From Brachyspira pilosicoli (GTDB taxonomy: Bacteria > Spirochaetota > Brachyspiria > Brachyspirales > Brachyspiraceae), in the NCBI RefSeq assembly GCF_036997485.1, contig NZ_JAWLPU010000003.1:124001-188000 (forward strand): 64,000 nt of DNA. Direction: 5' to 3'. Every line of letters starts with the position of its first letter. The stretch's first letter is position 1. The position numbers and the translations under genes are program-made. Shown here piece by piece: positions 1 through 64,000 of the stretch. The notes beneath the pieces are model-generated. The model was given only the letters and a program-made list of their open reading frames with translations. It did not search any database and was not told where the DNA came from.

Positions 1-181
1 GATATATAGCATCATAATCATGTTGATTTTGTTTTAATCTTTTATTTAATTCTTCTATACGTTTTTTTAATGCTTTAGGTTTTTTCACTTTATCTTTTTT
101 TAATATTACTGTTTTGAGAAGCACTAATGTGGCAAATAATAAACCCAAAATAATTAAAGCATAAAGATAAATAATTTCCAT
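1..181 (-). CDS. small membrane-anchored protein, C-terminus cut by window edge
   Basis: An ATG at 181-179 opens a reading frame that runs off the left edge after 60 codons, so only the N-terminus is visible. Residues 3 to about 23 form a hydrophobic helix (MEIIYLYALIILGLLFATLV), followed by a Lys-rich stretch and then a charged, probably coiled-coil segment (KKRIEELNKRLKQ). An AGGTG sits just upstream as a possible RBS. It looks like a single-pass protein with a cytoplasmic helical tail. I do not recognise the family and assign no function. It lies downstream of the chemoreceptor on the same strand, separated by a hairpin. Confidence 0.55.
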   Translation of the reverse strand, partial: MEIIYLYALIILGLLFATLVLLKTVILKKDKVKKPKALKKRIEELNKRLKQNQHDYDAIY

Positions 182-223
182 AAAAGCACCTATATATAAA
201 AAATAAATATTTTTTTATTATCG

Positions 224-256
224 CAGTAATAAATACTTTAAAGGTATTTATTACTG
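224..256 (-). terminator. hairpin after the chemoreceptor gene
   Basis: A perfect 13-bp inverted repeat, CAGTAATAAATAC (224-236) and GTATTTATTACTG (244-256), encloses a 7-nt loop 15 bp past the chemoreceptor stop. The stem is AT-rich and no clear T-run follows on the minus strand, so it may end transcription weakly or protect the mRNA 3' end. Confidence 0.4.
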
Positions 257-270
257 ATTGTACTATTATA

Positions 271-2147
271 TTACTCCTTATTATTTTCTAAGTCTTCTTT
301 ATCTATTTTAAAGAACTTCATAGCCTCATAAAGCTCTTGAGCCTGATTAGATAAAGACATAGTAGCAGCATACGATTCTTCTACCAAAGCAGCATTTTGC
401 TGAGTAACACTATCCATATCTGCAACAGCCCTATTAACTTGGTCTACTCCAGTTTGTTGTTCCACAGCAGTAGAACTGATATCTTGCATTATTCTTGCAG
501 TTTCATCTATTTTTACTCTAAGGTCATTGAATATCTCTTGAGAAGTTCTAGCTGAGTCAGTAGCTTTATTAATTTTATCATAAGCATTATCTACTAAGTT
601 TGTAATATCTTTTACAGAAGATTGAGTAGTTTGAGCCAAATTCCTTACTTCAGAAGCAACAACGGAAAACCTTTACCCTGGTCGCCGGCACGTGCAGCCT
701 CTACAGCAGCATTCAAAGCAAGTATATTAGTTTGGAATGCTATATTTTCTATGATGTTTGTAATATCTTTAATTTTAGTACTAGCCTCATAAACTTCTTC
801 TATATTTTTTGTAGTTTCAAGTATGATATCTCCAGCACTTTCTATAGACTGTCTAGATTCAACCATCATTCTATTACCTTGTACAGATTGGTCTGTAGAA
901 GATTTTATAGTGGAAGCCATTTGTTCCATAGAGCTTGCAGTCTCTTCCAAACTTGCAGCTTGCGATTCTGTTCTATGTGATAAGTCATTACTGCCCTGTG
1001 AAAGCTCTTGAGCACTGTTTGTAATTTTTTCTACGGAATCTCTTACTCTTATTATAATATCCACAAGTTCCTGGCGCATTGTAGAAAATGAATCAGCTAA
1101 TTCTCCAAGTTCATCTTTTCGATGTATTGTTTTTTCTGTATTTGTTAAATCGCCTTTAGATATTTCTTTAGATACTTGAATAATTTGTTGTAGAGGGTTA
1201 GTGATACTTCTAATATATAATAGTACTAAAATAGAAGATATTATTATAAATATAATACCTATAATTATAGCTTCTATGATAATAGTATATATTTGACTAT
1301 ATATATCAGAATCATCTTTAGCAAGTATTACAGACCATGGCACTCCTGTTATACCATTATATGCTGATGTTCTTGCTGTTTTTGTATTGGCACTTTTATA
1401 AGATGGTATAATACCGCTATCTTGTGTTTTTATGACATCATATACAGGAGATAAAGTTACTCCAACAAACTCTTCATCAGATGATAATAATACCATTTTA
1501 TCATGGTTTGCTACTGTTAATCTTTCGCTTCCCTGAAGAGGCAAAGATTTAATAAATGAGTTATTTACTTTATCCATATCTAAACTTATATATGCTATAC
1601 CAAGTATATTTCCTATATCATCTTTTATACCGCCCATTAGCATTAAAGAATTCTTTCCTGTAGATAATGATTTTGTTATAACATTATCAAACTCAAAATC
1701 ATAATTATTTTTTATAACACTTTGATATAATTCAGGATGTATATCAGCAAGTGAAACACCTACTAAATTAGGGTCAGAACTATCTATTAATATATTACCA
1801 TCAACAGTTGCAATACCCGTATTAGTTGAGTAATAGTTGATATCATTGTAGTTTTTTAATACTTTTTCTAAATTATTTTTCACTTCTATATCGTTGTAGT
1901 TTGTTATAAAAGATTGAAAAGCAGCACTTTTTGAATAAGTTTCAATAAGAACACGCTGTTCATGCAGCACTAATTCTATAGTTGAAGAATAACCTTGTAC
2001 AGTATTTTGAAAACCATTTAAAGTAGCTGTTCTAATACCTCTCGAAGCAGCTATTGTAAGAATTATAGATAATACCAATATAGTTACTATTATAATACAG
2101 CTAACCATAATCGGAACTTTTACTGATAAACTATGCATTTTTTTCAT
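271..2147 (-). pseudogene. methyl-accepting chemotaxis protein gene split by a one-base deletion
   Basis: Two minus-strand frames, 645-2147 and 271-639, together make one chemoreceptor. The first part has a transmembrane helix at about residues 11-34, a periplasmic dCache-like sensor region to about 285, a second helix at about 286-312, a HAMP segment, and the start of the signalling hairpin ([20 protein letters not shown]). After GKGF the frame reads PLLLLK and stops. In the other frame the expected continuation ([11 protein letters not shown]) follows at once and leads into the second part. The sequence fits loss of one C between 665 and 666 (plus strand), where codon GCC for Ala is expected. 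If real, the receptor loses the end of its signalling tip and second methylation helix. No long homopolymer is present, so sequencing error or true decay are both possible. Confidence 0.85.
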
Positions 2148-2423
2148 AAAAAAATAACCTCAATATTTGTATTACTCTAACTTTTTAAGTTTACTACTAT
2201 ACATTTTCGATTAATTTTTTATAAATTTTAGCTATCGTTAGTACTTTGAAAAAGTTATAAAAATATGTCTATCTATAGTATAGTAATTTTTTTTTAAAAA
2301 ATAAAGAGACATATAAATTATACAATAATTTTTTATAAAATCTACTAATTTTTACATATTGTTTATTTTTAATTAAAAATGTTGTATTATATATGTAGAA
2401 AACAATATAGGAGATTACTTATT

Positions 2424-3377
2424 ATGACATATTATGAAGCGGCAAAAAGAGTTTTAGAGCAAAGCGATGCCCCTATGAGACCAAATGAAATATGGGAGAA
2501 AGCTTGTCAATTAGGTTATGATAAACAAATAGAAGAAACTGGCAGACAAAATAATCCAGATTTCCAGATGAGTAAAACTCCGAAATTTAGTATTGGTTCA
2601 AAAATATATTCTGATATTAAATATAATCCTGACACTACTATATTTGTTAAAATTGGAAAGGCTAAATTCTTTTTAAAAAGCAAAATTAACAATTCTAATA
2701 AAAATTTAGATATTAATAGCTATGAAGAATATTCAGAAGAAATTCCTGAAAATAATACCAAAAAGATATTAGAAGAAGATTTACATGCTCCTCTCACTAA
2801 TTATTTATACAATATGAAAATATACTCTAAAACTATAAATGCTAATGCTGCAAATACAAACCTAAAAGGAAAAATGAAATGGGGTACTCCTGATATGGTT
2901 GGTGTTACATTTAAAGATTATATTAATAAATCAGTATTAAATTTATTCAACAATATAAATATACCTACAACCGAAATTTATGCGTATGAGTTAAAATTGA
3001 GTTTGACACTTGCTAATATTACAGAATATTATTTTCAGACATTATCAAATTCTTCTTGGGCTAATGAGGCTTGGCTTGTAGCTATGGAAATAGATGAAAA
3101 TGATATAGATTTGATTGAAGAGCTAAAAAGATTAAATCAGTCTTTTGGAGTTGGTGTTATAAAATTAGATTATTATAATCCTGAAGATTCTCAGATAATA
3201 TTTTCTGCCAAAAAAAGACCTTATTTAGATATAGATACTATGCATAAACTTTGCTGTAATAGAGAATTCCAAGATTTTATAGATGATGTTAATGAAATAT
3301 TAACTGCTAATGATAAATCAAAAAATCATATAATATCAGGCTTGATTAATAACAGAAAGTTTAATAGGGTTAAATAA
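2424..3377 (+). CDS. HARE-HTH and PD-(D/E)XK nuclease-like protein (COG2958-like)
   Basis: The start is placed at the ATG at 2424, 10 bp after AGGAG (2409-2413); a longer frame from 2379 has no RBS. Residues 1 to about 86 fit a HARE-HTH domain (TYYEAAKRVLE, PNEIWEKA, KTPKFSIGSKIYSDIK), a winged-helix module seen in restriction endonucleases and chromatin proteins. The C-terminal half shows a PD-(D/E)XK-like core: Glu in EEDLHAPL, PD at 156-157 (GTPDMVGV) and ExK at 189-191 (YELKLS), then the conserved block SNSSWANEAWLVA. The whole arrangement matches what I recall of COG2958 proteins, which have no settled function. A DNA-targeting nuclease is likely, possibly in defence. It is followed after 6 bp by prmC, so the two are probably co-transcribed. 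No DNA methyltransferase partner is seen. Confidence 0.7.
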   Translation: MTYYEAAKRVLEQSDAPMRPNEIWEKACQLGYDKQIEETGRQNNPDFQMSKTPKFSIGSKIYSDIKYNPDTTIFVKIGKAKFFLKSKINNSNKNLDINSYEEYSEEIPENNTKKILEEDLHAPLTNYLYNMKIYSKTINANAANTNLKGKMKWGTPDMVGVTFKDYINKSVLNLFNNINIPTTEIYAYELKLSLTLANITEYYFQTLSNSSWANEAWLVAMEIDENDIDLIEELKRLNQSFGVGVIKLDYYNPEDSQIIFSAKKRPYLDIDTMHKLCCNREFQDFIDDVNEILTANDKSKNHIISGLINNRKFNRVK

Positions 3378-3383
3378 TAAAAA

Positions 3384-4253
3384 ATGAATATAAATAATGC
3401 TTCAATAAAATATGCTAAAACTTTAGAGAAAATAAATAATGATTATAAAATTTCATATATAGAAGCACAAACTATTATAATGCATGTTTTAAATATAAAT
3501 AAAACTAAATTGATAACTGAGGCATTAAGAGAGTTAACTGCAAAAGAGATTAATAATATAGAAGAATTAATTAAAAGACGTCTTAATTATGAGCCTATCT
3601 CTTATATTATAAATAAAAAAGAGTTTTATGGGTTTGATTTCTATGTAGATAACAATGTATTAATACCAAGACCAGAAACTGAAGAGCTTGTTGATTTAGT
3701 ATTAGACTATACGAAAGATAAGAATAATGTCTCTATATGCGATATTGGAGGCGGAAGCGGAAACATAGCAATAACATTAAAAAAAATGTTTATAGAGCAA
3801 AATAAAAATATATCTGTTACAGCTGTTGAAATAAGCAGCGGTGCTTTTGAAGTGATAAAAAAAAATGCTATTAATATATTAGGTGATGAAAAATTAATAA
3901 ACACAATAAATGACAATGCTTTAATTTTTACACCACAAACAAAATTTGATATAATAGTTTCAAATGCTCCTTATGTTGCTTTGAAGGATAAGGATTTTCT
4001 TCAAAAAGATTTAGACTTTGAGCCTCAAAATGCATTATATTCTGGATATGATGGGCTTGATTTTTACAAGAGTTTTTTAAATGTAATAGGAAAATATTTA
4101 AATTATAATGGAGCTTTCTTTTTTGAGATAGGTTATAATCAAGGCGAAGCATTAATTGATATTTGTAATAATTTCAATATAAAAAACGTAATTGTAAAAA
4201 AAGATTTATGCGGCAAAGATAGATTTTTAGTTTGCGAGAGCTTTTATATTTGA
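3384..4253 (+). CDS. prmC: release factor glutamine methyltransferase PrmC (HemK), NAPY variant
   Basis: PrmC methylates the Gln of the GGQ motif in peptide release factors, using S-adenosylmethionine. The 289-residue length is normal. The N-terminal helical domain is followed by IPRPETE (94-100), a PrmC hallmark, and motif I CDIGGGSGNIAI (119-130), which binds SAM. The substrate-binding motif, normally NPPY, reads NAPY here (194-197, in IVSNAPYVAL). A single CCT-to-GCT change would explain it. Otherwise the domain looks intact (acidic residues after motif I, EIGYNQG near the C-terminus). The gene follows the nuclease-like gene by 6 bp and has no strong RBS of its own, which suggests coupled translation. 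prmC is usually next to prfA, but not here. Confidence 0.85.
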   Translation: MNINNASIKYAKTLEKINNDYKISYIEAQTIIMHVLNINKTKLITEALRELTAKEINNIEELIKRRLNYEPISYIINKKEFYGFDFYVDNNVLIPRPETEELVDLVLDYTKDKNNVSICDIGGGSGNIAITLKKMFIEQNKNISVTAVEISSGAFEVIKKNAINILGDEKLINTINDNALIFTPQTKFDIIVSNAPYVALKDKDFLQKDLDFEPQNALYSGYDGLDFYKSFLNVIGKYLNYNGAFFFEIGYNQGEALIDICNNFNIKNVIVKKDLCGKDRFLVCESFYI

Positions 4254-4654
4254 TTTTTTTATGACTTTTTTATTAAGTTTAATATAAATATTTTAGCTCA
4301 ATAGTATTTATTTTTTTATAATATTATTTTTTATGATATAAGTTGAGCTTAATAAATATTTATATAAATTATTAAAATTTATTTAAAATTCAATTTGTTT
4401 TTATAATAAATATCATTTATATTGTGAAGTTTGATAATTTAATATTGTATTTTTTATATTATAAGTATTCTAATTGTAATATTTAGAATAATTTTTGTTT
4501 TTTTAAAAATTATAAAAATACTGTTATTGATATAATAATATTTAATTGTTTAGTAATAAAGCATTGATTTTGAACAAAAATATATAATTTTATCAATTTT
4601 ACTCAAATTTATTCAAAAATATTCAATAAAATTTTAAAAAAACTCAAATTTTCC
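4254..4654. other. AT-rich intergenic region before the sugar-salvage operon
   Basis: No gene is visible. The left part has a possible weak hairpin (AGCTCAA near 4295 with TTGAGCT near 4343) that could end prmC transcription. The right end carries a phased repeat array listed separately. The composition is close to pure A and T. Confidence 0.5.
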
Positions 4655-4667
4655 TTGATAATTCAAT
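4591..4667. promoter_or_regulatory. 10-bp-phased TCAA repeats upstream of the salvage operon
   Basis: TCAA occurs at 4593, 4603, 4613, 4623, 4643 and 4663, exactly in step with one helical turn; the slots at 4633 and 4653 are empty. The fuller units read ACTCAAATTT, ATTCAAAAAT, ATTCAATAAA, AACTCAAATT and ATTCAATTAT. The array ends about 50 bp before the start of the first operon gene. It may be the operator for the DeoR-type regulator encoded at the operon end, since this family often binds tandem repeats. Intrinsic bending by phased A-tracts is the alternative. Confidence 0.4.
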
Positions 4668-4714
4668 TATTATTACTATACTTAGTTAGTGAATATAAAA
4701 AAAAGGAGACTCCT

Positions 4715-6022
4715 ATGGAAGAAAAAAATAAAGGAAGTTTTTTGGGATTAATACCATTAATAGTATTTTTGGTAATTTATATGTTTTCTGGCTTATATAC
4801 TGGAAGTTTTGAAAACATGCCACTTATGGTTGGTATTCTAATAGCTTCTGGTGTAGCATTATTATTGAACAATAAAAAAGCTGAAAAGAAAAATTTTGAA
4901 ACCAGAGTTGATATGTATTGTGAAGGCGGTGGAGAAAAAACATTAATTTTGATGGTTTTGATATTTATTTTAGCAGGTGCTTTTTCAGGTGTTGCTTCAA
5001 AAATGGGTGCTGTATCATCTATTGTTAATATTGGATTAAGCATTATACCGCCTAATTTAATATTACCTGGTTTATTTATTATAGGATGTATATTAAGTTT
5101 TGCTATGGGAACTTCAATGGGTACTGTATCTGCTTTGATGCCTATTGCTATAGATATAGCTAATAAAACTGATATTAATATGCCATTGATAGCTGGAGTA
5201 GTTGTTGGAAGTGCTATGTTTGGTGATAACTTATCTTTTATTTCTGATACAACTATAGCAGCTACTAGAACACAAGAAGTAAGTATGAAATCAAAATTCC
5301 AAGAGAATATATTGATGGTATTACCTGCTATTATAGTAAACTTTATATTGTTAGTATTCCATCCTGTTGGAGCTATAGACTTAGGAAACCATAGTGATTT
5401 TTCTATAATTAATATAATACCATATATTACTGTTATAGGTTTATCTTTAGTTGGTATCAATGTTGTTATTACTATGAGTATAAGTGTTATCGTAGCTATG
5501 CTTATAGGTATATTTAATGGCAGTTTCACTTTTGTAGAGTCTTTCAAAATAATTCATAATGGTATGCTTGGAATGGAAGATATGGCTGTAATAGCTATAT
5601 TTGTAGGTGGTTTGGTAGCTCTTATGAAATATTTAGGTGGAATAGATTGGCTATTATATACTTTATCTAAAAACACAAAAACTTCAAAAGGCGGAGAGTT
5701 AAGTATAGCTGCTTTGGTTAGTCTTATAGATGTATCTACTACTAACAACACTATTTCTATAATAGCAGCAGGACCTATTGCAGCTAATATAGCAGATAAA
5801 TTTGGTATATCTAGAAAAAGAACAGCAAGTATATTAGATTTATTCTCATCTGCTTTTAATGGTATATCACCATTTGCTGGACAATTATTAGTTGCTGGAG
5901 GATTAGCAAAAATATCTCCAATTTCTATTATGCCTTATGTTTGGTATTGTATACTTATGATAATATTTGGTATTATAGAAATAATTATAGGTTATCCGCA
6001 TTTCTTTAAAAAAAATAAATAA
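4715..6022 (+). CDS. NhaC-family Na+/H+ (or substrate/Na+) antiporter
   Basis: The start is the ATG at 4715 behind AGGAG (4704-4708); the longer frame from 4655 would add 20 residues without an RBS. About eleven hydrophobic segments span the 435 residues. Diagnostic stretches are FAMGTSMGTVSALMPIA, GSAMFGDNLSFISDTTIAA and, in the C-terminal repeat, TTNNTISIIAAGPIA, all typical of the NhaC/ion-transporter superfamily, which includes malate/lactate antiporters such as MleN. As the first gene of the operon that encodes MtnK and MtnA homologues, it more likely carries the operon's substrate (a thio- or deoxypentose or nucleoside) in exchange for cations than serves pH homeostasis. That role is inferred from position only. 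Confidence 0.75.
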   Translation: MEEKNKGSFLGLIPLIVFLVIYMFSGLYTGSFENMPLMVGILIASGVALLLNNKKAEKKNFETRVDMYCEGGGEKTLILMVLIFILAGAFSGVASKMGAVSSIVNIGLSIIPPNLILPGLFIIGCILSFAMGTSMGTVSALMPIAIDIANKTDINMPLIAGVVVGSAMFGDNLSFISDTTIAATRTQEVSMKSKFQENILMVLPAIIVNFILLVFHPVGAIDLGNHSDFSIINIIPYITVIGLSLVGINVVITMSISVIVAMLIGIFNGSFTFVESFKIIHNGMLGMEDMAVIAIFVGGLVALMKYLGGIDWLLYTLSKNTKTSKGGELSIAALVSLIDVSTTNNTISIIAAGPIAANIADKFGISRKRTASILDLFSSAFNGISPFAGQLLVAGGLAKISPISIMPYVWYCILMIIFGIIEIIIGYPHFFKKNK

Positions 6023-6042
6023 AAAAGAGGATGTAAACTAAA

Positions 6043-7245
6043 ATGGAAAGATTTGATTCTCATTTTTTAATGAATACTGAAGATGTGAAAGAATACTGTA
6101 AAGATGTAGTTAAATATTTTGCTAAAGATGAAGATTTGGAGGCTGTGGAAATAGGAGATGGAAATATCAATTATGTATTTAAAGTTACTAGTAAAACAAC
6201 AAATAAATCAATAGTTGTAAAACAATCAGATAACTTTTTAAGATCTTCAGGAAGACCATTAGATGTTCTTAGAAATAAAATAGAGGCGGAAATATTAAAA
6301 ATAGAAGGATCATTATCTCCTAATCATGTTCCTAAGATATTTTTATATGATGAAAAAATGCATGCTTTATCTATGGAAGATATATCTGAATATAAAAATA
6401 TGCGAAAAGAATTGATGGAAGAAAAGACTTTTGATAATTTTGCTGATGAGATATCTTTGTTTTTATCTAATGTTCTTTTGCCTACAACAGATTTAGTTAT
6501 GGATAGGGCCGAAAAAAAAGATAATGTGAAACTTTTTATAAATAAAGAATTATGTGATATTACAGAAGATTTAGTTTTAACTGAGCCGTATTATAACTAT
6601 AAAAATAGGAATATTATTTCTAAAGGGCAAGAAAAATTTGTAGAAGAGTTTCTATATAAAAATGAAAAATTAAAGTTTGATGTTTGTAAGCTAAGAGATA
6701 GATTTATGAATTATGCACAAGCTTTAATTCATGGGGATTTGCATTCTGGATCTATTTTTATTAATCATAAAGGTATAAAGGTAATAGATCCTGAATTTGC
6801 TTTCTATGGACCTATAGGCTATGATATAGGAAATGTTATAGGAAACTTATTCTTCTCTTTGGCAAATAAATCTTATTTTTCTGATAATTCTAATTTCTTA
6901 AAATGGATAAAAACTACTATAGAAGATACTTTTGATAAAGTAAAAATATCACTTAATAAAAAGTATGATGAAATAGTGACTTTCGATCTTTATAAAAATA
7001 AATATTTTAAGGAATATTATATACAATCAATAATATCAGATTCTATTGGATATGCAGGTACTGAGATTATTAGGAGAACAGTTGGAGATTCTAAAGTAAT
7101 GGAAGTTTCCAGTGTAGAATTAAGTGATAAAAAATTGAAAATGGAAAGAACATTAATAAAGACTGCTATTATGTTGATAGAGAATAAAGATTGTATAGAA
7201 GAAGGAAAAGATTTAACAAAAATATTTAATTTTGTATATGAATAA
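6043..7245 (+). CDS. mtnK: 5-methylthioribose kinase family protein
   Basis: MtnK phosphorylates 5-(methylthio)ribose at C1 with ATP. This 400-residue protein has the family's kinase landmarks: ATP-binding IVVKQSD near residue 60, SMEDISEYKNMRKELMEE, the catalytic loop IHGDLHSGSIF near 230-240 and the metal-binding IDPEFAFYGPIGYDIGN. The fold is that of aminoglycoside phosphotransferases. The RBS is AGAGGA. It follows the transporter by 20 bp and precedes the MtnA-like isomerase by 17 bp, the usual pairing for methylthioribose or 5-deoxyribose salvage. The kinases for the two sugars are closely related, so the true substrate cannot be told from sequence. Confidence 0.88.
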   Translation: MERFDSHFLMNTEDVKEYCKDVVKYFAKDEDLEAVEIGDGNINYVFKVTSKTTNKSIVVKQSDNFLRSSGRPLDVLRNKIEAEILKIEGSLSPNHVPKIFLYDEKMHALSMEDISEYKNMRKELMEEKTFDNFADEISLFLSNVLLPTTDLVMDRAEKKDNVKLFINKELCDITEDLVLTEPYYNYKNRNIISKGQEKFVEEFLYKNEKLKFDVCKLRDRFMNYAQALIHGDLHSGSIFINHKGIKVIDPEFAFYGPIGYDIGNVIGNLFFSLANKSYFSDNSNFLKWIKTTIEDTFDKVKISLNKKYDEIVTFDLYKNKYFKEYYIQSIISDSIGYAGTEIIRRTVGDSKVMEVSSVELSDKKLKMERTLIKTAIMLIENKDCIEEGKDLTKIFNFVYE

Positions 7246-7262
7246 TTTGGAGAATATCAAAA

Positions 7263-8315
7263 ATGGAAAGAAAAGATTATGATTTGCCATTTTTACTTAG
7301 ATATGAAAATGTAGCTTGGTATGAAGATAAAAAAGTTCGTATTTTAGATAGAAGAGCGTATCCTACAGAAATTAAATTTGTAGAGTGTTTTTCCTATGAA
7401 GAAGTAGCAAAAGCTATATATGATATGGTTACTCAAAGTGCTGGCCCATATACTGCATGTTCTATGGGAATGGTTTTAGCAGCAAGTCAAGTTGAAAATG
7501 AAAGTGAAAAAAAACAGATTGAGTTTTTAACAAAAGCTTCAGAGGTGATATCTAATTCTAGACCTACTACAGCAAATAGATATAGACTTATTACAGAGAG
7601 ATGTTTAGAAGTTGCTAAAAATGCTTTAAAAAATGGTAAAGATGTAAAAGAAGCTATTTTTGAAGATGCTATAGCCTCTTTAAATAGACGTTATACTATA
7701 ATGGAAGAGGTTTCTAAATATTTAGTTAGTTTAATACCAAATAATTCTTCTGTATTAACTCAATGTTTTGGTGAAACTATAATTGGTATGATGTGCAGAA
7801 CAGCTAAAAAAGTAAATAAGACTTTTAAAGCTTATTGTCTTGAAACGAGACCATATTTTCAGGGGGCTAGATTAACTTCTTCATGTTTTTTTGACAGCGG
7901 TATAGATGTTACTGTAATAACAGATAATATGACTGCTTATGTTATGAATAAGGGATACGTAGATATATTTACTTCTGCTGCTGATTCTATAACTAGAGAT
8001 GGCCATATAGCAAACAAAATAGGTACTTTTCAAGCTGCTATTTTATCTGAAAAATTTAATATCCCATATTATGTAACAGGCATACCGGATAAAGATAAAT
8101 TAAAAGGCGAAGATATTGTTATAGAAGAGAGAGATCCTTCTTTAGTATTGTCTTACAGAGGAATAAAAAATACATTAGACGGAGTAAAAGGAATATATCC
8201 TTCTTTTGATATTACACCTCCTAGATTGATTAGTGCAATTGTTACTGATAAAGGAATTTATTCACCGTATAATTTGGAAGAATATTTTTCATCTGAGGTT
8301 AAAGATTTTTACTAA
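7263..8315 (+). CDS. MtnA-like aldose-1-phosphate isomerase, divergent subfamily
   Basis: The family (aIF-2B fold) converts 5-methylthioribose-1-phosphate to methylthioribulose-1-phosphate; relatives act on 5-deoxyribose-1-phosphate. Both expected catalytic residues can be placed: Cys168 in LTQCFGET and Asp241 in SAADSITRDGHIANKIG. ETRPYFQGARLTS (194-206) is also characteristic. Two differences stand out. The usual RGAP phosphate-site motif appears as QSAGPYTAC (58-66), lacking the Arg, and the Cys context differs from the usual THCNAG. The protein may therefore belong to a deoxy-sugar-specific branch, or act on a somewhat different phosphate. Length 350 is normal. A GGAG precedes the ATG. 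The neighbours mtnK and a class II aldolase support the pathway assignment. Confidence 0.8.
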   Translation: MERKDYDLPFLLRYENVAWYEDKKVRILDRRAYPTEIKFVECFSYEEVAKAIYDMVTQSAGPYTACSMGMVLAASQVENESEKKQIEFLTKASEVISNSRPTTANRYRLITERCLEVAKNALKNGKDVKEAIFEDAIASLNRRYTIMEEVSKYLVSLIPNNSSVLTQCFGETIIGMMCRTAKKVNKTFKAYCLETRPYFQGARLTSSCFFDSGIDVTVITDNMTAYVMNKGYVDIFTSAADSITRDGHIANKIGTFQAAILSEKFNIPYYVTGIPDKDKLKGEDIVIEERDPSLVLSYRGIKNTLDGVKGIYPSFDITPPRLISAIVTDKGIYSPYNLEEYFSSEVKDFY

Positions 8316-8340
8316 TTATTTTCTTTTAGCAAAAATCTTT
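8301..8340 (+). terminator. intra-operon hairpin across the isomerase stop codon
   Basis: AAAGATTTTT (8301-8310) pairs perfectly with AAAAATCTTT (8331-8340) and spans the stop codon. No clean T-run follows, so it is more likely a processing, stability or attenuation element than a full terminator. It lies in the longest gap inside the operon (87 bp). Confidence 0.4.
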
Positions 8341-8402
8341 AATAAAAATTATTTATTTTGTGTTTTTTAATAAAATACAATTTGTAAAGGATATAAGTAC
8401 AA

Positions 8403-9446
8403 ATGGAAAAAATTAATATAATAAATTTCGCTGTTCTTACTGAAAACGAAAAAAATAAATTACAATCTATAGGAAATGTTAAGAATTTCGGCGCAGCTAT
8501 AGGACAAGAAGCAGATCCTACTGAAGATGATATGATAAATATACTTTCAAAAGAAGAGTTTGAAGTATTAATAGTAAATTCTGCTCCTGTAACCAAAAAA
8601 GTTATAGATATACTAAAAAATACTAAGCTTATAATATGCGCTAGAGGAAATCCTGTAAATGTTGATGTTGAATATTGCAAAAATAAATCAATAATAGTAA
8701 CACATACTCCAGGAAGAAATGCTAATGCTGTAGCTGAGTACACAATATCTATGATTATATCTTCTATGAGAAATATACCTGATTCTATTTTGGCTTTGAA
8801 AAATAAAGAATGTACGTTAGATTTGCCATTAGATAAAGTTGATAGAAATAAAAAAGATGTAGCTTGGATGCATCCTAGTTTGAAATATGAGCCTTATTAT
8901 AAATTTAGCGGTAATGAAATAATAGGTAAGAAATTAGGGCTTATAGGTTTTGGATTTATTGGACAAAAAGTAGCTGAAAAGGCTATGGCATTAGGTATGG
9001 AAATATGTGTTTATGACCCATATATACCAAAAGAAATAGTTCATAAATTTAATGCTTCATATATGGAATTTGAAGATATATTAAAAGAATCTGATGTTAT
9101 AAGCTTGCATGCTAAATCTAGTAACGAGTATTTAATAAAAAAAGAACATTTTAATTTAATGAAAGATTCTTCTATTATTATTAATACAGCTAGGAGTACA
9201 TTAATTGACAATGATGCCTTAATAGAAGCTTTAAAAAATAAAAAGATTAGATGTGCTGTTTTAGATGTATTTCCATACGAGCCATTATCTTCTTATGATC
9301 CTATGTTAGATAATATAGAAGGATTGATATTAACTCCTCATATAGCTGGTGCTTCAAAAGATGTTGTTATACATCAAAGTAAAATGGTTATAGAATCTTT
9401 AGAAGCTTATATATGTAAGAAAGAAATTCCTTATTTAGCAAAATAA
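8403..9446 (+). CDS. D-isomer-specific 2-hydroxyacid dehydrogenase family protein
   Basis: The 347-residue protein has the two-domain pattern of NAD-dependent D-2-hydroxyacid dehydrogenases. The NAD-binding Rossmann motif is GLIGFGFIGQKVAEKA (about 180-195), followed by the substrate-side TARSTLIDNDAL, then VLDVFPYEP and LTPHIAG, which holds the catalytic His. Relatives include phosphoglycerate and glycerate dehydrogenases. Its place between the isomerase and the FGGY kinase implies a role in the same pathway, perhaps handling a hydroxyacid made from the released aldehyde or another sugar acid. This step is not part of the known MtnK-MtnA-aldolase route. AAAGGAT serves as RBS. Confidence 0.8.
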   Translation: MEKINIINFAVLTENEKNKLQSIGNVKNFGAAIGQEADPTEDDMINILSKEEFEVLIVNSAPVTKKVIDILKNTKLIICARGNPVNVDVEYCKNKSIIVTHTPGRNANAVAEYTISMIISSMRNIPDSILALKNKECTLDLPLDKVDRNKKDVAWMHPSLKYEPYYKFSGNEIIGKKLGLIGFGFIGQKVAEKAMALGMEICVYDPYIPKEIVHKFNASYMEFEDILKESDVISLHAKSSNEYLIKKEHFNLMKDSSIIINTARSTLIDNDALIEALKNKKIRCAVLDVFPYEPLSSYDPMLDNIEGLILTPHIAGASKDVVIHQSKMVIESLEAYICKKEIPYLAK

Positions 9447-9471
9447 AATAGAGGTATGGTAAGGAGGTATC

Positions 9472-10998
9472 ATGGACAGTTTTGTATTAGGGTTGGATAT
9501 AGGCACAACTGAAATAAAAGCTGTTTTATTTTCTTTAGATGGTAAAGAAATAGAAATATCTAGGAAAAAAAATGAAATAATAGAATTGCCCAATGGAATA
9601 TATGAGCAAGACATGAATGTTTTATGGGATAATTTATGTATTGTAATAAGGAATCTAATAGGAAAAATAGGGGATAAAAATATAATAGGTATTGGGCTTT
9701 CTGCGCAGGGAGAAGGCTGCTGGTTAGTTGATGATAAAGGGAAACCTGTTAGAACTGCTATTTTATGGAATGATGCAAGAGCATCATCAATTATTAATGA
9801 TGTATCAAAAGAGCAGGTAAAAAAATATAAATCTATAACTGGCTCTTTGCCATGTCCAGGTGCGATGAGTTTCATAATAAAATGGTTATCTATTAATGAT
9901 AAAAAATCTCTGGATAATGCTAAGTATGCTTTATTTTGTAAAGATTGGATAAGGTATAAATTAACAGGAGAATTTTTTATTGAGGAAACAGATACTTCGA
10001 CTTCGCTTTTAGATTTAGGAAAAAAAGAAGTATCTTCAGAGATATTCGATATGCTGAATATTTCTGAATATTATCGTTTGATGCCTAATTTAATAAATTC
10101 TAACTCTGTTGCTGGAAGTATAACTAAAGAAGCAGCATACATGACAGGATTAAAAGAAGGTATTAGTGTATCAGCAGGGTATATAGATGTTATATCATCA
10201 TGTATAGGAGCTGGGGCTTTATATGAAAACGATGTTTGCTCTATTTTAGGTACATCTTGTGTTAATGAATTTTTATCTAATTCTTTTAATTTATTAGAAG
10301 ATTCTGTATCTTATTTATGTTATGGAGATGGCGAAAAGTATGTCTCTATAGTAGGAAATATGGCTGGTACTCCTAATATAGATTGGATAACTAATACATT
10401 ATTTTCAGATGTTGAAAACATATTGAAAAATAAAAGAGAGTTCTATGATTTTATAGATGAAAAAATAAAAGATATACCAATGGGCTCAAATGGAGTAATA
10501 TATCATCCGTATATAAAAAATTCTGGTGAACGCGCTCCTTTTTTGGATACTAATGCGAGGGCTAGTTTTTTTGGAATAAACGAAAATACAACTAGGTGGG
10601 ATTTATTAAAAGCTATATACGAAGGTATAGCATTCTCCATTAAAGATTGTTTTCAAAGCTATATACCTAAAAAGATTTTTTTAATGGGAGGAGGCGCTAA
10701 TAGTACAATTTTAGCTAAAATTATATCTGATTGTATGGGGGTTCCTATAGTTATTTCTAAATCAAAAGAGTTAGGGGCAAAGGGAGCGGCCGTATCTGCT
10801 TGTATGGCTACTGGTGTATTTTCAACTTTAAAAGAAGCATTAGATGCTTTTAAAAATGAAACCATAGAGATATATCCGAATGAGAAGAATACGCTATTTT
10901 ATAATGAATATTTTCAGATATACAAAAATCTAAGGAATTTATATAAAATAGAATGGGAAAGAAAAATAAACATATTAAATAAATTTAAATTATTATAA
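9472..10998 (+). CDS. FGGY-family carbohydrate kinase
   Basis: The start is well fixed by AAGGAGG just upstream. The 508-residue protein opens with the ATP-binding LGLDIGTTEIKAVLF, continues with GIGLSAQGEGCWLVDD and ILWNDARA, and carries the probable catalytic Asp in SAGYIDVISS. The second nucleotide-binding region is MGGGANSTILAKIISD. Substrates of this family are ketoses, polyols and the AI-2 precursor; the motifs do not fix which. A second sugar kinase in an operon that already has MtnK suggests either that the operon takes a second, unphosphorylated substrate or that a downstream intermediate must be phosphorylated. It is directly followed by the class II aldolase (13 bp). Confidence 0.8.
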   Translation: MDSFVLGLDIGTTEIKAVLFSLDGKEIEISRKKNEIIELPNGIYEQDMNVLWDNLCIVIRNLIGKIGDKNIIGIGLSAQGEGCWLVDDKGKPVRTAILWNDARASSIINDVSKEQVKKYKSITGSLPCPGAMSFIIKWLSINDKKSLDNAKYALFCKDWIRYKLTGEFFIEETDTSTSLLDLGKKEVSSEIFDMLNISEYYRLMPNLINSNSVAGSITKEAAYMTGLKEGISVSAGYIDVISSCIGAGALYENDVCSILGTSCVNEFLSNSFNLLEDSVSYLCYGDGEKYVSIVGNMAGTPNIDWITNTLFSDVENILKNKREFYDFIDEKIKDIPMGSNGVIYHPYIKNSGERAPFLDTNARASFFGINENTTRWDLLKAIYEGIAFSIKDCFQSYIPKKIFLMGGGANSTILAKIISDCMGVPIVISKSKELGAKGAAVSACMATGVFSTLKEALDAFKNETIEIYPNEKNTLFYNEYFQIYKNLRNLYKIEWERKINILNKFKLL

Positions 10999-11011
10999 GG
11001 AGTTTTACATT

Positions 11012-11650
11012 ATGAAATATGAAGAATGTTTAGAACAAAGAGAAGAATTAGCTTTTTATATGAGAAGATTATATAAGCAAAAATTAACTACTTGTTCAGG
11101 AGGAAATTTGAGTGCTAGATTAGATGAAAAACATATTATTATTACTCCATCTAGTTTAGATAAAGGTTTTATAAAAGCGGAACAAATAGGTCTTATGACT
11201 ATTGACGGAGAAAATCTTACACCTCATTTAAAGCCTAGTATAGAAACAGGAATGCATTTAAGCGCTTATAGAACTCGTGATGATATAAAAGCTATAATAC
11301 ATGCCCACCCTGTTACTGCAACTAGTTTTGCTGCTATGGATAAGAAAATAAATATTAATTTAACTGGAGAGGCTTTTGTTGTTTTAAAAAAAATAGCTTA
11401 TGCTCCATATATATTAATGGGAACTGACGGCTTATCTGAAGCTGTATGTGAAGGATTAAAAATTTCAAATGTTGTTATTATGAAAAACCATGGTATTACT
11501 ACTGTAGGAAATACTTTATTATCAGCTTTTGATAAAATGGAAGTATTAGAAGCAGCAGCTCAAATGACATTAAATACTCAAATTATGGGAAATATTAGTC
11601 AGTTGACAGATAAAAATTTGGATGAGCTTATTGAATGGTCTAATAAGTAA
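11012..11650 (+). CDS. class II aldolase (fuculose-phosphate aldolase type)
   Basis: Zn-dependent class II aldolases of this type split ketose-1-phosphates into DHAP and an aldehyde. The 212 residues contain the phosphate-binding SGGNLSAR (29-36), the catalytic Glu in PSIETGMH (75-82), the zinc ligands in IHAHPVTA (His97, His99) and a third His at 160 (MKNHGITT). In the MtnK-MtnA context the expected substrate is methylthioribulose-1-phosphate or 5-deoxyribulose-1-phosphate, giving DHAP plus (methylthio)acetaldehyde or acetaldehyde. This is the DHAP-shunt reaction known from E. coli (Ald2) and from the B. thuringiensis deoxyribose cluster. The RBS AAGGAG is strong. The family assignment is firm; the substrate is inferred. 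Confidence 0.88.
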   Translation: MKYEECLEQREELAFYMRRLYKQKLTTCSGGNLSARLDEKHIIITPSSLDKGFIKAEQIGLMTIDGENLTPHLKPSIETGMHLSAYRTRDDIKAIIHAHPVTATSFAAMDKKININLTGEAFVVLKKIAYAPYILMGTDGLSEAVCEGLKISNVVIMKNHGITTVGNTLLSAFDKMEVLEAAAQMTLNTQIMGNISQLTDKNLDELIEWSNK

Positions 11651-11674
11651 TAGAAATTAATAACGGAGTTTTCT

Positions 11675-12847
11675 ATGAACAATTTTAACTATTACAGCCC
11701 ATGTAATATTTATTTTGGTAAAGATACTGAAAATAATATTGGCGCTTTATGTAAAAAACTTTCTGTAAAAAAAGTACTTCTGCATTATGGAGGAGGGTCT
11801 ATAAAGAAAAACGGTCTTTACTATAAAGTAACAGAATGCTTAAAAAAAGAGAACATAGAGTTTTTAGAATTGCCTGGTGTTGAGCCTAATCCTAAATTAT
11901 CTTTAGCATTAAAAGGTATAGAGTTGTGTAAAAAAGAAAATATAGATTTTGTATTAGCTGTTGGCGGAGGAAGTGTTATAGATTCAGCAAAATGTATAGC
12001 TAGCGGATACTATTATGATAATATATGGGAATATTATTTAGATGGAAGCAAAACTATAGAAAAGGCTTTACCAATAGGAGTCGTATTAACTATACCTGCA
12101 GCTGGAAGCGAAACTTCTCCAAATTCTGTTATTACTGAGGAAAAAAGTAAGTTAAAAAGATCCATAGAATCTTCGGCTATTATACCTAAATTTTCTATTA
12201 TAAATCCTGAAAATACTTTTTCTCTGCCTAAAAATCAAATAGCAAATGGAGTATCTGATATAATAGCTCATTTATTTGAAAGATACTTCTCGCAAACAGA
12301 AAATGTAGATTTAACGGATAGACTCTTAGAATCTGCAATTATTACTATGCTTAAGTATGGAAAATTAACTTTTGATAATCCTGAAAATTATGATATACGT
12401 GCTGAAACTATGTGGTCTGGTACATTGGCTCACAATGGAATACTATCCCAAGGTAGAACAGAAGATTGGGCAAGTCATAGTATTGAACATGAATTATCTG
12501 CTGAATATAATATAGCTCATGGTGCTGGATTGTCTATAGTGTTTCCTGCTTGGATGAAGTATGTGTATAAAGAAAATATTGGTAGATTTTTACAATTTTC
12601 AAGAAGGGTATTTAATGTAGATTATGGAGTTGGAAAAGAAGAGCTGACAATAACTGAAACAATAAAAAAACTGGAAAAGTTCTATAAGTCTTTAAACTTA
12701 CCAATAAAGCTTTCAGAAGTTAATATAAATGATGACAAGATAGATGAAATGACAGAAAGGTTATTTTATAATAGGTCTGAATATATAGGTAATTTCAAAA
12801 AGCTTAATAAAGAGGATGTAAAAAATATATATCGTTTAGCATTATAA
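11675..12847 (+). CDS. iron-containing alcohol dehydrogenase (YqhD/BDH type)
   Basis: This NAD(P)H-dependent alcohol dehydrogenase of 390 residues has the GGGS nucleotide motif (97-100, LAVGGGSVIDSAK) and candidate metal ligands Asp195, His199 (GVSDIIAHLFE), His268 (WASHSIEHE) and His282 (NIAHGAGLS). YqhD and butanol dehydrogenase relatives reduce short-chain aldehydes. As the last gene of the operon it probably reduces the aldehyde released by the aldolase to an alcohol, which removes a toxic product and regenerates NAD(P)+. That fits fermentative growth. Its 3' end faces the regulator gene across a shared terminator. Confidence 0.85.
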   Translation: MNNFNYYSPCNIYFGKDTENNIGALCKKLSVKKVLLHYGGGSIKKNGLYYKVTECLKKENIEFLELPGVEPNPKLSLALKGIELCKKENIDFVLAVGGGSVIDSAKCIASGYYYDNIWEYYLDGSKTIEKALPIGVVLTIPAAGSETSPNSVITEEKSKLKRSIESSAIIPKFSIINPENTFSLPKNQIANGVSDIIAHLFERYFSQTENVDLTDRLLESAIITMLKYGKLTFDNPENYDIRAETMWSGTLAHNGILSQGRTEDWASHSIEHELSAEYNIAHGAGLSIVFPAWMKYVYKENIGRFLQFSRRVFNVDYGVGKEELTITETIKKLEKFYKSLNLPIKLSEVNINDDKIDEMTERLFYNRSEYIGNFKKLNKEDVKNIYRLAL

Positions 12848-12870
12848 ATTTTATATACCTAAAATCAAGG

Positions 12871-12917
12871 AGTATTTTATCTGTCATAAATATCTTAGTT
12901 AAGATGGATAAAATACT
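12871..12917. terminator. bidirectional terminator between operon end and DeoR gene
   Basis: AGTATTTTATC (12871-12881) pairs with GATAAAATACT (12907-12917), and a smaller stem ATCTTA/TAAGAT lies inside. The right arm overlaps the 3' end of the regulator gene. The layout serves both converging transcripts. Confidence 0.55.
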
Positions 12918-13678
12918 TCTGTTTTTATTGAGTCAAAATACTCTAACCATTCTTTACTTGGCGCTTTGTCTGTGTAAATTCTATCTATATCACTAAAATC
13001 AGCTATTTTTATAAGAGAGTCTTGATCAAATTTAGATGAGTCGCATAAAATCCAGCTCTTGTTAGCATTTTTTATCATTTTTCTTTTAATTGGAACTGTT
13101 TCTATATTTCCATTAAAAATACCTTGTTTTAGCTTTATTCCTGTACATCCTACTAAAGCAATATCTGCCCTGTATGAATCTAACATATCTATTGTTTCTG
13201 AACCTATAACACAATTCTCATTTGACCACCACATTCCTCCGCATAATATAACGGAAATTTTTGAATTTGTTCCAAGTATATGTGCTATATTTGTAAAATG
13301 TGTAATTACAGTGCAGCGTTTTGATAACTGCGACATAACATGAGCAACTTGCATAGCGCTAGTAGATGAGTCCATAAATATTGAAAAATCTATATCATTA
13401 GGTAACTCTTTTACTATTTCTTTTGCAATAATCCTTTTTTCATTCAAGTTCTTTTGGTATCTTATTCCTATATTATTATTTGTAGCATTAATATTTGAAG
13501 AAGGTAGTGAAACTCCACCTCGTACTCTTAATACAAGACCATCTTGCTCCATTGTTTCTAAATCAGACCTTATAGTATTTAATGCAACATTTAATTGTTT
13601 AGAAAGCTCTGTTATTGTAATTTTTTTATCTTTTTTTAGTAAGTCTAAAATAATTTCTTGTCGTTCAAACGAAAGCAT
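12899..13678 (-). CDS. DeoR-family transcriptional regulator
   Basis: The 259-residue protein has the N-terminal DeoR helix-turn-helix (RQEIILDLLKKDKKITITEL, then SDLETMEQDGLVLRVRGG) and a C-terminal sugar-phosphate sensor domain of the DeoRC type (MDSSTSAMQVA, ITHFTNIAHIL, VLCGG-like ILCGGMWW, ALVGCTGI). DeoR regulators usually repress carbohydrate operons and release DNA when they bind a phosphorylated sugar. It converges on the salvage operon, so the likely ligand is a phosphorylated intermediate of that route, and the phased repeats before 4715 are a candidate operator. It has its own promoter (13714-13742). Confidence 0.85.
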   Translation of the reverse strand: MLSFERQEIILDLLKKDKKITITELSKQLNVALNTIRSDLETMEQDGLVLRVRGGVSLPSSNINATNNNIGIRYQKNLNEKRIIAKEIVKELPNDIDFSIFMDSSTSAMQVAHVMSQLSKRCTVITHFTNIAHILGTNSKISVILCGGMWWSNENCVIGSETIDMLDSYRADIALVGCTGIKLKQGIFNGNIETVPIKRKMIKNANKSWILCDSSKFDQDSLIKIADFSDIDRIYTDKAPSKEWLEYFDSIKTEVFYPS

Positions 13679-13713
13679 GTGAATTCCGATATTTATTATA
13701 TTTTATGCTAATA

Positions 13714-13742
13714 ATTCTATATTATAAGATATCACTTGTCAA
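13714..13742 (-). promoter_or_regulatory. sigma-70-type promoter of the DeoR gene
   Basis: On the minus strand TTGACA (13742-13737) and TAGAAT (13719-13714) are separated by exactly 17 bp, about 36 bp before the start codon. The -35 box is a perfect consensus. Confidence 0.65.
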
Positions 13743-13785
13743 TTATTTATAAAAAAACAAAATTATTATCAAGCAATTAGCATAA

Positions 13786-13869
13786 TTATTCTTTTTTCCC
13801 TTTAACTTTATCAATTAAACCAATTATTCCAGCTATAATCAGACCGATTAAGCAAGTTATTCCTCACAT
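13786..13869 (-). CDS. candidate 27-residue selenoprotein (in-frame TGA at codon 2)
   Basis: On the minus strand AAGGAG (13880-13875) lies 5 nt before ATG (13869-13867). The next codon is TGA (13866-13864). Reading TGA as U gives M-U-GITCLIGLIIAGIIGLID-KVKGKKE, then TAA at 13788-13786. The product would be a short hydrophobic helix with a Lys-rich tail and a U-x3-C pair. There is no other start codon after the TGA. A hairpin with a GGTCT loop begins 10 nt past the TGA and fits the bacterial SECIS model. A promoter lies upstream. The codons forming the hairpin (ATC, GGT, CTG) are unusual for this AT-rich genome, which hints at selection on RNA. The alternative is a small gene killed by a Cys/Trp/Gly-to-stop mutation. 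No selenocysteine machinery is visible in the window. Confidence 0.45.
13832..13853 (-). promoter_or_regulatory. bacterial SECIS-like hairpin
   Basis: The minus-strand arms GCTTAATC and GATTATAGC form an eight-pair stem with one bulged T and a five-base GGTCT loop. Counting from the base after TGA, the loop occupies +19 to +23. GGTCTG sits at +19 to +24, which from memory is the same place as in the E. coli fdhF SECIS (codons GGU CUG at +7/+8). The published bacterial model asks for a short stem, a small loop with G in its first two positions and a 16-37 nt distance; all are met. Confidence 0.45.
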
Positions 13870-13894
13870 ATATTCTCCTTATCTTTTTTGTTTT

Positions 13895-13923
13895 ATTATA
13901 CTATATATGGGTATATAAGTAAA
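13895..13923 (-). promoter_or_regulatory. promoter of the candidate selenoprotein gene
   Basis: Minus-strand TTTACT (13923-13918) and a perfect TATAAT (13900-13895) are 17 bp apart, about 25 bp before the ATG. This supports a real, separately transcribed small gene. Confidence 0.5.
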
Positions 13924-14024
13924 TATGTTTATGTTTTAAAAGTGTAATATAGTTTATTGATTTTTACTAGTAATATTTTATACTGCTATAGTAAATAATC
14001 AAAAATGATGAAGAGTTTTTATAT

Positions 14025-15911
14025 ATGAGTGATTTTTGGGTAATAAATACAAGTAATTTAAAAAAAGGTGAAAATAAAGATGAAAAATATGTTGATGACC
14101 TTGTGAATATTATGATAAAAGAGCATATATGCTTATTTGGATATTTTGAAGATAGTGGTCAAACATTTAGAAAAATAAAAATAGGTGATGTTATAATAGT
14201 AAGCCAAAGAATCAGTGAAAAAAGCTACCAAAGAAGTCCTGATAGTAATTATTTTGTTGGTATTGTAGATTCAGATGCTTATGATAGTTATGAAATAGCT
14301 TTAACTCAAGAAGGTATTATAAAAGAACTAAATAAAGATAGAAGTAATTTGGTTGATACAGATACAGTTTATAAATTTCAATACAGAAAATTAAAAAACT
14401 TTAAGTTATTAAAAGGTAAAAAATTAACATTTAAAGAAGATAGTGAAGATTATCCAACTGTACAACCTATTTATAAATTAAAAAAAAGTAATGATAAAGA
14501 TAAAATATTGATAGAAGAAATAAAAAAAATAATGGATGTAAATATGATAAAAGAATGTAAAGAACTTTTAGAACAAAATTACAACCTCATACTCACAGGT
14601 GCACCGGGCACAGGAAAAACTTATTTAGCAAAACAGATAGCAGCTAAGATTATTTTTGATGATGATAAAAAAGAGTATACAGAAGAATTAGAAGAAGATG
14701 AGAATTTTAAAAATCAATATGAGTTTGTGCAGTTTCACCCATCTTATGATTATACAGATTTTGTTGAGGGGTTAAGACCTATTAAAGACAGTAGTGGAAA
14801 TATTGGCTTTGAAAGAAAAGACGGAGTTTTTAAAGAGTTTTGTAAAAAGGCACTTAAGAATTTAATTGATAGTAAAAAAGATATTTCACAATTGAATGAA
14901 GATGCTATTATAAAAAATAATTTACTCGAATTTATAGACTATATTTCTATTGTAATAGATGAAAAAGGATGTTTTGAAATTGAAGGTATTAATAGGAAAG
15001 CAGCCCCATTAAAAGAAATAGAATTAAATGATGAAACATTGTATTTTGTTCCAGATATAAAAGCTGATAAACCAATTAAACTAACATTAGATAAATTAGT
15101 AGAATTTTATAAAAAATTTTCTGGAGAACTTAAAATAAATAAAAAATGGGATTATCAAAACTTTATAGCTAAATTTGGACTTAAAGGTCAACATACGTAT
15201 GTTCATGGATTTTTAAAAGCATTCTATGAAAAATATAATTCTGAAATAGAAAAAGAATTAAATAATAATAATACTGTAGAAAAAGTTGAAAAGAAAAATT
15301 TTGTATTCATCATAGATGAGATTAACAGGGGAGAGATTTCAAAAATTTTCGGTGAATTATTTTTTGCTATTGACCCCGGATATAGAGGTGTTAAAGGAAA
15401 AGTGCTTACTCAATACTCTAATTTGATAGATGAGGAATTAGAAAAATATTTTTATATACCAGAGAATGTTTATATAATGGGCACTATGAATGATATTGAC
15501 AGAAGCGTTGAGAGTATGGACTTTGCTATGCGTAGGAGGTTCGCTTGGAAAGAGGTCAATGCTAAAGATACACAAGAGAGTATATTAAAAGATTTAGATG
15601 ATAGTATAAAACAAGATGCAATTGATAGAATGAATGCTTTAAATAATGCAATTAGTGAAATAGAAGGCTTTAATTCTTCTTATCATATAGGGGCTTCTTA
15701 TTTCTTGAAGCTAAAAAATTATTATAATGGTAATAATAAAGAAGATGCATTTAAAAGTTTGTGGGATAACCATTTGAAAGGGCTTTTATTTGAGTATTTG
15801 AGAGGTATGCCTGATATAAATGATAAACTTAAAAAGTTAGAATATTCTTATAATGTGTTACCTGCTAACAATACAAAACAAGATACTAATGATAATAATA
15901 TAGATAATTGA
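14025..15911 (+). CDS. mcrB: McrB-type AAA+ GTPase of a type IV restriction system
   Basis: McrB proteins recognise modified DNA through a variable N-terminal domain and translocate it using a GTP-hydrolysing AAA+ motor. The 628 residues show Walker A GAPGTGKT (192-199), the McrB-specific FVQFHPSYDYTDFVEG, Walker B FVFIIDEINRGEISK near 426-440 and the GTPase signature MNDIDR (488-493), followed by MDFAMRRRFAW. Residues 1 to about 150 carry no E. coli-type DUF3578; WVINTSN and KIGDVIIVSQR are reminiscent of EVE/PUA-like modified-base readers, but this is tentative. The RBS is weak. The partner mcrC follows after a 96-bp gap that contains a dispersed repeat. Confidence 0.85.
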   Translation: MSDFWVINTSNLKKGENKDEKYVDDLVNIMIKEHICLFGYFEDSGQTFRKIKIGDVIIVSQRISEKSYQRSPDSNYFVGIVDSDAYDSYEIALTQEGIIKELNKDRSNLVDTDTVYKFQYRKLKNFKLLKGKKLTFKEDSEDYPTVQPIYKLKKSNDKDKILIEEIKKIMDVNMIKECKELLEQNYNLILTGAPGTGKTYLAKQIAAKIIFDDDKKEYTEELEEDENFKNQYEFVQFHPSYDYTDFVEGLRPIKDSSGNIGFERKDGVFKEFCKKALKNLIDSKKDISQLNEDAIIKNNLLEFIDYISIVIDEKGCFEIEGINRKAAPLKEIELNDETLYFVPDIKADKPIKLTLDKLVEFYKKFSGELKINKKWDYQNFIAKFGLKGQHTYVHGFLKAFYEKYNSEIEKELNNNNTVEKVEKKNFVFIIDEINRGEISKIFGELFFAIDPGYRGVKGKVLTQYSNLIDEELEKYFYIPENVYIMGTMNDIDRSVESMDFAMRRRFAWKEVNAKDTQESILKDLDDSIKQDAIDRMNALNNAISEIEGFNSSYHIGASYFLKLKNYYNGNNKEDAFKSLWDNHLKGLLFEYLRGMPDINDKLKKLEYSYNVLPANNTKQDTNDNNIDN

Positions 15912-15930
15912 TAAATTTTAAAATAAGTAA

Positions 15931-16000
15931 GAGCCAAAAATGCAGCCTTTTTGGTTCTTTGTGGCAACAAAAGAACTGGGGTGCGGGGCAAAGCCCTGCA
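15931..16000 (+). repeat. dispersed hairpin repeat, copy 1, between mcrB and mcrC
   Basis: This copy holds a GTTCTTTGT/ACAAAAGAAC stem (one bulged A) and a GC-rich stem GCGGGGC/GCCCTGC with a three-base loop that ends 7 bp before the mcrC start codon. The last 32 bp match copy 2, inverted, with two differences by eye. It lies inside what should be one operon. Confidence 0.75.
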
Positions 16001-16007
16001 ATAATAA

Positions 16008-17381
16008 ATGAATATAAACAATAAAATTATTAAATTAAAAGATAATACTAAACATGAAATACATAACAATATTTCAGAAGAAAATATAATCTCAATAAAA
16101 GAAATTTCAGGCAAAACTATATCAGCTATAAAAGATAATATTATAATATTTCCTAACTCCATAAAAGAAAGTAAAGACTTAGAAGAAGAGAGCAGAATAT
16201 TTGATATAATAAATGATAGTATACACACCAATAATATAATGGGCTTTATTAGCTACAATAATACACAAATAAAAATTTCTTCAAGATTTGCTTTCAATGA
16301 TAATGAAGATTATTTTCTGCATTACATGCTTATGAAAGTGCTTTCTCTTAATGTTGTTAATTTGGAGCATAGTAAAGATTATGATGATTCATTTGATTTT
16401 TTAATTTATATGTTTATTAGTTTTTTTAAGAGAGCATTAAGACAGGGGCTTTTTAAACAATACAAACTAATAAAGCATAATGATTCTAATGTTAAAGGCA
16501 CTATTGATATTAACAGATACATTAAAAACAATATTCCTTTTAATGGTAAAATTTCTTATAATACCAGAGAATATAGCTATGATAATAATATCACTCAATT
16601 AATAAGACACACCATAGAATATATAAACACAAAAAATAGATATCTTTTAAGCTATGATAATGAAATAAAAGATTATACTCATCAAATATTTTATTCTACA
16701 CATAGCTATGAGAGAAATAAAAGAGAAAGCATTATAAATAAAAACTTAAAACAATTATCGCACCCCTACTATTATGAATATGAGCCATTGAGGAAAATAT
16801 GCATTCAAATATTAAGGCACGAAAAGTTAAAGTATGGTAGAGATGATAATACAGTGTATGGATTATTATTTGACGGAGCATGGCTATTTGAGGAATATTT
16901 AAACACTATTTTGAAGCAAATTAATTTTGAACATTCTGAAAATAAAACAGGGAAAGACCCTTTTCATTTGCTTATTAATGACAATAGAGGCAGATGGAAA
17001 ATTTATCCTGACTTTCATAAATTATCAGATGACAATAAAAATAATATTGTACTTGATGCTAAATATAAAAGCCTTGATAAAAAAATCAATGAAGATAAAG
17101 ATTATATAAATAGAGAAGATAGATTGCAGATAGTTTCTTATGCCTATACACTTAATGCTAAAAAGGCTGGTTTTATTTATCCTGTTGAAATTGATAATTA
17201 TAAAGAAGATAGCTATATAGGAAATCTAAATAATGAATATAATAATGCTGATTGTAAGATATGTAAATATGCTTTAAAAATTCCATCAAAAAAATTAAAC
17301 GGAGAGAATTTTAATAATATAAAAGATTTCATTGAAACAATGGGGAGTTTAGAAAAAGAATTAGTCTCTAAGCTTAATTAA
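16008..17381 (+). CDS. mcrC: McrC nuclease subunit of a type IV restriction system
   Basis: McrC supplies the endonuclease to the McrB motor. The C-terminal region has a PD-(D/E)XK core: YPDFHKL near 327 and LDAKYKS with Asp350 and Lys352. The N-terminal half resembles the McrC family (IFPNSIKESK, GFISYNNTQIKISSRFAF). Length 457 is within the family range. The ATG at 16008 is preceded in frame by TAA at once, so no earlier start is possible, and no Shine-Dalgarno sequence is seen: the repeat hairpin occupies that place. Repeat copies in opposite orientation flank the gene. Expression may therefore be low or structurally controlled. Confidence 0.85.
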   Translation: MNINNKIIKLKDNTKHEIHNNISEENIISIKEISGKTISAIKDNIIIFPNSIKESKDLEEESRIFDIINDSIHTNNIMGFISYNNTQIKISSRFAFNDNEDYFLHYMLMKVLSLNVVNLEHSKDYDDSFDFLIYMFISFFKRALRQGLFKQYKLIKHNDSNVKGTIDINRYIKNNIPFNGKISYNTREYSYDNNITQLIRHTIEYINTKNRYLLSYDNEIKDYTHQIFYSTHSYERNKRESIINKNLKQLSHPYYYEYEPLRKICIQILRHEKLKYGRDDNTVYGLLFDGAWLFEEYLNTILKQINFEHSENKTGKDPFHLLINDNRGRWKIYPDFHKLSDDNKNNIVLDAKYKSLDKKINEDKDYINREDRLQIVSYAYTLNAKKAGFIYPVEIDNYKEDSYIGNLNNEYNNADCKICKYALKIPSKKLNGENFNNIKDFIETMGSLEKELVSKLN

Positions 17382-17430
17382 TATATATTGAAAATTTTTA
17401 AGTTTATTAAAATTTATGAATAAAAATATT

Positions 17431-17620
17431 TGCGGGGCTTTGCCCCACACCCCAGTTCTTTTACGACCGTAGGAAGTGCCTTCGGTATTGGTATAAAAGA
17501 ACCAAAAGAACTGCATTTCTTAACATAAAATATAGGTATTATATTTTATTCATATTCCAACATATAAAGCTATAATACTTGAACTTTTTTCGAAGTGTAT
17601 CAATAAGTAAAAAACTTTAT
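17431..17620 (-). repeat. dispersed hairpin repeat, copy 2, after mcrC (inverted to copy 1)
   Basis: The copy begins with a GGGGC/GCCCC hairpin at 17434, then GTTCTTTTA (17455-17463) pairing with TAAAAGAAC (17494-17502). The loop of this stem holds an inner stem CCGTAGG/CCTTCGG. It continues with the long-form body seen in the 24-kb array (CATATTCCAA, then an AACTTTTTT arm). It lies between mcrC and aroC, both of which end here. Confidence 0.75.
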
Positions 17621-17660
17621 TGTTAGAAAAAGTTTATAATTATAATTTATAAAAATATAA

Positions 17661-18770
17661 TTAGTATATTTTTCCTTTCATGTCCAAACATAAATCAAGT
17701 ATGCTTATAGCAAGTGCTGCCTCTACAACCGCGACAGCTCTCACAGCAATGCAAGGGTCATGACGCCCTTTTATAGTTAAAATCTCTTCTTCTTTCGTTT
17801 CTATGTTTAAGGTTAATTGCTCTTTAGATATTGATGGAGTAGGCTTTATTGCCACATTTACCACTATAGGCATTCCGTTAGAAATGCCGCCCAATATTCC
17901 GCCATTGTTATTAGTTTTTGTCTCTATAGTTTTTATGTTGCTGCTTTCTTTTATGGTGTATGCATCGTTACATTCGCTTGCCTTATAGTTTACAAAATCA
18001 AAACCGATTCCAAACTCCACACCTTTTACTGCAGGTACAGCAAACATAGAAGAAGAAATTCTGCTCTCTATTGAAGAATAAAAAGGGTCTCCAAATCCAG
18101 CAGGCACATTAAAAGCAACCGCTGTTATAATTCCGCCTACAGAATCCATATCAAGTTTAGCTTTCTCTATAGTGCTAATCATCTTCTCCATAGCATCATC
18201 ATCAAATACGCTCAATTCTTTATTATAATTTTTTATAAACTCCTCATAACTTGGAAGCTCATTATTAGGATATTTATCTTTTATATTGTATATTTGTTTT
18301 ATATGTCCTGCTATATTTATGTCAAACTTTTCTTTAAGAGCTAATTTAGCCAAAGCACCCGCAAATACTAAAGGAGCAGTAAGCCTTCCAGAAAAATGCC
18401 CGCCTCCTCTTATATCATTAAAACCTTCGTATCTAAGCATAGCAGTATAATCACTATGCGAAGGTCTAGGTAAGACTTTTAAATTGGAATAATCTCCGCT
18501 TCTTTTGTTTTCGTTTTTTATAATAGAAGCTATTGGCATACCTGTGCTTATATTATCCAAAACTCCTGATAATATTTCAACTTTATCGCTTTCTTGCCTT
18601 GTTGTAGAGAGTTTGTTGTTTTTAGCTCTTCTTCTCTCCATTTCACTTTCTACAAAATTATTATCTATATTTATTCCATAAGGAAATCCATCTAATACAC
18701 ACCCTATAGCCTCTCCGTGAGATTCCCCAAAAATGCTTAATTTCAAATTATTGCCAAATACACTTCCCAT
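17661..18770 (-). CDS. aroC: chorismate synthase
   Basis: AroC converts EPSP to chorismate with reduced FMN, the last step of the shikimate pathway. Family signatures are clear: GESHGEAIGCVLDG (15-28), ERRRAKNNKLSTTRQE, the long block around GFNDIRGGGHFSGRLTAP (about 115-132), and RHDPCIAVRAV near the C-terminus. The 369-residue length is normal. It stands alone and does not form a visible operon; the divergent oxidoreductase gene starts 190 bp away. No other shikimate genes are in the window. Confidence 0.95.
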   Translation of the reverse strand: MGSVFGNNLKLSIFGESHGEAIGCVLDGFPYGINIDNNFVESEMERRRAKNNKLSTTRQESDKVEILSGVLDNISTGMPIASIIKNENKRSGDYSNLKVLPRPSHSDYTAMLRYEGFNDIRGGGHFSGRLTAPLVFAGALAKLALKEKFDINIAGHIKQIYNIKDKYPNNELPSYEEFIKNYNKELSVFDDDAMEKMISTIEKAKLDMDSVGGIITAVAFNVPAGFGDPFYSSIESRISSSMFAVPAVKGVEFGIGFDFVNYKASECNDAYTIKESSNIKTIETKTNNNGGILGGISNGMPIVVNVAIKPTPSISKEQLTLNIETKEEEILTIKGRHDPCIAVRAVAVVEAALAISILDLCLDMKGKIY

Positions 18771-18892
18771 TATTCTATATTCCTAAAGTTAGTTTTTTTA
18801 TTAGTATATATTATTTTTTATAAACTTTCTATAATTAAACTATTTAATATATTATATAATCAATTATTCTTAAATAAAATATCAATTTGTTA

Positions 18893-18920
18893 TTGAATTT
18901 TGTTATATTATGATTATAAT
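18893..18920 (+). promoter_or_regulatory. promoter of the Gfo/Idh/MocA gene
   Basis: TTGAAT (18893-18898) and a perfect TATAAT (18915-18920) are 16 bp apart, with an AAAGGA RBS at 18945-18950 before the ATG at 18961. Confidence 0.55.
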
Positions 18921-18960
18921 CTTTAAAGTTTAATTTTGTGTGTAAAAGGATATTATTATA

Positions 18961-19923
18961 ATGGATAAAGTAAATATTTCCCTTATAGGTGTAGGCAGAA
19001 TGGGGCAATTTCACCTTAATGTTATAAATCAAATAGAAAGTATTAATTTAACGGGTATATATGATGCTGATGAAAATCATCTTAATGAAGTATCTAATAA
19101 ATATAATATTAATAAATTTAATAGTTTAGATGAAGCTATAGACAATTCAGAGGCAGTAATAATAGCAAGCCCAACAAAGTTTCATTTTGAAATAGCAAAG
19201 AAAGCTTTAGAAAAGTCCAGACATGTATTGGTTGAAAAGCCAATGACAGAAACATATTTACAAGCTAAAGAATTACAAGAGATAGTAAATAAAAAAAATC
19301 TCATACTTCAAGTAGGACACGTTGAGAGATTTAATGGAGCAGTACAAGAGCTTCATCATATAATAGAAAAACCTTATCTAATAGAGGCAAGAAGATTAGC
19401 GCCATTTACACCTCGTATTACAGATGTTGGTGTTGTATTTGATATAATGATTCATGATTTAGATATAGTAACTTCACTTGTAAAAAAGCCTGTTATAAGA
19501 TTTTCAGCAAGCGGTAAGAGAGTAAGAACAAACAACGAAGATATTGCAAGTGCTTTATTAGAGTTTGAAGATGAAACCATAGCAACAGTAAGCGCAAGCA
19601 GAATTACACAAGAGAAAATTAGAACTTTAGCCATAAGTACAGAAGATGCTTATTTTATATTGGATTATGCTACACAAGATATTACAATACATAGACAAGC
19701 AAGCAGCGAGAGCAAAATAAAAACTTCTATAGGAATCAATTATACTCAAGAATCTATTATAGAGAGAGTGTTTATTCATAGAGATAATCCATTAAAATTG
19801 GAAGATGAGCATTTTGCAAACTGTATATTAGGAAAAGATAAAAGATTTGTTTCTGTAGAAAATGATGTAAATACTATTAAATTAACAGAGGATATACTCA
19901 AAAAAATTAAAGAAACTTGGTAA
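18961..19923 (+). CDS. Gfo/Idh/MocA-family oxidoreductase
   Basis: The 320 residues begin with a Rossmann motif GVGRMGQFH (10-18). The family's EKP motif follows (HVLVEKPMTE, around 88-97), then the substrate-domain VGHVERFNGA and DVGVVFDIMIHDLDIV, the latter with the His and Asp of the active-site region. Such enzymes oxidise or reduce sugars and sugar nucleotides with NAD(P). The GHxERFN and MIHDLDI pattern is common in UDP-sugar 3-dehydrogenases used in envelope synthesis, for example GnnA, but I cannot separate these from other members by eye. It is followed by two sugar-binding protein genes with their own promoter. Confidence 0.8.
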   Translation: MDKVNISLIGVGRMGQFHLNVINQIESINLTGIYDADENHLNEVSNKYNINKFNSLDEAIDNSEAVIIASPTKFHFEIAKKALEKSRHVLVEKPMTETYLQAKELQEIVNKKNLILQVGHVERFNGAVQELHHIIEKPYLIEARRLAPFTPRITDVGVVFDIMIHDLDIVTSLVKKPVIRFSASGKRVRTNNEDIASALLEFEDETIATVSASRITQEKIRTLAISTEDAYFILDYATQDITIHRQASSESKIKTSIGINYTQESIIERVFIHRDNPLKLEDEHFANCILGKDKRFVSVENDVNTIKLTEDILKKIKETW

Positions 19924-19932
19924 TAAATTATC

Positions 19933-19961
19933 TTGACAACAAAAACATATTTAACTATAAT
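19933..19961 (+). promoter_or_regulatory. perfect-consensus promoter before the first MglB-like gene
   Basis: TTGACA (19933-19938) and TATAAT (19956-19961) are exactly 17 bp apart. Transcription would start near 19968, leaving a leader of only about 9 nt with the GAGG (19968-19971) at its very 5' end. Confidence 0.7.
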
Positions 19962-19976
19962 TAAATTGAGGTATTT

Positions 19977-20996
19977 ATGGTCAGGCGAGTATTAAATTTT
20001 GTTATTTTATTATTTATATCATCTTCTTTAATATTTACTCAAAATAAAAAAAGCACTATAGGTATAGCTTTATATAGGTTTGATGATGATTATACACAAT
20101 ATTTAAAAAGTTATATAGAGAAAAATATTGGAAACAAAGCTTCTTTAACTATAGTAAATTCTCATAATAGCCAAGTAACGCAGAATGACCAAGTAGAAAT
20201 ATTTTTAAATAAAAAAGTTAATCTTATAGCAATTAATTTAGTAAATGAAAGTTATGCTCAAACTATAATAAATAAAGTAAGCGTTAGAAATATACCTATT
20301 ATTTTTTTTAACAAGGAACCGGATTTAGAAGCTCTTAATAGTTATAATAATGTTTGGTATATTGGAGGAAGCAGTGAGAATGCAGGAACGGTTCAGGGAA
20401 GAGTTATAGCAGATAGTTGGAAGTCTCATGCTAATTGGGATAAGAATGAAGATGGAAAGATTCAATGCGTAATAATAAAAGGAAGAACTAATGGCTTTGA
20501 GAGTGAGAATAGAACTCAGTATATGAAAGATTATTTAAAAAGAAATAATATTAAACTTGATATATTAGCTGAGGTTTATTCTCTTGATAATAGAAAAACT
20601 GCTTCTATGGAAATGGATAAACTAATGGCTAAATATTCCAAGAAAATAGAATATATCATCGCTAATGATGATAATATGGCATTGGGGGCATTAGATTCTA
20701 TAAAAAAATTGGGTTTTAATAATAACAGCAGAATGCTTAATTATATACCTATAGTAGGAATTGGCGGTATACCAGAATGTTTACAAGAGATAAAAAATTA
20801 TTCTGTATTTGCTACAGTAATGCAAAACCCTTCTACTCAGGCAGAAGTTTTATCTAAGGTTTCATTAAATATAATAAATAATAAATCACCATTAGACGGC
20901 ACAACTTTGAGTTTTGATAATAATAAATATATTTTTGTGCCTTATATACCTGTAACTATGTTTAATTTGGATAGGGCTATTGAAATTTATAAATAA
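19977..20996 (+). CDS. MglB-like periplasmic sugar-binding protein
   Basis: The 339-residue protein starts with a signal peptide (VLNFVILLFISSSLIFTQ) without a convincing lipobox, so it is probably secreted or anchored by its uncleaved helix. The mature part is a type I periplasmic binding fold of the galactose/glucose type: TIGIALYRFDDDYTQY, PIIFFNKEP, a Ca-loop-like DKNEDGKIQCVIIKGR and NDDNMALGALDSIKK. It is a diverged paralogue of the next gene; the binding-site residues differ, so its ligand may differ too. It has a strong promoter of its own. No permease or ATPase gene is adjacent. Confidence 0.8.
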   Translation: MVRRVLNFVILLFISSSLIFTQNKKSTIGIALYRFDDDYTQYLKSYIEKNIGNKASLTIVNSHNSQVTQNDQVEIFLNKKVNLIAINLVNESYAQTIINKVSVRNIPIIFFNKEPDLEALNSYNNVWYIGGSSENAGTVQGRVIADSWKSHANWDKNEDGKIQCVIIKGRTNGFESENRTQYMKDYLKRNNIKLDILAEVYSLDNRKTASMEMDKLMAKYSKKIEYIIANDDNMALGALDSIKKLGFNNNSRMLNYIPIVGIGGIPECLQEIKNYSVFATVMQNPSTQAEVLSKVSLNIINNKSPLDGTTLSFDNNKYIFVPYIPVTMFNLDRAIEIYK

Positions 20997-21025
20997 TATT
21001 TTTATTTAAAAATAGGAGTAATTTT

Positions 21026-22060
21026 ATGAGCAAATTTATTTTTTCATTGCTATTATTTTTATCTATTTTTTATAGTTGTTCATCGAATAAGGCTAGTGAT
21101 TCTAATGATAAGGCAATAGATGTTGCTGTGGCTATATATAGATATGATGATAGTTTTATTTCTTTTATGAGAAGGAATATAGAAACATTTTTAAAATCTA
21201 ATAATGTAAAGTTTACTATGTATGATGCTGAGAATGATCAAGTTAAGCAGCATGACCAAATAGATGCGGCTATACAGAGAAATGTTGATGCTCTTGCTAT
21301 TAATTTAGTTGATCCTTTAGCTGCTAATTTGGTTATAGAGAAAGTTAAACCTTCTAATATACCTGTAATATTTTTTAATAAAGAACCTAAAAAAGAAGAT
21401 TTATTGAGTTATGATAAGGTTTGGTATGTTGGAACTAGAAGCGTGGAGTCTGGAGATATGCAAGGGGAGATAGTATTGAAGGCTTGGCTTTCAAATGCTT
21501 CTTTAGATAAAAACAAAGATGGAAAGATACAATATGTTTTGCTCAAAGGTGAAGAGGGGCACCCAGATGCTGAAGGAAGAACTGAGAGAATTAAGGCTGT
21601 ATTAGAAGAAAATGGGATTGTATTAGAAGAGTTAGAGATGAATAATGCCAATTGGGATATACTTCAGGCACAAACTTTAATGGATGCTTGGATAAAAAAA
21701 CATGAGAACAATATAGAGTTTATTTTCTCTAATAATGATGCTATGGCTTTGGGGGCTTTAAAATCTATACAAAAAGAGGGTTATAATATAGGCGATAGTA
21801 ATAAGTTTATACCAATAGTAGGAGTTGATGCTATACCGGAAGTAATAGAAGAGATAAAGAAAGGCGCTATACTTGGCACAGTATTACAGAGCCCTAAAGA
21901 TCAGGCTAAGGCTATAGTTGATATGGTTATAAATGTTGTAAATAACAAAGATGTACTTGATGGTACTGGTTATACTTTAGATGAAGTAAAAGCAGTGAGA
22001 GTGCCATATAAGGCAATAACTATAGATAATATTAATGATGCTATGGATGCTTATAAGTAA
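21026..22060 (+). CDS. mglB: galactose/glucose-binding lipoprotein MglB
   Basis: A lipoprotein signal (FSLLLFLSIFYSCSSN, Cys at about 18) precedes a type I binding protein of the MglB group. Compared with E. coli MglB the Ca-binding loop and its flank are nearly identical in pattern (DKNKDGKIQYVLLKGEEGHPDA-like, residues about 157-177), and NNDAMALGALKSIQKEG is conserved. It should capture galactose or glucose for the Mgl ABC transporter, whose ATPase and permease are not in this window. GGAG is the RBS. The upstream gene is a paralogue 29 bp away, and a terminator follows. Confidence 0.88.
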   Translation: MSKFIFSLLLFLSIFYSCSSNKASDSNDKAIDVAVAIYRYDDSFISFMRRNIETFLKSNNVKFTMYDAENDQVKQHDQIDAAIQRNVDALAINLVDPLAANLVIEKVKPSNIPVIFFNKEPKKEDLLSYDKVWYVGTRSVESGDMQGEIVLKAWLSNASLDKNKDGKIQYVLLKGEEGHPDAEGRTERIKAVLEENGIVLEELEMNNANWDILQAQTLMDAWIKKHENNIEFIFSNNDAMALGALKSIQKEGYNIGDSNKFIPIVGVDAIPEVIEEIKKGAILGTVLQSPKDQAKAIVDMVINVVNNKDVLDGTGYTLDEVKAVRVPYKAITIDNINDAMDAYK

Positions 22061-22078
22061 ATATTTATAATAATTTTT

Positions 22079-22111
22079 AAAGAGAGGCTTCTTTTTTAGG
22101 GGAGTCTCTTT
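22079..22111. terminator. bidirectional terminator between mglB and lexA
   Basis: AAAGAGA (22079-22085) pairs with TCTCTTT (22105-22111), extended inward by a wobble-containing CTTC/GGAG stem, and is followed by a T-run on the plus strand. It serves two converging genes. Confidence 0.7.
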
Positions 22112-22113
22112 TT

Positions 22114-22740
22114 TTATATTTTTAATCTTATTAATCCAACTACTTTACCAACTATAGAAACTTTTTCTTGTATTATAGGAGGATATTCTTTATTTTCGGA
22201 AACTAATTTTATGCAGTCTTTCTCTTTAAAAAATCTTTTAATAGTTATCTCTTCATCGCCATTATCATCTATTTTTGCAACTACAATATCTCCATTTTGA
22301 GGTTCTATGTTTGAAGGATTAACTAAAACCATATCCCCTTCTTTTATATGAGCATCTATCATAGAATCGCCTTTTACTTTCATAAGGAAATTGTTCTCAT
22401 CTTGTGCTATTGATTCAGGTAATGGGAAAAAATCTTCATAAGATTCATCAGAAACGTCCATTAAAAGACCAGCCTTAACTTCATTTGTAAGTAATGGTAT
22501 TCTTATAAGATTATCTTTTTTTTCTGATGTATTTATAGGCACACTTCCTCTTGCTCTTTTACCTGTCTTTTTTACATAACCTTTTTTTTCTAATGCTGTT
22601 AAATGCGTTGTTACGGCTGTTGGAGAGGCAAAATTAAAATGAACCATTATTTCTTTTACTGTTGGAGGGTATCCATTTTCATTCATAAACTTTTGCAAAA
22701 AATTTAATATATGCTTTTGCTTGTCTGTTAATTCTGTCAT
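22114..22740 (-). CDS. lexA: LexA repressor
   Basis: LexA represses SOS genes and cleaves itself when RecA is activated. The start is placed at the ATG at 22740, 8 nt after GAGG; a GTG nine bases upstream would add three residues. Numbering from that ATG, the winged helix (LTDKQKHILNFLQKF, PPTVKEIM, FASPTAVTTHL) is followed by the Ala-Gly cleavage site at 90-91 (EVKAGLL), the nucleophile Ser126 (KGDSMIDA) and the base Lys168 (EITIKRFF). All catalytic elements are present. A 10-bp perfect palindrome in its promoter is a candidate LexA box. Confidence 0.93.
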   Translation of the reverse strand: MTELTDKQKHILNFLQKFMNENGYPPTVKEIMVHFNFASPTAVTTHLTALEKKGYVKKTGKRARGSVPINTSEKKDNLIRIPLLTNEVKAGLLMDVSDESYEDFFPLPESIAQDENNFLMKVKGDSMIDAHIKEGDMVLVNPSNIEPQNGDIVVAKIDDNGDEEITIKRFFKEKDCIKLVSENKEYPPIIQEKVSIVGKVVGLIRLKI

Positions 22741-22760
22741 ATTAGACACCTCATATATAT

Positions 22761-22785
22761 TAGTATAATATTTATTATTATACTA
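22761..22785. promoter_or_regulatory. perfect palindrome in the lexA promoter, candidate LexA operator
   Basis: TAGTATAATA (22761-22770) and TATTATACTA (22776-22785) form a 10-bp inverted repeat with a 5-bp spacer, 20 bp before the lexA start. The right arm read on the minus strand contains TATAAT, so a bound dimer would cover the -10 box. Confidence 0.45.
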
Positions 22786-22831
22786 TACAAAAATATGATG
22801 TCAATATTTATAAATTAAAAATAACATTTTC

Positions 22832-22860
22832 TTGATATATTTGTTATAATATTATACAAT
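22832..22860 (+). promoter_or_regulatory. ferritin promoter with a PerR-like palindrome
   Basis: TTGATA (22832-22837) and TACAAT (22855-22860) are 17 bp apart. The spacer and -10 include TATAATATTATA (22845-22856), a perfect palindrome close to the PerR box TTATAATnATTATAA but without the central base. In AT-rich DNA this can be chance. Confidence 0.4.
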
Positions 22861-22880
22861 ATTTATAGTAGGAGTTATAT

Positions 22881-23414
22881 ATGTCTATAATAAAAGAAGA
22901 TATAATTAAATTATTAAATGAACAATTAAACAAAGAGCTTTATTCTGCAAGTCTTTATTTTAACATGGCTGGATGGTGTGATAAAGAAGGCTTAAAAGGA
23001 TGCAGTCAATTCTTATATGGTCATTTCAAAGAAGAGACAACTCACTTTGAAAAGTTTAGAGATTTTATTAATAAAGTTGGCGGACAGGCTATTATTACAG
23101 AGATGAAAGCTCCGCAAAGCAGTTTTAACTCTGTTGAGGATTTATTTAAAGCTATACTAAAACATGAAGAATATGTTACTTCTTGTATTAATGAATTAGT
23201 TGGTAAGGCTATGGAGAGTAAAGACCATATTACAGTAAGGTTTTTAGATTGGTTTATACAAGAACAGTTGGAAGAAGAAGAATTATTTAATGAGATATTA
23301 AGCAAAATAAAAATGCTTGGAAATGGAAAGTTAGAGGGAAGAGACCTTTATACATTTGACGGTATTATGGCAGATTTTGATTCTAAAAAGCATTCTGCTT
23401 CTAACGAACAATAA
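22881..23414 (+). CDS. ftnA: bacterial non-haem ferritin
   Basis: Ferritin stores iron as a ferric mineral inside a 24-subunit shell. The 177 residues form the four-helix ferritin fold with di-iron centre ligands in LNKELYSASLYFNMAGW (Glu17), KEETTHFEKF (Glu50, His53) and the second Glu pair around Glu94 and FIQEQLEEEELF. The pattern is that of bacterial FtnA, not Dps or bacterioferritin (no haem Met motif). It is divergent from lexA and followed by lptB after 25 bp. AGGAG is the RBS. In an oxygen-tolerant anaerobe it would also limit iron-driven oxidative damage. Confidence 0.92.
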   Translation: MSIIKEDIIKLLNEQLNKELYSASLYFNMAGWCDKEGLKGCSQFLYGHFKEETTHFEKFRDFINKVGGQAIITEMKAPQSSFNSVEDLFKAILKHEEYVTSCINELVGKAMESKDHITVRFLDWFIQEQLEEEELFNEILSKIKMLGNGKLEGRDLYTFDGIMADFDSKKHSASNEQ

Positions 23415-23439
23415 TAAAATATAATTATAGAGAGGGTAT

Positions 23440-24267
23440 ATGTTTCATAAGTTTCTAAATATTTTTAAAAAGAAAGATAAGGATATACCCTCTGCAAATA
23501 GAATTACCGTAGACAATTTTTTTAATTATGATAAAGAAAATCCTTCAGAGATAAGGGCAGTAAGTTTAACTAAATTTTACGGTAAAAGAAAAATAATAGA
23601 GGATATTTCTTATAGTGTAAAGCAAGGTGAGGTAGTTGGACTTTTAGGGCCTAATGGTGCGGGGAAGACAACAAGTTTTTATATTACTGTTGGTTTTGTT
23701 ACAGCTACTAAGGGTAATATTTATTTAAATGATATAGACATCACTAATCTTCACATGTATCAGCGTGCTCAGCTTGGTATAGGTTATTTACCGCAAGAGG
23801 CTTCTATTTTTAGAAAACTTTCCGTTGAGGATAATTTGCTTTCTATACTTGAATACAATGATGCTTTAACTCAAAAAGACAGAATGGATATTACAGACAG
23901 ACTGCTTGAAGAGTTTAATATAACACATGTAAGAAAACAAAGAGGCTATACACTTTCAGGCGGTGAGAGAAGAAGATGCGAGATAGCGAGAGCATTAACC
24001 GTAAATCCAAAATTTATTTTATTGGACGAACCATTTGCAGGAGTTGACCCTATAGCAGTTATTGATATACAAAATATTATAGCTTCATTAAAAGAAAAGG
24101 GACTTGGAATATTAATAACCGACCACAATGTGCGAGAAACTTTAAGGATTACAGATAGGGCATATATAATGGGTAATGGTAAAATATTAGTTCAAGGAAG
24201 CCCTGAAGAGATTATAGCAAATCCTTTAGCACGTAAGATTTACTTAGGTGAATCTTTCAGTATGTGA
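23440..24267 (+). CDS. lptB: LptB-type ABC transporter ATPase
   Basis: LptB powers extraction of lipopolysaccharide or lipooligosaccharide from the inner membrane by LptFG. The ATPase domain starts near residue 38 with AVSLTKFYGKRKIIEDISY; Walker A is GPNGAGKT, the Q-loop is YLPQEASIFRKLSVEDN (a strong LptB mark), the signature LSGGERRR, Walker B FILLDEPFAGVDP and the switch ITDHNVRETL. About 35 extra N-terminal residues precede the usual start, rich in Lys and Asp. LptF/G and LptA/C are not in the window. A hairpin follows the stop, then the large repeat array. Confidence 0.92.
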   Translation: MFHKFLNIFKKKDKDIPSANRITVDNFFNYDKENPSEIRAVSLTKFYGKRKIIEDISYSVKQGEVVGLLGPNGAGKTTSFYITVGFVTATKGNIYLNDIDITNLHMYQRAQLGIGYLPQEASIFRKLSVEDNLLSILEYNDALTQKDRMDITDRLLEEFNITHVRKQRGYTLSGGERRRCEIARALTVNPKFILLDEPFAGVDPIAVIDIQNIIASLKEKGLGILITDHNVRETLRITDRAYIMGNGKILVQGSPEEIIANPLARKIYLGESFSM

Positions 24268-24277
24268 TATAAGTTTA

Positions 24278-24299
24278 AACAATTATATTTTCAATTGTT
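24278..24299 (+). terminator. hairpin after lptB
   Basis: AACAATT (24278-24284) and AATTGTT (24293-24299) form a 7-bp stem 11 bp past the stop codon, followed by a short T-rich stretch. It is weak but well placed. Confidence 0.45.
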
Positions 24300-24385
24300 A
24301 GTTTTGTATTTGTGATGGCTTTGTTCAAGCTCTGTGAACACTTCATAACTCCCATATTCTTCTATGACTAAATGGAGTGTCTGCT

Positions 24386-24551
24386 ATATTGGCACAAAGA
24401 AGCAAAAAGGCTGCATTTTTTTAGCTTGAAATGTTGGTATTACAATATAGTTTATACATATTCAAAACATGCAAAGTTATAGTACTTGCGTTTTTTGCAA
24501 CTTTTTTGAGCGACAAAAAAGTTGAATAAAAAACTCATATAAAATATATAG
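24386..24551 (-). repeat. dispersed hairpin repeat, copy 3 (first unit of tandem array, 5' part missing)
   Basis: The unit lacks the GGGGCTTTGCCCC hairpin but matches the rest of the long form. Its last stem AACTTTTTT/AAAAAAGTT with loop GAGCGAC corresponds to the AACTTTTT/AAAAAGTT stems of copies 4 and 5. It joins copy 4 head to tail through AAAAAACTCATA. The stretch from 24300 to 24385 shows no gene. Confidence 0.75.
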
Positions 24552-24760
24552 TTGTTTGCAGGGCTTTGCCCCGCACCCCATTTCTTTTATTGGTATAAAA
24601 GAAGCAAAAGAACTGCATTTTTTATCCCTGAAATACAGGTATTATTTTATATTTAATACATATTCTAATATGAAGTGCACTTTCGCGAAGCGTTGCCCGA
24701 AGTGCGAAAACTTTTTGCGGTGGGAAAAAGTTGAATAAAAAACTCATACAAAATATATAG
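24552..24760 (-). repeat. dispersed hairpin repeat, copy 4 (full 209-bp unit)
   Basis: This is the reference long form. It runs from TTGTTTGCAG to AAAATATATAG and contains, in order, a GGGGC/GCCCC-like hairpin, a TTCTTTTAT/ATAAAAGAA stem with loop TGGT, a CACTTTCGCGAAGCG region and an AACTTTTT/AAAAAGTT stem. The next unit starts exactly 209 bp later and is more than 90 percent identical by eye. Confidence 0.8.
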
Positions 24761-24945
24761 TTGTTTGCATGGCTTTGCCCCGCACCCCACTTCTTTTATT
24801 GGTATAAAAGAAGCAAAAGAACTGCATTTTTTATCCCTAAAATACAGGTATTATTTTATATTTAATACATATTCCAATATGAAGTGCACTTTCGCGAAGC
24901 GTTGCCCGAAGGGCGATAACTTTTTGCGGCGAGAAAAAGTTGATA
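24761..24945 (-). repeat. dispersed hairpin repeat, copy 5 (third tandem unit)
   Basis: It is almost the same as copy 4 up to its 3' end, where it leaves the unit after AAAAAGTTGATAAC. The central stem is perfect: CTTCTTTTAT (24790-24799), loop TGGT, ATAAAAGAAG (24804-24813). Confidence 0.8.
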
Positions 24946-24995
24946 ACACTTTTGTAAAAATATATAAATTGATAAAATATAATTGTTTAGCTATT

Positions 24996-25802
24996 TTATC
25001 CCAAAGCAACATCTAAAACCATCATTATAGCAAAACCAAATATAAAGCCGAATACTCCAAAGTGATTATGCTCTTCTGCAACAGCTTCTGGAACCAATTC
25101 TTCTATAACAACATATATCATAGCACCTGCAGAAAATGATAATGCTATAGGAAGTATTAATGTAAGTTTAGTAACAGCAATAGCTCCTATCACGGCAGCA
25201 ATAGGCTCTACTATTCCAGATATTGCTCCAAGTAAAAAAGATTTTGATTTTGAAACACCTGTACTTTTAAGAGGCAAAGAAACAGCAGCCCCCTCTGGGA
25301 AGTTTTGAAGACCTATACCAAGTGCTAAAGCCAAAGCTGCATTAAAACTCACCCCGCTATCTCCTATAGAAAAAGCTCCAAATGTTACACCAACCGCTAA
25401 ACCCTCTGGTATATTGTGTAATGTAATAGCTAAAAATAATAGTATACTTTTTGATAGTTTTACTTTAGCTCCCTCAGTCTCTTCATGACCATTAACTATA
25501 TGCATATGCGGTAACGATTTATCTAATACCCATATAAAAAATGCACCAAATAAAAAACCCCCAACAGGTATAAGCCAATTTGGTAAATTAGTATTTTCTG
25601 ACAGTTCTATAGAAGGTGCAAGCAAAGACCAAAAACTAGCTGCAGTCATTACCCCGCCTGCAAAACCATACATAGTAGCAAGTAGTTTAGGTTTTATTTC
25701 AGATACAAAGAAAAATACTAATCCTGCTCCAAGTGCCGTAAAAGCAAATGTAATTCCCCCGCCAAATAATGCTAAAACAACTGGTGATGCATTCTCTATC
25801 AT
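24996..25802 (-). CDS. ZIP-family metal transporter (ZupT/GufA type)
   Basis: ZIP proteins import zinc and other divalent metals. The 268 residues form about eight membrane helices. The metal site residues are visible in TM4 (TLHNIPEGLAVGV) and TM5 (GLQNFPEGAAVSLP), and EELVPEAVAEEHNH near the C-terminus is typical. A cytoplasmic His/Glu-containing loop (HMHIVNGHEETEG) may also bind metal. It is a single gene; its 3' end lies 50 bp from the repeat array. Confidence 0.9.
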   Translation of the reverse strand: MIENASPVVLALFGGGITFAFTALGAGLVFFFVSEIKPKLLATMYGFAGGVMTAASFWSLLAPSIELSENTNLPNWLIPVGGFLFGAFFIWVLDKSLPHMHIVNGHEETEGAKVKLSKSILLFLAITLHNIPEGLAVGVTFGAFSIGDSGVSFNAALALALGIGLQNFPEGAAVSLPLKSTGVSKSKSFLLGAISGIVEPIAAVIGAIAVTKLTLILPIALSFSAGAMIYVVIEELVPEAVAEEHNHFGVFGFIFGFAIMMVLDVALG

Positions 25803-25932
25803 TAATTACCGCCTTTTATTTTTTTTGTTTTTATTTTATAATTATATATATTATTAAATTAATTTTCAATACTAATTAGTAATAATTATTAATAATTTTT
25901 TTATTTATTAATAAATATAGGAGTTTTATATT

Positions 25933-26262
25933 ATGAGTAATGATTGCATATTTTGTAAGATTGTTAAAGGAGAAATACCTTCAAACTTTATAAAAGAAAA
26001 TGAATATTGTGTTGTGTTTAAAGATTTGAACCCTAAATCTGATGTTCATTTGCTTGTTGTACCAAAGAAGCATTTAAAAGATATAACAGAGATAGATAAT
26101 GATTTGATGGGAAAAGTGTTAGATACTATTAAAGAGGTAGCTAAAGAAAATAATTTAGAATCTTTTAGAATAGTTAATAATTGCGGAGAGAATGCAGGTC
26201 AGAGCGTATTTCATTTGCATTTTCATGTTTTATCTGGAAAGAATTTAAAGGATAATTTTTAA
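25933..26262 (+). CDS. HIT-family nucleotide hydrolase (HinT type)
   Basis: The 109-residue protein begins with CIFCKIVKGEIPSNFI and ends with the histidine triad in SVFHLHFHVLSG. HinT-like enzymes hydrolyse purine nucleoside phosphoramidates. The Cys pair at the N-terminus is common in bacterial HinT. It has an AGGAG RBS and is followed by tatD after 20 bp, so the two are likely co-transcribed. Confidence 0.92.
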   Translation: MSNDCIFCKIVKGEIPSNFIKENEYCVVFKDLNPKSDVHLLVVPKKHLKDITEIDNDLMGKVLDTIKEVAKENNLESFRIVNNCGENAGQSVFHLHFHVLSGKNLKDNF

Positions 26263-26282
26263 AAAACTAATTAGGAGTTATT

Positions 26283-27101
26283 ATGATAGACAGTCATTGC
26301 CATCTTACTTATATATCCAAGAAGGCTAAAGATTTAAAAGATGTTTTAGAGAGAGCAAACAAGGCTGGCATATATTATTTTGTAGACATAGGTGTTCACC
26401 CAAGTGATATAGACGAGCGTTTATATATATTATCAGATGCTGAAGGTGTATTTTTTAGTATGGGTTATTATCCAGACTATGCCAATGAAAATGATGAACA
26501 CACTATTAAAGCTTTTGAATTAAAAATAAAAACTATAAACAAAAAAACTTTAGAAAACAGAAAAAAACTTATTTATGCAGTTGGAGAGATAGGATTAGAT
26601 TATTATCATGATGATTCCAATAAAGAGGAACAGAAGAAATTTTTTAGTGCTTTATGTAATGCCGCAAAAAATGTTGATCTTCCAATACTTATTCACAGCA
26701 GAGATGCTTTTAAAGATACTTTCAGTATACTTAAAGAGGCGGATATACCAAAAAGAGGAATATTTCATTGTTTCAGCGGAAATGTGGAAGATGCTAAGAA
26801 AGCTTTAGATTTGGGATATATACTTTCTTTTTCCGGTTCTTGCACATATTTAAAAAATGATTTTTTAAGAGAGGCAGCTAAATATGTTCCTAAAGATATG
26901 TTTACAATAGAAACTGATTCTCCATATTTAACACCTCAGAAGATGAGAGGGAGGGCTAATGAACCTGCATTTATACCGTATACTGCAGAAGTTTTGGCAG
27001 AGGCGAGGAGAGAGTGTGTTTCAGATATTATGAAGAATGCTTTAATCAATGCTTCAAGAGTTTTAGAGCTTCCTATTGATACTAATAAACTTGTAAATTA
27101 A
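26283..27101 (+). CDS. tatD: TatD-family metal-dependent DNase
   Basis: TatD proteins are metal-dependent 3'-5' nucleases with a TIM-barrel fold. The metal-binding residues are placed in MIDSHCHLTY (His5, His7), AVGEIGLDYYHD (Glu), LIHSRDAF (His), FHCFSGN (His) and ETDSPYLTPQ (Asp). Length 272 is typical, with a slightly longer acidic insert around residues 55-95. It follows the HIT gene. Confidence 0.92.
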   Translation: MIDSHCHLTYISKKAKDLKDVLERANKAGIYYFVDIGVHPSDIDERLYILSDAEGVFFSMGYYPDYANENDEHTIKAFELKIKTINKKTLENRKKLIYAVGEIGLDYYHDDSNKEEQKKFFSALCNAAKNVDLPILIHSRDAFKDTFSILKEADIPKRGIFHCFSGNVEDAKKALDLGYILSFSGSCTYLKNDFLREAAKYVPKDMFTIETDSPYLTPQKMRGRANEPAFIPYTAEVLAEARRECVSDIMKNALINASRVLELPIDTNKLVN

Positions 27102-27173
27102 CATAATTATTTTTGTTTAAGCAAATTATATATATTACGATAATAACTTTTAAGGAAGACAATTAAAAAAACT

Positions 27174-27836
27174 ATGAGAAAATACTTTACTTTTATAACT
27201 TTATTTTTTTTATTATCTTTTTTTAATCTGCTTCATTCTCAGGATATTTCTTTTGAAGAGCTTTATAACAAAATAAAAGATAATTATACAAATATATATC
27301 CAAAACGTTTTGAGGCATATATAGAAGGTAAAATAGTAGAAGCTCAAATATCAACTATACCTGCAAAAAATTATCTCTCTTCAAAAGACAAAATCAGATT
27401 AAAGTTCACTCTCGTACAAAACTCTAAACCAAACATTGTGCTTGAAAATGTTGATAGTTTTTATGCTAAGATGTTTTCTGTGTTTGAAGAGCCTTTGGAA
27501 ACTGTTGGATTTTATGCTATTGTATCTGAGAGTTATAGTTCGCTTTCAAAAAAGTTTACTGTTGATTCTGTAGAAGAAGATAATGATAAATATGAAGTTG
27601 TACTAAGAGCAGTAGGTGAAAATAAAGACTATAGTATAAACTACACAATAGATAAAAATAGTCTTTTGGTGGAAAGTGCTGATTATTATAATAAAAAATC
27701 AAAAATTTATGATGTTGATATATCATACACCAATATTGATAATTATACTGTTCCTGAAATTATTAAATATAAAAGTTCTGACGGTAGAGTAAACTCTCAA
27801 ATAAAGTTTGTTGATATAAAAGTGTCTTCCAAATAA
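27174..27836 (+). CDS. exported protein, possibly LolA/LolB-like fold
   Basis: A signal peptide (MRKYFTFITLFFLLSFFNLL) precedes about 200 residues rich in beta-type alternation: KRFEAYIEGKIVEAQIS, KIRLKFTLVQN, DKYEVVLRAVG, IDKNSLLVESADYY. The pattern of strands resembles outer-membrane lipoprotein sorting proteins, but no signature motif is present and I do not claim the function. It should act in the periplasm. It is followed after 20 bp by another exported protein of unknown function, probably in one transcript. Confidence 0.55.
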   Translation: MRKYFTFITLFFLLSFFNLLHSQDISFEELYNKIKDNYTNIYPKRFEAYIEGKIVEAQISTIPAKNYLSSKDKIRLKFTLVQNSKPNIVLENVDSFYAKMFSVFEEPLETVGFYAIVSESYSSLSKKFTVDSVEEDNDKYEVVLRAVGENKDYSINYTIDKNSLLVESADYYNKKSKIYDVDISYTNIDNYTVPEIIKYKSSDGRVNSQIKFVDIKVSSK

Positions 27837-27856
27837 GTATTATTGGATATTTTATT

Positions 27857-28603
27857 ATGAAAAAAATCTTTATTTTTTGTTTTTTTATTTTTAGCTTTAT
27901 GAGTTTATATGCTCTTAATGATGATATTAATGCATTATTTAATTTGCAAGGCTCTGGAGATATTGTTTATTATAATAGTGATAGTGTTATAGACAGCAGT
28001 GAATATTCTCAGGCAGATAATTTAAAAACAGAATTAGAAAGAGATGGTTATAAAGTATATTCTATAGTGATAGCAGATGTTTTGGGCTCTTCAAAAGGAA
28101 ATGAGTTTATAGCTTTGATTAGCTCTGTTGAAGGAGAGAAGATATCTGTTTATGGAAGCAATTTAGATGAAAAATTTTCTTATCAGTCTTCGAGAATTGG
28201 AAAAAATGCGGCTATAGATTTAGAGAGTTTTTATGATAAGAAAAATGAGGTTGGTATTATAAAATATTATATAATTAATGATAATGGAGAGGATAGGGAT
28301 ATTTATCTTTATATTTTTAGAATAGAAGATAATAAAATTAGTTTGGTTGCTGATGTATCTTATTATAGAGAGATTAATTCTATGAAAAGCGGTGTTGTAA
28401 ATGAGATGCAATTTGCTTTTAGAGATATTGATGCTGATGGAATAAGCGAGATGTTGGTAGAGTATAAAGAGAAAGTTGTAGGAAGAGATGAAAAGATAGA
28501 GTATCAAATTTATAAATTAAGCAAGAATAAATATGAATGTGTAGCTTCATCTTGGCTAGATGATGAATATATAGATTTATCTCCGTATTTTAAAAGAGAT
28601 TAG
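27857..28603 (+). CDS. exported protein of unknown function
   Basis: The N-terminus is a signal peptide (MKKIFIFCFFIFSFMSLYA). The 248-residue protein has no motif I recognise. Segments such as VIADVLGSSKGNEFIALIS and FAFRDIDADGISEMLVEYK recall FG-GAP/VCBS-type repeats with Asp-rich loops (DIDADG), so a calcium-stabilised beta-propeller fragment is possible. It is the last gene of the HIT-tatD stretch; the following 400 bp are non-coding. Confidence 0.55.
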   Translation: MKKIFIFCFFIFSFMSLYALNDDINALFNLQGSGDIVYYNSDSVIDSSEYSQADNLKTELERDGYKVYSIVIADVLGSSKGNEFIALISSVEGEKISVYGSNLDEKFSYQSSRIGKNAAIDLESFYDKKNEVGIIKYYIINDNGEDRDIYLYIFRIEDNKISLVADVSYYREINSMKSGVVNEMQFAFRDIDADGISEMLVEYKEKVVGRDEKIEYQIYKLSKNKYECVASSWLDDEYIDLSPYFKRD

Positions 28604-28770
28604 TATATATTAAAATTATTTTATGAACTTTTATTATTTAGTGAATATGTATTATAGTTTTTTATGATATAAGTATTATTATGTATTAATGATGTACGTT
28701 TTAAATATATTATTAACTTTTTTATATATACCAAAAATTTTTCAAAATCTATTTTTTATTTTAATTAATT
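28604..28770. other. non-coding stretch before a repeat
   Basis: AT-rich sequence without a convincing gene or hairpin; it leads into repeat copy 6. Confidence 0.4.
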
Positions 28771-28940
28771 TTGGGGACCCAAAGAAGCAAAAAGACTACA
28801 TTTTTAGGTAAAATTTAAATTTCATAATATATTTAATACACATTCCAATATATAAAGCTAAAGAACTTACACTTTTTGGTTCTTTGACGAAGTCCACACC
28901 GCGTAAGGCGGGAAAAAGAACAATAAAAAAATTACAAACC
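28771..28940 (-). repeat. dispersed hairpin repeat, copy 6
   Basis: A diverged long-form copy, recognised by AAGAAGCAAAAAGACT, ATTTAATACACATTCCAATAT and a terminal stem GTTCTTT/AAAGAAC whose loop holds an inner CCGC/GCGG stem. The GGGGC/GCCCC hairpin at its start is reduced to GGGGACCC. It lies between two converging genes. Confidence 0.65.
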
Positions 28941-28967
28941 TACAAAATTTTAGTATATAAAAAATAA

Positions 28968-28995
28968 AGAGTGCAAGATTTGTTACCTGCACTCT
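28968..28995. terminator. bidirectional terminator upstream of 29 kb
   Basis: AGAGTGCA (28968-28975) pairs perfectly with TGCACTCT (28988-28995). T-rich flanks occur on both strands in the outgoing direction. It ends the minus-strand TPR operon. Confidence 0.75.
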
Positions 28996-29026
28996 CTTTT
29001 ATTTCTTAATTAAAATATTTATTTAA

Positions 29027-31234
29027 TTATATTTTCCAATTTGGGAATCTCTTTAATACAGCTGTTATTATATCTGTTTTATAATGCTGTTCCAAATTAA
29101 CCAATTTTTGGAATTCACTAAATATTATTTTTACATCTTCCTCATTTTCTGTTTCTATGAATTTAAGTAAATAAGCCTTATCAAATACTAAATCATATAC
29201 TATTTTTATTAACTTTCTTCCCTGAGGAGAAGTTTCTTTATTGTCGAGCATTTTTGATAAATTAGGTATTATACTTAATAAACCTATCATTAGAGAGTTT
29301 TTATTAATTTTTATATCTCCTTCTATTTCATCATAATACTCACCGTCAAGGATTTTTTGAGCAAAATAAACAAAAGATTCTGGATATTCTTTGTAATGTA
29401 AAAATATATCATCTATAGTTTTAGCAAGCATATCAACTTTGCCGTCAGAGAACAATTTATTTACTATTAAATAATGGTTTTTTACTTGAGGTGAATATAA
29501 TATTTTTAATATAATATTATAATATTCATCTGGTTTTCCTTCTTGTATAGCTTTTACAAATTTATCTCTATAATTTGAAGATGGTAATATCTCGTATATG
29601 TGAGTGTAATTATCAACTTCTTTTATAAGTTCAGAGAGCATAGGTATATCTTTGTTAGTATCATTTTGTGTTTTTAGATATATTGTGCTTATTATTCTGC
29701 TGTCGCTAGGTGCTTTTTTATCTTTTGATATAGTAACAAAATAATTATACATTTCTTTTGCTTCATCAGAGTTTAAGTTTGGAGTATAAGTGAGATATTC
29801 CATATAGATTTGATATCTTTCAAGGAAATTATCTGTCTTATTAAACTTAGATAAACTTTCAGCATCATAGGTTTCTGCTTCTTCATTATAAAGGAAAGTG
29901 TTTTTATCAAATTTCACTGTAGTAGAAGCTCTTACAGATTTCTTAGCATTTTCAAGCCATTTATTGTAAGAAGAATCTGCTATTACTATATGAGGAGCAG
30001 CAGTTAATTCTTGTTTTAAATCTTTAGTGTTAATAGTTTTTTTGTATTTTAATATTATAGTAAGAAGCTCTGTCGGATTTTCTTCTGCCATTTTTTTAAG
30101 TTCATTTAATTTGTAAGCTTTATATACATTTATATCATCTTCTGGAAGAGTTGTGAGAGATTGTATTGCCATATCAAATGTCATTTTTCTCTCTTCTTCT
30201 TGAGATACAAATTTGATTTTTAATTCATTTATGTCTATATACTTAATTTTACCAACACCAAAATTTCTATGTATAACGTATTTATCAACATCGTATTGTA
30301 TGTATTTTTCAAATATTTCTATACAAGCTTTTGGCGGTTTATTAACATTAGTAATAGCTGAAATTTCTTCTATCTTTTCAAAAAGCGTATGATTAGGGTA
30401 TAATTTTTCATAAACATCAACTAATCTATGTCTAAAAAATTTAGCCTTTTTATTATTTTGTGCTACTATAGCCTGTTCATAATTTAATAGATTTTTAATA
30501 GTTTTTAAAGCATCATTAAATCTATTATTCTCAAAATAGTGGAAGAATATTATTTTCCATATATCTATCATAATATTAGCATCAACCAATTCTTTTAAGG
30601 CATTTTCATATTTTAATAAATAATTATAATTGTCAGGTTCATATTCAAGCACTTTTTTAATGTTGCTTTCAGCATTAGTTCTTTTTCTAATTAAATTTCT
30701 CTCAAAAGCAATTTTGTAATAATGTACAGCACTAGTGATATCTCCAGCCAACTCTTTTGTATGAGCTATCTTTTCAGGTAATTCAGGGTTTGATACATCA
30801 AATTTTATTAATCTCTCTAAAATCTCTAAAGCTTCAGTTTCTTTATTTGATATTTGATAATAACTAGCTAAATATCTTAAAGCATAGTCGCATTCATAAT
30901 ATTCATCTAATATTTTTTGTGCAATATATTCTACTATATTCCATTTTTTTGCATTTTTAAATATACCTATAAGCTTATCTAATGTATTATCAGAATAGTT
31001 TTGTAGTTTAAGATTTAAAAAACCGCTTGCATATAATGCAGATATATGATTAGCATTTTTTTTTAATTGTGAATTAGCAGTATCTAAAATAGAATTAATA
31101 TCTTCATTACTATTAATATCATTAATAATTGTAGATAGATCTGCAAAATATTTCACAGTATAATTTAATAAAGGTTTTCTTGTAAAAGTTTCTTCTGAAA
31201 ATATGTTTTCTAATTTTTGTAGAGCTTCTGACAT
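29027..31234 (-). CDS. TPR protein resembling the N-terminal part of spirochaetal GreA fusions
   Basis: The 735-residue protein starts with helical TPR-like repeats (about 40-280; ISALYASGFLNLKLQNYS, ALRYLASYYQISNKETEALE). A small beta domain follows around 325-365 (HRNFGVGKIKYIDINELKIK), like the CarD/KOW-type insert I recall in Treponema and Borrelia GreA, and then a long helical region. In those genera a GreA coiled-coil and FKBP-like domain follows; here the protein ends at KRFPNWKI with no such domain. It may regulate RNA polymerase together with a separate GreA, or be a remnant scaffold. It shares an operon with the next TPR gene, 4 bp away. Confidence 0.6.
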   Translation of the reverse strand: MSEALQKLENIFSEETFTRKPLLNYTVKYFADLSTIINDINSNEDINSILDTANSQLKKNANHISALYASGFLNLKLQNYSDNTLDKLIGIFKNAKKWNIVEYIAQKILDEYYECDYALRYLASYYQISNKETEALEILERLIKFDVSNPELPEKIAHTKELAGDITSAVHYYKIAFERNLIRKRTNAESNIKKVLEYEPDNYNYLLKYENALKELVDANIMIDIWKIIFFHYFENNRFNDALKTIKNLLNYEQAIVAQNNKKAKFFRHRLVDVYEKLYPNHTLFEKIEEISAITNVNKPPKACIEIFEKYIQYDVDKYVIHRNFGVGKIKYIDINELKIKFVSQEEERKMTFDMAIQSLTTLPEDDINVYKAYKLNELKKMAEENPTELLTIILKYKKTINTKDLKQELTAAPHIVIADSSYNKWLENAKKSVRASTTVKFDKNTFLYNEEAETYDAESLSKFNKTDNFLERYQIYMEYLTYTPNLNSDEAKEMYNYFVTISKDKKAPSDSRIISTIYLKTQNDTNKDIPMLSELIKEVDNYTHIYEILPSSNYRDKFVKAIQEGKPDEYYNIILKILYSPQVKNHYLIVNKLFSDGKVDMLAKTIDDIFLHYKEYPESFVYFAQKILDGEYYDEIEGDIKINKNSLMIGLLSIIPNLSKMLDNKETSPQGRKLIKIVYDLVFDKAYLLKFIETENEEDVKIIFSEFQKLVNLEQHYKTDIITAVLKRFPNWKI

Positions 31235-31238
31235 CTGT

Positions 31239-32219
31239 TTACCCCTTATTTAATATTTTTATATAAAATTGAAGCAAATCTTTATCTATTTCCGACATTT
31301 TTCTGCCCCATATTTTTATTTCATTCATATCTTCTTGCGTATGCCTCATTATTAAATATGTTGTTAAAAAAGCATATGCAGATAAAAGTTTTGGCGCAGT
31401 AGCTTCTCTTAATTTTAACTTTCTATAGTCTGCTTCTAATTTAGATATATGTTTTCTTAATTCAAATTCTTCTTCTTTAGTTAATTCCCTTTTAATATCT
31501 AAAATATTCATAAGTTCGCCGTAAGCACTCATCCAAGAGATGATTTCTTCCTGACTATTATTATGAATACCTCTTCTAATGATAATATCTCTAATTTCTC
31601 TTACAGCATCTATTGTAATTCTTTCAAATTCTATATCTAAAGGCGCATAAAACAAAGCATCTCTAATATACATTTTTGCTTTTTTTGCGTCTCCTAATAT
31701 ATGATTAATTTGTGCTATATTTGAAAGAGTATTACCATTATAAGGCTCTATCACATTTAAATATTCATAAGCTTTTAATGCTCTTGAATAATCGCCAAGT
31801 TCTATAAAAGCATTAGCCAGCAAATGTAATTCATCTTTACCTTTAATTTCTTCTACGTTTTTTTTCATTATTTGCAATATAATGCTATTGTATACGAAAT
31901 AGTGAATGGCCTTTATTGCTATTAATGTTTCATTGTATGATTTATTCTTTATAAACTCTTCAAATTTTTTATAAGACAAATCTAAAAAATTACAGTATTC
32001 TAAATAATCTCCTTTAAAACTTTCTATTTTATCAGCTCTATTAATCCAAAACTTCACGCAAGATATATTTTCGTATAGATTTGGATATTCAAAGTCCATA
32101 GACATAATTCTATCCAAATCTTCTATAGAGTCTTGGAATAGACCTTTTTTTAATTTATCTTCTACAATTAAAAAAATATCTTTTACTGTTTCTTTTCTCG
32201 AAAATAGTTCATCAGCCAT
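31239..32219 (-). CDS. TPR-containing protein of unknown function
   Basis: The 326 residues are largely helical. A TPR pair is clear at about 130-195 (LHLLANAFIELGDYSRALKA, then IAQINHILGDAKKAKMYIRD). The C-terminal part is charged and helical. No signal peptide is present, so it should be cytoplasmic. It precedes the GreA-related gene by 4 bp and is surely co-transcribed, suggesting a physical partner. Its promoter is at 32271-32299. Confidence 0.65.
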   Translation of the reverse strand: MADELFSRKETVKDIFLIVEDKLKKGLFQDSIEDLDRIMSMDFEYPNLYENISCVKFWINRADKIESFKGDYLEYCNFLDLSYKKFEEFIKNKSYNETLIAIKAIHYFVYNSIILQIMKKNVEEIKGKDELHLLANAFIELGDYSRALKAYEYLNVIEPYNGNTLSNIAQINHILGDAKKAKMYIRDALFYAPLDIEFERITIDAVREIRDIIIRRGIHNNSQEEIISWMSAYGELMNILDIKRELTKEEEFELRKHISKLEADYRKLKLREATAPKLLSAYAFLTTYLIMRHTQEDMNEIKIWGRKMSEIDKDLLQFYIKILNKG

Positions 32220-32270
32220 AAATCAAAAAAAGCCCTCCAGTATAAAGATATATACTATTCTATAAAATAT

Positions 32271-32299
32271 AATATAATAGAATAATTTTAAATTGTCAA
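32271..32299 (-). promoter_or_regulatory. promoter of the TPR operon
   Basis: Minus-strand TTGACA (32299-32294) and TATATT (32276-32271) are 17 bp apart, about 50 bp before the start codon at 32219. Confidence 0.6.
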
Positions 32300-32325
32300 G
32301 TAAGCAATAAGGATAAAATTGCATA

Positions 32326-32745
32326 TTAATCATCAAATTTTTGTCCTAAAAGCTGTCCATTAACATCTATATAAAGTGCCATAGAATTATTAAGTTTTAC
32401 TTCATATAGATTCCATTTCTTTTTTATTTTTGTTATAGTAGTATTTGGGAATGTTACAGATACTGTATTTGCTACAGTTTTTGGCAATATTTCTGGAGGT
32501 ACGGCTACATAATTTCCTTCTACTTCTTTCAATTCTCCGTTAATAAAAAACTCTAATTCTACTCCATTTTCAAGCACAATTTCATATTTTTTTCTATCTC
32601 TTTCAGCGAGTATGATTCTATTATTTGGAAAGAATTTGTTTATAAAATCTATAGTACTCTTTGGAAGCTCATTAGGATCAACTTTCCAATCATCTGCAGC
32701 AAGGACTGAACTAAATATAATTAATAATATAAATACTTTTTTCAT
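32326..32745 (-). CDS. periplasmic PepSY-like (DUF2874) protein
   Basis: A signal peptide (MKKVFILLIIFSSVLA) is followed by two similar halves: PKSTIDFINKFFPNNRIILAERDRKKYEI-type and PKTVANTVSVTFPNTTITKI-type units, each ending in a short strand with Asn/Asp-Gly (LENGVELEFFINGE, LYIDVNGQLLGQKFDD). This is the PepSY-like, BLIP-fold pattern of small periplasmic proteins. The function is unknown. A paralogue lies directly upstream in the same operon. Confidence 0.7.
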   Translation of the reverse strand: MKKVFILLIIFSSVLAADDWKVDPNELPKSTIDFINKFFPNNRIILAERDRKKYEIVLENGVELEFFINGELKEVEGNYVAVPPEILPKTVANTVSVTFPNTTITKIKKKWNLYEVKLNNSMALYIDVNGQLLGQKFDD

Positions 32746-32764
32746 TATTATCCTTTTTTATTTA

Positions 32765-33199
32765 TTAATCTGAAATTTTTTGCCCTACAAGCATACCAGA
32801 AGAATCTATAAACATGTTGATATGAGTATCTAATGTTATAATATAAGTATTCCATTTCTTTACTATTTTTAGTATATTTGTATTTGGATTAGTTTTATCA
32901 ATAGTATACATGACATTTTCTGGTATAAAATCAGTGGGTATAGGCTTATCCTTACCATCTACTTCACACCAAATTCCTGTATTATCAAATATTAGCAAAA
33001 AATCTTCTTCTAATAATACATGAAAACGATTATTTATTTTATTTATAGTTTTTATATTAGTATTGTTAAAATTATTTTCTATAAAGATTTTTGATTTTTC
33101 CGGCAGATTGTCTAATGATATAGAATCATAAGTTAATAATTCAAAAGGAAAAATTACTATAAAAAAGAAACTACTAATTAATACAAATTTCTTAAGCAT
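32765..33199 (-). CDS. periplasmic PepSY-like protein, paralogue
   Basis: The 144-residue protein has a signal peptide (FVLISSFFFIVIFPFELL) and the same two-unit plan as its neighbour: LPEKSKIFIENNFNNTNIK and IPENVMYTIDKTNPNTNIL, ending with MFIDSSGMLVGQKISD, which closely matches the other's end. The two genes arose by tandem duplication and are separated by 19 bp. The role is unknown. Confidence 0.7.
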   Translation of the reverse strand: MLKKFVLISSFFFIVIFPFELLTYDSISLDNLPEKSKIFIENNFNNTNIKTINKINNRFHVLLEEDFLLIFDNTGIWCEVDGKDKPIPTDFIPENVMYTIDKTNPNTNILKIVKKWNTYIITLDTHINMFIDSSGMLVGQKISD

Positions 33200-33396
33200 A
33201 TTTTTAATATAACAAATTTTTTACAAAATATCAATATTTTATGACATAAACTTTACATTAGGAGGCAGTTTAAAAAAAATATTACTATGTAAATGTAAAA
33301 TTAAAAATAGCAATATTAACGCTTGTTTTTTATGGTTTTTTGTTATATTATAGGTATAATAACTATTATTTTATTTTTAGGAAAAAGTAGAAAATT

Positions 33397-34116
33397 ATGA
33401 AAAAGATATTGGTTTTATTATTTTTATTTTCAGTCTCTTTATTTTCGCAAATAATGACACCTGAGAAAGTTATTAGTATGATGTCAAACAGATTTGCCGC
33501 TATGAATAGTTTTTCATCTACCTTTACAGAACGCAATGGAAGTAAAATAAAGACTGGTACTCTCATAAGTAAGAATCCAAATATATTTAAACTTGAATAT
33601 TCAGGCGGTACTAACAGCGATTCTATATATTGTGATGGTAAAACTTTGTGGATGATATTTCCAAGAAAAAAGGTTGTAAGCGAGCAGACATTGCATTATG
33701 GAGATTCTGGTGCTATTTATACAAAGGCAGGAATATCAAGACTTATATCTAAGTATAATATAGATTTTTATTCTGATAGAGCATTAAGACCTGTGAGCAG
33801 TTTTGACGGCAGTGCTTTAAATATATCTGGATATAATAGCTCTCAATATACTAGTGATGATAATAGATTGGCTTATCATATGCTTCTTACTCCTAAACAA
33901 GCAAGTGTTGATAGAACTGGTTTTCCTACGATACATTTGTGGATTGCTGAAGACGGTATGATTATTAGAATACTTGGGATATCTACTACCAATGTACCTG
34001 TAGAATATTTGTTTAAGTCTATTAGATATAATGTTCAATATGATAATAAGACATTTGTACCTGTTATACCTGAAGAGATGCAGGTGTTAAAAGATGGTTT
34101 AATATCAGACAATTAA
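33397..34116 (+). CDS. lolA: LolA-like outer-membrane lipoprotein carrier
   Basis: LolA ferries lipoproteins across the periplasm. The 239-residue precursor has a signal peptide (MKKILVLLFLFSVSLFSQ) and the LolA pattern: a helix (PEKVISMMSNRFAAMNSF), SSTFTERNGS, GTLISKNPNIFKLEY, DGKTLWMIFPRKKVV, and later LLTPKQA and LWIAEDGMIIRI. It is followed by a RodZ-like gene after 25 bp. The start is unambiguous. Confidence 0.8.
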   Translation: MKKILVLLFLFSVSLFSQIMTPEKVISMMSNRFAAMNSFSSTFTERNGSKIKTGTLISKNPNIFKLEYSGGTNSDSIYCDGKTLWMIFPRKKVVSEQTLHYGDSGAIYTKAGISRLISKYNIDFYSDRALRPVSSFDGSALNISGYNSSQYTSDDNRLAYHMLLTPKQASVDRTGFPTIHLWIAEDGMIIRILGISTTNVPVEYLFKSIRYNVQYDNKTFVPVIPEEMQVLKDGLISDN

Positions 34117-34141
34117 AAAAATTTAAAGGATTTTAAATTAT

Positions 34142-35476
34142 ATGGAAACCATAGGACAAATATTAAAAAATGCTAGAGAAAAAAAAGGTCTTACCATAGA
34201 AGAATTAGCATCAAGTACATATATTGTTTCTAAATTTATAAAAGCTTTAGAAGATGAACAGTTTGATTTATTGCCGGGAGAGATATATGTTAAAGGGTTT
34301 ATCAAAAATTTAAGTGATAAGCTTTCATTAGATTCTGATGCTATGATAGAGCGATATAATTTACAAAGAAATGAAAATAAATTTGAAGAAGACTTGTCAA
34401 AATCTAGGAAGTTTAAAATATCTTCTAAAAAGAAAGAAGAAAAAATAGAAAATAAAAAAGAGGAAATAAAAGAAACGGAAGAAGATGATTTAAAAAAAAT
34501 AGAAAATAAAAAAGAAGATATTTCTAAAACTAACAGCAGTATTTCAGTAAATAGTAAAACATATACTCCAAACAGTGCCGAGGCGGAATTATTATATATT
34601 ACAAAAAGAGATTTAAATAAGCTTAGAAATAAAAAAAGTAAAGCTAATTCTTTTGTACTTATTATAGTTATATTAGCTATATTGGTTATTTTTGCTGTTA
34701 TATTTTTTAATATAGATAATATAAAATCTATGTTTTCTTCAAGCAGCAATAATAATAAAAGAGAAGTTGAGATAGCAAGGAATATTGTTGATAATAGTGC
34801 GAGACAAAATGTAAAACCTGGAGATATTATATATTTTAAGCCGCTTGGTATATCTGCTACTATTAAATTTAATAGTATAGGAAATGTTATTAGAATGAAT
34901 ATTAATGGGCAGGATTTATCTTTTTCTAAGAGCAACCCTATAATATTAGATTTAAATGGGAATGGTATTAATGATTTTAAGATAAGCATAATAGAAGTTT
35001 ATGATAATTTAGCTACTGTAGAGATGGAAAAACTTGAAGAAAATCAGATGATTAATTCTGCTTACAATAATGAAGAAACTACAAATTATTTAAACGAAAA
35101 TAATATTACTAATGATATGATTATATCATCAGATGTAAAATTACCTGTAATAGACGGAGAAACTTATATAGAGCAAGACACTGAGAAATCAAATATTAGA
35201 ATAGAGATAACTGCTAAGCATTTTGTTTATTTGAGATATTTTATTGACTCTGGCGGACCTGCTACTACAAATCTTTTAAGCGGAAAGACATTATATTTAG
35301 AGGCGAGAGACGTGATGATGCTTACTATTGGTAATGCGGGGGAGGTTGTTGTTAAGGTTAATGGAAGAATAGTTGATGTGGGAGCTCTTGGAGAGACAGT
35401 TAATAAAACCATTAAGTGGACTAAAAACTTAAATGATTCTACTAAATACAATTTGATTATGACTGATACTAAATAA
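34142..35476 (+). CDS. RodZ-like HTH membrane protein with C-terminal DUF4115 domain
   Basis: Residues 3-70 form the RodZ-type helix-turn-helix (IGQILKNAREKKGLTIEELA, YVKGFIKNLSDKLSLD). A long Lys/Glu-rich linker follows, then one transmembrane helix at about 173-195 (SFVLIIVILAILVIFAVIFF), and an extracytoplasmic tail. The tail's last part (FVYLRYFIDSGGPA, GKTLYLEARDVMMLTIGNAG) fits DUF4115. RodZ links MreB to the wall-synthesis machinery; in a helical spirochaete a role in cell shape is plausible. The protein is longer than E. coli RodZ and has an additional beta-rich segment between the helix and DUF4115. Confidence 0.75.
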   Translation: METIGQILKNAREKKGLTIEELASSTYIVSKFIKALEDEQFDLLPGEIYVKGFIKNLSDKLSLDSDAMIERYNLQRNENKFEEDLSKSRKFKISSKKKEEKIENKKEEIKETEEDDLKKIENKKEDISKTNSSISVNSKTYTPNSAEAELLYITKRDLNKLRNKKSKANSFVLIIVILAILVIFAVIFFNIDNIKSMFSSSSNNNKREVEIARNIVDNSARQNVKPGDIIYFKPLGISATIKFNSIGNVIRMNINGQDLSFSKSNPIILDLNGNGINDFKISIIEVYDNLATVEMEKLEENQMINSAYNNEETTNYLNENNITNDMIISSDVKLPVIDGETYIEQDTEKSNIRIEITAKHFVYLRYFIDSGGPATTNLLSGKTLYLEARDVMMLTIGNAGEVVVKVNGRIVDVGALGETVNKTIKWTKNLNDSTKYNLIMTDTK

Positions 35477-35487
35477 TTATTTATTTT

Positions 35488-35631
35488 ATAGAAGATAGTT
35501 TAATAAATTTTTTAAATAAATATGAAGAAATTGAAACTGTGAGGTCTAAAAAAAAAATTTTTTTGATATTTCTGGATTTCCTCACTATGAAATAGTTTTT
35601 AATAATGTACTTGCTTTTTTATGATATGAAT
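35488..35631 (+). pseudogene. remnant of a PD-(D/E)XK nuclease-superfamily gene
   Basis: Read in two frames the sequence gives IEDSLINFLNKYEEIETVRS and then DISGFPHYEIVFNNVLAF, which resembles the N-terminus of PDDEXK-superfamily proteins (FPHYENVxSNxLAFxxD). The frame breaks in an A10-T7 tract at 35548-35564 and again near 35617. There is no start codon or SD. An inverted repeat GTGAGG/CCTCAC (35539-35585) surrounds the tract. The rest of the gene is absent, replaced by repeat copy 7. Confidence 0.5.
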
Positions 35632-35680
35632 AGAAATGAAATGACAAGAGTATAAATAGTAAATATACCTACTATATAAA

Positions 35681-35750
35681 CATGCAGTTTTTTTGCTTCT
35701 TTGTAACAACAAAAGAAGTGGGGGTATGGGGGCTAGTCCCCATAGATTAA
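35681..35750 (+). repeat. dispersed hairpin repeat, copy 7, upstream of rimO
   Basis: Short form: ATGCAGTTTTTTTGC, then stem CTTCTTTGT/ACAAAAGAAG with one bulge, then TATGGGG/CCCCATA around loop GCTAGT. The GC-rich stem is kept although its sequence differs from the GGGGCAAAGCCCC of other copies. The following 90 bp before rimO are AT-rich and hold its RBS. Confidence 0.75.
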
Positions 35751-35841
35751 AAAACTATTACTTTTTTAATTAATATGATAATTGACATTTTTATTATTTT
35801 GAGTATATTTTTATATAATAATTAGAAGAAGGAAATTTAAT

Positions 35842-37164
35842 TTGCAAAACATATATTTACATAGTTTAGGCTGCGAGAAGAATACAGTTGATGGTGAACA
35901 TATACTTGCCATATTAAATAAAAATGGATACAAGATAGTTGATAATGCCGAGGATGCGGATGTTATAGTTATTAATACTTGTGCTTTTATAGAGGATTCT
36001 AAAAAAGAGTCAATAGATGCTATATTTGACCATTCACTTTATAAGAAATATGGTAAATGTAAGAGGCTTATAGTATCTGGGTGCATGAGTGAGAGATATA
36101 AAGAAAATTTCATGGAGATGTTTAAGGAAGTTGACTCTGCCATTGGCATACATGATTTGGAAAAGATTTTAACTGCTGTAGAGAAAGACGGTTTTCATGA
36201 TGCTGAAGAAAATACTACCTATAAAGAGTATGTTGATAGAATAAATACTTCTACAAATTATAGTGCATACATAAGAATAAGCGATGGATGTCATGCTAAT
36301 TGCAGTTTTTGTGCTATACCTTCAATAAGGGGAAAACATAGAAGCAGAAAAATAGAAGATATAGTTAAAGAAGCTAAAGAATATGCAAAAAATGGTGCTA
36401 AAGAAATAAATTTAATAGCTCATGAAACTACGTATTATGGTTATGATATATATAAAAAATTAGCACTTCCTGATTTATTAAAAGAGCTTTCTGTTATTGA
36501 CGGCATAGAATGGATTAGGGTTCTTTATCAAAATCCTGTTGTTTTAAATAAAAATATAATAGATGCTATGTTTAAAACAGAAAAAGTTGTTCCTTATTTT
36601 GATATACCTTTGCAGCATATAGATAAAGATATATTAAAAGATATGAACAGAGGAAATAGAGGATATTCTTTTTATAAGGATATGATAAATTATATTAGAA
36701 GCTATGATGAAAATGCGGTTATAAGAACTTCTTTAATTGTAGGTTTTCCTGGGGAGACTGCTGAGAGCTTTAAGAAATTGGCAAGATTCGTAAAAAAGAT
36801 GAAGCTTGATAGGGTTGGAGTTTTTACATATTCTGAAGAAGAAAATACTAATGCATTACTTATTAATAAAAAGAAAATTAGTAAAAATAGAAAGTTAATG
36901 CTAAGAGATAAACTTATGAGGATTGCTCTTGAGGTATCTGAGGAGAGGCTTTCGAGGTTTATAGGGAAAACTATAGATGTACTTATAGAGAAGAAAGAGG
37001 AAGATAAATTTATCGGCAGAAGCAAATATGATGCTCCGGAAGTTGACGGATTTGTTGAGGTATATTTTGATAAAAAGAATGTTGATAATATCAATATTGG
37101 CGATATAGTAAAGGTAAAAATAGTGCATAATACAGAGTATGATTTAGTTGGTAATTTGGAATAA
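35842..37164 (+). CDS. rimO: ribosomal protein S12 methylthiotransferase RimO
   Basis: RimO is a radical-SAM enzyme that methylthiolates an Asp of ribosomal protein S12. Translation starts at TTG (35842) with AAGGAA 7 nt upstream; the frame gives MQNIYLHSLGCEKNTVDGE. The N-terminal UPF0004 domain supplies Cys residues for one cluster, the radical-SAM motif is CHANCSFCAIPSIRGKHRSR (about 152-171), and a TRAM domain ends the protein. IRGKHRSR and INLIAHETTYYG separate it from MiaB. It is followed closely by the ClpX-like gene. Confidence 0.92.
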   Translation: MQNIYLHSLGCEKNTVDGEHILAILNKNGYKIVDNAEDADVIVINTCAFIEDSKKESIDAIFDHSLYKKYGKCKRLIVSGCMSERYKENFMEMFKEVDSAIGIHDLEKILTAVEKDGFHDAEENTTYKEYVDRINTSTNYSAYIRISDGCHANCSFCAIPSIRGKHRSRKIEDIVKEAKEYAKNGAKEINLIAHETTYYGYDIYKKLALPDLLKELSVIDGIEWIRVLYQNPVVLNKNIIDAMFKTEKVVPYFDIPLQHIDKDILKDMNRGNRGYSFYKDMINYIRSYDENAVIRTSLIVGFPGETAESFKKLARFVKKMKLDRVGVFTYSEEENTNALLINKKKISKNRKLMLRDKLMRIALEVSEERLSRFIGKTIDVLIEKKEEDKFIGRSKYDAPEVDGFVEVYFDKKNVDNINIGDIVKVKIVHNTEYDLVGNLE

Positions 37165-37194
37165 GTGTTTTGTGTATAAATTAAAGGAAAATTA

Positions 37195-38979
37195 ATGAAA
37201 AAAAACAATAACAAGGAATATAAGAATAGAGAAGAGGCTTTTAGAGATTATTTTGAAAGCGTGAGTAAAATTGTATATACATTAAACTTGATATCTGATA
37301 GAAATGATATGACAAGAAGACTTTCTAATAATATCAATAGGGTATTGGGTTATGATGATGAAACTATTATTAATGATGAAAAAGTTTCAAACAACAATAA
37401 TGATGAGATAGCTATATTAATAGATTCTATAAAAAAAGATTTAAAAAAGATACATACATTTAAACAATATAATTTTAATATAGAAAGATTCATAAATGAG
37501 TTTGAATTAAATGATGATGAGAGATTTATTTTATATTGTTTAATTACTTATACGATTTATGGGGATTCTATGTCTGCCATATCTGTAAGAAGAATATTAG
37601 AACTCATTACAATGGATGCAGATATTTATATTAATAAGTATCATTATTTTGACAGTAAAAGTAAATTAATGTCAAGCGGCATACTTGTTTTATCTCATGA
37701 ACCTTATTCAAGTATTGGTCTTTTAGAAGTGTCTAATACTTTAATTACATTTGTTAATTCAAAGATAGTTTTTGCTTTTTTAGAGAAAGAAAGCTATGAT
37801 TTAATATTAGATATTACAAACAAAGAAAATTATATAGATACAAAGTCTAAAAAGAAGATTATAAAAGAGCCAAGAATATTAACACCAAAAGAGATAGTTT
37901 CCGAACTTAATAAAACAGTAATAGGTCAAGATGATGCCAAGAAGGCATTGTCAGTTCATGCTTATTTACATTGTTTAAGAATTAATGGAAATAAAGATAT
38001 ACCATTTAGGTCAAATATTCTTATGATAGGACCTACTGGAGTTGGTAAAACATATTTAGTAAAAACGTTAGCAGATATTTTAGGCTTACCGTTTGCTCGT
38101 GCAGATGTTACTACACTTACAGAAACAGGCTATGTTGGAGATGATGTTGAGGTTGTATTGTATAATCTTTATAAGAAGGCTAATGGTGATTTAGATAAAG
38201 CACAGCATGGTATAGTATTTTTAGATGAGGTAGACAAAATAGCAAAAGCCGATGCTCATCAATCTACCACAGGTAATCCTTCAGACAAGGCTGTTCAAGA
38301 GGCTTTGCTTTCTATGATGAATGGTGAGGATATTAGAGTGCCTGAGTTTGGCGACAGAAGAATGATGCATTCAAGCGACGGAATTGTTATGAATACTAAA
38401 AATATTTTATTTATTTTCGGCGGTGCTTTTGTTGGGCTTGAAGATATTATAAAGATGCGTCTTAAAGGGGAGAGCAGTTTAGGATTTGGTTCTAATGCGG
38501 TTGTAAATAAGCTTCAGAAGAATAAAATACTTAGTCAGGTTGATGTGAAAGATGTAGAAAAATATGGTATGATACCAGAGTTTATAGGAAGAATACCAAT
38601 AATTGTAACTTTAAATGAGCTTACTAAAGATAATTTAAAAGATATATTGCTAAAAACTAAAGAATCACCTATAATAAAATATGTAGATTTCTTTAAGAGT
38701 ATAGGAAAGAAGCTAATATTAACAGATGATGCTATAAATTATATAGTAGATAAAGCTTCTACTATGAATATGGGAGCAAGGTCATTAAAAAGTATAGTTG
38801 AAACTGCAATGGTAAATATACTTTTTAATTTAGATGGTATAAAGGGAAATGCTTTAACTCTAACTAAAAAGGATATAGAGAAAGCATTTGAAGAGAGGGA
38901 GGTAGTAATTTCAAGCGATAAAGATTTTATTAAAAAGAATAATATAGGGTTAAAAGAAGATAAAACTTATATGGCTTGA
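37195..38979 (+). CDS. ClpX-like AAA+ unfoldase with a non-zinc N-terminal domain
   Basis: Residues from about 228 match ClpX: VIGQDDAKKAL, Walker A GPTGVGKT (279-286), pore loop GYVG (312-315), Walker B VFLDEVDK (341-348), PEFIGRIPII, and sensor 2 GARSLKS. A ClpP-docking tripeptide LGF is present (429-431, SSLGFGSN). The first 227 residues are unusual: the four-Cys zinc domain of ClpX is missing, and instead there is a mainly helical region (FNIERFINEFELNDDERFIL) with a possible winged-helix-like segment. Total length is 594 against about 420 normally. It may be this lineage's ClpX with altered substrate choice, or a second ClpX-type protein. It follows rimO by 30 bp. Confidence 0.8.
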   Translation: MKKNNNKEYKNREEAFRDYFESVSKIVYTLNLISDRNDMTRRLSNNINRVLGYDDETIINDEKVSNNNNDEIAILIDSIKKDLKKIHTFKQYNFNIERFINEFELNDDERFILYCLITYTIYGDSMSAISVRRILELITMDADIYINKYHYFDSKSKLMSSGILVLSHEPYSSIGLLEVSNTLITFVNSKIVFAFLEKESYDLILDITNKENYIDTKSKKKIIKEPRILTPKEIVSELNKTVIGQDDAKKALSVHAYLHCLRINGNKDIPFRSNILMIGPTGVGKTYLVKTLADILGLPFARADVTTLTETGYVGDDVEVVLYNLYKKANGDLDKAQHGIVFLDEVDKIAKADAHQSTTGNPSDKAVQEALLSMMNGEDIRVPEFGDRRMMHSSDGIVMNTKNILFIFGGAFVGLEDIIKMRLKGESSLGFGSNAVVNKLQKNKILSQVDVKDVEKYGMIPEFIGRIPIIVTLNELTKDNLKDILLKTKESPIIKYVDFFKSIGKKLILTDDAINYIVDKASTMNMGARSLKSIVETAMVNILFNLDGIKGNALTLTKKDIEKAFEEREVVISSDKDFIKKNNIGLKEDKTYMA

Positions 38980-39039
38980 TTTTACTTAAATGTTTAAAAT
39001 CTGTTTTATATATGTAAACAGTAATGGAGTTGGCAAATA

Positions 39040-39609
39040 ATGATGACAAAAGAAAAAGAATTATTAAAAGATTATGAATTAATAGAAGCCCACAAAAACG
39101 GCGATAATGAAGCTTTGGATATTTTACTTACTAGGTATAAAAATTATATCTTTAATATATCCTATCGTTTTATGCATAACTATGAAGATGCTATGGATTT
39201 AACTCAAGATGTTTTAATACGCGTTTATAAAGCTATAGGAAGATATGAAGAGAGAAACTATTTTAAAGGTTGGTTATATAGAATAATTAGCAACACTGCT
39301 ATTAATATGTATTCTAAAGCTTATAGGCGTGAGTCTCCTTATCTTGAAAAATTAGAGGTTGTGGACGATAAGAGGTATAATACCGAAAAAGAATATGAAA
39401 GAGTATATTTGCAAGAGAAAATATACACAGCTTCTAGCAAATTGAAAGGAAAGCAAAGAGATGTATTTATTTTGAGATATTATGAAAATTATTCTTATAA
39501 AGAGATAGCTGATATTTTAAATATATCTAGTGATTCTGCTAAGAGTAATTATTCTTATGCTCTCAAAAAAATGAAAACTTTGTTAGAAAAAGAAAGGACT
39601 CTTTTATGA
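39040..39609 (+). CDS. ECF-type sigma-70 family RNA polymerase sigma factor
   Basis: The 189-residue protein has sigma region 2 (DILLTRYKNYIFNISYRFM, EDAMDLTQDVLIRVYKAI, FKGWLYRIISNTAIN) and region 4 (LKGKQRDVFILRYYENYSYKEI-type helix, then ISSDSAKSNYSYALKKMK). Region 3 is absent, as in ECF factors. Two ATGs (39040 and 39043) are possible; GGAG lies about 10 nt upstream. Its stop overlaps the next start (ATGA), so it is translationally coupled to a membrane protein, the usual sigma/anti-sigma layout. The regulon is unknown. Confidence 0.88.
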   Translation: MMTKEKELLKDYELIEAHKNGDNEALDILLTRYKNYIFNISYRFMHNYEDAMDLTQDVLIRVYKAIGRYEERNYFKGWLYRIISNTAINMYSKAYRRESPYLEKLEVVDDKRYNTEKEYERVYLQEKIYTASSKLKGKQRDVFILRYYENYSYKEIADILNISSDSAKSNYSYALKKMKTLLEKERTLL

Positions 39610-39947
39610 AATTACATGAAATGATGCAATTTAAAAGGAAAATTGAAAGAAAAAGGAATTATTTCAATTTAAATAACTTGCCGGATGATGAATGGGCTCG
39701 TATGTTAAGTAGGGCTAAAGTAGAGAGTACTGTAGTGAAAAAGGAGAATACTCTTTTTAGTTATATGTATTCTATGATGTGTTCGAGGAAGCTTTCATTT
39801 GTTTTATCTATGGCTATAATTGCAGCATTGATTTTATCTTTTTTATACGCTAATCCTAGTGTTATAAAAAATAATGAGTTGGATAGTATTAATACAGCTT
39901 CTACTAATAGAAGAAATGTACCTGTTATTAATGTATCTAGGTTGTAA
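39606..39947 (+). CDS. single-pass membrane protein, putative anti-sigma factor
   Basis: The 113 residues have a basic N-terminal part (FKRKIERKRNYF), a segment with LPDDEWARMLSRAK, and one transmembrane helix at about 63-82 (LSFVLSMAIIAALILSFLYA), leaving a short Asn/Ser-rich tail outside. The start overlaps the ECF sigma stop by 4 bp. This position and topology suggest an anti-sigma factor. The zinc motif of ZAS anti-sigma factors (HxxxCxxC) is absent and the cytoplasmic part is short, so the role is inferred from context. Confidence 0.6.
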   Translation: MKLHEMMQFKRKIERKRNYFNLNNLPDDEWARMLSRAKVESTVVKKENTLFSYMYSMMCSRKLSFVLSMAIIAALILSFLYANPSVIKNNELDSINTASTNRRNVPVINVSRL

Positions 39948-39975
39948 TTTTTTCTAAAAGTATTGTAATATATAG

Positions 39976-40010
39976 TAGAATTGTATATATTGTTTTAATA
40001 TGCAATTCTA
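39976..40010 (+). terminator. terminator after the sigma/anti-sigma pair
   Basis: TAGAATTG (39976-39983) pairs perfectly with CAATTCTA (40003-40010) and is followed by seven T. It is a convincing rho-independent terminator. Confidence 0.75.
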
Positions 40011-40097
40011 TTTTTTTATAAGCTTAGTTTTTTTATATCCGATAAATATTGAAAAAAAGAAGTATAATATATAAATTTATGATTATAGGAAATAAAT

Positions 40098-42602
40098 ATG
40101 TCTTATCCATTTCGTCTTACTAATAAAGCTATAAGAATATTAGACTTACATTCTGTAGAAGAAGCTAAGAGATTAAATCACGACATGCTTACTCCAGAAC
40201 ATGTTTTATTAGGAATATTTCATGAAACAGATTCAATAGTTGTTAATGTTTTAAATAAATTAAAAATAGATATAGAAAAGATTAAATTTGATATAGAATC
40301 TTCTATGGTAAAATCTACAAGCAACACTAAATTATTTGGTAAGATACCTCCATCTCCGCGTATTCAGCATTTAATAAGCAGAGCGGCAGAAGAGGCTAAA
40401 TCATTAGGAGATAATTGTATAAGCACAGAACATTTGCTCCTTGGTATTTTAAAAGAGGAAAACGGCATAGCATATAATGTACTTACTGGATATAATTTAG
40501 ATTTAAAAACATTAAGACAAGAGATGATGAGAATTAGAGGAAAGTCTGGCTCTTCATCAAATATTTCCGAGGCTATTTCAAACAATATACAAGAAGATAA
40601 TACAGCAAGAACTCCTACTTTAGATAAATTCGCCCGTGATTTAACTAAAATGGCAAGAGAAAAGGCATTAGATAGAGTAATAGGCAGAGAAAATGAGGTA
40701 ATGAGGGTTGTACAGATACTTTCAAGAAGAAAGAAAAATAACCCTATATTATTAGGAGAGCCGGGTGTTGGTAAGACAGCTATAGTTGAAGGATTGGCAG
40801 AAAAGATTGTTTCTACTGATGTGCCTGATATATTGTTAAAAAAAAGGGTTTTGAGTTTAGATTTATCTTCTGTTGTTGCTGGCACTAAATATAGGGGCGA
40901 GTTTGAAGAGAGAATAAAAAACATTGTAATGGAGATAAAAAAAGTTGGTAATATTATAATATTTATAGATGAGCTTCATACTTTAATTGGAGCAGGAGGA
41001 GCAGAGGGAGCTTTAGATGCTGCCAATATGCTTAAGCCTGCACTTTCACGCGGAGAGATTCAATGTATTGGTGCTACTACAATCAATGAATATAAAAAGT
41101 ATATAGAAAAAGACGGTGCTTTGGTGAGAAGATTTCAGCCTATAAATGTTGAAGAGCCTTCTATTGAAGACACTATAGAAATATTAAATGGAATAAAATC
41201 TAAATATGAAGAGCATCATAAAGTAAAATATACTGATGGGGCTATTTATGCTTCTGCTGTATTAAGTAAAAGATATATATTTGAAAGACATTTACCAGAT
41301 AAGGCTATAGATTTAATTGATGAGGCAGGTTCAAGGGCAAGACTTATGAATATGGTTAAGCCTCAGGAATTAAAAGATTTAGAAAATAAAATAAAAGAGC
41401 TTAATCAGGAAAAAGAGACTGTTGTAAAAAATCAGATTTTTGAAGAGGCTGTTAAATTAAGAGATACTATAAAATCTTTGCAAGAGGAATTGGATAAAAA
41501 AGAAGCTGAGTGGAGAAGTGAGAGAGATAAAACAGAGACAATTATTAATGAAGATGATATAAGACATGTAATATCAGAAATTACAAATATACCAGTAAAA
41601 AGATTATTAGATTCTGAGAGTAAAAGACTTATTGGCATGGAAGATGAGCTTCATAGTAAGATAGTTGGACAAAAGGAGGCTATATCATCTATATCAAAAG
41701 CTATAAGAAGAGCAAGAGCTGGATTAAAAAGCACTAAAAAACCGCTTGGAAGTTTTATATTTTTAGGTCCTACTGGTGTTGGTAAAACTGCTTTAGCTAA
41801 GGTGCTTTCAGAGTTTATGTTTGGAGATAGTGATGCTCTTATAAGAATAGATATGAGTGAGTTTATGGAGAAGTTTGCAGTAAGCAGACTTATTGGAGCT
41901 CCTCCGGGATATGTTGGCTATGAAGAGGGAGGCGGACTTACAGAAAAGGTTAGAAGAAAACCTTATTCTTTAATACTTTTTGATGAAATAGAAAAAGCCC
42001 ATCCAGACATCACAAACATACTTTTACAGGTGCTTGAAGAGGGTCAGCTTACGGACAACTTCGGAAGAAAGGTTGATTTCTCTAATACTATAATTATTAT
42101 AACAAGCAACTTGGGGGCAAGAGATATTGTTAAAGGAACTTCTTTAGGATTCAATGCTATTGGAAGTGAAAAAGATATTAATGACATGAAAAACTTTGCT
42201 ATGGAAGAATTAAAGCAGAATTTCAATCCTGAGTTCTTAAATAGAATAGATGATATTATAGTATTCCATACACTTACAAAAGAAGATTTAAAAGATATTA
42301 TAGAGATTATGCTTAGAGAGTTGAATGAAGCTATAAAAGATAGAAATATTTTTATAAGTTTAACTGATGAGGCAAAAAATTATATAATAGATAAAGGTTT
42401 TGATAAGAAGTATGGTGCAAGAAGTTTAAGACGTGCTATACAAAAAGAAGTTGAAGATTATATTAGTACAGAGATACTTTTCGGGCATATTGAAGAGGGC
42501 GATAATATTAATGTTGATTCCAATGGAGAATCATTGATATTTAATATTGAAAAAGTAAAGAACTATACAGAGGATACGGTAGAAGAGCTGTCTAAGAGTT
42601 GA
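40098..42602 (+). CDS. clpC: ClpC-type AAA+ unfoldase/chaperone
   Basis: The 834-residue protein has paired Clp N domains (to about 150; [27 protein letters not shown]), a first AAA+ module with Walker A GEPGVGKT (220-227), a UVR-type linker ([18 protein letters not shown]), and a second module with Walker A GPTGVGKT (557-564). GFN follows in [10 protein letters not shown], a candidate ClpP-binding loop. The UVR motif and length indicate ClpC and not ClpA or ClpB. It would feed proteins to ClpP. It is a single gene with its own terminator; with the ClpX-like gene nearby the window holds two candidate ClpP partners. Confidence 0.92.
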
Positions 42603-42610
42603 TTGTTAAG

Positions 42611-42643
42611 AGCTCCAAATATTAATTTATTTGGGGCTTTTTT
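42611..42643 (+). terminator. terminator after clpC
   Basis: AGCTCCAAAT (42611-42620) pairs with ATTTGGGGCT (42629-42638), one wobble, followed by six T. It is a classic rho-independent terminator 9 bp past the stop. Confidence 0.85.
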
Positions 42644-42750
42644 ATGGGATATTAATTATACTTAGATAAATAATTTTTGTTTATTTTTATATTTTGTATA
42701 TGTTTAGAAAAAAGCAAAAGTTTTGATTATATGTAATTTAACTTCTTTTT

Positions 42751-42845
42751 TAAAATGCAGTTTTTTTGCTTCTTTTATATCAATAAAAGAAGTAGGGGTG
42801 TGTACCCTAAGGGCACGCTTCGCAGGGGGCAAAGCCACCACAAAT
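42751..42845 (+). repeat. dispersed hairpin repeat, copy 8, between clpC and the MATE gene
   Basis: The central stem is perfect: CTTCTTTTAT (42769-42778), loop ATCA, ATAAAAGAAG (42783-42792). It starts with ATGCAGTTTTTTTGC and ends with AGGGGGCAAAGCC. An insert TGTACCCTAAGGGCACGC lies between the stems. The remaining bases of this 300-bp gap are AT-rich. Confidence 0.75.
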
Positions 42846-42904
42846 AAAAAACAAATCTAATATATTTTTTAATTATCAAACTAAAATAATTGTATGAGGT
42901 ATAT

Positions 42905-44260
42905 ATGATTGATAAAAAAATTGATGTGTTTGAGAACTATCCTGTTTATAAGGCATTAATTACATTAGCACTTCCCACAATACTCGGAATGCTTGTGAAT
43001 GTGTTTTATAATATGGTTGATACATTTTTTGTAGGCAAAACAAATGACCCTAATCAGGTTGCTGCTGTTTCTTTAACTATGCCTATATATTTGGTTCTTA
43101 TGTCTTTTGGCTCTATATATGGTATAGGGGGAGCTTCATATATATCCAGATGTTTGGGTTCTAAGAATTATGATAAAGCGAAGAAGGTTTCATCTTTTGT
43201 ATTTTATGCGAGTGTTGCTACTGGTTTAGTATGTATGATAATATTTTTTGTGTTTTTAGAAAATATATTAAAATTATCTGGAGCTAGTTCTAACACTTAT
43301 GTTTTTGCTAAGGATTATTTGCTTATAGTTGCCATTGGGGCTGTATTTGTGGTTTGTCAAATGTCTATGGGGCAGGTTGTGCGTTCTGAGGGTGCTTCTA
43401 AGGAAGCTATGTTTGGAATGATGCTTGGAACGGTGATAAATATTATACTTGACCCTATAATGATACTTTATATGAATATGGGGGTTGCGGGTGCTGCTTT
43501 GGCTACTATAATAGGAAATGCTTGTTCTTTTTTCTATTATACTTTTTACATACTCAAAAAAAGCACTTTTCTATCTATAAAGATAAAAGATTTTTTAATT
43601 AGCAGCGATATATTAAGCAATGTATTTTCTATTGGTTTTCCTGTGTTTATGAACAATGTTCTCATAAGTGTGGCGAATATTTTGATTAACAATTTTGCTT
43701 CGAGGTATAATGACAACGTGGTTGCTGGGCTTGGAGTTTCTCAAAGAATATTTACGCTTGTGTTGTTGGTGTTTATAGGTTTAGGGCAGGGGGTACAGCC
43801 TTTTATAGGATATAATTTTGCTTCAAAAAATTATAAGAGAATGAATGCTTCTATAAAACTTTCTTGTTTGTTTAGTTTTATTTCTGGTGTTTTATTTTTA
43901 GTTATTGCTTTTATATTTTCTAAAGAGTTAATTAGAATTTTTATAGATAATGATGAGGTTATAGAATATGGTTCTAAGTTTTTAATAGCGGCTTATTCGG
44001 TAGCTCCTATTATAGGTTTTCAATTTGTATTTATGTCTACATTTCAGGCATTAGGAAAAGCTTTGCCGTCTTTAGTGCTTTCTATATGCAGGCAAGGGTT
44101 AGCATTTGTTCCTGCTATATACATAGGTACTAAATTTTTTGGTATAAACGGCATAATATGGTCGCAGCCTATAGCGGATATTGCTTCTATACTTTTATCA
44201 GCTATAATGTATATTTACATATATAGAAAGGTTAAAAGAAACTCGACAGGTGCTATATAA
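42905..44260 (+). CDS. MATE-family multidrug efflux transporter
   Basis: MATE pumps export cationic drugs and toxins in exchange for Na+ or H+. The start is placed at the ATG at 42905, 5 nt after GAGG (42896-42899); a TTG 15 bp earlier lies in frame. The 451 residues make about twelve helices in two similar halves: ITLALPTILGMLVNVFYNMV, DTFFVG, and in the second half VFSIGFPVFMNNVLISVANI and GLGQGVQPFIGYNFASKNY, all typical of the DinF/NorM-like bacterial branch. It is a single gene. Confidence 0.9.
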   Translation: MIDKKIDVFENYPVYKALITLALPTILGMLVNVFYNMVDTFFVGKTNDPNQVAAVSLTMPIYLVLMSFGSIYGIGGASYISRCLGSKNYDKAKKVSSFVFYASVATGLVCMIIFFVFLENILKLSGASSNTYVFAKDYLLIVAIGAVFVVCQMSMGQVVRSEGASKEAMFGMMLGTVINIILDPIMILYMNMGVAGAALATIIGNACSFFYYTFYILKKSTFLSIKIKDFLISSDILSNVFSIGFPVFMNNVLISVANILINNFASRYNDNVVAGLGVSQRIFTLVLLVFIGLGQGVQPFIGYNFASKNYKRMNASIKLSCLFSFISGVLFLVIAFIFSKELIRIFIDNDEVIEYGSKFLIAAYSVAPIIGFQFVFMSTFQALGKALPSLVLSICRQGLAFVPAIYIGTKFFGINGIIWSQPIADIASILLSAIMYIYIYRKVKRNSTGAI

Positions 44261-44303
44261 TTGTTTTTTATATAAATTTTTATATATAATCGAAAAAATA
44301 AAT

Positions 44304-44332
44304 TTGACAAAGTATATAATATTTTATATCCT
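44304..44332 (+). promoter_or_regulatory. promoter of the nucleoside operon
   Basis: TTGACA (44304-44309) is followed after 17 bp by TATCCT (44327-44332), with GAGG before the deoC start at 44355. The -35 box is consensus and the -10 is moderate. Confidence 0.55.
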
Positions 44333-44354
44333 AATATATAGAGGTATATAAAAA

Positions 44355-45005
44355 ATGGATAATCTTAATCAATTAATAGATCATACTATATTAAAAGCAG
44401 ATGCTACTATAGATGATATAAGAAAATTATGTATAGAAGCTAAGGAGCATAATTTTTATTCTGTATGTGTTAATTCAGCTTATGTTAATGTTGCATATAA
44501 TTTTGTTTTGCATTCAAATGTTAAAGTTTGCTCGGTTGTTGGTTTCCCGCTTGGGGCTATGATTAAAGAGGCTAAGGCTTATGAGGCTAAGTTTGCCATT
44601 GACAGCGGTGCTGATGAAATAGATATGGTTGCCAATATTGGTTTTTTAAAAAGCAAAAAAATAGATTTGTTTGAAAGAGACATTAAAAAAGTAAGAGATG
44701 CTTGCCATGCTGCTGTACTTAAAGTTATTATAGAAACTTGTCTTTTAACTGATGAAGAGAAAGTTTTAGCTTGCAAGATAGCTAAAGAGTTTGGGGCTGA
44801 TTTTGTTAAGACTTCTACTGGATTTTCTACAGGAGGAGCTACAGAGCATGATATTGAAATTATGAGAAAGGCTGTTGGAGATGATATAGGGGTTAAAGCT
44901 TCTGGCGGCATAAAAACTTATGAAGATGCTATAAAGATGATAAATGCAGGAGCTAATAGAATAGGTACTAGCAATGGCGTTACTATAATGAAATCTTTAA
45001 AATAA
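44355..45005 (+). CDS. deoC: deoxyribose-phosphate aldolase
   Basis: DeoC splits 2-deoxyribose-5-phosphate into glyceraldehyde-3-phosphate and acetaldehyde. The 216 residues show [49 protein letters not shown] with the proton-relay Lys, and the Schiff-base Lys in [14 protein letters not shown], then [10 protein letters not shown]. It opens a cluster with two nucleoside phosphorylases and a nucleoside-type ABC transporter, which links uptake of (deoxy)nucleosides to central metabolism. Confidence 0.95.
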
Positions 45006-45049
45006 TTTTCAATATTTTTAATAAAATAAAAAATCAAGGATAATTATAA

Positions 45050-45850
45050 ATGGAATATAGAGAGCCTAAAGCATTCTATGATGAGGAAGCCTTTAATAAG
45101 GGCTTATTGCAGTATCATATAAAATTAAAAAAAGGTGATGTTGCAAGATATGTTTTACTTCCTGGCGACCCTAAAAGAGTGGAGTATATATCAAGCTTTT
45201 TAGATGATGTAGAGTTTAAAGCCGACTATAGAGAATATGTTACAGTTACTGGCAAATATAAAAATGTTCCTGTAAGTGTAACTTCAACAGGCATAGGAGG
45301 ACCTTCTGCTTCTATAGCTATGGAAGAGCTTATAAGGGTTGGAGCGGATACTTTTATACGTGTTGGTACAGGAGGCGGTCTTAGTTTAAAAGTGAAGCCC
45401 GGAGATTTAGCTATTGCTCAGGCTGCTATAAAAGACGAGGGTACTTCTTTAGAATATATACCTTTTGAATATCCTGCTATTGCTAATACAGATATAGTAT
45501 TTGCTTTAAGAGATGCGGCAAAATTACAAAATTATAATTATCATATAGGTGTTGTTCATAGCAAAGATTGTTTTTATGGTGAATTAGAACCAGAGAATTC
45601 TTTTTTTAGAGAGAGATTTGAAAATAATCTTAAATATTATACATTATGTGGGGCTATAGTTTCAGAGATGGAATGTGCGGCTCTTTTTTCTTGTGCGGCT
45701 ATTAGAAATGTGCGAGCTGGAGGAGTTATGCATGTTGTAGAAAATACTATGATGGATAGAATGGGTACGCATTTAAATTATTCTTCAAATATAGATAATA
45801 TGATTTTAACTGCATTAGAGTCTATAGTATTATTAGAAAAGAGAGGGTAA
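45050..45850 (+). CDS. udp: uridine phosphorylase-family nucleoside phosphorylase
   Basis: These enzymes split nucleosides with phosphate to give base and (deoxy)ribose-1-phosphate. The 266 residues carry LPGDPKRVEYI, the phosphate-binding IRVGTGGGLS and the ribose-binding EMECAALFS. The NP-I fold and motifs fit uridine phosphorylase, though substrate range varies. It follows deoC and is only 8 bp from a paralogue. A phosphopentomutase would be needed to link it to DeoC and is not in the window. Confidence 0.85.
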   Translation: MEYREPKAFYDEEAFNKGLLQYHIKLKKGDVARYVLLPGDPKRVEYISSFLDDVEFKADYREYVTVTGKYKNVPVSVTSTGIGGPSASIAMEELIRVGADTFIRVGTGGGLSLKVKPGDLAIAQAAIKDEGTSLEYIPFEYPAIANTDIVFALRDAAKLQNYNYHIGVVHSKDCFYGELEPENSFFRERFENNLKYYTLCGAIVSEMECAALFSCAAIRNVRAGGVMHVVENTMMDRMGTHLNYSSNIDNMILTALESIVLLEKRG

Positions 45851-45858
45851 TATATTTT

Positions 45859-46662
45859 ATGTCTAATACAAAAAATGCTTTACCGAAACCTTTTTTTAGA
45901 GAAGATGAGAATTTGGTTCATCATTTAAAACTAAAAAAGGGCGATGTTGGAAGGTATGTTATAATGCCTGGAGACCCTAAAAGATGCGTAAAGATAGCAA
46001 AAAGGTTTGATGATGCTAAGTTAGTAGCAGATTTTAGGGAATATGTTACTTATACAGGTTATATAAATGGTGTTAAAGTTTCTACTACATCTCATGGTAT
46101 AGGCGGACCTTCTACAGCTATAGCATTAGAGGAGCTTATAAAGGTGGGGGCTGATACTTTTATACGTGTCGGCACTTGCGGCGGCATGAATATGAATGTG
46201 CTTCCGGGTGATGTTGTAATAGTAAGCGGTGCTATAAAGGTTGGAGGCACTATGAGAAACTATATACCTAATGAGTTTCCTTGTGTTCCAAATATAGATG
46301 TATTAGATGCTATGATTAATGCTTCAAAAAAAATTAATATAAAAACTCATGCGGGTATTGTTCATTGTAAAGATGCTTTTTATGCACAGCATGCTCCTGA
46401 GAGTATGGCAGTTGATAAAGAGCTTTTATATAAATGGGAATCATATATAAAGGCTGGATGTTTGGCTTCAGAGATGGAGTCTGCAGCACTTTTTGCAGTT
46501 GGTGCTTCTAAGGGAGTGAGGACTGGTGCTTCTATGCTTGTACTTCATAATCAAGAGAGAATAAAAAATGGTATAGATGACCCTAAAAATTATACAGGAG
46601 AAGAGGCTATAGATTTAGTTATAGAATCTATTAAAGTTTTAATAGATAATGATAAAAAATAA
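45859..46662 (+). CDS. udp: uridine phosphorylase-family nucleoside phosphorylase, paralogue
   Basis: The 267-residue protein matches the preceding one along its length: MPGDPKRCVKIA, IRVGTCGGMN for phosphate and EMESAALFAVGA for ribose. Differences near the base site (for example TCGGMN against TGGGLS) suggest the two copies prefer different nucleosides. The gene starts 8 bp after its neighbour and has a GAGAGGG-type RBS inside that gene's end. Tandem duplication followed by specialisation is the simplest reading. Confidence 0.85.
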   Translation: MSNTKNALPKPFFREDENLVHHLKLKKGDVGRYVIMPGDPKRCVKIAKRFDDAKLVADFREYVTYTGYINGVKVSTTSHGIGGPSTAIALEELIKVGADTFIRVGTCGGMNMNVLPGDVVIVSGAIKVGGTMRNYIPNEFPCVPNIDVLDAMINASKKINIKTHAGIVHCKDAFYAQHAPESMAVDKELLYKWESYIKAGCLASEMESAALFAVGASKGVRTGASMLVLHNQERIKNGIDDPKNYTGEEAIDLVIESIKVLIDNDKK

Positions 46663-46719
46663 AGTTGGGCTTTAATTAAAAATTAAGCAATAAATATTTT
46701 ATAAAGAATAGGAGAAAAT

Positions 46720-47781
46720 ATGAAAAAACTTTTGTGTTTATTATTTATTTCTGTAATGATATTATCTTGCGGAAGCGGCGGTAAGGGTTATGAATTAGCT
46801 TTGATTACTGATGTTGGTACTATAGATGATAGATCTTTCAATCAGGGAGCTTGGGAAGGCTTGAAAAAATATGCAGAAGAGAAAAAAATTGCTCATAAAT
46901 ATTATCAGCCTGCAGAAAAATCTACAGATGCATATATTAATGCTATAGATTTAGCTGTTGCAGGCAAGGCTCAAGTTATAGTAACACCTGGATTTTTATT
47001 TGAGCCTGCTGTATATAAAGCACAAGATACTCATCCTGATGTAAAATTTATACTTTTAGACGGTGCTCCTCAAGATGGTACTTATACAGATTTTAGAATA
47101 GAACAAAATGTTTATTCTGTATTTTATGCAGAAGAGCAAGCTGGTTTCTTAGCAGGTTATGCTATAGTAAAAGAGGGTTATACTAACTTAGGTGTTATGG
47201 CTGGTATGGCTGTACCTGCTGTTATAAGATTTGGTTATGGTTTTGTACAAGGTGCTGAATATGCAGCTCAGGAATTAGGATTACCTAGCGGAACTATTAA
47301 AATGAATTATACTTATGTCGGTAACTTTAATCCTACTCCAGAAAATCAAACTCTTGCTACTTCTTGGTACCAAAGCGGTGTGCAGGTAATATTTGCCCCT
47401 GCAGGAGGCGCTGGAAATTCTGCTATGGCTGCTGCTGAACAAAATAATGGTCTTGTTATAGGTGTGGACGTTGATCAAAGTGCAGAATCTCCAACTGTTA
47501 TTACTTCTGCTGTAAAAATGCTTGGCGGTTCTGTTTATGATGCTATAGATGCTTATTATAATAATAATTTCCCTGGCGGACAATCTGTTGTTCTTGATGC
47601 CAAAGTTAATGGTATTGGACTTCCTATGGAAACTTCAAGATTTAAAAACTTTACTAAAGACGATTATGATGTCATATATCAACAATTAGTTGCTGGAAAC
47701 ATCAAACTTCTTAAAGATACTGATGCTGATTCTGTTAATAAACTTCCTCTAAATATTGTTAAAGTTAATTTTATACAATAA
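46720..47781 (+). CDS. BMP/PnrA-family nucleoside-binding lipoprotein
   Basis: A lipoprotein signal ends in VMILSCGSGG (Cys at about 17). The mature part is a BMP-family binding protein: ALITDVGTIDDRSFNQGAWE at the N-terminus, QVIVTPGFLFEPAV, the substrate loop FAPAGGAGNSAM, and VIGVDVDQSAESP. In Treponema PnrA (TmpC) and Borrelia Bmp proteins bind purine nucleosides. The adjacent ABC ATPase and permeases are of the same nucleoside-type system. A hairpin after the stop would favour high expression of this protein over the membrane parts. Confidence 0.9.
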   Translation: MKKLLCLLFISVMILSCGSGGKGYELALITDVGTIDDRSFNQGAWEGLKKYAEEKKIAHKYYQPAEKSTDAYINAIDLAVAGKAQVIVTPGFLFEPAVYKAQDTHPDVKFILLDGAPQDGTYTDFRIEQNVYSVFYAEEQAGFLAGYAIVKEGYTNLGVMAGMAVPAVIRFGYGFVQGAEYAAQELGLPSGTIKMNYTYVGNFNPTPENQTLATSWYQSGVQVIFAPAGGAGNSAMAAAEQNNGLVIGVDVDQSAESPTVITSAVKMLGGSVYDAIDAYYNNNFPGGQSVVLDAKVNGIGLPMETSRFKNFTKDDYDVIYQQLVAGNIKLLKDTDADSVNKLPLNIVKVNFIQ

Positions 47782-47802
47782 AAATAAGTTTTGATTATAA
47801 AT

Positions 47803-47827
47803 GGGATACCTTTTGATAGGGTATCCC
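47803..47827 (+). terminator. intercistronic partial terminator in the nucleoside operon
   Basis: GGGATACC (47803-47810) pairs perfectly with GGTATCCC (47820-47827), followed by TTATTTT. It lies between the binding-protein gene and the ATPase gene and probably lets part of the transcripts stop. Confidence 0.7.
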
Positions 47828-47848
47828 TTATTTTAGGAGGTAAATATT

Positions 47849-49369
47849 GTGGAATATGTAGTTGAGATGTTAGGAATTACAAAAAGGTTTAAGGGAATAG
47901 TAGCTAATGATAATATTACCATACAATTGAAAAAGGGTGAGATTCATGCTTTGCTTGGTGAAAATGGAGCGGGTAAATCTACACTAATGAGTGTGCTTTT
48001 TGGGCTTTACAAACAAGAAGAGGGCATTATTAAAGTCAATGGAAAAGAAGTTAATATTGATAATCCTAATACGGCTAATGCTTTAGGGATTGGTATGGTG
48101 CATCAGCATTTTAAGCTTGTTCATAATTTTACTGCTTTAGAAAATATTATGCTTGGGGTGGAAACTGTAAAAAATGGGGTGCTTCAAGTAGATGATGCTA
48201 GAAAAAAGGTTATGGAATTAAGTAAGACTTATGGACTTGAAATTTATCCTGATGCTATTATTAGTGATTTAACTGTTGGAATGCAGCAGAGAGTTGAAAT
48301 ATTAAAAATGCTCTATAGAGATAATGAAATACTTATCTTTGATGAGCCTACCGCAGTACTTACTCCTCATGAAATCGAAGAGCTTATGAAGATAATGAAA
48401 TCTTTAACAAAAGAAGGTAAATCTATACTCTTTATTACTCATAAATTAAATGAAATTAAAGAGGTTGCTGACAGATGTTCTGTGCTTCGTAAAGGAAAAT
48501 ATATTGGCACTATTGATGTGAAGACTACCACAAAAGAAGAGATGTCTGAGATGATGGTTGGAAGGAAGGTTGCTTTGGTAGTAGAAAAAACAGAAGCTAA
48601 ACCAAAAGATGTTATATTATCGGTTAAGGATTTGAATGTTAAATCTCCGCATAGTGAAAAAAATATAGTAAAGAATGTTTCTTTTGATGTACGTGCGGGT
48701 GAGATAGTGTGTATTGCTGGTATTGATGGAAATGGTCAAACTGAGCTTATATATGCTTTAACAGGACTTATGGATATGTCTAGCGGAAGCGTTAGTTTGA
48801 ATGGAAAGGATATTACTAATTTATCTATAAGAAAAAAGACATTAAGCGGTATAGGGCATATTCCTGAAGATAGGCATAAACATGGACTTGTGCTTGATTA
48901 TACTCTTGCTGAAAATACTATACTTCAAACTTATTTTACTGATAGATTTCAAAATAAGGGATTTTTAAAATTTAAAGAAATTGAAGATTATGCTAATGGA
49001 CTTATAAAAAGATTTGATATAAGAAGTGCAGAAGGGGCTAAAACTTTTGCAAGGAGCATGTCTGGAGGAAATCAGCAGAAAGTAATAATAGCAAGAGAGA
49101 TAGATAGAAACCCTGATTTACTTATAGCTGTTCAGCCTACGAGGGGATTAGATGTTGGAGCTATCGAATATATACATAAAGAATTGATTGCACAGAGAGA
49201 TAGCGGTAAGGCAGTGCTTCTTGTATCGTTAGAGCTTGATGAGGTTATGAATTTGAGCGACAGAATACTTGTTATATATGAAGGTGAGATTGTGGCTAAT
49301 GTATTAAATAAAGATATAACCATTAATGAGTTAGGCTTATATATGGCTGGTTCTAAAAGGAGTGCTTGA
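47849..49369 (+). CDS. nucleoside ABC transporter ATP-binding protein (two ATPase domains)
   Basis: The start is GTG at 47849, 8 nt after AGGAGG. The 506 residues contain two ABC modules as in sugar/nucleoside CUT2-like systems: the first with Walker A GENGAGKST and a signature that is degenerate (LTVGMQQRVEI), the second with a degenerate Walker A (GIDGNGQTE) and signature MSGGNQQK. The second module's Walker B reads LLIAVQPTRGLDVGA with Gln in the place of the Asp/Glu, typical of this family. It partners with the two permeases downstream; its end overlaps the next start by 4 bp. Confidence 0.9.
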   Translation: MEYVVEMLGITKRFKGIVANDNITIQLKKGEIHALLGENGAGKSTLMSVLFGLYKQEEGIIKVNGKEVNIDNPNTANALGIGMVHQHFKLVHNFTALENIMLGVETVKNGVLQVDDARKKVMELSKTYGLEIYPDAIISDLTVGMQQRVEILKMLYRDNEILIFDEPTAVLTPHEIEELMKIMKSLTKEGKSILFITHKLNEIKEVADRCSVLRKGKYIGTIDVKTTTKEEMSEMMVGRKVALVVEKTEAKPKDVILSVKDLNVKSPHSEKNIVKNVSFDVRAGEIVCIAGIDGNGQTELIYALTGLMDMSSGSVSLNGKDITNLSIRKKTLSGIGHIPEDRHKHGLVLDYTLAENTILQTYFTDRFQNKGFLKFKEIEDYANGLIKRFDIRSAEGAKTFARSMSGGNQQKVIIAREIDRNPDLLIAVQPTRGLDVGAIEYIHKELIAQRDSGKAVLLVSLELDEVMNLSDRILVIYEGEIVANVLNKDITINELGLYMAGSKRSA

Positions 49370-50496
49370 TGAGTAGTAACAATAATTTAAAAGATAAGTT
49401 GGCAAATATTTTAGAGAAAGAAGGATTTATAAATGTATTTTCTTCTTTTCTTGCCATTATTATAGGTTTACTTTTAGGGCTTATAATACTTCTTGTAAGC
49501 AATGCAGGCGATGCTTTTCCTGCTTTTATGACTATACTTTCAGGCGGTTTCTCAGGCGGTATGAGAGGAATAGGGCAAGTTATATATACAGCAACTCCTT
49601 TAATATTAACAGGGCTTTCAGTTGGTTTTGCTTTTAAAAATGGACTTTTTAATATAGGAGCTTCCGGTCAATTTATTATAGGGGCTTATGCTGCAGTGTT
49701 GGTTGCAATTAAATGCACGTTTTTTCCTCCTGCAATTCATTGGGTTGTTGCTTTGCTTGCTTCATTTATAGCTGGAGGTTTATGGGCTTATTTGCCTGGA
49801 CTTCTTAAAGCAAGATTTAATGTTAATGAAGTTATTTCAAGCATAATGATGAATTATATTGGTATGTATCTTGCTAATTATTTAGTTACTTTAACTGTTT
49901 ATGATATGCTAAAAAATCAATCGCAAAATATTCCTCCTTCAGCTACATTACCTGGAATGGGATTAGATATAATATTTAGAGGTTCTAGTGCAAATGGCGG
50001 TTTTTTTGTTGCTGTGATAGTTGTTATTATAGTTTATATAATACTTTCTAAAACTACATTTGGTTTTGAGCTTAAAGCTTGCGGATTAAATAAAGATGCG
50101 AGCAGATATGCAGGAATAAATGAAAAAAGAAATATCATACTTTCTATGGTAATTGCCGGTGCTTTAGCTGGACTTGGTGGCGGGCTTCTTTATTTATCTG
50201 GTATTGGCAAACATATTGAGGTTGTTGATGTGCTTGCTGAAGAGGGATTTATGGGCATACCTATTGCATTGCTTGGGCTTTCTCACCCTATAGGTGTTTT
50301 AATTGCTGGGCTTTTTATTGCTCATATCACAGTGGGCGGATTTTATATGCAGGTTTATGATTTTACACCTGAGATAATAGAGATGATTATTGCTTCTATC
50401 ATTTATTTTAGTGCTTTTGCTTTGCTTTTCAAATCTATTGTTGGATTTATATCTAAAAAGATAAACAAAAATAGAGAAACAAATGCTAATGATTAA
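49366..50496 (+). CDS. nucleoside ABC transporter permease 1
   Basis: The 376-residue membrane protein belongs to the BPD_transp_2 family: IGASGQFIIGAYAAVL, FNVNEVISSIMMNYIGMYLA and GLNKDASRYAGINEKRNI are characteristic of the NupP/YufP-type permease. It has about ten helices and an N-terminal cytoplasmic stretch. The ATG overlaps the ATPase stop, indicating translational coupling. It forms a heterodimer with the next gene product. Confidence 0.88.
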   Translation: MMSSNNNLKDKLANILEKEGFINVFSSFLAIIIGLLLGLIILLVSNAGDAFPAFMTILSGGFSGGMRGIGQVIYTATPLILTGLSVGFAFKNGLFNIGASGQFIIGAYAAVLVAIKCTFFPPAIHWVVALLASFIAGGLWAYLPGLLKARFNVNEVISSIMMNYIGMYLANYLVTLTVYDMLKNQSQNIPPSATLPGMGLDIIFRGSSANGGFFVAVIVVIIVYIILSKTTFGFELKACGLNKDASRYAGINEKRNIILSMVIAGALAGLGGGLLYLSGIGKHIEVVDVLAEEGFMGIPIALLGLSHPIGVLIAGLFIAHITVGGFYMQVYDFTPEIIEMIIASIIYFSAFALLFKSIVGFISKKINKNRETNAND

Positions 50497-50540
50497 ATGC
50501 AATTAGTAAAAGATAAATAAAATAAAAAAAGGAGTTTTCA

Positions 50541-51494
50541 ATGGATACAATTTATTTTTTAGTGCAGCAGACTATGTTTTTTTCTATTCCTCTTTTACTT
50601 GTTGCTTTGGGGGGAATGTTTTCTGAGAGGAGCGGAGTTGTTAATATTGCTCTTGAGGGTATTATGATAATAGGAGCTTTTGCGGGAATATTTTTTATAA
50701 GCAGGCTTGGAGCAAATTTCCCTCCTACTGTTACATTGTTTTTGGCTATGATTATATCAGCTTTAGCAGGAATTATATTTTCACTTTTTCATGCTTATGC
50801 TGCTATTAATATGAGTGCCGATCAAGTTATTAGCGGTACGGCGTTAAATATATTTGCACCTGCTTTTGCTATATATGTTACAAGAGCTATTCAAACTGTT
50901 CAGCAAATAAGTTTTGTTAATAATTTTAGAATAGAGTCTGTACCTATACTTGGAAGTATTCCTATTATTGGTAATTTACTATTTAAGAATACTTATATAA
51001 CAACTTATATAGGTTTTGTTATACTTGCCTTATCTTGGTTTATGCTTTATAAAACAAGATTTGGTCTTAGACTTAGAAGCTGCGGAGAACATCCTCAAGC
51101 TGCAGATTCTGTGGGTATTAATGTTTATAAGATAAGATATATTGGAGTGGCTATTTCTGGTGCTTTGGGCGGACTTGGAGGATTAGTATTTGTTATACCT
51201 ACTTCTACAAACTTTAATGCCACTGTTGCTGGATATGGATTTTTAGCTTTGGCTGTATTAATATTCGGTCAATGGAAGCCTATCAAGATACTTTATGCTG
51301 CTTTTTTCTTTGGGCTTATGAAAACACTTGCTTCAGCATATTCTGGTATACCTTTGCTTGCTAATTTGCCTATATCAAATAGTATTTATAAAATGATACC
51401 TTATATTGCTACTTTAATTGTACTTTCATTTACCTCTAAAACTTCTCAAGCCCCTAAAGCTTCTGGTATACCTTATGATAAGAGTATGCGTTAA
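50541..51494 (+). CDS. nucleoside ABC transporter permease 2
   Basis: The 317 residues form about nine helices; GVVNIALEGIMIIGAFAGIF, NMSADQVISGTALNIFAPAF and CGEHPQAADSVGINVYKIRY are typical of the NupQ/YufQ-type permease. AAGGAG is the RBS. The same operon supplies binding protein, ATPase and first permease, so a full importer is encoded here. The HAD genes begin 44 bp later and may be read through. Confidence 0.88.
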   Translation: MDTIYFLVQQTMFFSIPLLLVALGGMFSERSGVVNIALEGIMIIGAFAGIFFISRLGANFPPTVTLFLAMIISALAGIIFSLFHAYAAINMSADQVISGTALNIFAPAFAIYVTRAIQTVQQISFVNNFRIESVPILGSIPIIGNLLFKNTYITTYIGFVILALSWFMLYKTRFGLRLRSCGEHPQAADSVGINVYKIRYIGVAISGALGGLGGLVFVIPTSTNFNATVAGYGFLALAVLIFGQWKPIKILYAAFFFGLMKTLASAYSGIPLLANLPISNSIYKMIPYIATLIVLSFTSKTSQAPKASGIPYDKSMR

Positions 51495-51538
51495 AAAAGA
51501 TGCTTGAATTAGATTGTTTTTATGGTATTATATAAAGC

Positions 51539-52321
51539 ATGCATGATATAAAATTAATAGTTACCGATTTAGACGGAACTCTTCTTAATAATAATAGCGA
51601 AATAAGCGATTATAATAGAGATGTTCTTAAACATTGCATTAATAATGGTATAGAACTTGTATTTGCAAGCGGAAGACCTTTTGATGGTCTTAAGAGATAT
51701 AGTAAATATTTAGATAATAATAATTATTCTATAGTTTGTAATGGTTCTGTTATTACAGACAATGAAGGCAATATTGTATATAATGAAGTTATTAAAGAAA
51801 AAGATGTTTTTTATTTAATGGATATTGCTAAAAGTTATGATGTTTATTTGCATGTTTATAATGGCAATCAGTATATAGTTTCTGAAGAAGATATGTATTT
51901 CAAAAATTATGCTCAAAAAGAAAATATTACTGATGTTGTTGTAGGATTTGATTCTATTGATAATTATAATTTTAGTAAGATGCTTTTTATTGGAGAGAAT
52001 AATGTGCTTTCTAATATGGAAACTCATATAAGAGATAATCTTGATGTTCATACTTCATTTTCGCATCCTAATTTTTTAGAGGTTTTAGCTTATGGTATAA
52101 ATAAAGGAAGTGCTTTGAAATGGTTGTGTGATAAGAAGGGTATTGATAGAAAGAATGTTATTGCTTTTGGAGATAACTATAACGATATAGAGATGATTGA
52201 GTTTGCAGGTATTGGAGTTGCTATGGAAAATGCTGAGGATATTTTAAAGCAAAGAGCTGATTATGTTGCTTTATCTAATGAAGATGATGGATTAGGAAAA
52301 TTTTTGGAGGAAGTTATTTAA
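51539..52321 (+). CDS. Cof-type HAD-superfamily phosphatase
   Basis: The 260-residue protein has HAD motif I VTDLDGTLL (8-16), motif II FASGRP, motif III Lys in KGSALKWLC-like NKGSALKWL and motif IV FGDNYNDIEMI, with the Cof-type C2 cap between. Such enzymes dephosphorylate sugar phosphates, nucleotides or FMN-like compounds. No RBS is evident; the start codon (ATG 51539) follows an AT-rich leader. The adjacent gene is a paralogue with a nearly identical C-terminal part. Confidence 0.85.
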   Translation: MHDIKLIVTDLDGTLLNNNSEISDYNRDVLKHCINNGIELVFASGRPFDGLKRYSKYLDNNNYSIVCNGSVITDNEGNIVYNEVIKEKDVFYLMDIAKSYDVYLHVYNGNQYIVSEEDMYFKNYAQKENITDVVVGFDSIDNYNFSKMLFIGENNVLSNMETHIRDNLDVHTSFSHPNFLEVLAYGINKGSALKWLCDKKGIDRKNVIAFGDNYNDIEMIEFAGIGVAMENAEDILKQRADYVALSNEDDGLGKFLEEVI

Positions 52322-52323
52322 TT

Positions 52324-53127
52324 ATGAACAATAATATAAAATTAATAGCTACTGATTTAGACGGCACACTTCTTAATGATGCTGCTGAAATAACTGATTA
52401 TAATAAAACTATTTTAAGGAAACTTATAGATAATGGCATAGAGGTTGTAATTGCTACAGGAAGACCTATATTTTCTATGAACTTTTATTATAAAGAATTA
52501 GATAATAATAGTGAATCTATAGTATTTAATGGGGCTATGGTTGTTGATAAAAAATTTAATTGCATTTTTACTAATCCTTTAAAAAAAGATATAGCAGAGA
52601 AAATAATAAATCTCTATAAAGAAAAATATATAAATGATACTTCATTAAATATATATTCTATACAAAAATATATAGTTGCTAAAGATAATTTTAAAATTCA
52701 AACTCATACAGAAAAAGTTGATAAAAAAAATAAAATAGTTGGATTAGAAAATTTTAATGATAGTATTGAAGCACAAAAGATAATTATACTTGGAGAAAAT
52801 GATGTACTTTTAGATGTGAAAAAAAATATTGATAAATTATTTACAGTACATACTTCTTTTTCTAATCCAAATTTTTTAGAGATACTTTCAGAAAATGCTA
52901 ATAAGGCTAATGCTTTGAAGTGGCTATGCAGCAAAAAAGGTATTGATAGAAAGAATGTTATTGCTTTTGGAGATAATTATAATGATGCAGAGATGATTGA
53001 GTTTGCAGGTATTGGAGTAGCTATGGGAAATGCAGAAGATGATGTTAAAGAAAATGCTAAATATATAGCAGATACCAATGATAATAATGGAGTAGGCGTT
53101 TTTCTAAAAGATTTTTTTAATCTATAG
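52324..53127 (+). CDS. Cof-type HAD-superfamily phosphatase, paralogue
   Basis: Motifs are ATDLDGTLL, IATGRP, ANALKWLC and FGDNYNDAEMI, with the same architecture as the preceding gene but a diverged cap. DNA from about 52935 to 53035 is close to 90 percent identical to the neighbour, while the N-terminal two thirds are much less alike. The 3' end overlaps the convergent HD-GYP-like gene by 11 bp. A fragment of a third copy lies at 54873-54946. Confidence 0.85.
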   Translation: MNNNIKLIATDLDGTLLNDAAEITDYNKTILRKLIDNGIEVVIATGRPIFSMNFYYKELDNNSESIVFNGAMVVDKKFNCIFTNPLKKDIAEKIINLYKEKYINDTSLNIYSIQKYIVAKDNFKIQTHTEKVDKKNKIVGLENFNDSIEAQKIIILGENDVLLDVKKNIDKLFTVHTSFSNPNFLEILSENANKANALKWLCSKKGIDRKNVIAFGDNYNDAEMIEFAGIGVAMGNAEDDVKENAKYIADTNDNNGVGVFLKDFFNL

Positions 53128-54511
53128 ATAATGAAATTAATTTGATATCTGAAACTTCATGCAAAAAATTTGTAAATAAATTAAATAATATAGGGTCTAA
53201 TTTTATTTTATCAGTTACAAGATTATCTCTCATATTAATTAAAACATCTTTTGAGTTTTCTTTTTTCTTTGAGTTCATAAATAATAATACATCATAAGTA
53301 TCTAATATCTCTAGTATTTTAGAAGGTACATAGGCTAGTGCCTCTCCATTAATAATATCTTCTGCTTCAAAAGATAGAATATGTTCTTGATCTTTTTCAT
53401 TTGAGAATTTATTTATTAAACTATTTGAAGAATATCCATAATAATCATGATGAAGTCCTACTAATAAAGAAATATCATCTTTAAATTTTAAAGTTTTCTT
53501 TATAAAGTTATAAGCTTTTAATGCATGCTGATCTTGATTATTGTCTGTATCTTTTAAGAAATTACTAATAGGTACTGAATCAAATATTTTAAGTAGTGAT
53601 ATATCATGATATAATGAGCCTATAGCAAAATATATTATTTCTGAATCTGTAAATTTTCTAATACCTAGTTTAAATATATTTTCTAAATGTTCTGTAGATA
53701 TATCACTGTAAAAATTGCTAGTAACTTTTCTATATATTTCCCTATATTTATTTTTATAATCTAATCTTAATTTGTTTCCTAATCCTTTCACAAATTCTCT
53801 GTTATAATAATGCAAAAAATCTATCATCATTAAACAAACTCTATTACTATGTGATAACATATTAATATCTTGTAAATCATTATACGCATTGAAAATATAA
53901 TTATAAATGTACTCTTTTTCCAAATAATAAACTATACTACTCATTATATGATAAAGATAAATTTCTTTTCCATTAATCTTATTAGTCGTAATAGAAGAGT
54001 TTTGTATATTTTTTATATATTTAATAAAATCTGTTCTAATAAGAATGCCTATATCTGTTAATATTTGCTCTATGAATAAAACTATTTCATTGTTAATTTT
54101 TTTATTTGATTTGAAAAGTTCTTTTAATCTATTTAGTTTAGTATCTAATAATAAAAATCTTTCATCACTTTTTTCTTTGACAATCTCTCTCAATGTATTT
54201 AAATTTCTATTCTTTAAATTATTTGAATAAGGTATACAGTTTAAATAAATATGATAAAAATATTCAGCTTCATTAAATATTTCTTTTTCAAATATTTCTT
54301 TTTCATCTAATAATACGTTAGTGTAAAATTTTGAGTTTTTTAATAAAGCATTATTATTTTTTATTTCATCTATAAATATATCGATAGCCTTGCCTTTGAA
54401 ATAAGTAACTATTCCATTCATGTTTTCGCATTTTATAGTTACATCATCATTATATATTTTTGTCTTTGATCTTATTATGGTTTCAAATTCTATTTCATAG
54501 TATTTATCCAT
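53117..54511 (-). CDS. HD-domain protein, HD-GYP-like, copy 1
   Basis: The 464-residue protein has a 200-residue N-terminal region of unknown type and a C-terminal HD-GYP-like domain: HSNR (221-224), SLYHDISLLK with the HD pair (302-303), QHALKAY (His329), LHHDYYGY (His354, His355, Asp356) and ILDTYDVLLFMNSKKK. HD-GYP proteins degrade cyclic di-GMP. The GYP signature HHExxDGxGYP is reduced to HHDYYGY and HDIGK to HDISLLK, so activity is uncertain. It is highly similar to the gene at 54949-56328. No signal or membrane segment is seen. Confidence 0.65.
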   Translation of the reverse strand: MDKYYEIEFETIIRSKTKIYNDDVTIKCENMNGIVTYFKGKAIDIFIDEIKNNNALLKNSKFYTNVLLDEKEIFEKEIFNEAEYFYHIYLNCIPYSNNLKNRNLNTLREIVKEKSDERFLLLDTKLNRLKELFKSNKKINNEIVLFIEQILTDIGILIRTDFIKYIKNIQNSSITTNKINGKEIYLYHIMSSIVYYLEKEYIYNYIFNAYNDLQDINMLSHSNRVCLMMIDFLHYYNREFVKGLGNKLRLDYKNKYREIYRKVTSNFYSDISTEHLENIFKLGIRKFTDSEIIYFAIGSLYHDISLLKIFDSVPISNFLKDTDNNQDQHALKAYNFIKKTLKFKDDISLLVGLHHDYYGYSSNSLINKFSNEKDQEHILSFEAEDIINGEALAYVPSKILEILDTYDVLLFMNSKKKENSKDVLINMRDNLVTDKIKLDPILFNLFTNFLHEVSDIKLISLSID

Positions 54512-54514
54512 AAT

Positions 54515-54689
54515 TTATTCCATCATATTTAAGATTTTTTCTACAGGAAGCTAATAAAGTCTATAATAATCTTCAGCATAAACTATATAGCCACAATCTT
54601 TTTTATATTATGGTAGAATGTTTCACATATATTTTAGAGTATAGGTTGCTAATAGATAAAATTATAAATAATACAATTAACTTCCTCAT
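54515..54689 (-). pseudogene. collapsed copy of the 203-residue exported protein gene
   Basis: Aligned with 56332-56943, this stretch keeps the last about 10 codons (CATCATATTTAAGA...), loses roughly 440 bp, then resumes in the N-terminal part (AGTCTATAATAATCTTCAGC against AGTCTATAATAGTCTTCAGC) up to a CAT at 54687-54689. The upstream 100 bp also match the region upstream of the intact gene. Confidence 0.75.
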
Positions 54690-54789
54690 AGCTTTTATTA
54701 TATGATATCTGTATAAAAAAACAATTCTTTATTACAATTAAATTTTGATTTATTTTATTATTATTCTATTTTTTTGTTGTATATAATTA

Positions 54790-54872
54790 TTAAAAAAAGT
54801 GATATTAAATCTTCTAAATCAAAAAATCTAACAGAGATTATAAAAGAGTTTATCAATATTAATATAAAAAAT
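54790..54872 (+). pseudogene. fragment of a TonB-receptor-like gene copy
   Basis: GATATTAAATCTTCTAAATC and the following 60 bp match the intact gene around 57224-57296 (DIKSSKSKNLAEIIKEF). The signal peptide part and everything after are missing. The junction to the next fragment lies in a run of A with shared bases. Confidence 0.75.
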
Positions 54873-54946
54873 ACTATTGATAATTTATTTACGGTTCATA
54901 TAATAATGGAGTAGGTGTCTTTCTAAAAGATTTTTTTAATTTGTAG
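54873..54946 (+). pseudogene. fragment of a third HAD gene copy
   Basis: ATTGATAATTTATTTACGGT matches the HAD gene at about 52838, and then after an internal deletion TAATAATGGAGTAGGTGTCT through TAG (54944-54946) matches its last 45 bp. It sits just before the 3' end of the second HD-GYP-like gene, as the intact HAD gene does before the first. Confidence 0.75.
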
Positions 54947-54948
54947 GA

Positions 54949-56328
54949 TTATCCGATTTTTATTTCATAAGTTTCAGATAGATAATTAATAAATAAGTCC
55001 AAAATAATAGGGTCTAATTTTATTTCTTCTGCCATTAGTTTATTTTTTATATAAATTAATACATCTTCAACCTTTTCTTTTTTCTTTGAGTTCATAAATA
55101 GCAATACATCAAATATATCTATTATTTCTAATATTTTTGAAGGTACATAAGCATATACTTCGCCTTTTATGAAATCTTCTGCTTCAAATGATAATATATT
55201 ATCTGGATATTTATTATTTAAAAACTGTTTTATTAGATTGTTTTTTGAATACTCATAATAATCATGATGAAGCCCCACTAATAATGATACATCATTTTGA
55301 AAGTTTAAAGTTTTCTTTATAAAATTATATCCTTTTAATGCATGCAAGTCTTGGTTATTGTCTGTATCTTTTAGAAAATTATTCATAGGTACTGAATCAA
55401 ATATTTTTAATAAACCTATATCATGATATAATGAGCCTATAGAAAAATTAATGATTTCAGTGTTAGTAAATTTTCTTATTCCAAATTTAAATACTCTCTC
55501 TAAATTATCTATAGGTATATCGCTTTCAAAATGTGATATAACCTTTTTATATTTATCCATATATTTGTTTTTATATTCTAATCTCAATTTGTTAGAAAGT
55601 CTATTTTTAAACTCTTTATTATAATAATGCATAAACTCTATCATCATTATACTAACTCTATTACTGTGCGATATCATATTGATGTCTTGAAAATCATGAT
55701 TATCAAAAATATAATTAAAAATATGATTATGCTCTAAATAGGAAACAATGCTGCTCATTATGTTATATATATACATATCCTTTTTATCTACTTTATTTCC
55801 TATAACTATAGATTTTTTTATTGCCTGTATATATTTTATAAAATCAGTTCTTATTAATATTCCTATATCACTTAATATTCTATCTATTAAATACAATATA
55901 TCTATATTAGCATTTTCCGTGGATTTTAATATAGATTTTAGTTTATCAACATTTGGTTCTAAAAATAAAAAACGCTTTTCATATTTTTCTTTACAAATTT
56001 TTTTTAAAGTATCGTTATTTTCATTTTTTAGCTTATTTGAATATGGTATGCAATTTAAATAAATATGATAAAAATATTCAGCTTCATTAAATGTTTCTTT
56101 ATCAGATATTTCTTTCTCATCTAACAGTACATTAGTATAAAATTTTGAATTTTTTAATAAAATATTATTATTCTTTATTTCATCTATAAATATATCAATA
56201 GACTTACCTTCAAAATAAGTGACTATTCCATTCATATTTTGGCATTTTACAGTAATGTCATCATTATATATTTTTGTCTTTGATTTTATTATGGTTTCAA
56301 ATTCTATTTCATAGTATTTATTATCCAT
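54949..56328 (-). CDS. HD-domain protein, HD-GYP-like, copy 2
   Basis: The 459 residues align end to end with copy 1. The HD motif is closer to canonical here (SLYHDIGLLKIFDSVP), followed by LHALKGYNF, LHHDYYEYS and IIDIFDVLLFMNSKKK. The GYP part is weaker than in copy 1 (YEYS in place of YGYS). It is separated by 3 bp from the 203-residue exported protein gene upstream, so the two are co-transcribed. It could hydrolyse c-di-GMP or another phosphodiester, or have become a binding protein. Confidence 0.65.
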   Translation of the reverse strand: MDNKYYEIEFETIIKSKTKIYNDDITVKCQNMNGIVTYFEGKSIDIFIDEIKNNNILLKNSKFYTNVLLDEKEISDKETFNEAEYFYHIYLNCIPYSNKLKNENNDTLKKICKEKYEKRFLFLEPNVDKLKSILKSTENANIDILYLIDRILSDIGILIRTDFIKYIQAIKKSIVIGNKVDKKDMYIYNIMSSIVSYLEHNHIFNYIFDNHDFQDINMISHSNRVSIMMIEFMHYYNKEFKNRLSNKLRLEYKNKYMDKYKKVISHFESDIPIDNLERVFKFGIRKFTNTEIINFSIGSLYHDIGLLKIFDSVPMNNFLKDTDNNQDLHALKGYNFIKKTLNFQNDVSLLVGLHHDYYEYSKNNLIKQFLNNKYPDNILSFEAEDFIKGEVYAYVPSKILEIIDIFDVLLFMNSKKKEKVEDVLIYIKNKLMAEEIKLDPIILDLFINYLSETYEIKIG

Positions 56329-56331
56329 AAT

Positions 56332-56943
56332 TTATTCCATCATATTTAATATTTCTTCTATATGTTTTAATTGTCTGTCTGCTGTTTTATTATAATCTAT
56401 CTCTCCAAGCGCTATTTTGTATGCTTTGTCTATTAAGTTATCCATTTCTAACTTTGATTTATTTTTCATTACTTTTTGAGCCAAATCTTTGGTGACAGCC
56501 CATCTTTCTTTAGCTAAATTATAAAAATAAACAGCATATTCAAAACTCTTTTTTATATCTTCATCAAATTGTGAATTATAAAAATAATAATTTTGTTTAT
56601 CATAAAGACCTGCTAAATATATATAATTTTGAGTAATAAGATAATTAAATTGCATATGCATAAGGTCTTTATATTTAGTATAAGCTTCTTCTGTTTCTAT
56701 TATTGTCAATGCTCTGTTTACAAAATCAAAAGGTGCATTTAATGCTCTTTCTAAATAATCTACATTTCTAAGCAAATCATATTCAGCATAATAAGATGGG
56801 AGTGAATAGAGTCTATAATAGTCTTCAGCATAAACTATATAACCATAATCTTTTTTTTCTATTATGGTGGAGCGTTTCATATCTATTTTAGGGTATAGAT
56901 TGCTAATAGATAAAATTATAAATAATATAATTAATTTTTTCAT
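56332..56943 (-). CDS. exported protein of unknown function, 203 residues
   Basis: A signal peptide (MKKLIILFIILSISNLYP) precedes a helical, Tyr-rich protein (YVYAEDYYRLYSLPSYYAEY, YLITQNYIYLAGLYDKQNYY). I do not recognise the family. Aromatic richness and helical spacing suggest a TPR-like or coiled periplasmic protein. It shares an operon with HD-GYP-like copy 2 and is divergent from the TonB-receptor-like gene. A broken copy exists at 54515-54689. Confidence 0.6.
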   Translation of the reverse strand: MKKLIILFIILSISNLYPKIDMKRSTIIEKKDYGYIVYAEDYYRLYSLPSYYAEYDLLRNVDYLERALNAPFDFVNRALTIIETEEAYTKYKDLMHMQFNYLITQNYIYLAGLYDKQNYYFYNSQFDEDIKKSFEYAVYFYNLAKERWAVTKDLAQKVMKNKSKLEMDNLIDKAYKIALGEIDYNKTADRQLKHIEEILNMME

Positions 56944-57082
56944 AAGTCTTATTATATGATATCGGTATAAAAATACAATTCTTTATTACAATTAAATTTT
57001 TGATTTATTTTATTATTATTATATTTTTTTGTTATATATAATTACAGTTGATAAATTTTTATAGTTTTTGTAATATTAATAT

Positions 57083-58393
57083 ATGAAAAGATTTTTATTG
57101 TTGTTATTTATTAGTATTTTTTCTTATGATTTGTTTCCATATATAGAAGATACTACTAATTTTGAAAATATAGAAGATACTACTAATCATTTTTTTGATA
57201 GTTATTTGATTATTAGAAAGAATGATATTAAATCTTCTAAGTCTAAAAATTTAGCAGAAATTATAAAAGAGTTTAGTAATATTAATATAAAAAATAAAAA
57301 GGTATATTCACAATCTACTTTTATAATTAATGGGAAAAGATTAAATGATGAAGAGAAGAAGATATATTTATTTTTGTATGATAAAAATAATATAGATTCT
57401 ATTGATATAAGATATAATATTTATGATGGAAATATAATTTATAATATAGTTACTTCTAGATATTCTCAGGGAGAAGAATTAATTTATAAAAATATTTTAG
57501 AAGGTGTTTCTTTAGAGCTTACGAATCAAAAAATATCTTATAAGAAAGTAGAGACCAATTCAAGTAAAACTTATGGAAAAATAAATGTATTTAATTATAA
57601 TATAAAAAAAGATGATAACTCTCTTAATTTTAAATTAGATACATCTGGAGAGGAGAAAGGCTTTAGCGGCAGAAAGAGTAAAAATGCAGATTTGAGAACA
57701 TATTTAAAAAGCGATGTTAGTTTTAATTTAAAGCCTATTGATGGGATAAGTTTTACTGGTAAATATTTTTTGGATTTGCAAACAGATATTGGCTTAATTG
57801 GACAAAATGAAACAAATAATATAAAAAATCAAAATATATATCAAGGCGGCACTTTAGGTGTAAAATTTAACCCTATTGATTTTATAATAATAGAAAGTAT
57901 GTATTTTGTAACAGGCAAAAAAGATACTTTAACTATTACAAATAATCGTTATTTAATGGCACAAGGAAATAAAACAAGCATTACTTTCAATATACCATTA
58001 GCTTCTATTAATTCAAGCATTAGACTAAAGGGTAATTATTCCTATCTTTCTGGAGAAAATACATATAATTTAAGTGTTAATAATAATTCACTTCCAGGTC
58101 TTCCAAAACATCAATTTAATACTTCTGTAGAATATGTTTATGGTGTTAATTTAAATTATGAATATGCTTTGATGTTTAATGTGCAGTATATAGGAGATGA
58201 TTATAATAATACTACTAAAAGTGATACAGACAAAGCTTATACAACTTTTGATTTAATATCTTCTTTTAATTATAAAAAGACAGTTTCTTTAAAATGCGGA
58301 GTAAAAAATATTCTCGATATAAAATATGAAACTATAAAGGGCTATCCTATATCAAGCAGAGAATATTTTGCTGATATTACGGTAATTTTTTAA
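57083..58393 (+). CDS. short TonB-dependent-receptor-like outer-membrane protein
   Basis: After a signal peptide (FLLLLFISIFSYDLFP) comes a plug-like part (LAEIIKEFSNINIKNKKVYS, FIINGKRLNDEE) and a series of beta-strands. The C-terminus (LKCGVKNILDIKYETIKGYP and a final Phe) is typical of TonB-dependent receptors. At 436 residues it is far below the usual 600-800, with about 12-14 predicted strands, so it is a reduced barrel or a relative with another role. A 9-residue tandem repeat (IEDTTNFEN then IEDTTN) follows the signal peptide. No Fe-siderophore motif is evident. Confidence 0.7.
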   Translation: MKRFLLLLFISIFSYDLFPYIEDTTNFENIEDTTNHFFDSYLIIRKNDIKSSKSKNLAEIIKEFSNINIKNKKVYSQSTFIINGKRLNDEEKKIYLFLYDKNNIDSIDIRYNIYDGNIIYNIVTSRYSQGEELIYKNILEGVSLELTNQKISYKKVETNSSKTYGKINVFNYNIKKDDNSLNFKLDTSGEEKGFSGRKSKNADLRTYLKSDVSFNLKPIDGISFTGKYFLDLQTDIGLIGQNETNNIKNQNIYQGGTLGVKFNPIDFIIIESMYFVTGKKDTLTITNNRYLMAQGNKTSITFNIPLASINSSIRLKGNYSYLSGENTYNLSVNNNSLPGLPKHQFNTSVEYVYGVNLNYEYALMFNVQYIGDDYNNTTKSDTDKAYTTFDLISSFNYKKTVSLKCGVKNILDIKYETIKGYPISSREYFADITVIF

Positions 58394-58415
58394 CCCTTTA
58401 TAGTTATTTATTATT

Positions 58416-58910
58416 TTAATTAAATATTAATACATGAAAAGTTAAATAGCTTGCAAATAAACACCATAAAATATATGGTATTAATATATAGCTTGCTGCT
58501 TTAGATATAGTTTTGAATTTCATTATGGTAATTATAATAAGTATATCCAAAATTATTATTTCTATAAAACCAAACAATGGACTTTTTAATCCAAAGAATA
58601 TATAAGTCCAAAACATATTCAAAATAAATTGAATAATAAAAAGAAATATATAATTTTTTATTTTTTTCTTTATTTCTAAATCTTGTTCATCTATATATTT
58701 ATTTATTATAATGGCTATTGAAATACCCATTAACACATATAATATACTCCAAGCTATAGGAAATATTATATTTGGCGGGTTGAGCGGAGACCTATTTAAA
58801 GAATTGTACCATGAGAAATTGTCTGCTTTAACAGATATTCCAGCTAAATATCCCATAAACAAACAAATAGCAATAGTTATAATAGGAATTATAAAGTATC
58901 TTTTTTTCAT
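58416..58910 (-). CDS. tspO: TspO/MBR-family membrane protein
   Basis: The 164-residue protein has five membrane helices. The family motif region is recognisable: WYNSLNRSPLNPPNIIFPIAW-type, then the tryptophan-bearing LNMFWTYIFFGLKSP and a last helix with PYILWCLFASYLTF. TspO binds porphyrins and related compounds; the role in bacteria is debated. AGGAG lies upstream of the start. It stands alone between the TonB-receptor-like gene and the isoprenoid pair. Confidence 0.9.
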   Translation of the reverse strand: MKKRYFIIPIITIAICLFMGYLAGISVKADNFSWYNSLNRSPLNPPNIIFPIAWSILYVLMGISIAIIINKYIDEQDLEIKKKIKNYIFLFIIQFILNMFWTYIFFGLKSPLFGFIEIIILDILIIITIMKFKTISKAASYILIPYILWCLFASYLTFHVLIFN

Positions 58911-59004
58911 TTTATACTCCTTATAATTATTTCATATTATAATTATAACAAAAATATAAAAATTTCAAAAGAATTATAATTCATATATTTGTAATTTTAG
59001 TTTA

Positions 59005-60003
59005 TTATTTATCCTCTTTTAGAGTTTTATTATATTTTTCAGATAAATGTATTTCCATCAAATCTTCTAATTTTTTGTTTGTATAATAGTTAGCTTTTGC
59101 TTTAGCGACAATATCCATAGTCTCTTTTTTTGGTATTTTAATTGCTTCTCCAGAAAAAACATTATAATTATTATACATTATCTTTAGAGTTTTATATGCC
59201 ATTAATGCTGCTATCAAACAAAAGTGTCTATATCCGAGAGCTTTTTTTTCTATTTCCATTATATATTTTATAGTATTTTCAAAATCGTCCATGGCATTAT
59301 CAACCATCTTATTTAAAATTTCTAAGGCTTTGTCCTTATAAGTTTCATCTTGGAAATACGATGCTATATTATCATCATTAAATAAATTTTTAGGCCAAAA
59401 TATTCTGTTTTCTTTAAAATCATTTCTCACATCTTTTATAATATTTACTTTTTGGAGAAATCTTCCAAACTTTTTTGCTTTTTCTTTGTCAAGCGGCAGA
59501 TTATCTAAAGCCCTAACAAGTTCAGTTAAATATACTCCAACCGTACCGGCAACATAATAACAATAATCATTTAAATCTTCAAAATTATTTATACTATGAT
59601 CTTGATAATATATCATTCCATAACCCATTTCATTTAAATATGATATAGACATGTTTTTTATATGAGAATCAAAACCAAAAAAAGTTTTTAATACTAAATC
59701 TATATTTTCTATCAATATTTTGTCATTCTCATTTATTGTTTTTTCTAATACTATATATTTAAAATTATCAAGATTTTTAATATTTTCTAAACTTGAAGAT
59801 TTTAATATGTTAATAAATCCTGTTATTAAAGTTTCTTTATCATTGATATTATGCATAGAATCTTCTATAGTATCTATAATTCTTGCTAATAAATATTGCA
59901 CTTCCACTTTAGATTTTTTATTTTTATCTAATAGAGGTATAGTTAGAGCAAAGCTTCTTGATACTAAATCAAGTAAATATTTGTTTGTAATTTTTGTTCC
60001 CAT
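59005..60003 (-). CDS. squalene/phytoene synthase family prenyltransferase
   Basis: These enzymes join two prenyl diphosphates head to head. The 332 residues show both aspartate-rich motifs: DTIED (44-48) and DVRND (191-195), the conserved YCYYVAGTVG (147-156), and NRIFWPKNLF after the second motif, which is closer to squalene synthases. ispF lies 10 bp upstream in the same operon. Squalene would point to hopanoids or carotenoid-like products, but no cyclase or desaturase is in the window. Confidence 0.88.
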   Translation of the reverse strand: MGTKITNKYLLDLVSRSFALTIPLLDKNKKSKVEVQYLLARIIDTIEDSMHNINDKETLITGFINILKSSSLENIKNLDNFKYIVLEKTINENDKILIENIDLVLKTFFGFDSHIKNMSISYLNEMGYGMIYYQDHSINNFEDLNDYCYYVAGTVGVYLTELVRALDNLPLDKEKAKKFGRFLQKVNIIKDVRNDFKENRIFWPKNLFNDDNIASYFQDETYKDKALEILNKMVDNAMDDFENTIKYIMEIEKKALGYRHFCLIAALMAYKTLKIMYNNYNVFSGEAIKIPKKETMDIVAKAKANYYTNKKLEDLMEIHLSEKYNKTLKEDK

Positions 60004-60013
60004 GTTTTTTCTC

Positions 60014-60487
60014 TTATATTTTTTCTAATAATGTTACGCAATGTACAGCTACAGCTTTACCTTCGCCTACAGCGTCCATTTTTTCATTTGTCTTAGCTTT
60101 AATAGAAATATTATCTATATTAGTATTAAGGATTTTTGATAGGTTTTCTCTCATTAAATCTATAAAGTCTCTCATTTTAGGTTTTTCTATAATGATGGTA
60201 ATATCAGTATTTGATAGATAGTAATTTTTTTCTTTCATTATTGAAATAGTTTGTTTTAATAGCTCCATAGAAGATATATCTTTATATTTTTCATCATTAT
60301 CAGGGAAATGGCTTCCTATATCCCCTAAAGCTAATGCTCCGAATATAGAATCTATTAGTGCATGTATTAGAGCATCGGCATCTGAATGACCTTTTAATCC
60401 TAAATGATATGGTATTTCTATCCCTGCTAAAATTAATTTGCGATTCTCTTGAAATATGTGCGAATCATATCCATATCCTATTCTCAT
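60014..60487 (-). CDS. ispF: 2-C-methyl-D-erythritol 2,4-cyclodiphosphate synthase
   Basis: IspF forms MEcPP in the MEP isoprenoid pathway. The zinc ligands are Asp8, His10 (GYGYDSHIF) and His42 (GHSDADALIHA), followed by GALALGDIGSHFPD and KAKTNEKMDAVGEGKAVAVH. The 157-residue length is canonical. It is the first gene of a two-gene operon with the squalene/phytoene synthase, which ties precursor supply to the condensing enzyme. Confidence 0.95.
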   Translation of the reverse strand: MRIGYGYDSHIFQENRKLILAGIEIPYHLGLKGHSDADALIHALIDSIFGALALGDIGSHFPDNDEKYKDISSMELLKQTISIMKEKNYYLSNTDITIIIEKPKMRDFIDLMRENLSKILNTNIDNISIKAKTNEKMDAVGEGKAVAVHCVTLLEKI

Positions 60488-60571
60488 TGTTTTTCCTAAA
60501 AATATAATATTTCTAAAATTATATACAAAATTTTATAAATTGTCAAAATAATATATTTTTACTTAAACAAA

Positions 60572-60603
60572 AAATAAGCCATTATTTTGTTAATGGCTTA
60601 TTT
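60572..60603. terminator. strong hairpin after the RND gene
   Basis: AAATAAGCCATT (60572-60583) pairs perfectly over 12 bp with AATGGCTTATTT (60592-60603), loop of 8. It lies 25 bp past the RND stop, with T-rich flank on the minus strand. Confidence 0.8.
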
Positions 60604-60628
60604 AATCTAAGAAAAATATGAAAAAGTT

Positions 60629-63600
60629 TTATTTACCTGTACTTGTTATTATAGTAGCTGTATCTTCAATTTTGCTTTCAGGTATTTTTATTAATCTCAA
60701 GTCAAACATTACCATAAACATACAAGGCAAGAATATGAGTGTAAGAAGAGAAGCAAACAAAAGCCCATAAGCTAATGCCATAACTATAGGAATAATAATG
60801 TCAGCCCTGCCTCCTATACCATAAACAGTAGGTAAAAGTCCGACTACAGTAGTAACGGTAGTTAAAAATACCGGACGAAGACGCTGCTTAGCTCCTTCAA
60901 CAATAGCCTTTGCCACTCCTTTTTTACCGCCCTCAACGCCTTCATCTATAATTTTGTTAATCAAGTCAACAAGTATGATACCATTGTTTACAACAACACC
61001 CGCCAAACCAATAATACCTACAACACCCATGAATGATAAAGGCATTCTGTGAATAGCAAATCCAAGAAGTACTCCAATTAAACCAAATGGAATAATTATC
61101 ATTATCATGATAGGCTGTATGAATCTGTTTAACTGAAGTAGTAATACAATATATACGAATATGAAAGCCATAGCAAAACTGAAAGCTAATTGTTTTAATG
61201 CTTTTACAGTTTCTTTAGCCTCACCACCGAACTCTAATTTTAATCCTCTATAGTTTTTTGAAAAATCTTTATATTTCTCTCTAACAGCATTCATAACCTG
61301 CTGAGAAGTATTTTTACCATATTCTATACCAGCTGTGATTGTTATAGTTCTTTCGCCGTTGTAGTGTTTTAAAGTGGCAAGACCGTCTGCTTTTTCAATA
61401 GTTGCTAAGTTTTTAAGATAAATTAATCTTCCGCTAGAATTTGGTATTAATAAATTTTCTAAATATTTTGTATCATAAGTATATTTATCATCAAATTGTA
61501 CTCTAAAGTTTAGTTTATTCTCAAGCTCTTGTATATATGTAGCCTCTGTACCATAGTATGCAGTTCTCACTTCATTAGCAACACCAGCAACATTTACACC
61601 AAGTTCAGCTATCTTGTCATAATCAAACATAACTCTCAATTCTTCTTTACCAACCTTATCATCATCATCAATATCTATAACACCCGGTACAGTAGCTAAA
61701 TATGCTTCAATATCTTCTTTAGCTTTTTTAGCAAGTTCAGTATCATTACCAACTATCCTAATATCTACAGGGTCCCCAGGGTCTACACTTCCTTTTGTAT
61801 TCATAGTAAATACAGGAACAGTTTGTCTAATATCTGTTTTATCTATTTCCTGATTTATTAAAGCAACAAGCTCATCAGCAGTTCTATCTCTCTCTGCAGC
61901 AGGAACTAAATAAACCATAATACCCGCTAAGCTTCCTTTCTCTTCAGAAACAACCTCTTGGTCAACTTGCTTACCAACAAGAGAGTATAAAGCAACAAGT
62001 TCTTCAGGTTTTACAACTCTCGCAACAGCATCTTCTATTTTAGCTATGCTTTCTGTTGTAACTTCTTTTGTAGTACCAGTAGGCATTTCTATGTTAATTA
62101 CTATTGTGTCTGCACTTGTATCATAAATAAGTACGAAGTTTTTGAAACTATTTTGTGCTAAGAATATAGAAGCTATAAACATAACTACAAAAAAACCTAT
62201 TACTATGTATCTTACTTTTATTAATTTTTCTAATGCAGCACCGAAAGGTATCTTCATTTTATCAAATAAAGCATCTTTGTCGAAATCGAGAGGATTTTTA
62301 AATTTGCTTTTCTTTTTAGGTTTGTATGATTTATATTTATCTTCTTTATCTTGTAATTGGTTTGGAAGGAGTAAAGTAGCTTGAAGCATACTAACAACAA
62401 GAGTGAATATTACTATTCTAGGGAAAAGATTCAATATTTTACCCATTATACCGCTTATTGTAAGCATAGGGAAAAATGCTGCAACAGTTGTAAGTGTTGA
62501 AGCAAGCATCGGCATAACAACATCGCTTACAGCAAGTCTTGTAGCTTCAAGTCCTTTATATCCAGCATTTTTAAAGTTAAATATATTTTCAGATACTACT
62601 ATTGAGTTGTCTACTATCATACCAAGTACAGTAATAATAGCAGCTAATGACATAGTATTGAATGTAATTCCTGCCACTTGCATATATATAAAACAAGCAA
62701 ACATTGTAACAACCATACCCAAACTTGTAAACATGGCACTTTTGAAATCCAAGAATATAATCAAAGTTATAAATATGATTATAAATCCTTGAATAAGGTT
62801 TGAAGTTACAATACTTAAAAGTGAGTTGATAGTTCTTGATTTATCACCCATTACAGATACTTGAATGTTATCAGGTATTATATCAGCATTTTCGGCTAAA
62901 TATTGGTTTACAGTTTTAATAGTTTTAAGAATATCAGCATTTTCGTTTTTAACTATATCTAAAGAATAACCAGAAGCTCTATTTACTCTCATCAAAGTAG
63001 TTTTTTCTTCAAAGCCCTCTTCTATACGAGCTATATCATTTACTCTTACTCTCTGACCATTAAATGTAGAACGTATTATAACATTGCTTGCTTCGCTCGG
63101 AGTTTGGAATTCGCCAAAAGTAACAACAGTTTGTTCTTTTCCGCCAGATTCCATATCTCCGCCTGTAGCTCTCACGTTTCTTATGCTAAGAGCATTAACT
63201 ACATCGCTTAAAGAAATATAGTTTTCCTGCATTTTTATTGGGTCTACATATACTTTAACTTCAGGGTCAGTTCTACCATTTATTCTTATCTCAGAAACAC
63301 CATCAAGCCTTACAAGCTCATTTTCAAGCCTCTGACTTACATCAAACAATTCTCTCTCATCGCCTTCCATACCCTCTTTAAAGTGCACAGCCAAAGTATA
63401 TATTGACATCTTATTAGGGTTTAAGTCATAAGTTGTAACCTCTTCTACATCTTCTGATAAATCTGGAATATTTTGCATCTGTCTGAATATTTCATCTTTA
63501 ACAGGCTGTCTGTTTGGTATAGTTTCATCTAATTTTACTATAATAATAGCAGCATTTTCAATAATTGTTGTATTATATTCATCTATACCAGATATACCTT

Positions 63601-63817
63601 GTAATTGTTCTTCTATAGGTATAACAGCATTTTGCTCTACGTCAAGCGGAGTAGCACCTGGATATGTTACAGCTATAAGCATCATATCTAAATCTGTAGA
63701 TGGAATTGATTCTTTTCTTAAATTAAAATAGTAATAACCTCCTACAAATAATACAGCCATTACTATTATATTAACAAGCATAGTTTTCTTCGCAAAAAAC
63801 ACTATAATTCTTTCCAT
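60629..63817 (-). CDS. RND-family efflux transporter permease (HAE1/AcrB-like)
   Basis: The 1062-residue protein has the RND plan: a helix, a large periplasmic loop, six helices, a second loop and five more. NSIVVSENIFNFKNAGYKG and GMIVDNSIVV are from TM4, VVNNGIILVDLINK from TM10, and SFMGVVGIIGLAGV precedes it. In the TM4 proton relay one Asp is kept, with Asn after it (VDN instead of VDD), and the TM10 Lys of AcrB is replaced by Asn (VVNNGI), as in some spirochaete and Bacteroidetes RND subfamilies. An AGGAG lies 11 nt before the start. A strong hairpin follows the stop. The fusion protein gene probably lies just outside the window. Confidence 0.88.
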   Translation of the reverse strand: MERIIVFFAKKTMLVNIIVMAVLFVGGYYYFNLRKESIPSTDLDMMLIAVTYPGATPLDVEQNAVIPIEEQLQGISGIDEYNTTIIENAAIIIVKLDETIPNRQPVKDEIFRQMQNIPDLSEDVEEVTTYDLNPNKMSIYTLAVHFKEGMEGDERELFDVSQRLENELVRLDGVSEIRINGRTDPEVKVYVDPIKMQENYISLSDVVNALSIRNVRATGGDMESGGKEQTVVTFGEFQTPSEASNVIIRSTFNGQRVRVNDIARIEEGFEEKTTLMRVNRASGYSLDIVKNENADILKTIKTVNQYLAENADIIPDNIQVSVMGDKSRTINSLLSIVTSNLIQGFIIIFITLIIFLDFKSAMFTSLGMVVTMFACFIYMQVAGITFNTMSLAAIITVLGMIVDNSIVVSENIFNFKNAGYKGLEATRLAVSDVVMPMLASTLTTVAAFFPMLTISGIMGKILNLFPRIVIFTLVVSMLQATLLLPNQLQDKEDKYKSYKPKKKSKFKNPLDFDKDALFDKMKIPFGAALEKLIKVRYIVIGFFVVMFIASIFLAQNSFKNFVLIYDTSADTIVINIEMPTGTTKEVTTESIAKIEDAVARVVKPEELVALYSLVGKQVDQEVVSEEKGSLAGIMVYLVPAAERDRTADELVALINQEIDKTDIRQTVPVFTMNTKGSVDPGDPVDIRIVGNDTELAKKAKEDIEAYLATVPGVIDIDDDDKVGKEELRVMFDYDKIAELGVNVAGVANEVRTAYYGTEATYIQELENKLNFRVQFDDKYTYDTKYLENLLIPNSSGRLIYLKNLATIEKADGLATLKHYNGERTITITAGIEYGKNTSQQVMNAVREKYKDFSKNYRGLKLEFGGEAKETVKALKQLAFSFAMAFIFVYIVLLLQLNRFIQPIMIMIIIPFGLIGVLLGFAIHRMPLSFMGVVGIIGLAGVVVNNGIILVDLINKIIDEGVEGGKKGVAKAIVEGAKQRLRPVFLTTVTTVVGLLPTVYGIGGRADIIIPIVMALAYGLLFASLLTLIFLPCMFMVMFDLRLIKIPESKIEDTATIITSTGK

Positions 63818-63973
63818 ATATTGCTAGTCTCCTATTATTTTTTTATATATAAATTAAAGATTTTGTTATTTAATAGATATAAGTTTTTATAACTTAGCTT
63901 TATTAAATAAATATTTATATGTTATCTAAATCCTTAAAAGTTTCTAATATAAATAAAACATTATTAAAAACAT

Positions 63974-64000
63974 TTATTCATAATCTATAGCAAGTAATGC
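63974..64000 (-). CDS. C-terminus of an upstream gene, cut by window edge
   Basis: On the minus strand the last 27 bases read ALLAIDYE followed by TAA (63976-63974). This may be the end of the periplasmic adaptor gene that usually precedes an RND pump, but eight residues cannot identify it. About 150 bp of AT-rich sequence separates it from the RND start. Confidence 0.3.
   Translation of the reverse strand, partial: ALLAIDYE

Follow-up and report, generated by a model that had tools for sequence, protein, structure and literature searches.

A candidate 27-codon selenoprotein gene with an in-frame TGA at codon 2 in Brachyspira

A short minus-strand frame and its hairpin

The window analyzed here is a 64,000-nt stretch of a genome of the gut spirochete Brachyspira pilosicoli, in which a sequence-only reading had proposed a tiny selenoprotein gene. 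As that reading had described, the minus strand carries a strong ribosome-binding site, an ATG, an immediate in-frame TGA, 25 further sense codons, and a TAA; its sequence details all proved accurate. The features of the locus are listed below.

13895..13923, minus strand: promoter-like pair TTTACT-17-TATAAT, from a consensus scan; at chance level for an AT-rich region
13875..13880, minus strand: Shine-Dalgarno sequence AAGGAG, read from the sequence
13786..13869, minus strand: candidate selenoprotein ORF MUGITCLIGLIIAGIIGLIDKVKGKKE, stop TAA; read from the sequence, with 17 intact orthologs showing coding-type substitutions
13869..13867, minus strand: start codon ATG, read from the sequence
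13864..13866, minus strand: candidate selenocysteine (Sec) codon TGA, codon 2; TGA in 17/17 intact orthologs and in the diverged G019 homolog
13832..13853, minus strand: SECIS-like hairpin GC-UUAAUC-GGUCU-GAUUAUAGC, from the fold and a core nearly invariant at synonymous sites
13841..13845, minus strand: SECIS-like apical loop GGUCU, +19 to +23 after the TGA; position and letters as in E. coli fdhF
13788..13786, minus strand: stop codon TAA, after 25 sense codons

The frame begins ATG TGA GGA ATA ACT TGC TTA ATC GGT CTG ATT ATA GCT and continues GGA ATA ATT GGT TTA ATT GAT AAA GTT AAA GGG AAA AAA GAA TAA. The loop codons ATC and CTG had been called unusual for this genome, and they do make up just 3.2% of the Ile codons and 1.3% of the Leu codons, respectively, in the long ORFs of the window. 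A -10/-35 pair had also been claimed; it is present 5' of the ORF but at the chance level given above. TATAAT or a near match recurs 5' of nearly all orthologs, as does a GGAG/AGGAG-like motif.

The hexamer GGTCTG lies at 13845..13840, which is +19 to +24 after the TGA. Its proposed correspondence to the fdhF SECIS was confirmed by the identical offset in E. coli, where the GGTCTG segment was found in 5368/5426 genomes, although fdhF encodes another protein in another host and its stem is more GC-rich and stabler (-14.2 versus -6.2 kcal/mol). The bacterial SECIS model (PMC13188914) calls for a loop of 3 to 9 nt, a stem of 4 to 16 bp, a G at loop position 1 or 2, a loop 16 to 37 nt from the TGA, and a free energy of -7.5 kcal/mol or lower. 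The geometry of the window hairpin agrees with this model in stem length, loop size, loop-start G, and distance, as had been proposed, with a GGUCU loop, 5 to 7 bp plus lower pairs, and a spacing of 18 nt. Its free energy of -6.2 kcal/mol is weaker than the -7.5 limit; five other ortholog variants range from -7.6 to -9.9 kcal/mol (47-nt segment), and the diverged G019 hairpin is at -7.2 kcal/mol. Fold z-scores for the window copy were not significant, and the hairpin is thus not unusually stable, so we dropped structural stability as evidence. We likewise dropped the motif alone, given that the 2.7-Mb genome has four occurrences of TGA-N18-GGTCTG, with no excess over a reversed control. When the peptide was recoded at random with the codon usage of the window, 70% of draws gave a stem of at least 5 pairs with a G at loop position 1 or 2, and 2.5% gave such a stem bearing a GGTCT loop. 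Judged by these comparisons, the hairpin alone is unconvincing, and the case for the candidate is carried by conservation, which is far beyond chance across species.

The next gene on the minus strand encodes a DeoR-type regulator (Pfam) with its own promoter-like site at 13742..13714. This regulator is convergent with an apparent sugar/polyol operon (8403..13678 for the two together), whose ORFs read as a dehydrogenase, an FGGY-like kinase, an aldolase-like protein, and an iron alcohol dehydrogenase-like protein; the Pfam search covered the regulator. On the plus strand, the adjoining 14025..17381 reads from its sequence as a pair of adjacent ORFs, McrB-type GTPase-like and McrC-type partner-like (restriction of modified DNA). 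Across genomes, neighbors named from sequence (a HAD hydrolase, an amidohydrolase, prmC, and aroC) were considered as functional clues and were uninformative.

Conservation of the frame and the hairpin in Brachyspira

We searched 26 Brachyspira genomes at the DNA level and with a profile, and 17 of them contain an intact 27-codon ortholog, in single copy. These represent 14 distinct sequences with a mean pairwise nucleotide identity of 84%. Among public genomes, the gene was found in Brachyspira only, including B. alvinipulli and B. hampsonii 30446. The ATG, the TGA, the GGA codon of Gly3, and Cys6 are kept in all 17 intact orthologs, with Cys6 encoded by TGC in 7 and by TGT in 7 of the distinct sequences; codon 2, the position on which the proposal hinged, is TGA in every one of them and in the diverged G019 copy. 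Downstream of the TGA, the variable columns are distributed 11/5/16 over codon positions 1/2/3 and there are no frame-0 stops. The non-synonymous share is 0.57, compared to 0.83 +/- 0.06 in column permutations, none of which (0/5000) was as low, and the low share persists when the hairpin is left out. This period-3 pattern, the lack of stops, and the permutation result together indicate that the tail is translated.

The hairpin is constrained in addition. Its core, AATCGG(T/G)(C/T)TGATTATA, is kept in 17/17 intact orthologs, and the sole loop changes among them, GGT to GGG and CTG to TTG, are both silent in the protein. The third position varies in 1 of the 6 hairpin codons (codons 7 to 12) compared to 15 of the 19 other codons. 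Given that these third positions are nearly frozen despite the rare codons ATC and CTG, the RNA sequence is under a constraint of its own.

An eighteenth genome, G019, carries a 49-residue relative that was found as a weak profile match (MUVGCIFGIAAGLVALVDKIKENKQRKLEEENSEVTEDSIIEDIDENIN). This copy begins ATG TGA GTA GGG TGT and has AAGGAG upstream. Its stem, UGCUGCU/AGUGGCA, has 7 pairs and nothing in common with the stem of the other orthologs, and its loop is again GGUCU, at +28 (27 nt after the TGA), an arrangement that arises in about 1% of synonymous recodings. The hairpin is therefore retained in this diverged homolog as a new stem bearing the same loop, and an unrelated stem with an identical loop would be the outcome expected of SelB recognition. 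The copy sits between genes named from sequence as prmC and aroC. Many of the other species also have prmC nearby, and aroC is a neighbor both in the window and in two further species, which supports the orthology of the G019 copy. The G019 copy also has an acidic extension of some 22 residues at its C terminus, absent from all others, and is collinear with prmC, about a dozen bases downstream of the prmC stop (L107, G019:C12).

In the remaining genomes the gene is damaged or missing. The copies in G004, G012, and G015 are decayed and no longer have the start codon, TGA, or loop, and in G018 a 12-nt deletion takes out Cys6 and puts the loop too near the TGA. No copy was found in G001, G003, G013, or G021, two of which are assemblies less than 90% complete. 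A SelA match is present in 26/26 Brachyspira genomes and a tRNA-Sec over the cut-off in 25/26. Copies have thus been lost or have decayed while SelA and tRNA-Sec persist, so a species can dispense with the gene and still keep the Sec trait.

Selenocysteine machinery and the search for relatives

The sequence-only reading had named selA, selB, selC, and selD as the genes to look for elsewhere in the host genome, and all four are present. selC, selA, and selB lie together on one contig (C4) and selD on another (C1), with SelA scoring 353 bits, SelD 356 bits, and tRNA-Sec 59.9 bits, over the cut-off; the SelB-like ORF adjoins selA. A second tRNA-Sec-like match of 51.7 bits, also over the Rfam cut-off, adjoins the selA match in G020 (L058, G020:C134:11321-11403); that assembly is listed at 7% contamination, and the match may derive from another organism.

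Other selenoprotein genes occur in the same host. Its grdB has a TGA at codon 346, followed by GGA; the GGT of its loop lies at +19, which is the spacing seen in the 27-codon ORF. In grdA, at the same locus, codon 55 of the open frame is an in-frame TGA. Glycine reductase selenoprotein B (GrdB) thus resembles our candidate in its GGU loop at +19 after TGA-GGA but is a 432-residue enzyme with Sec at residue 346. Ordinary ORF lists would end grdB, which lies around 19517-20542 of G000:C1 (L103), at its Sec TGA. The host also has two Thioredoxin_3 genes with an in-frame TGA, which match the Brachyspira family described in PMC5330540. The Thioredoxin_3-like Sec.1 and Sec.2 proteins of that study (Santesmasses et al. 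2017) share with the 27-codon gene the organisms, the machinery, and the logic by which they were found, as well as a short N-terminal Sec segment and a history of being missed or truncated in annotation; they differ in having about 95 to 120 residues, a thioredoxin domain, and Cys homologs and in not being membrane peptides.

No form with Cys at the Sec position was found in the genus, order, phylum, or public genomes, so the site is without the usual Sec/Cys pairing as confirmation. A profile search of 393 genomes of the phylum yielded no credible relative outside Brachyspira. Weak matches in G090 and G180 were set aside as sequences that look like chance, and those in G231 and G286 are 12-residue matches within 404-residue frames. 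Around prmC in G001 and in five non-Brachyspira genomes, no convincing short Sec or Cys version was found, and viral contigs, phages, and plasmids gave no match to the gene. No Pfam, NCBIfam, or PHROGs family scored over the cut-off, the matches there being weak LapA, DUF, or holin-like ones. None of the 119 selenoprotein families in Table 1 of a 2026 review (PMC13188914) has the MUGxxC motif. B. hampsonii 30446, which carries the gene, was searched for overlooked selenoproteins in PMC5330540 (2017), the consulted passages of which make no mention of it. As far as the open-access literature shows, the gene appears to be previously undescribed.

Proposed decoding, alternative readings, and the peptide

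The coding of the tail, the selection on the hairpin, and the presence of the machinery are well supported, and the comparative evidence strongly supports the reading of the ORF as a putative tiny selenoprotein gene. From its sequence, we consider it very probable that the minus-strand 27-codon ORF is a stand-alone selenoprotein gene. We propose that the ribosome would initiate at the ATG, placing the UGA in the A site; the downstream hairpin would then recruit SelB with Sec-tRNA, selenocysteine would enter as residue 2, and translation would run on through 25 codons to the TAA. The product would be a 27-residue peptide in which MUG-I-x-C precedes a hydrophobic stretch of about 16 residues and then a basic tail. 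In principle, an AUG-UGA layout can be decoded, given that a model AUG-UGA-SECIS mRNA gave fMet-Sec on 40% of ribosomes in vitro, and on 6% with RF2 (PMC4513850). Sec insertion at codon 2 would make this a natural case of UGA as second codon, a layout so far represented by that artificial mRNA, on which RF2 outcompetes Sec insertion, and it raises the question of how RF2 is avoided in the natural gene.

We considered several other readings of the locus. The ATG-TGA could be a true start-stop, with the tail translated from a downstream nonstandard start, either the loop Leu codon (CTG/TTG) or an Ile codon. Start-stop elements do exist, and no Cys homolog marks codon 2 as sense; however, codons 3 to 7, which lie 5' of such a start, are constrained like coding sequence (Gly3 invariant, Cys6 as TGC or TGT), the ribosome-binding site is positioned for the ATG, G019 has a different hairpin with GGT CTA there, so a Leu start codon is not common to all, and the fdhF spacing would be a coincidence. 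We regard a start-stop as very unlikely. The chance seems slighter still that the ORF is a selenium-sensing leader in which TGA decoding controls a gene downstream and the peptide has no importance of its own. Such a leader would fit with a Sec codon that directly follows the start within a short 5' region, but the downstream neighbors vary among species and are mostly convergent, a terminator-like C-rich hairpin and T run follow the stop in many orthologs, DeoR in the window has the promoter-like site of its own, and the tail is under purifying selection. Least probable of all is that the conserved sequence works as regulatory RNA or DNA and yields no peptide, as the nearly invariant 18-nt core might suggest; substitutions outside the core have a period of three, 0/5000 permutations were as synonymous, and an Rfam scan of the window found no family.

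A Sec peptide might also be produced and yet act as a small hydrophobic toxin or membrane-active peptide instead of in redox chemistry. Its size, single hydrophobic helix, and basic tail resemble those of type I toxins, but no antisense RNA or antitoxin was seen, Sec and Cys are invariant in intact orthologs, and there is one copy per genome, which leaves a toxin improbable, if less so than the readings without a Sec product. Returning to the selenoprotein reading, residues 4 to 19 are hydrophobic (mean hydropathy of 2.6 over residues 2 to 19) and are followed by the basic tail DKVKGKKE. The peptide has no thioredoxin-like domain, being hydrophobic and without a Pfam domain, and is too small for a globular fold. 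We infer that it crosses the membrane once as a helix, with Sec2 and Cys6 one turn apart on the same face near its N terminus; the positive-inside rule would place the tail in the cytoplasm and the Sec end outside. Methionine aminopeptidase takes off Met before small residues such as Cys, which makes a free N-terminal Sec plausible. A role as a membrane-anchored thiol/selenol redox element, for which the one clue is the invariant Sec/Cys pair, is in our estimate an even bet, and the peptide would probably pack against itself or against a membrane partner. Taken as a whole, a picture for which we would claim somewhat less than an even chance is that of a genus-wide membrane selenopeptide whose Sec, free at the N terminus after Met removal and one turn from a conserved Cys, would form a membrane-embedded redox or metal-binding switch, encoded by a natural AUG-UGA-SECIS mRNA and the first of a class of selenoprotein microproteins not seen before.

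On almost every sequence criterion the candidate would be a selenoprotein, unusual in its size, its Sec position, and its lack of a domain or a Cys relative. Most known selenoproteins are enzymes that hold Sec within a folded active site, and selenoprotein searches depend on recognizable domains or Cys homologs. A 27-codon gene with neither would escape both gene callers and selenoprotein pipelines, and other selenoprotein microproteins may be hidden. The product would be among the smallest selenoproteins known. The earlier suggestion that it is smaller than any other calls for qualification: VhuU, an archaeal hydrogenase subunit, has about 25 residues when mature, after cleavage of a longer precursor. 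VhuU is likewise a very small Sec polypeptide; it differs as a cleaved nickel-binding hydrogenase fragment that is not a membrane helix and whose archaeal SECIS lies in the 3' UTR. TsoA (LULAXC motif), KCU-star, and other small NCBI selenoprotein families (PMC13188914) resemble the 27-codon gene in having no assigned enzyme function.
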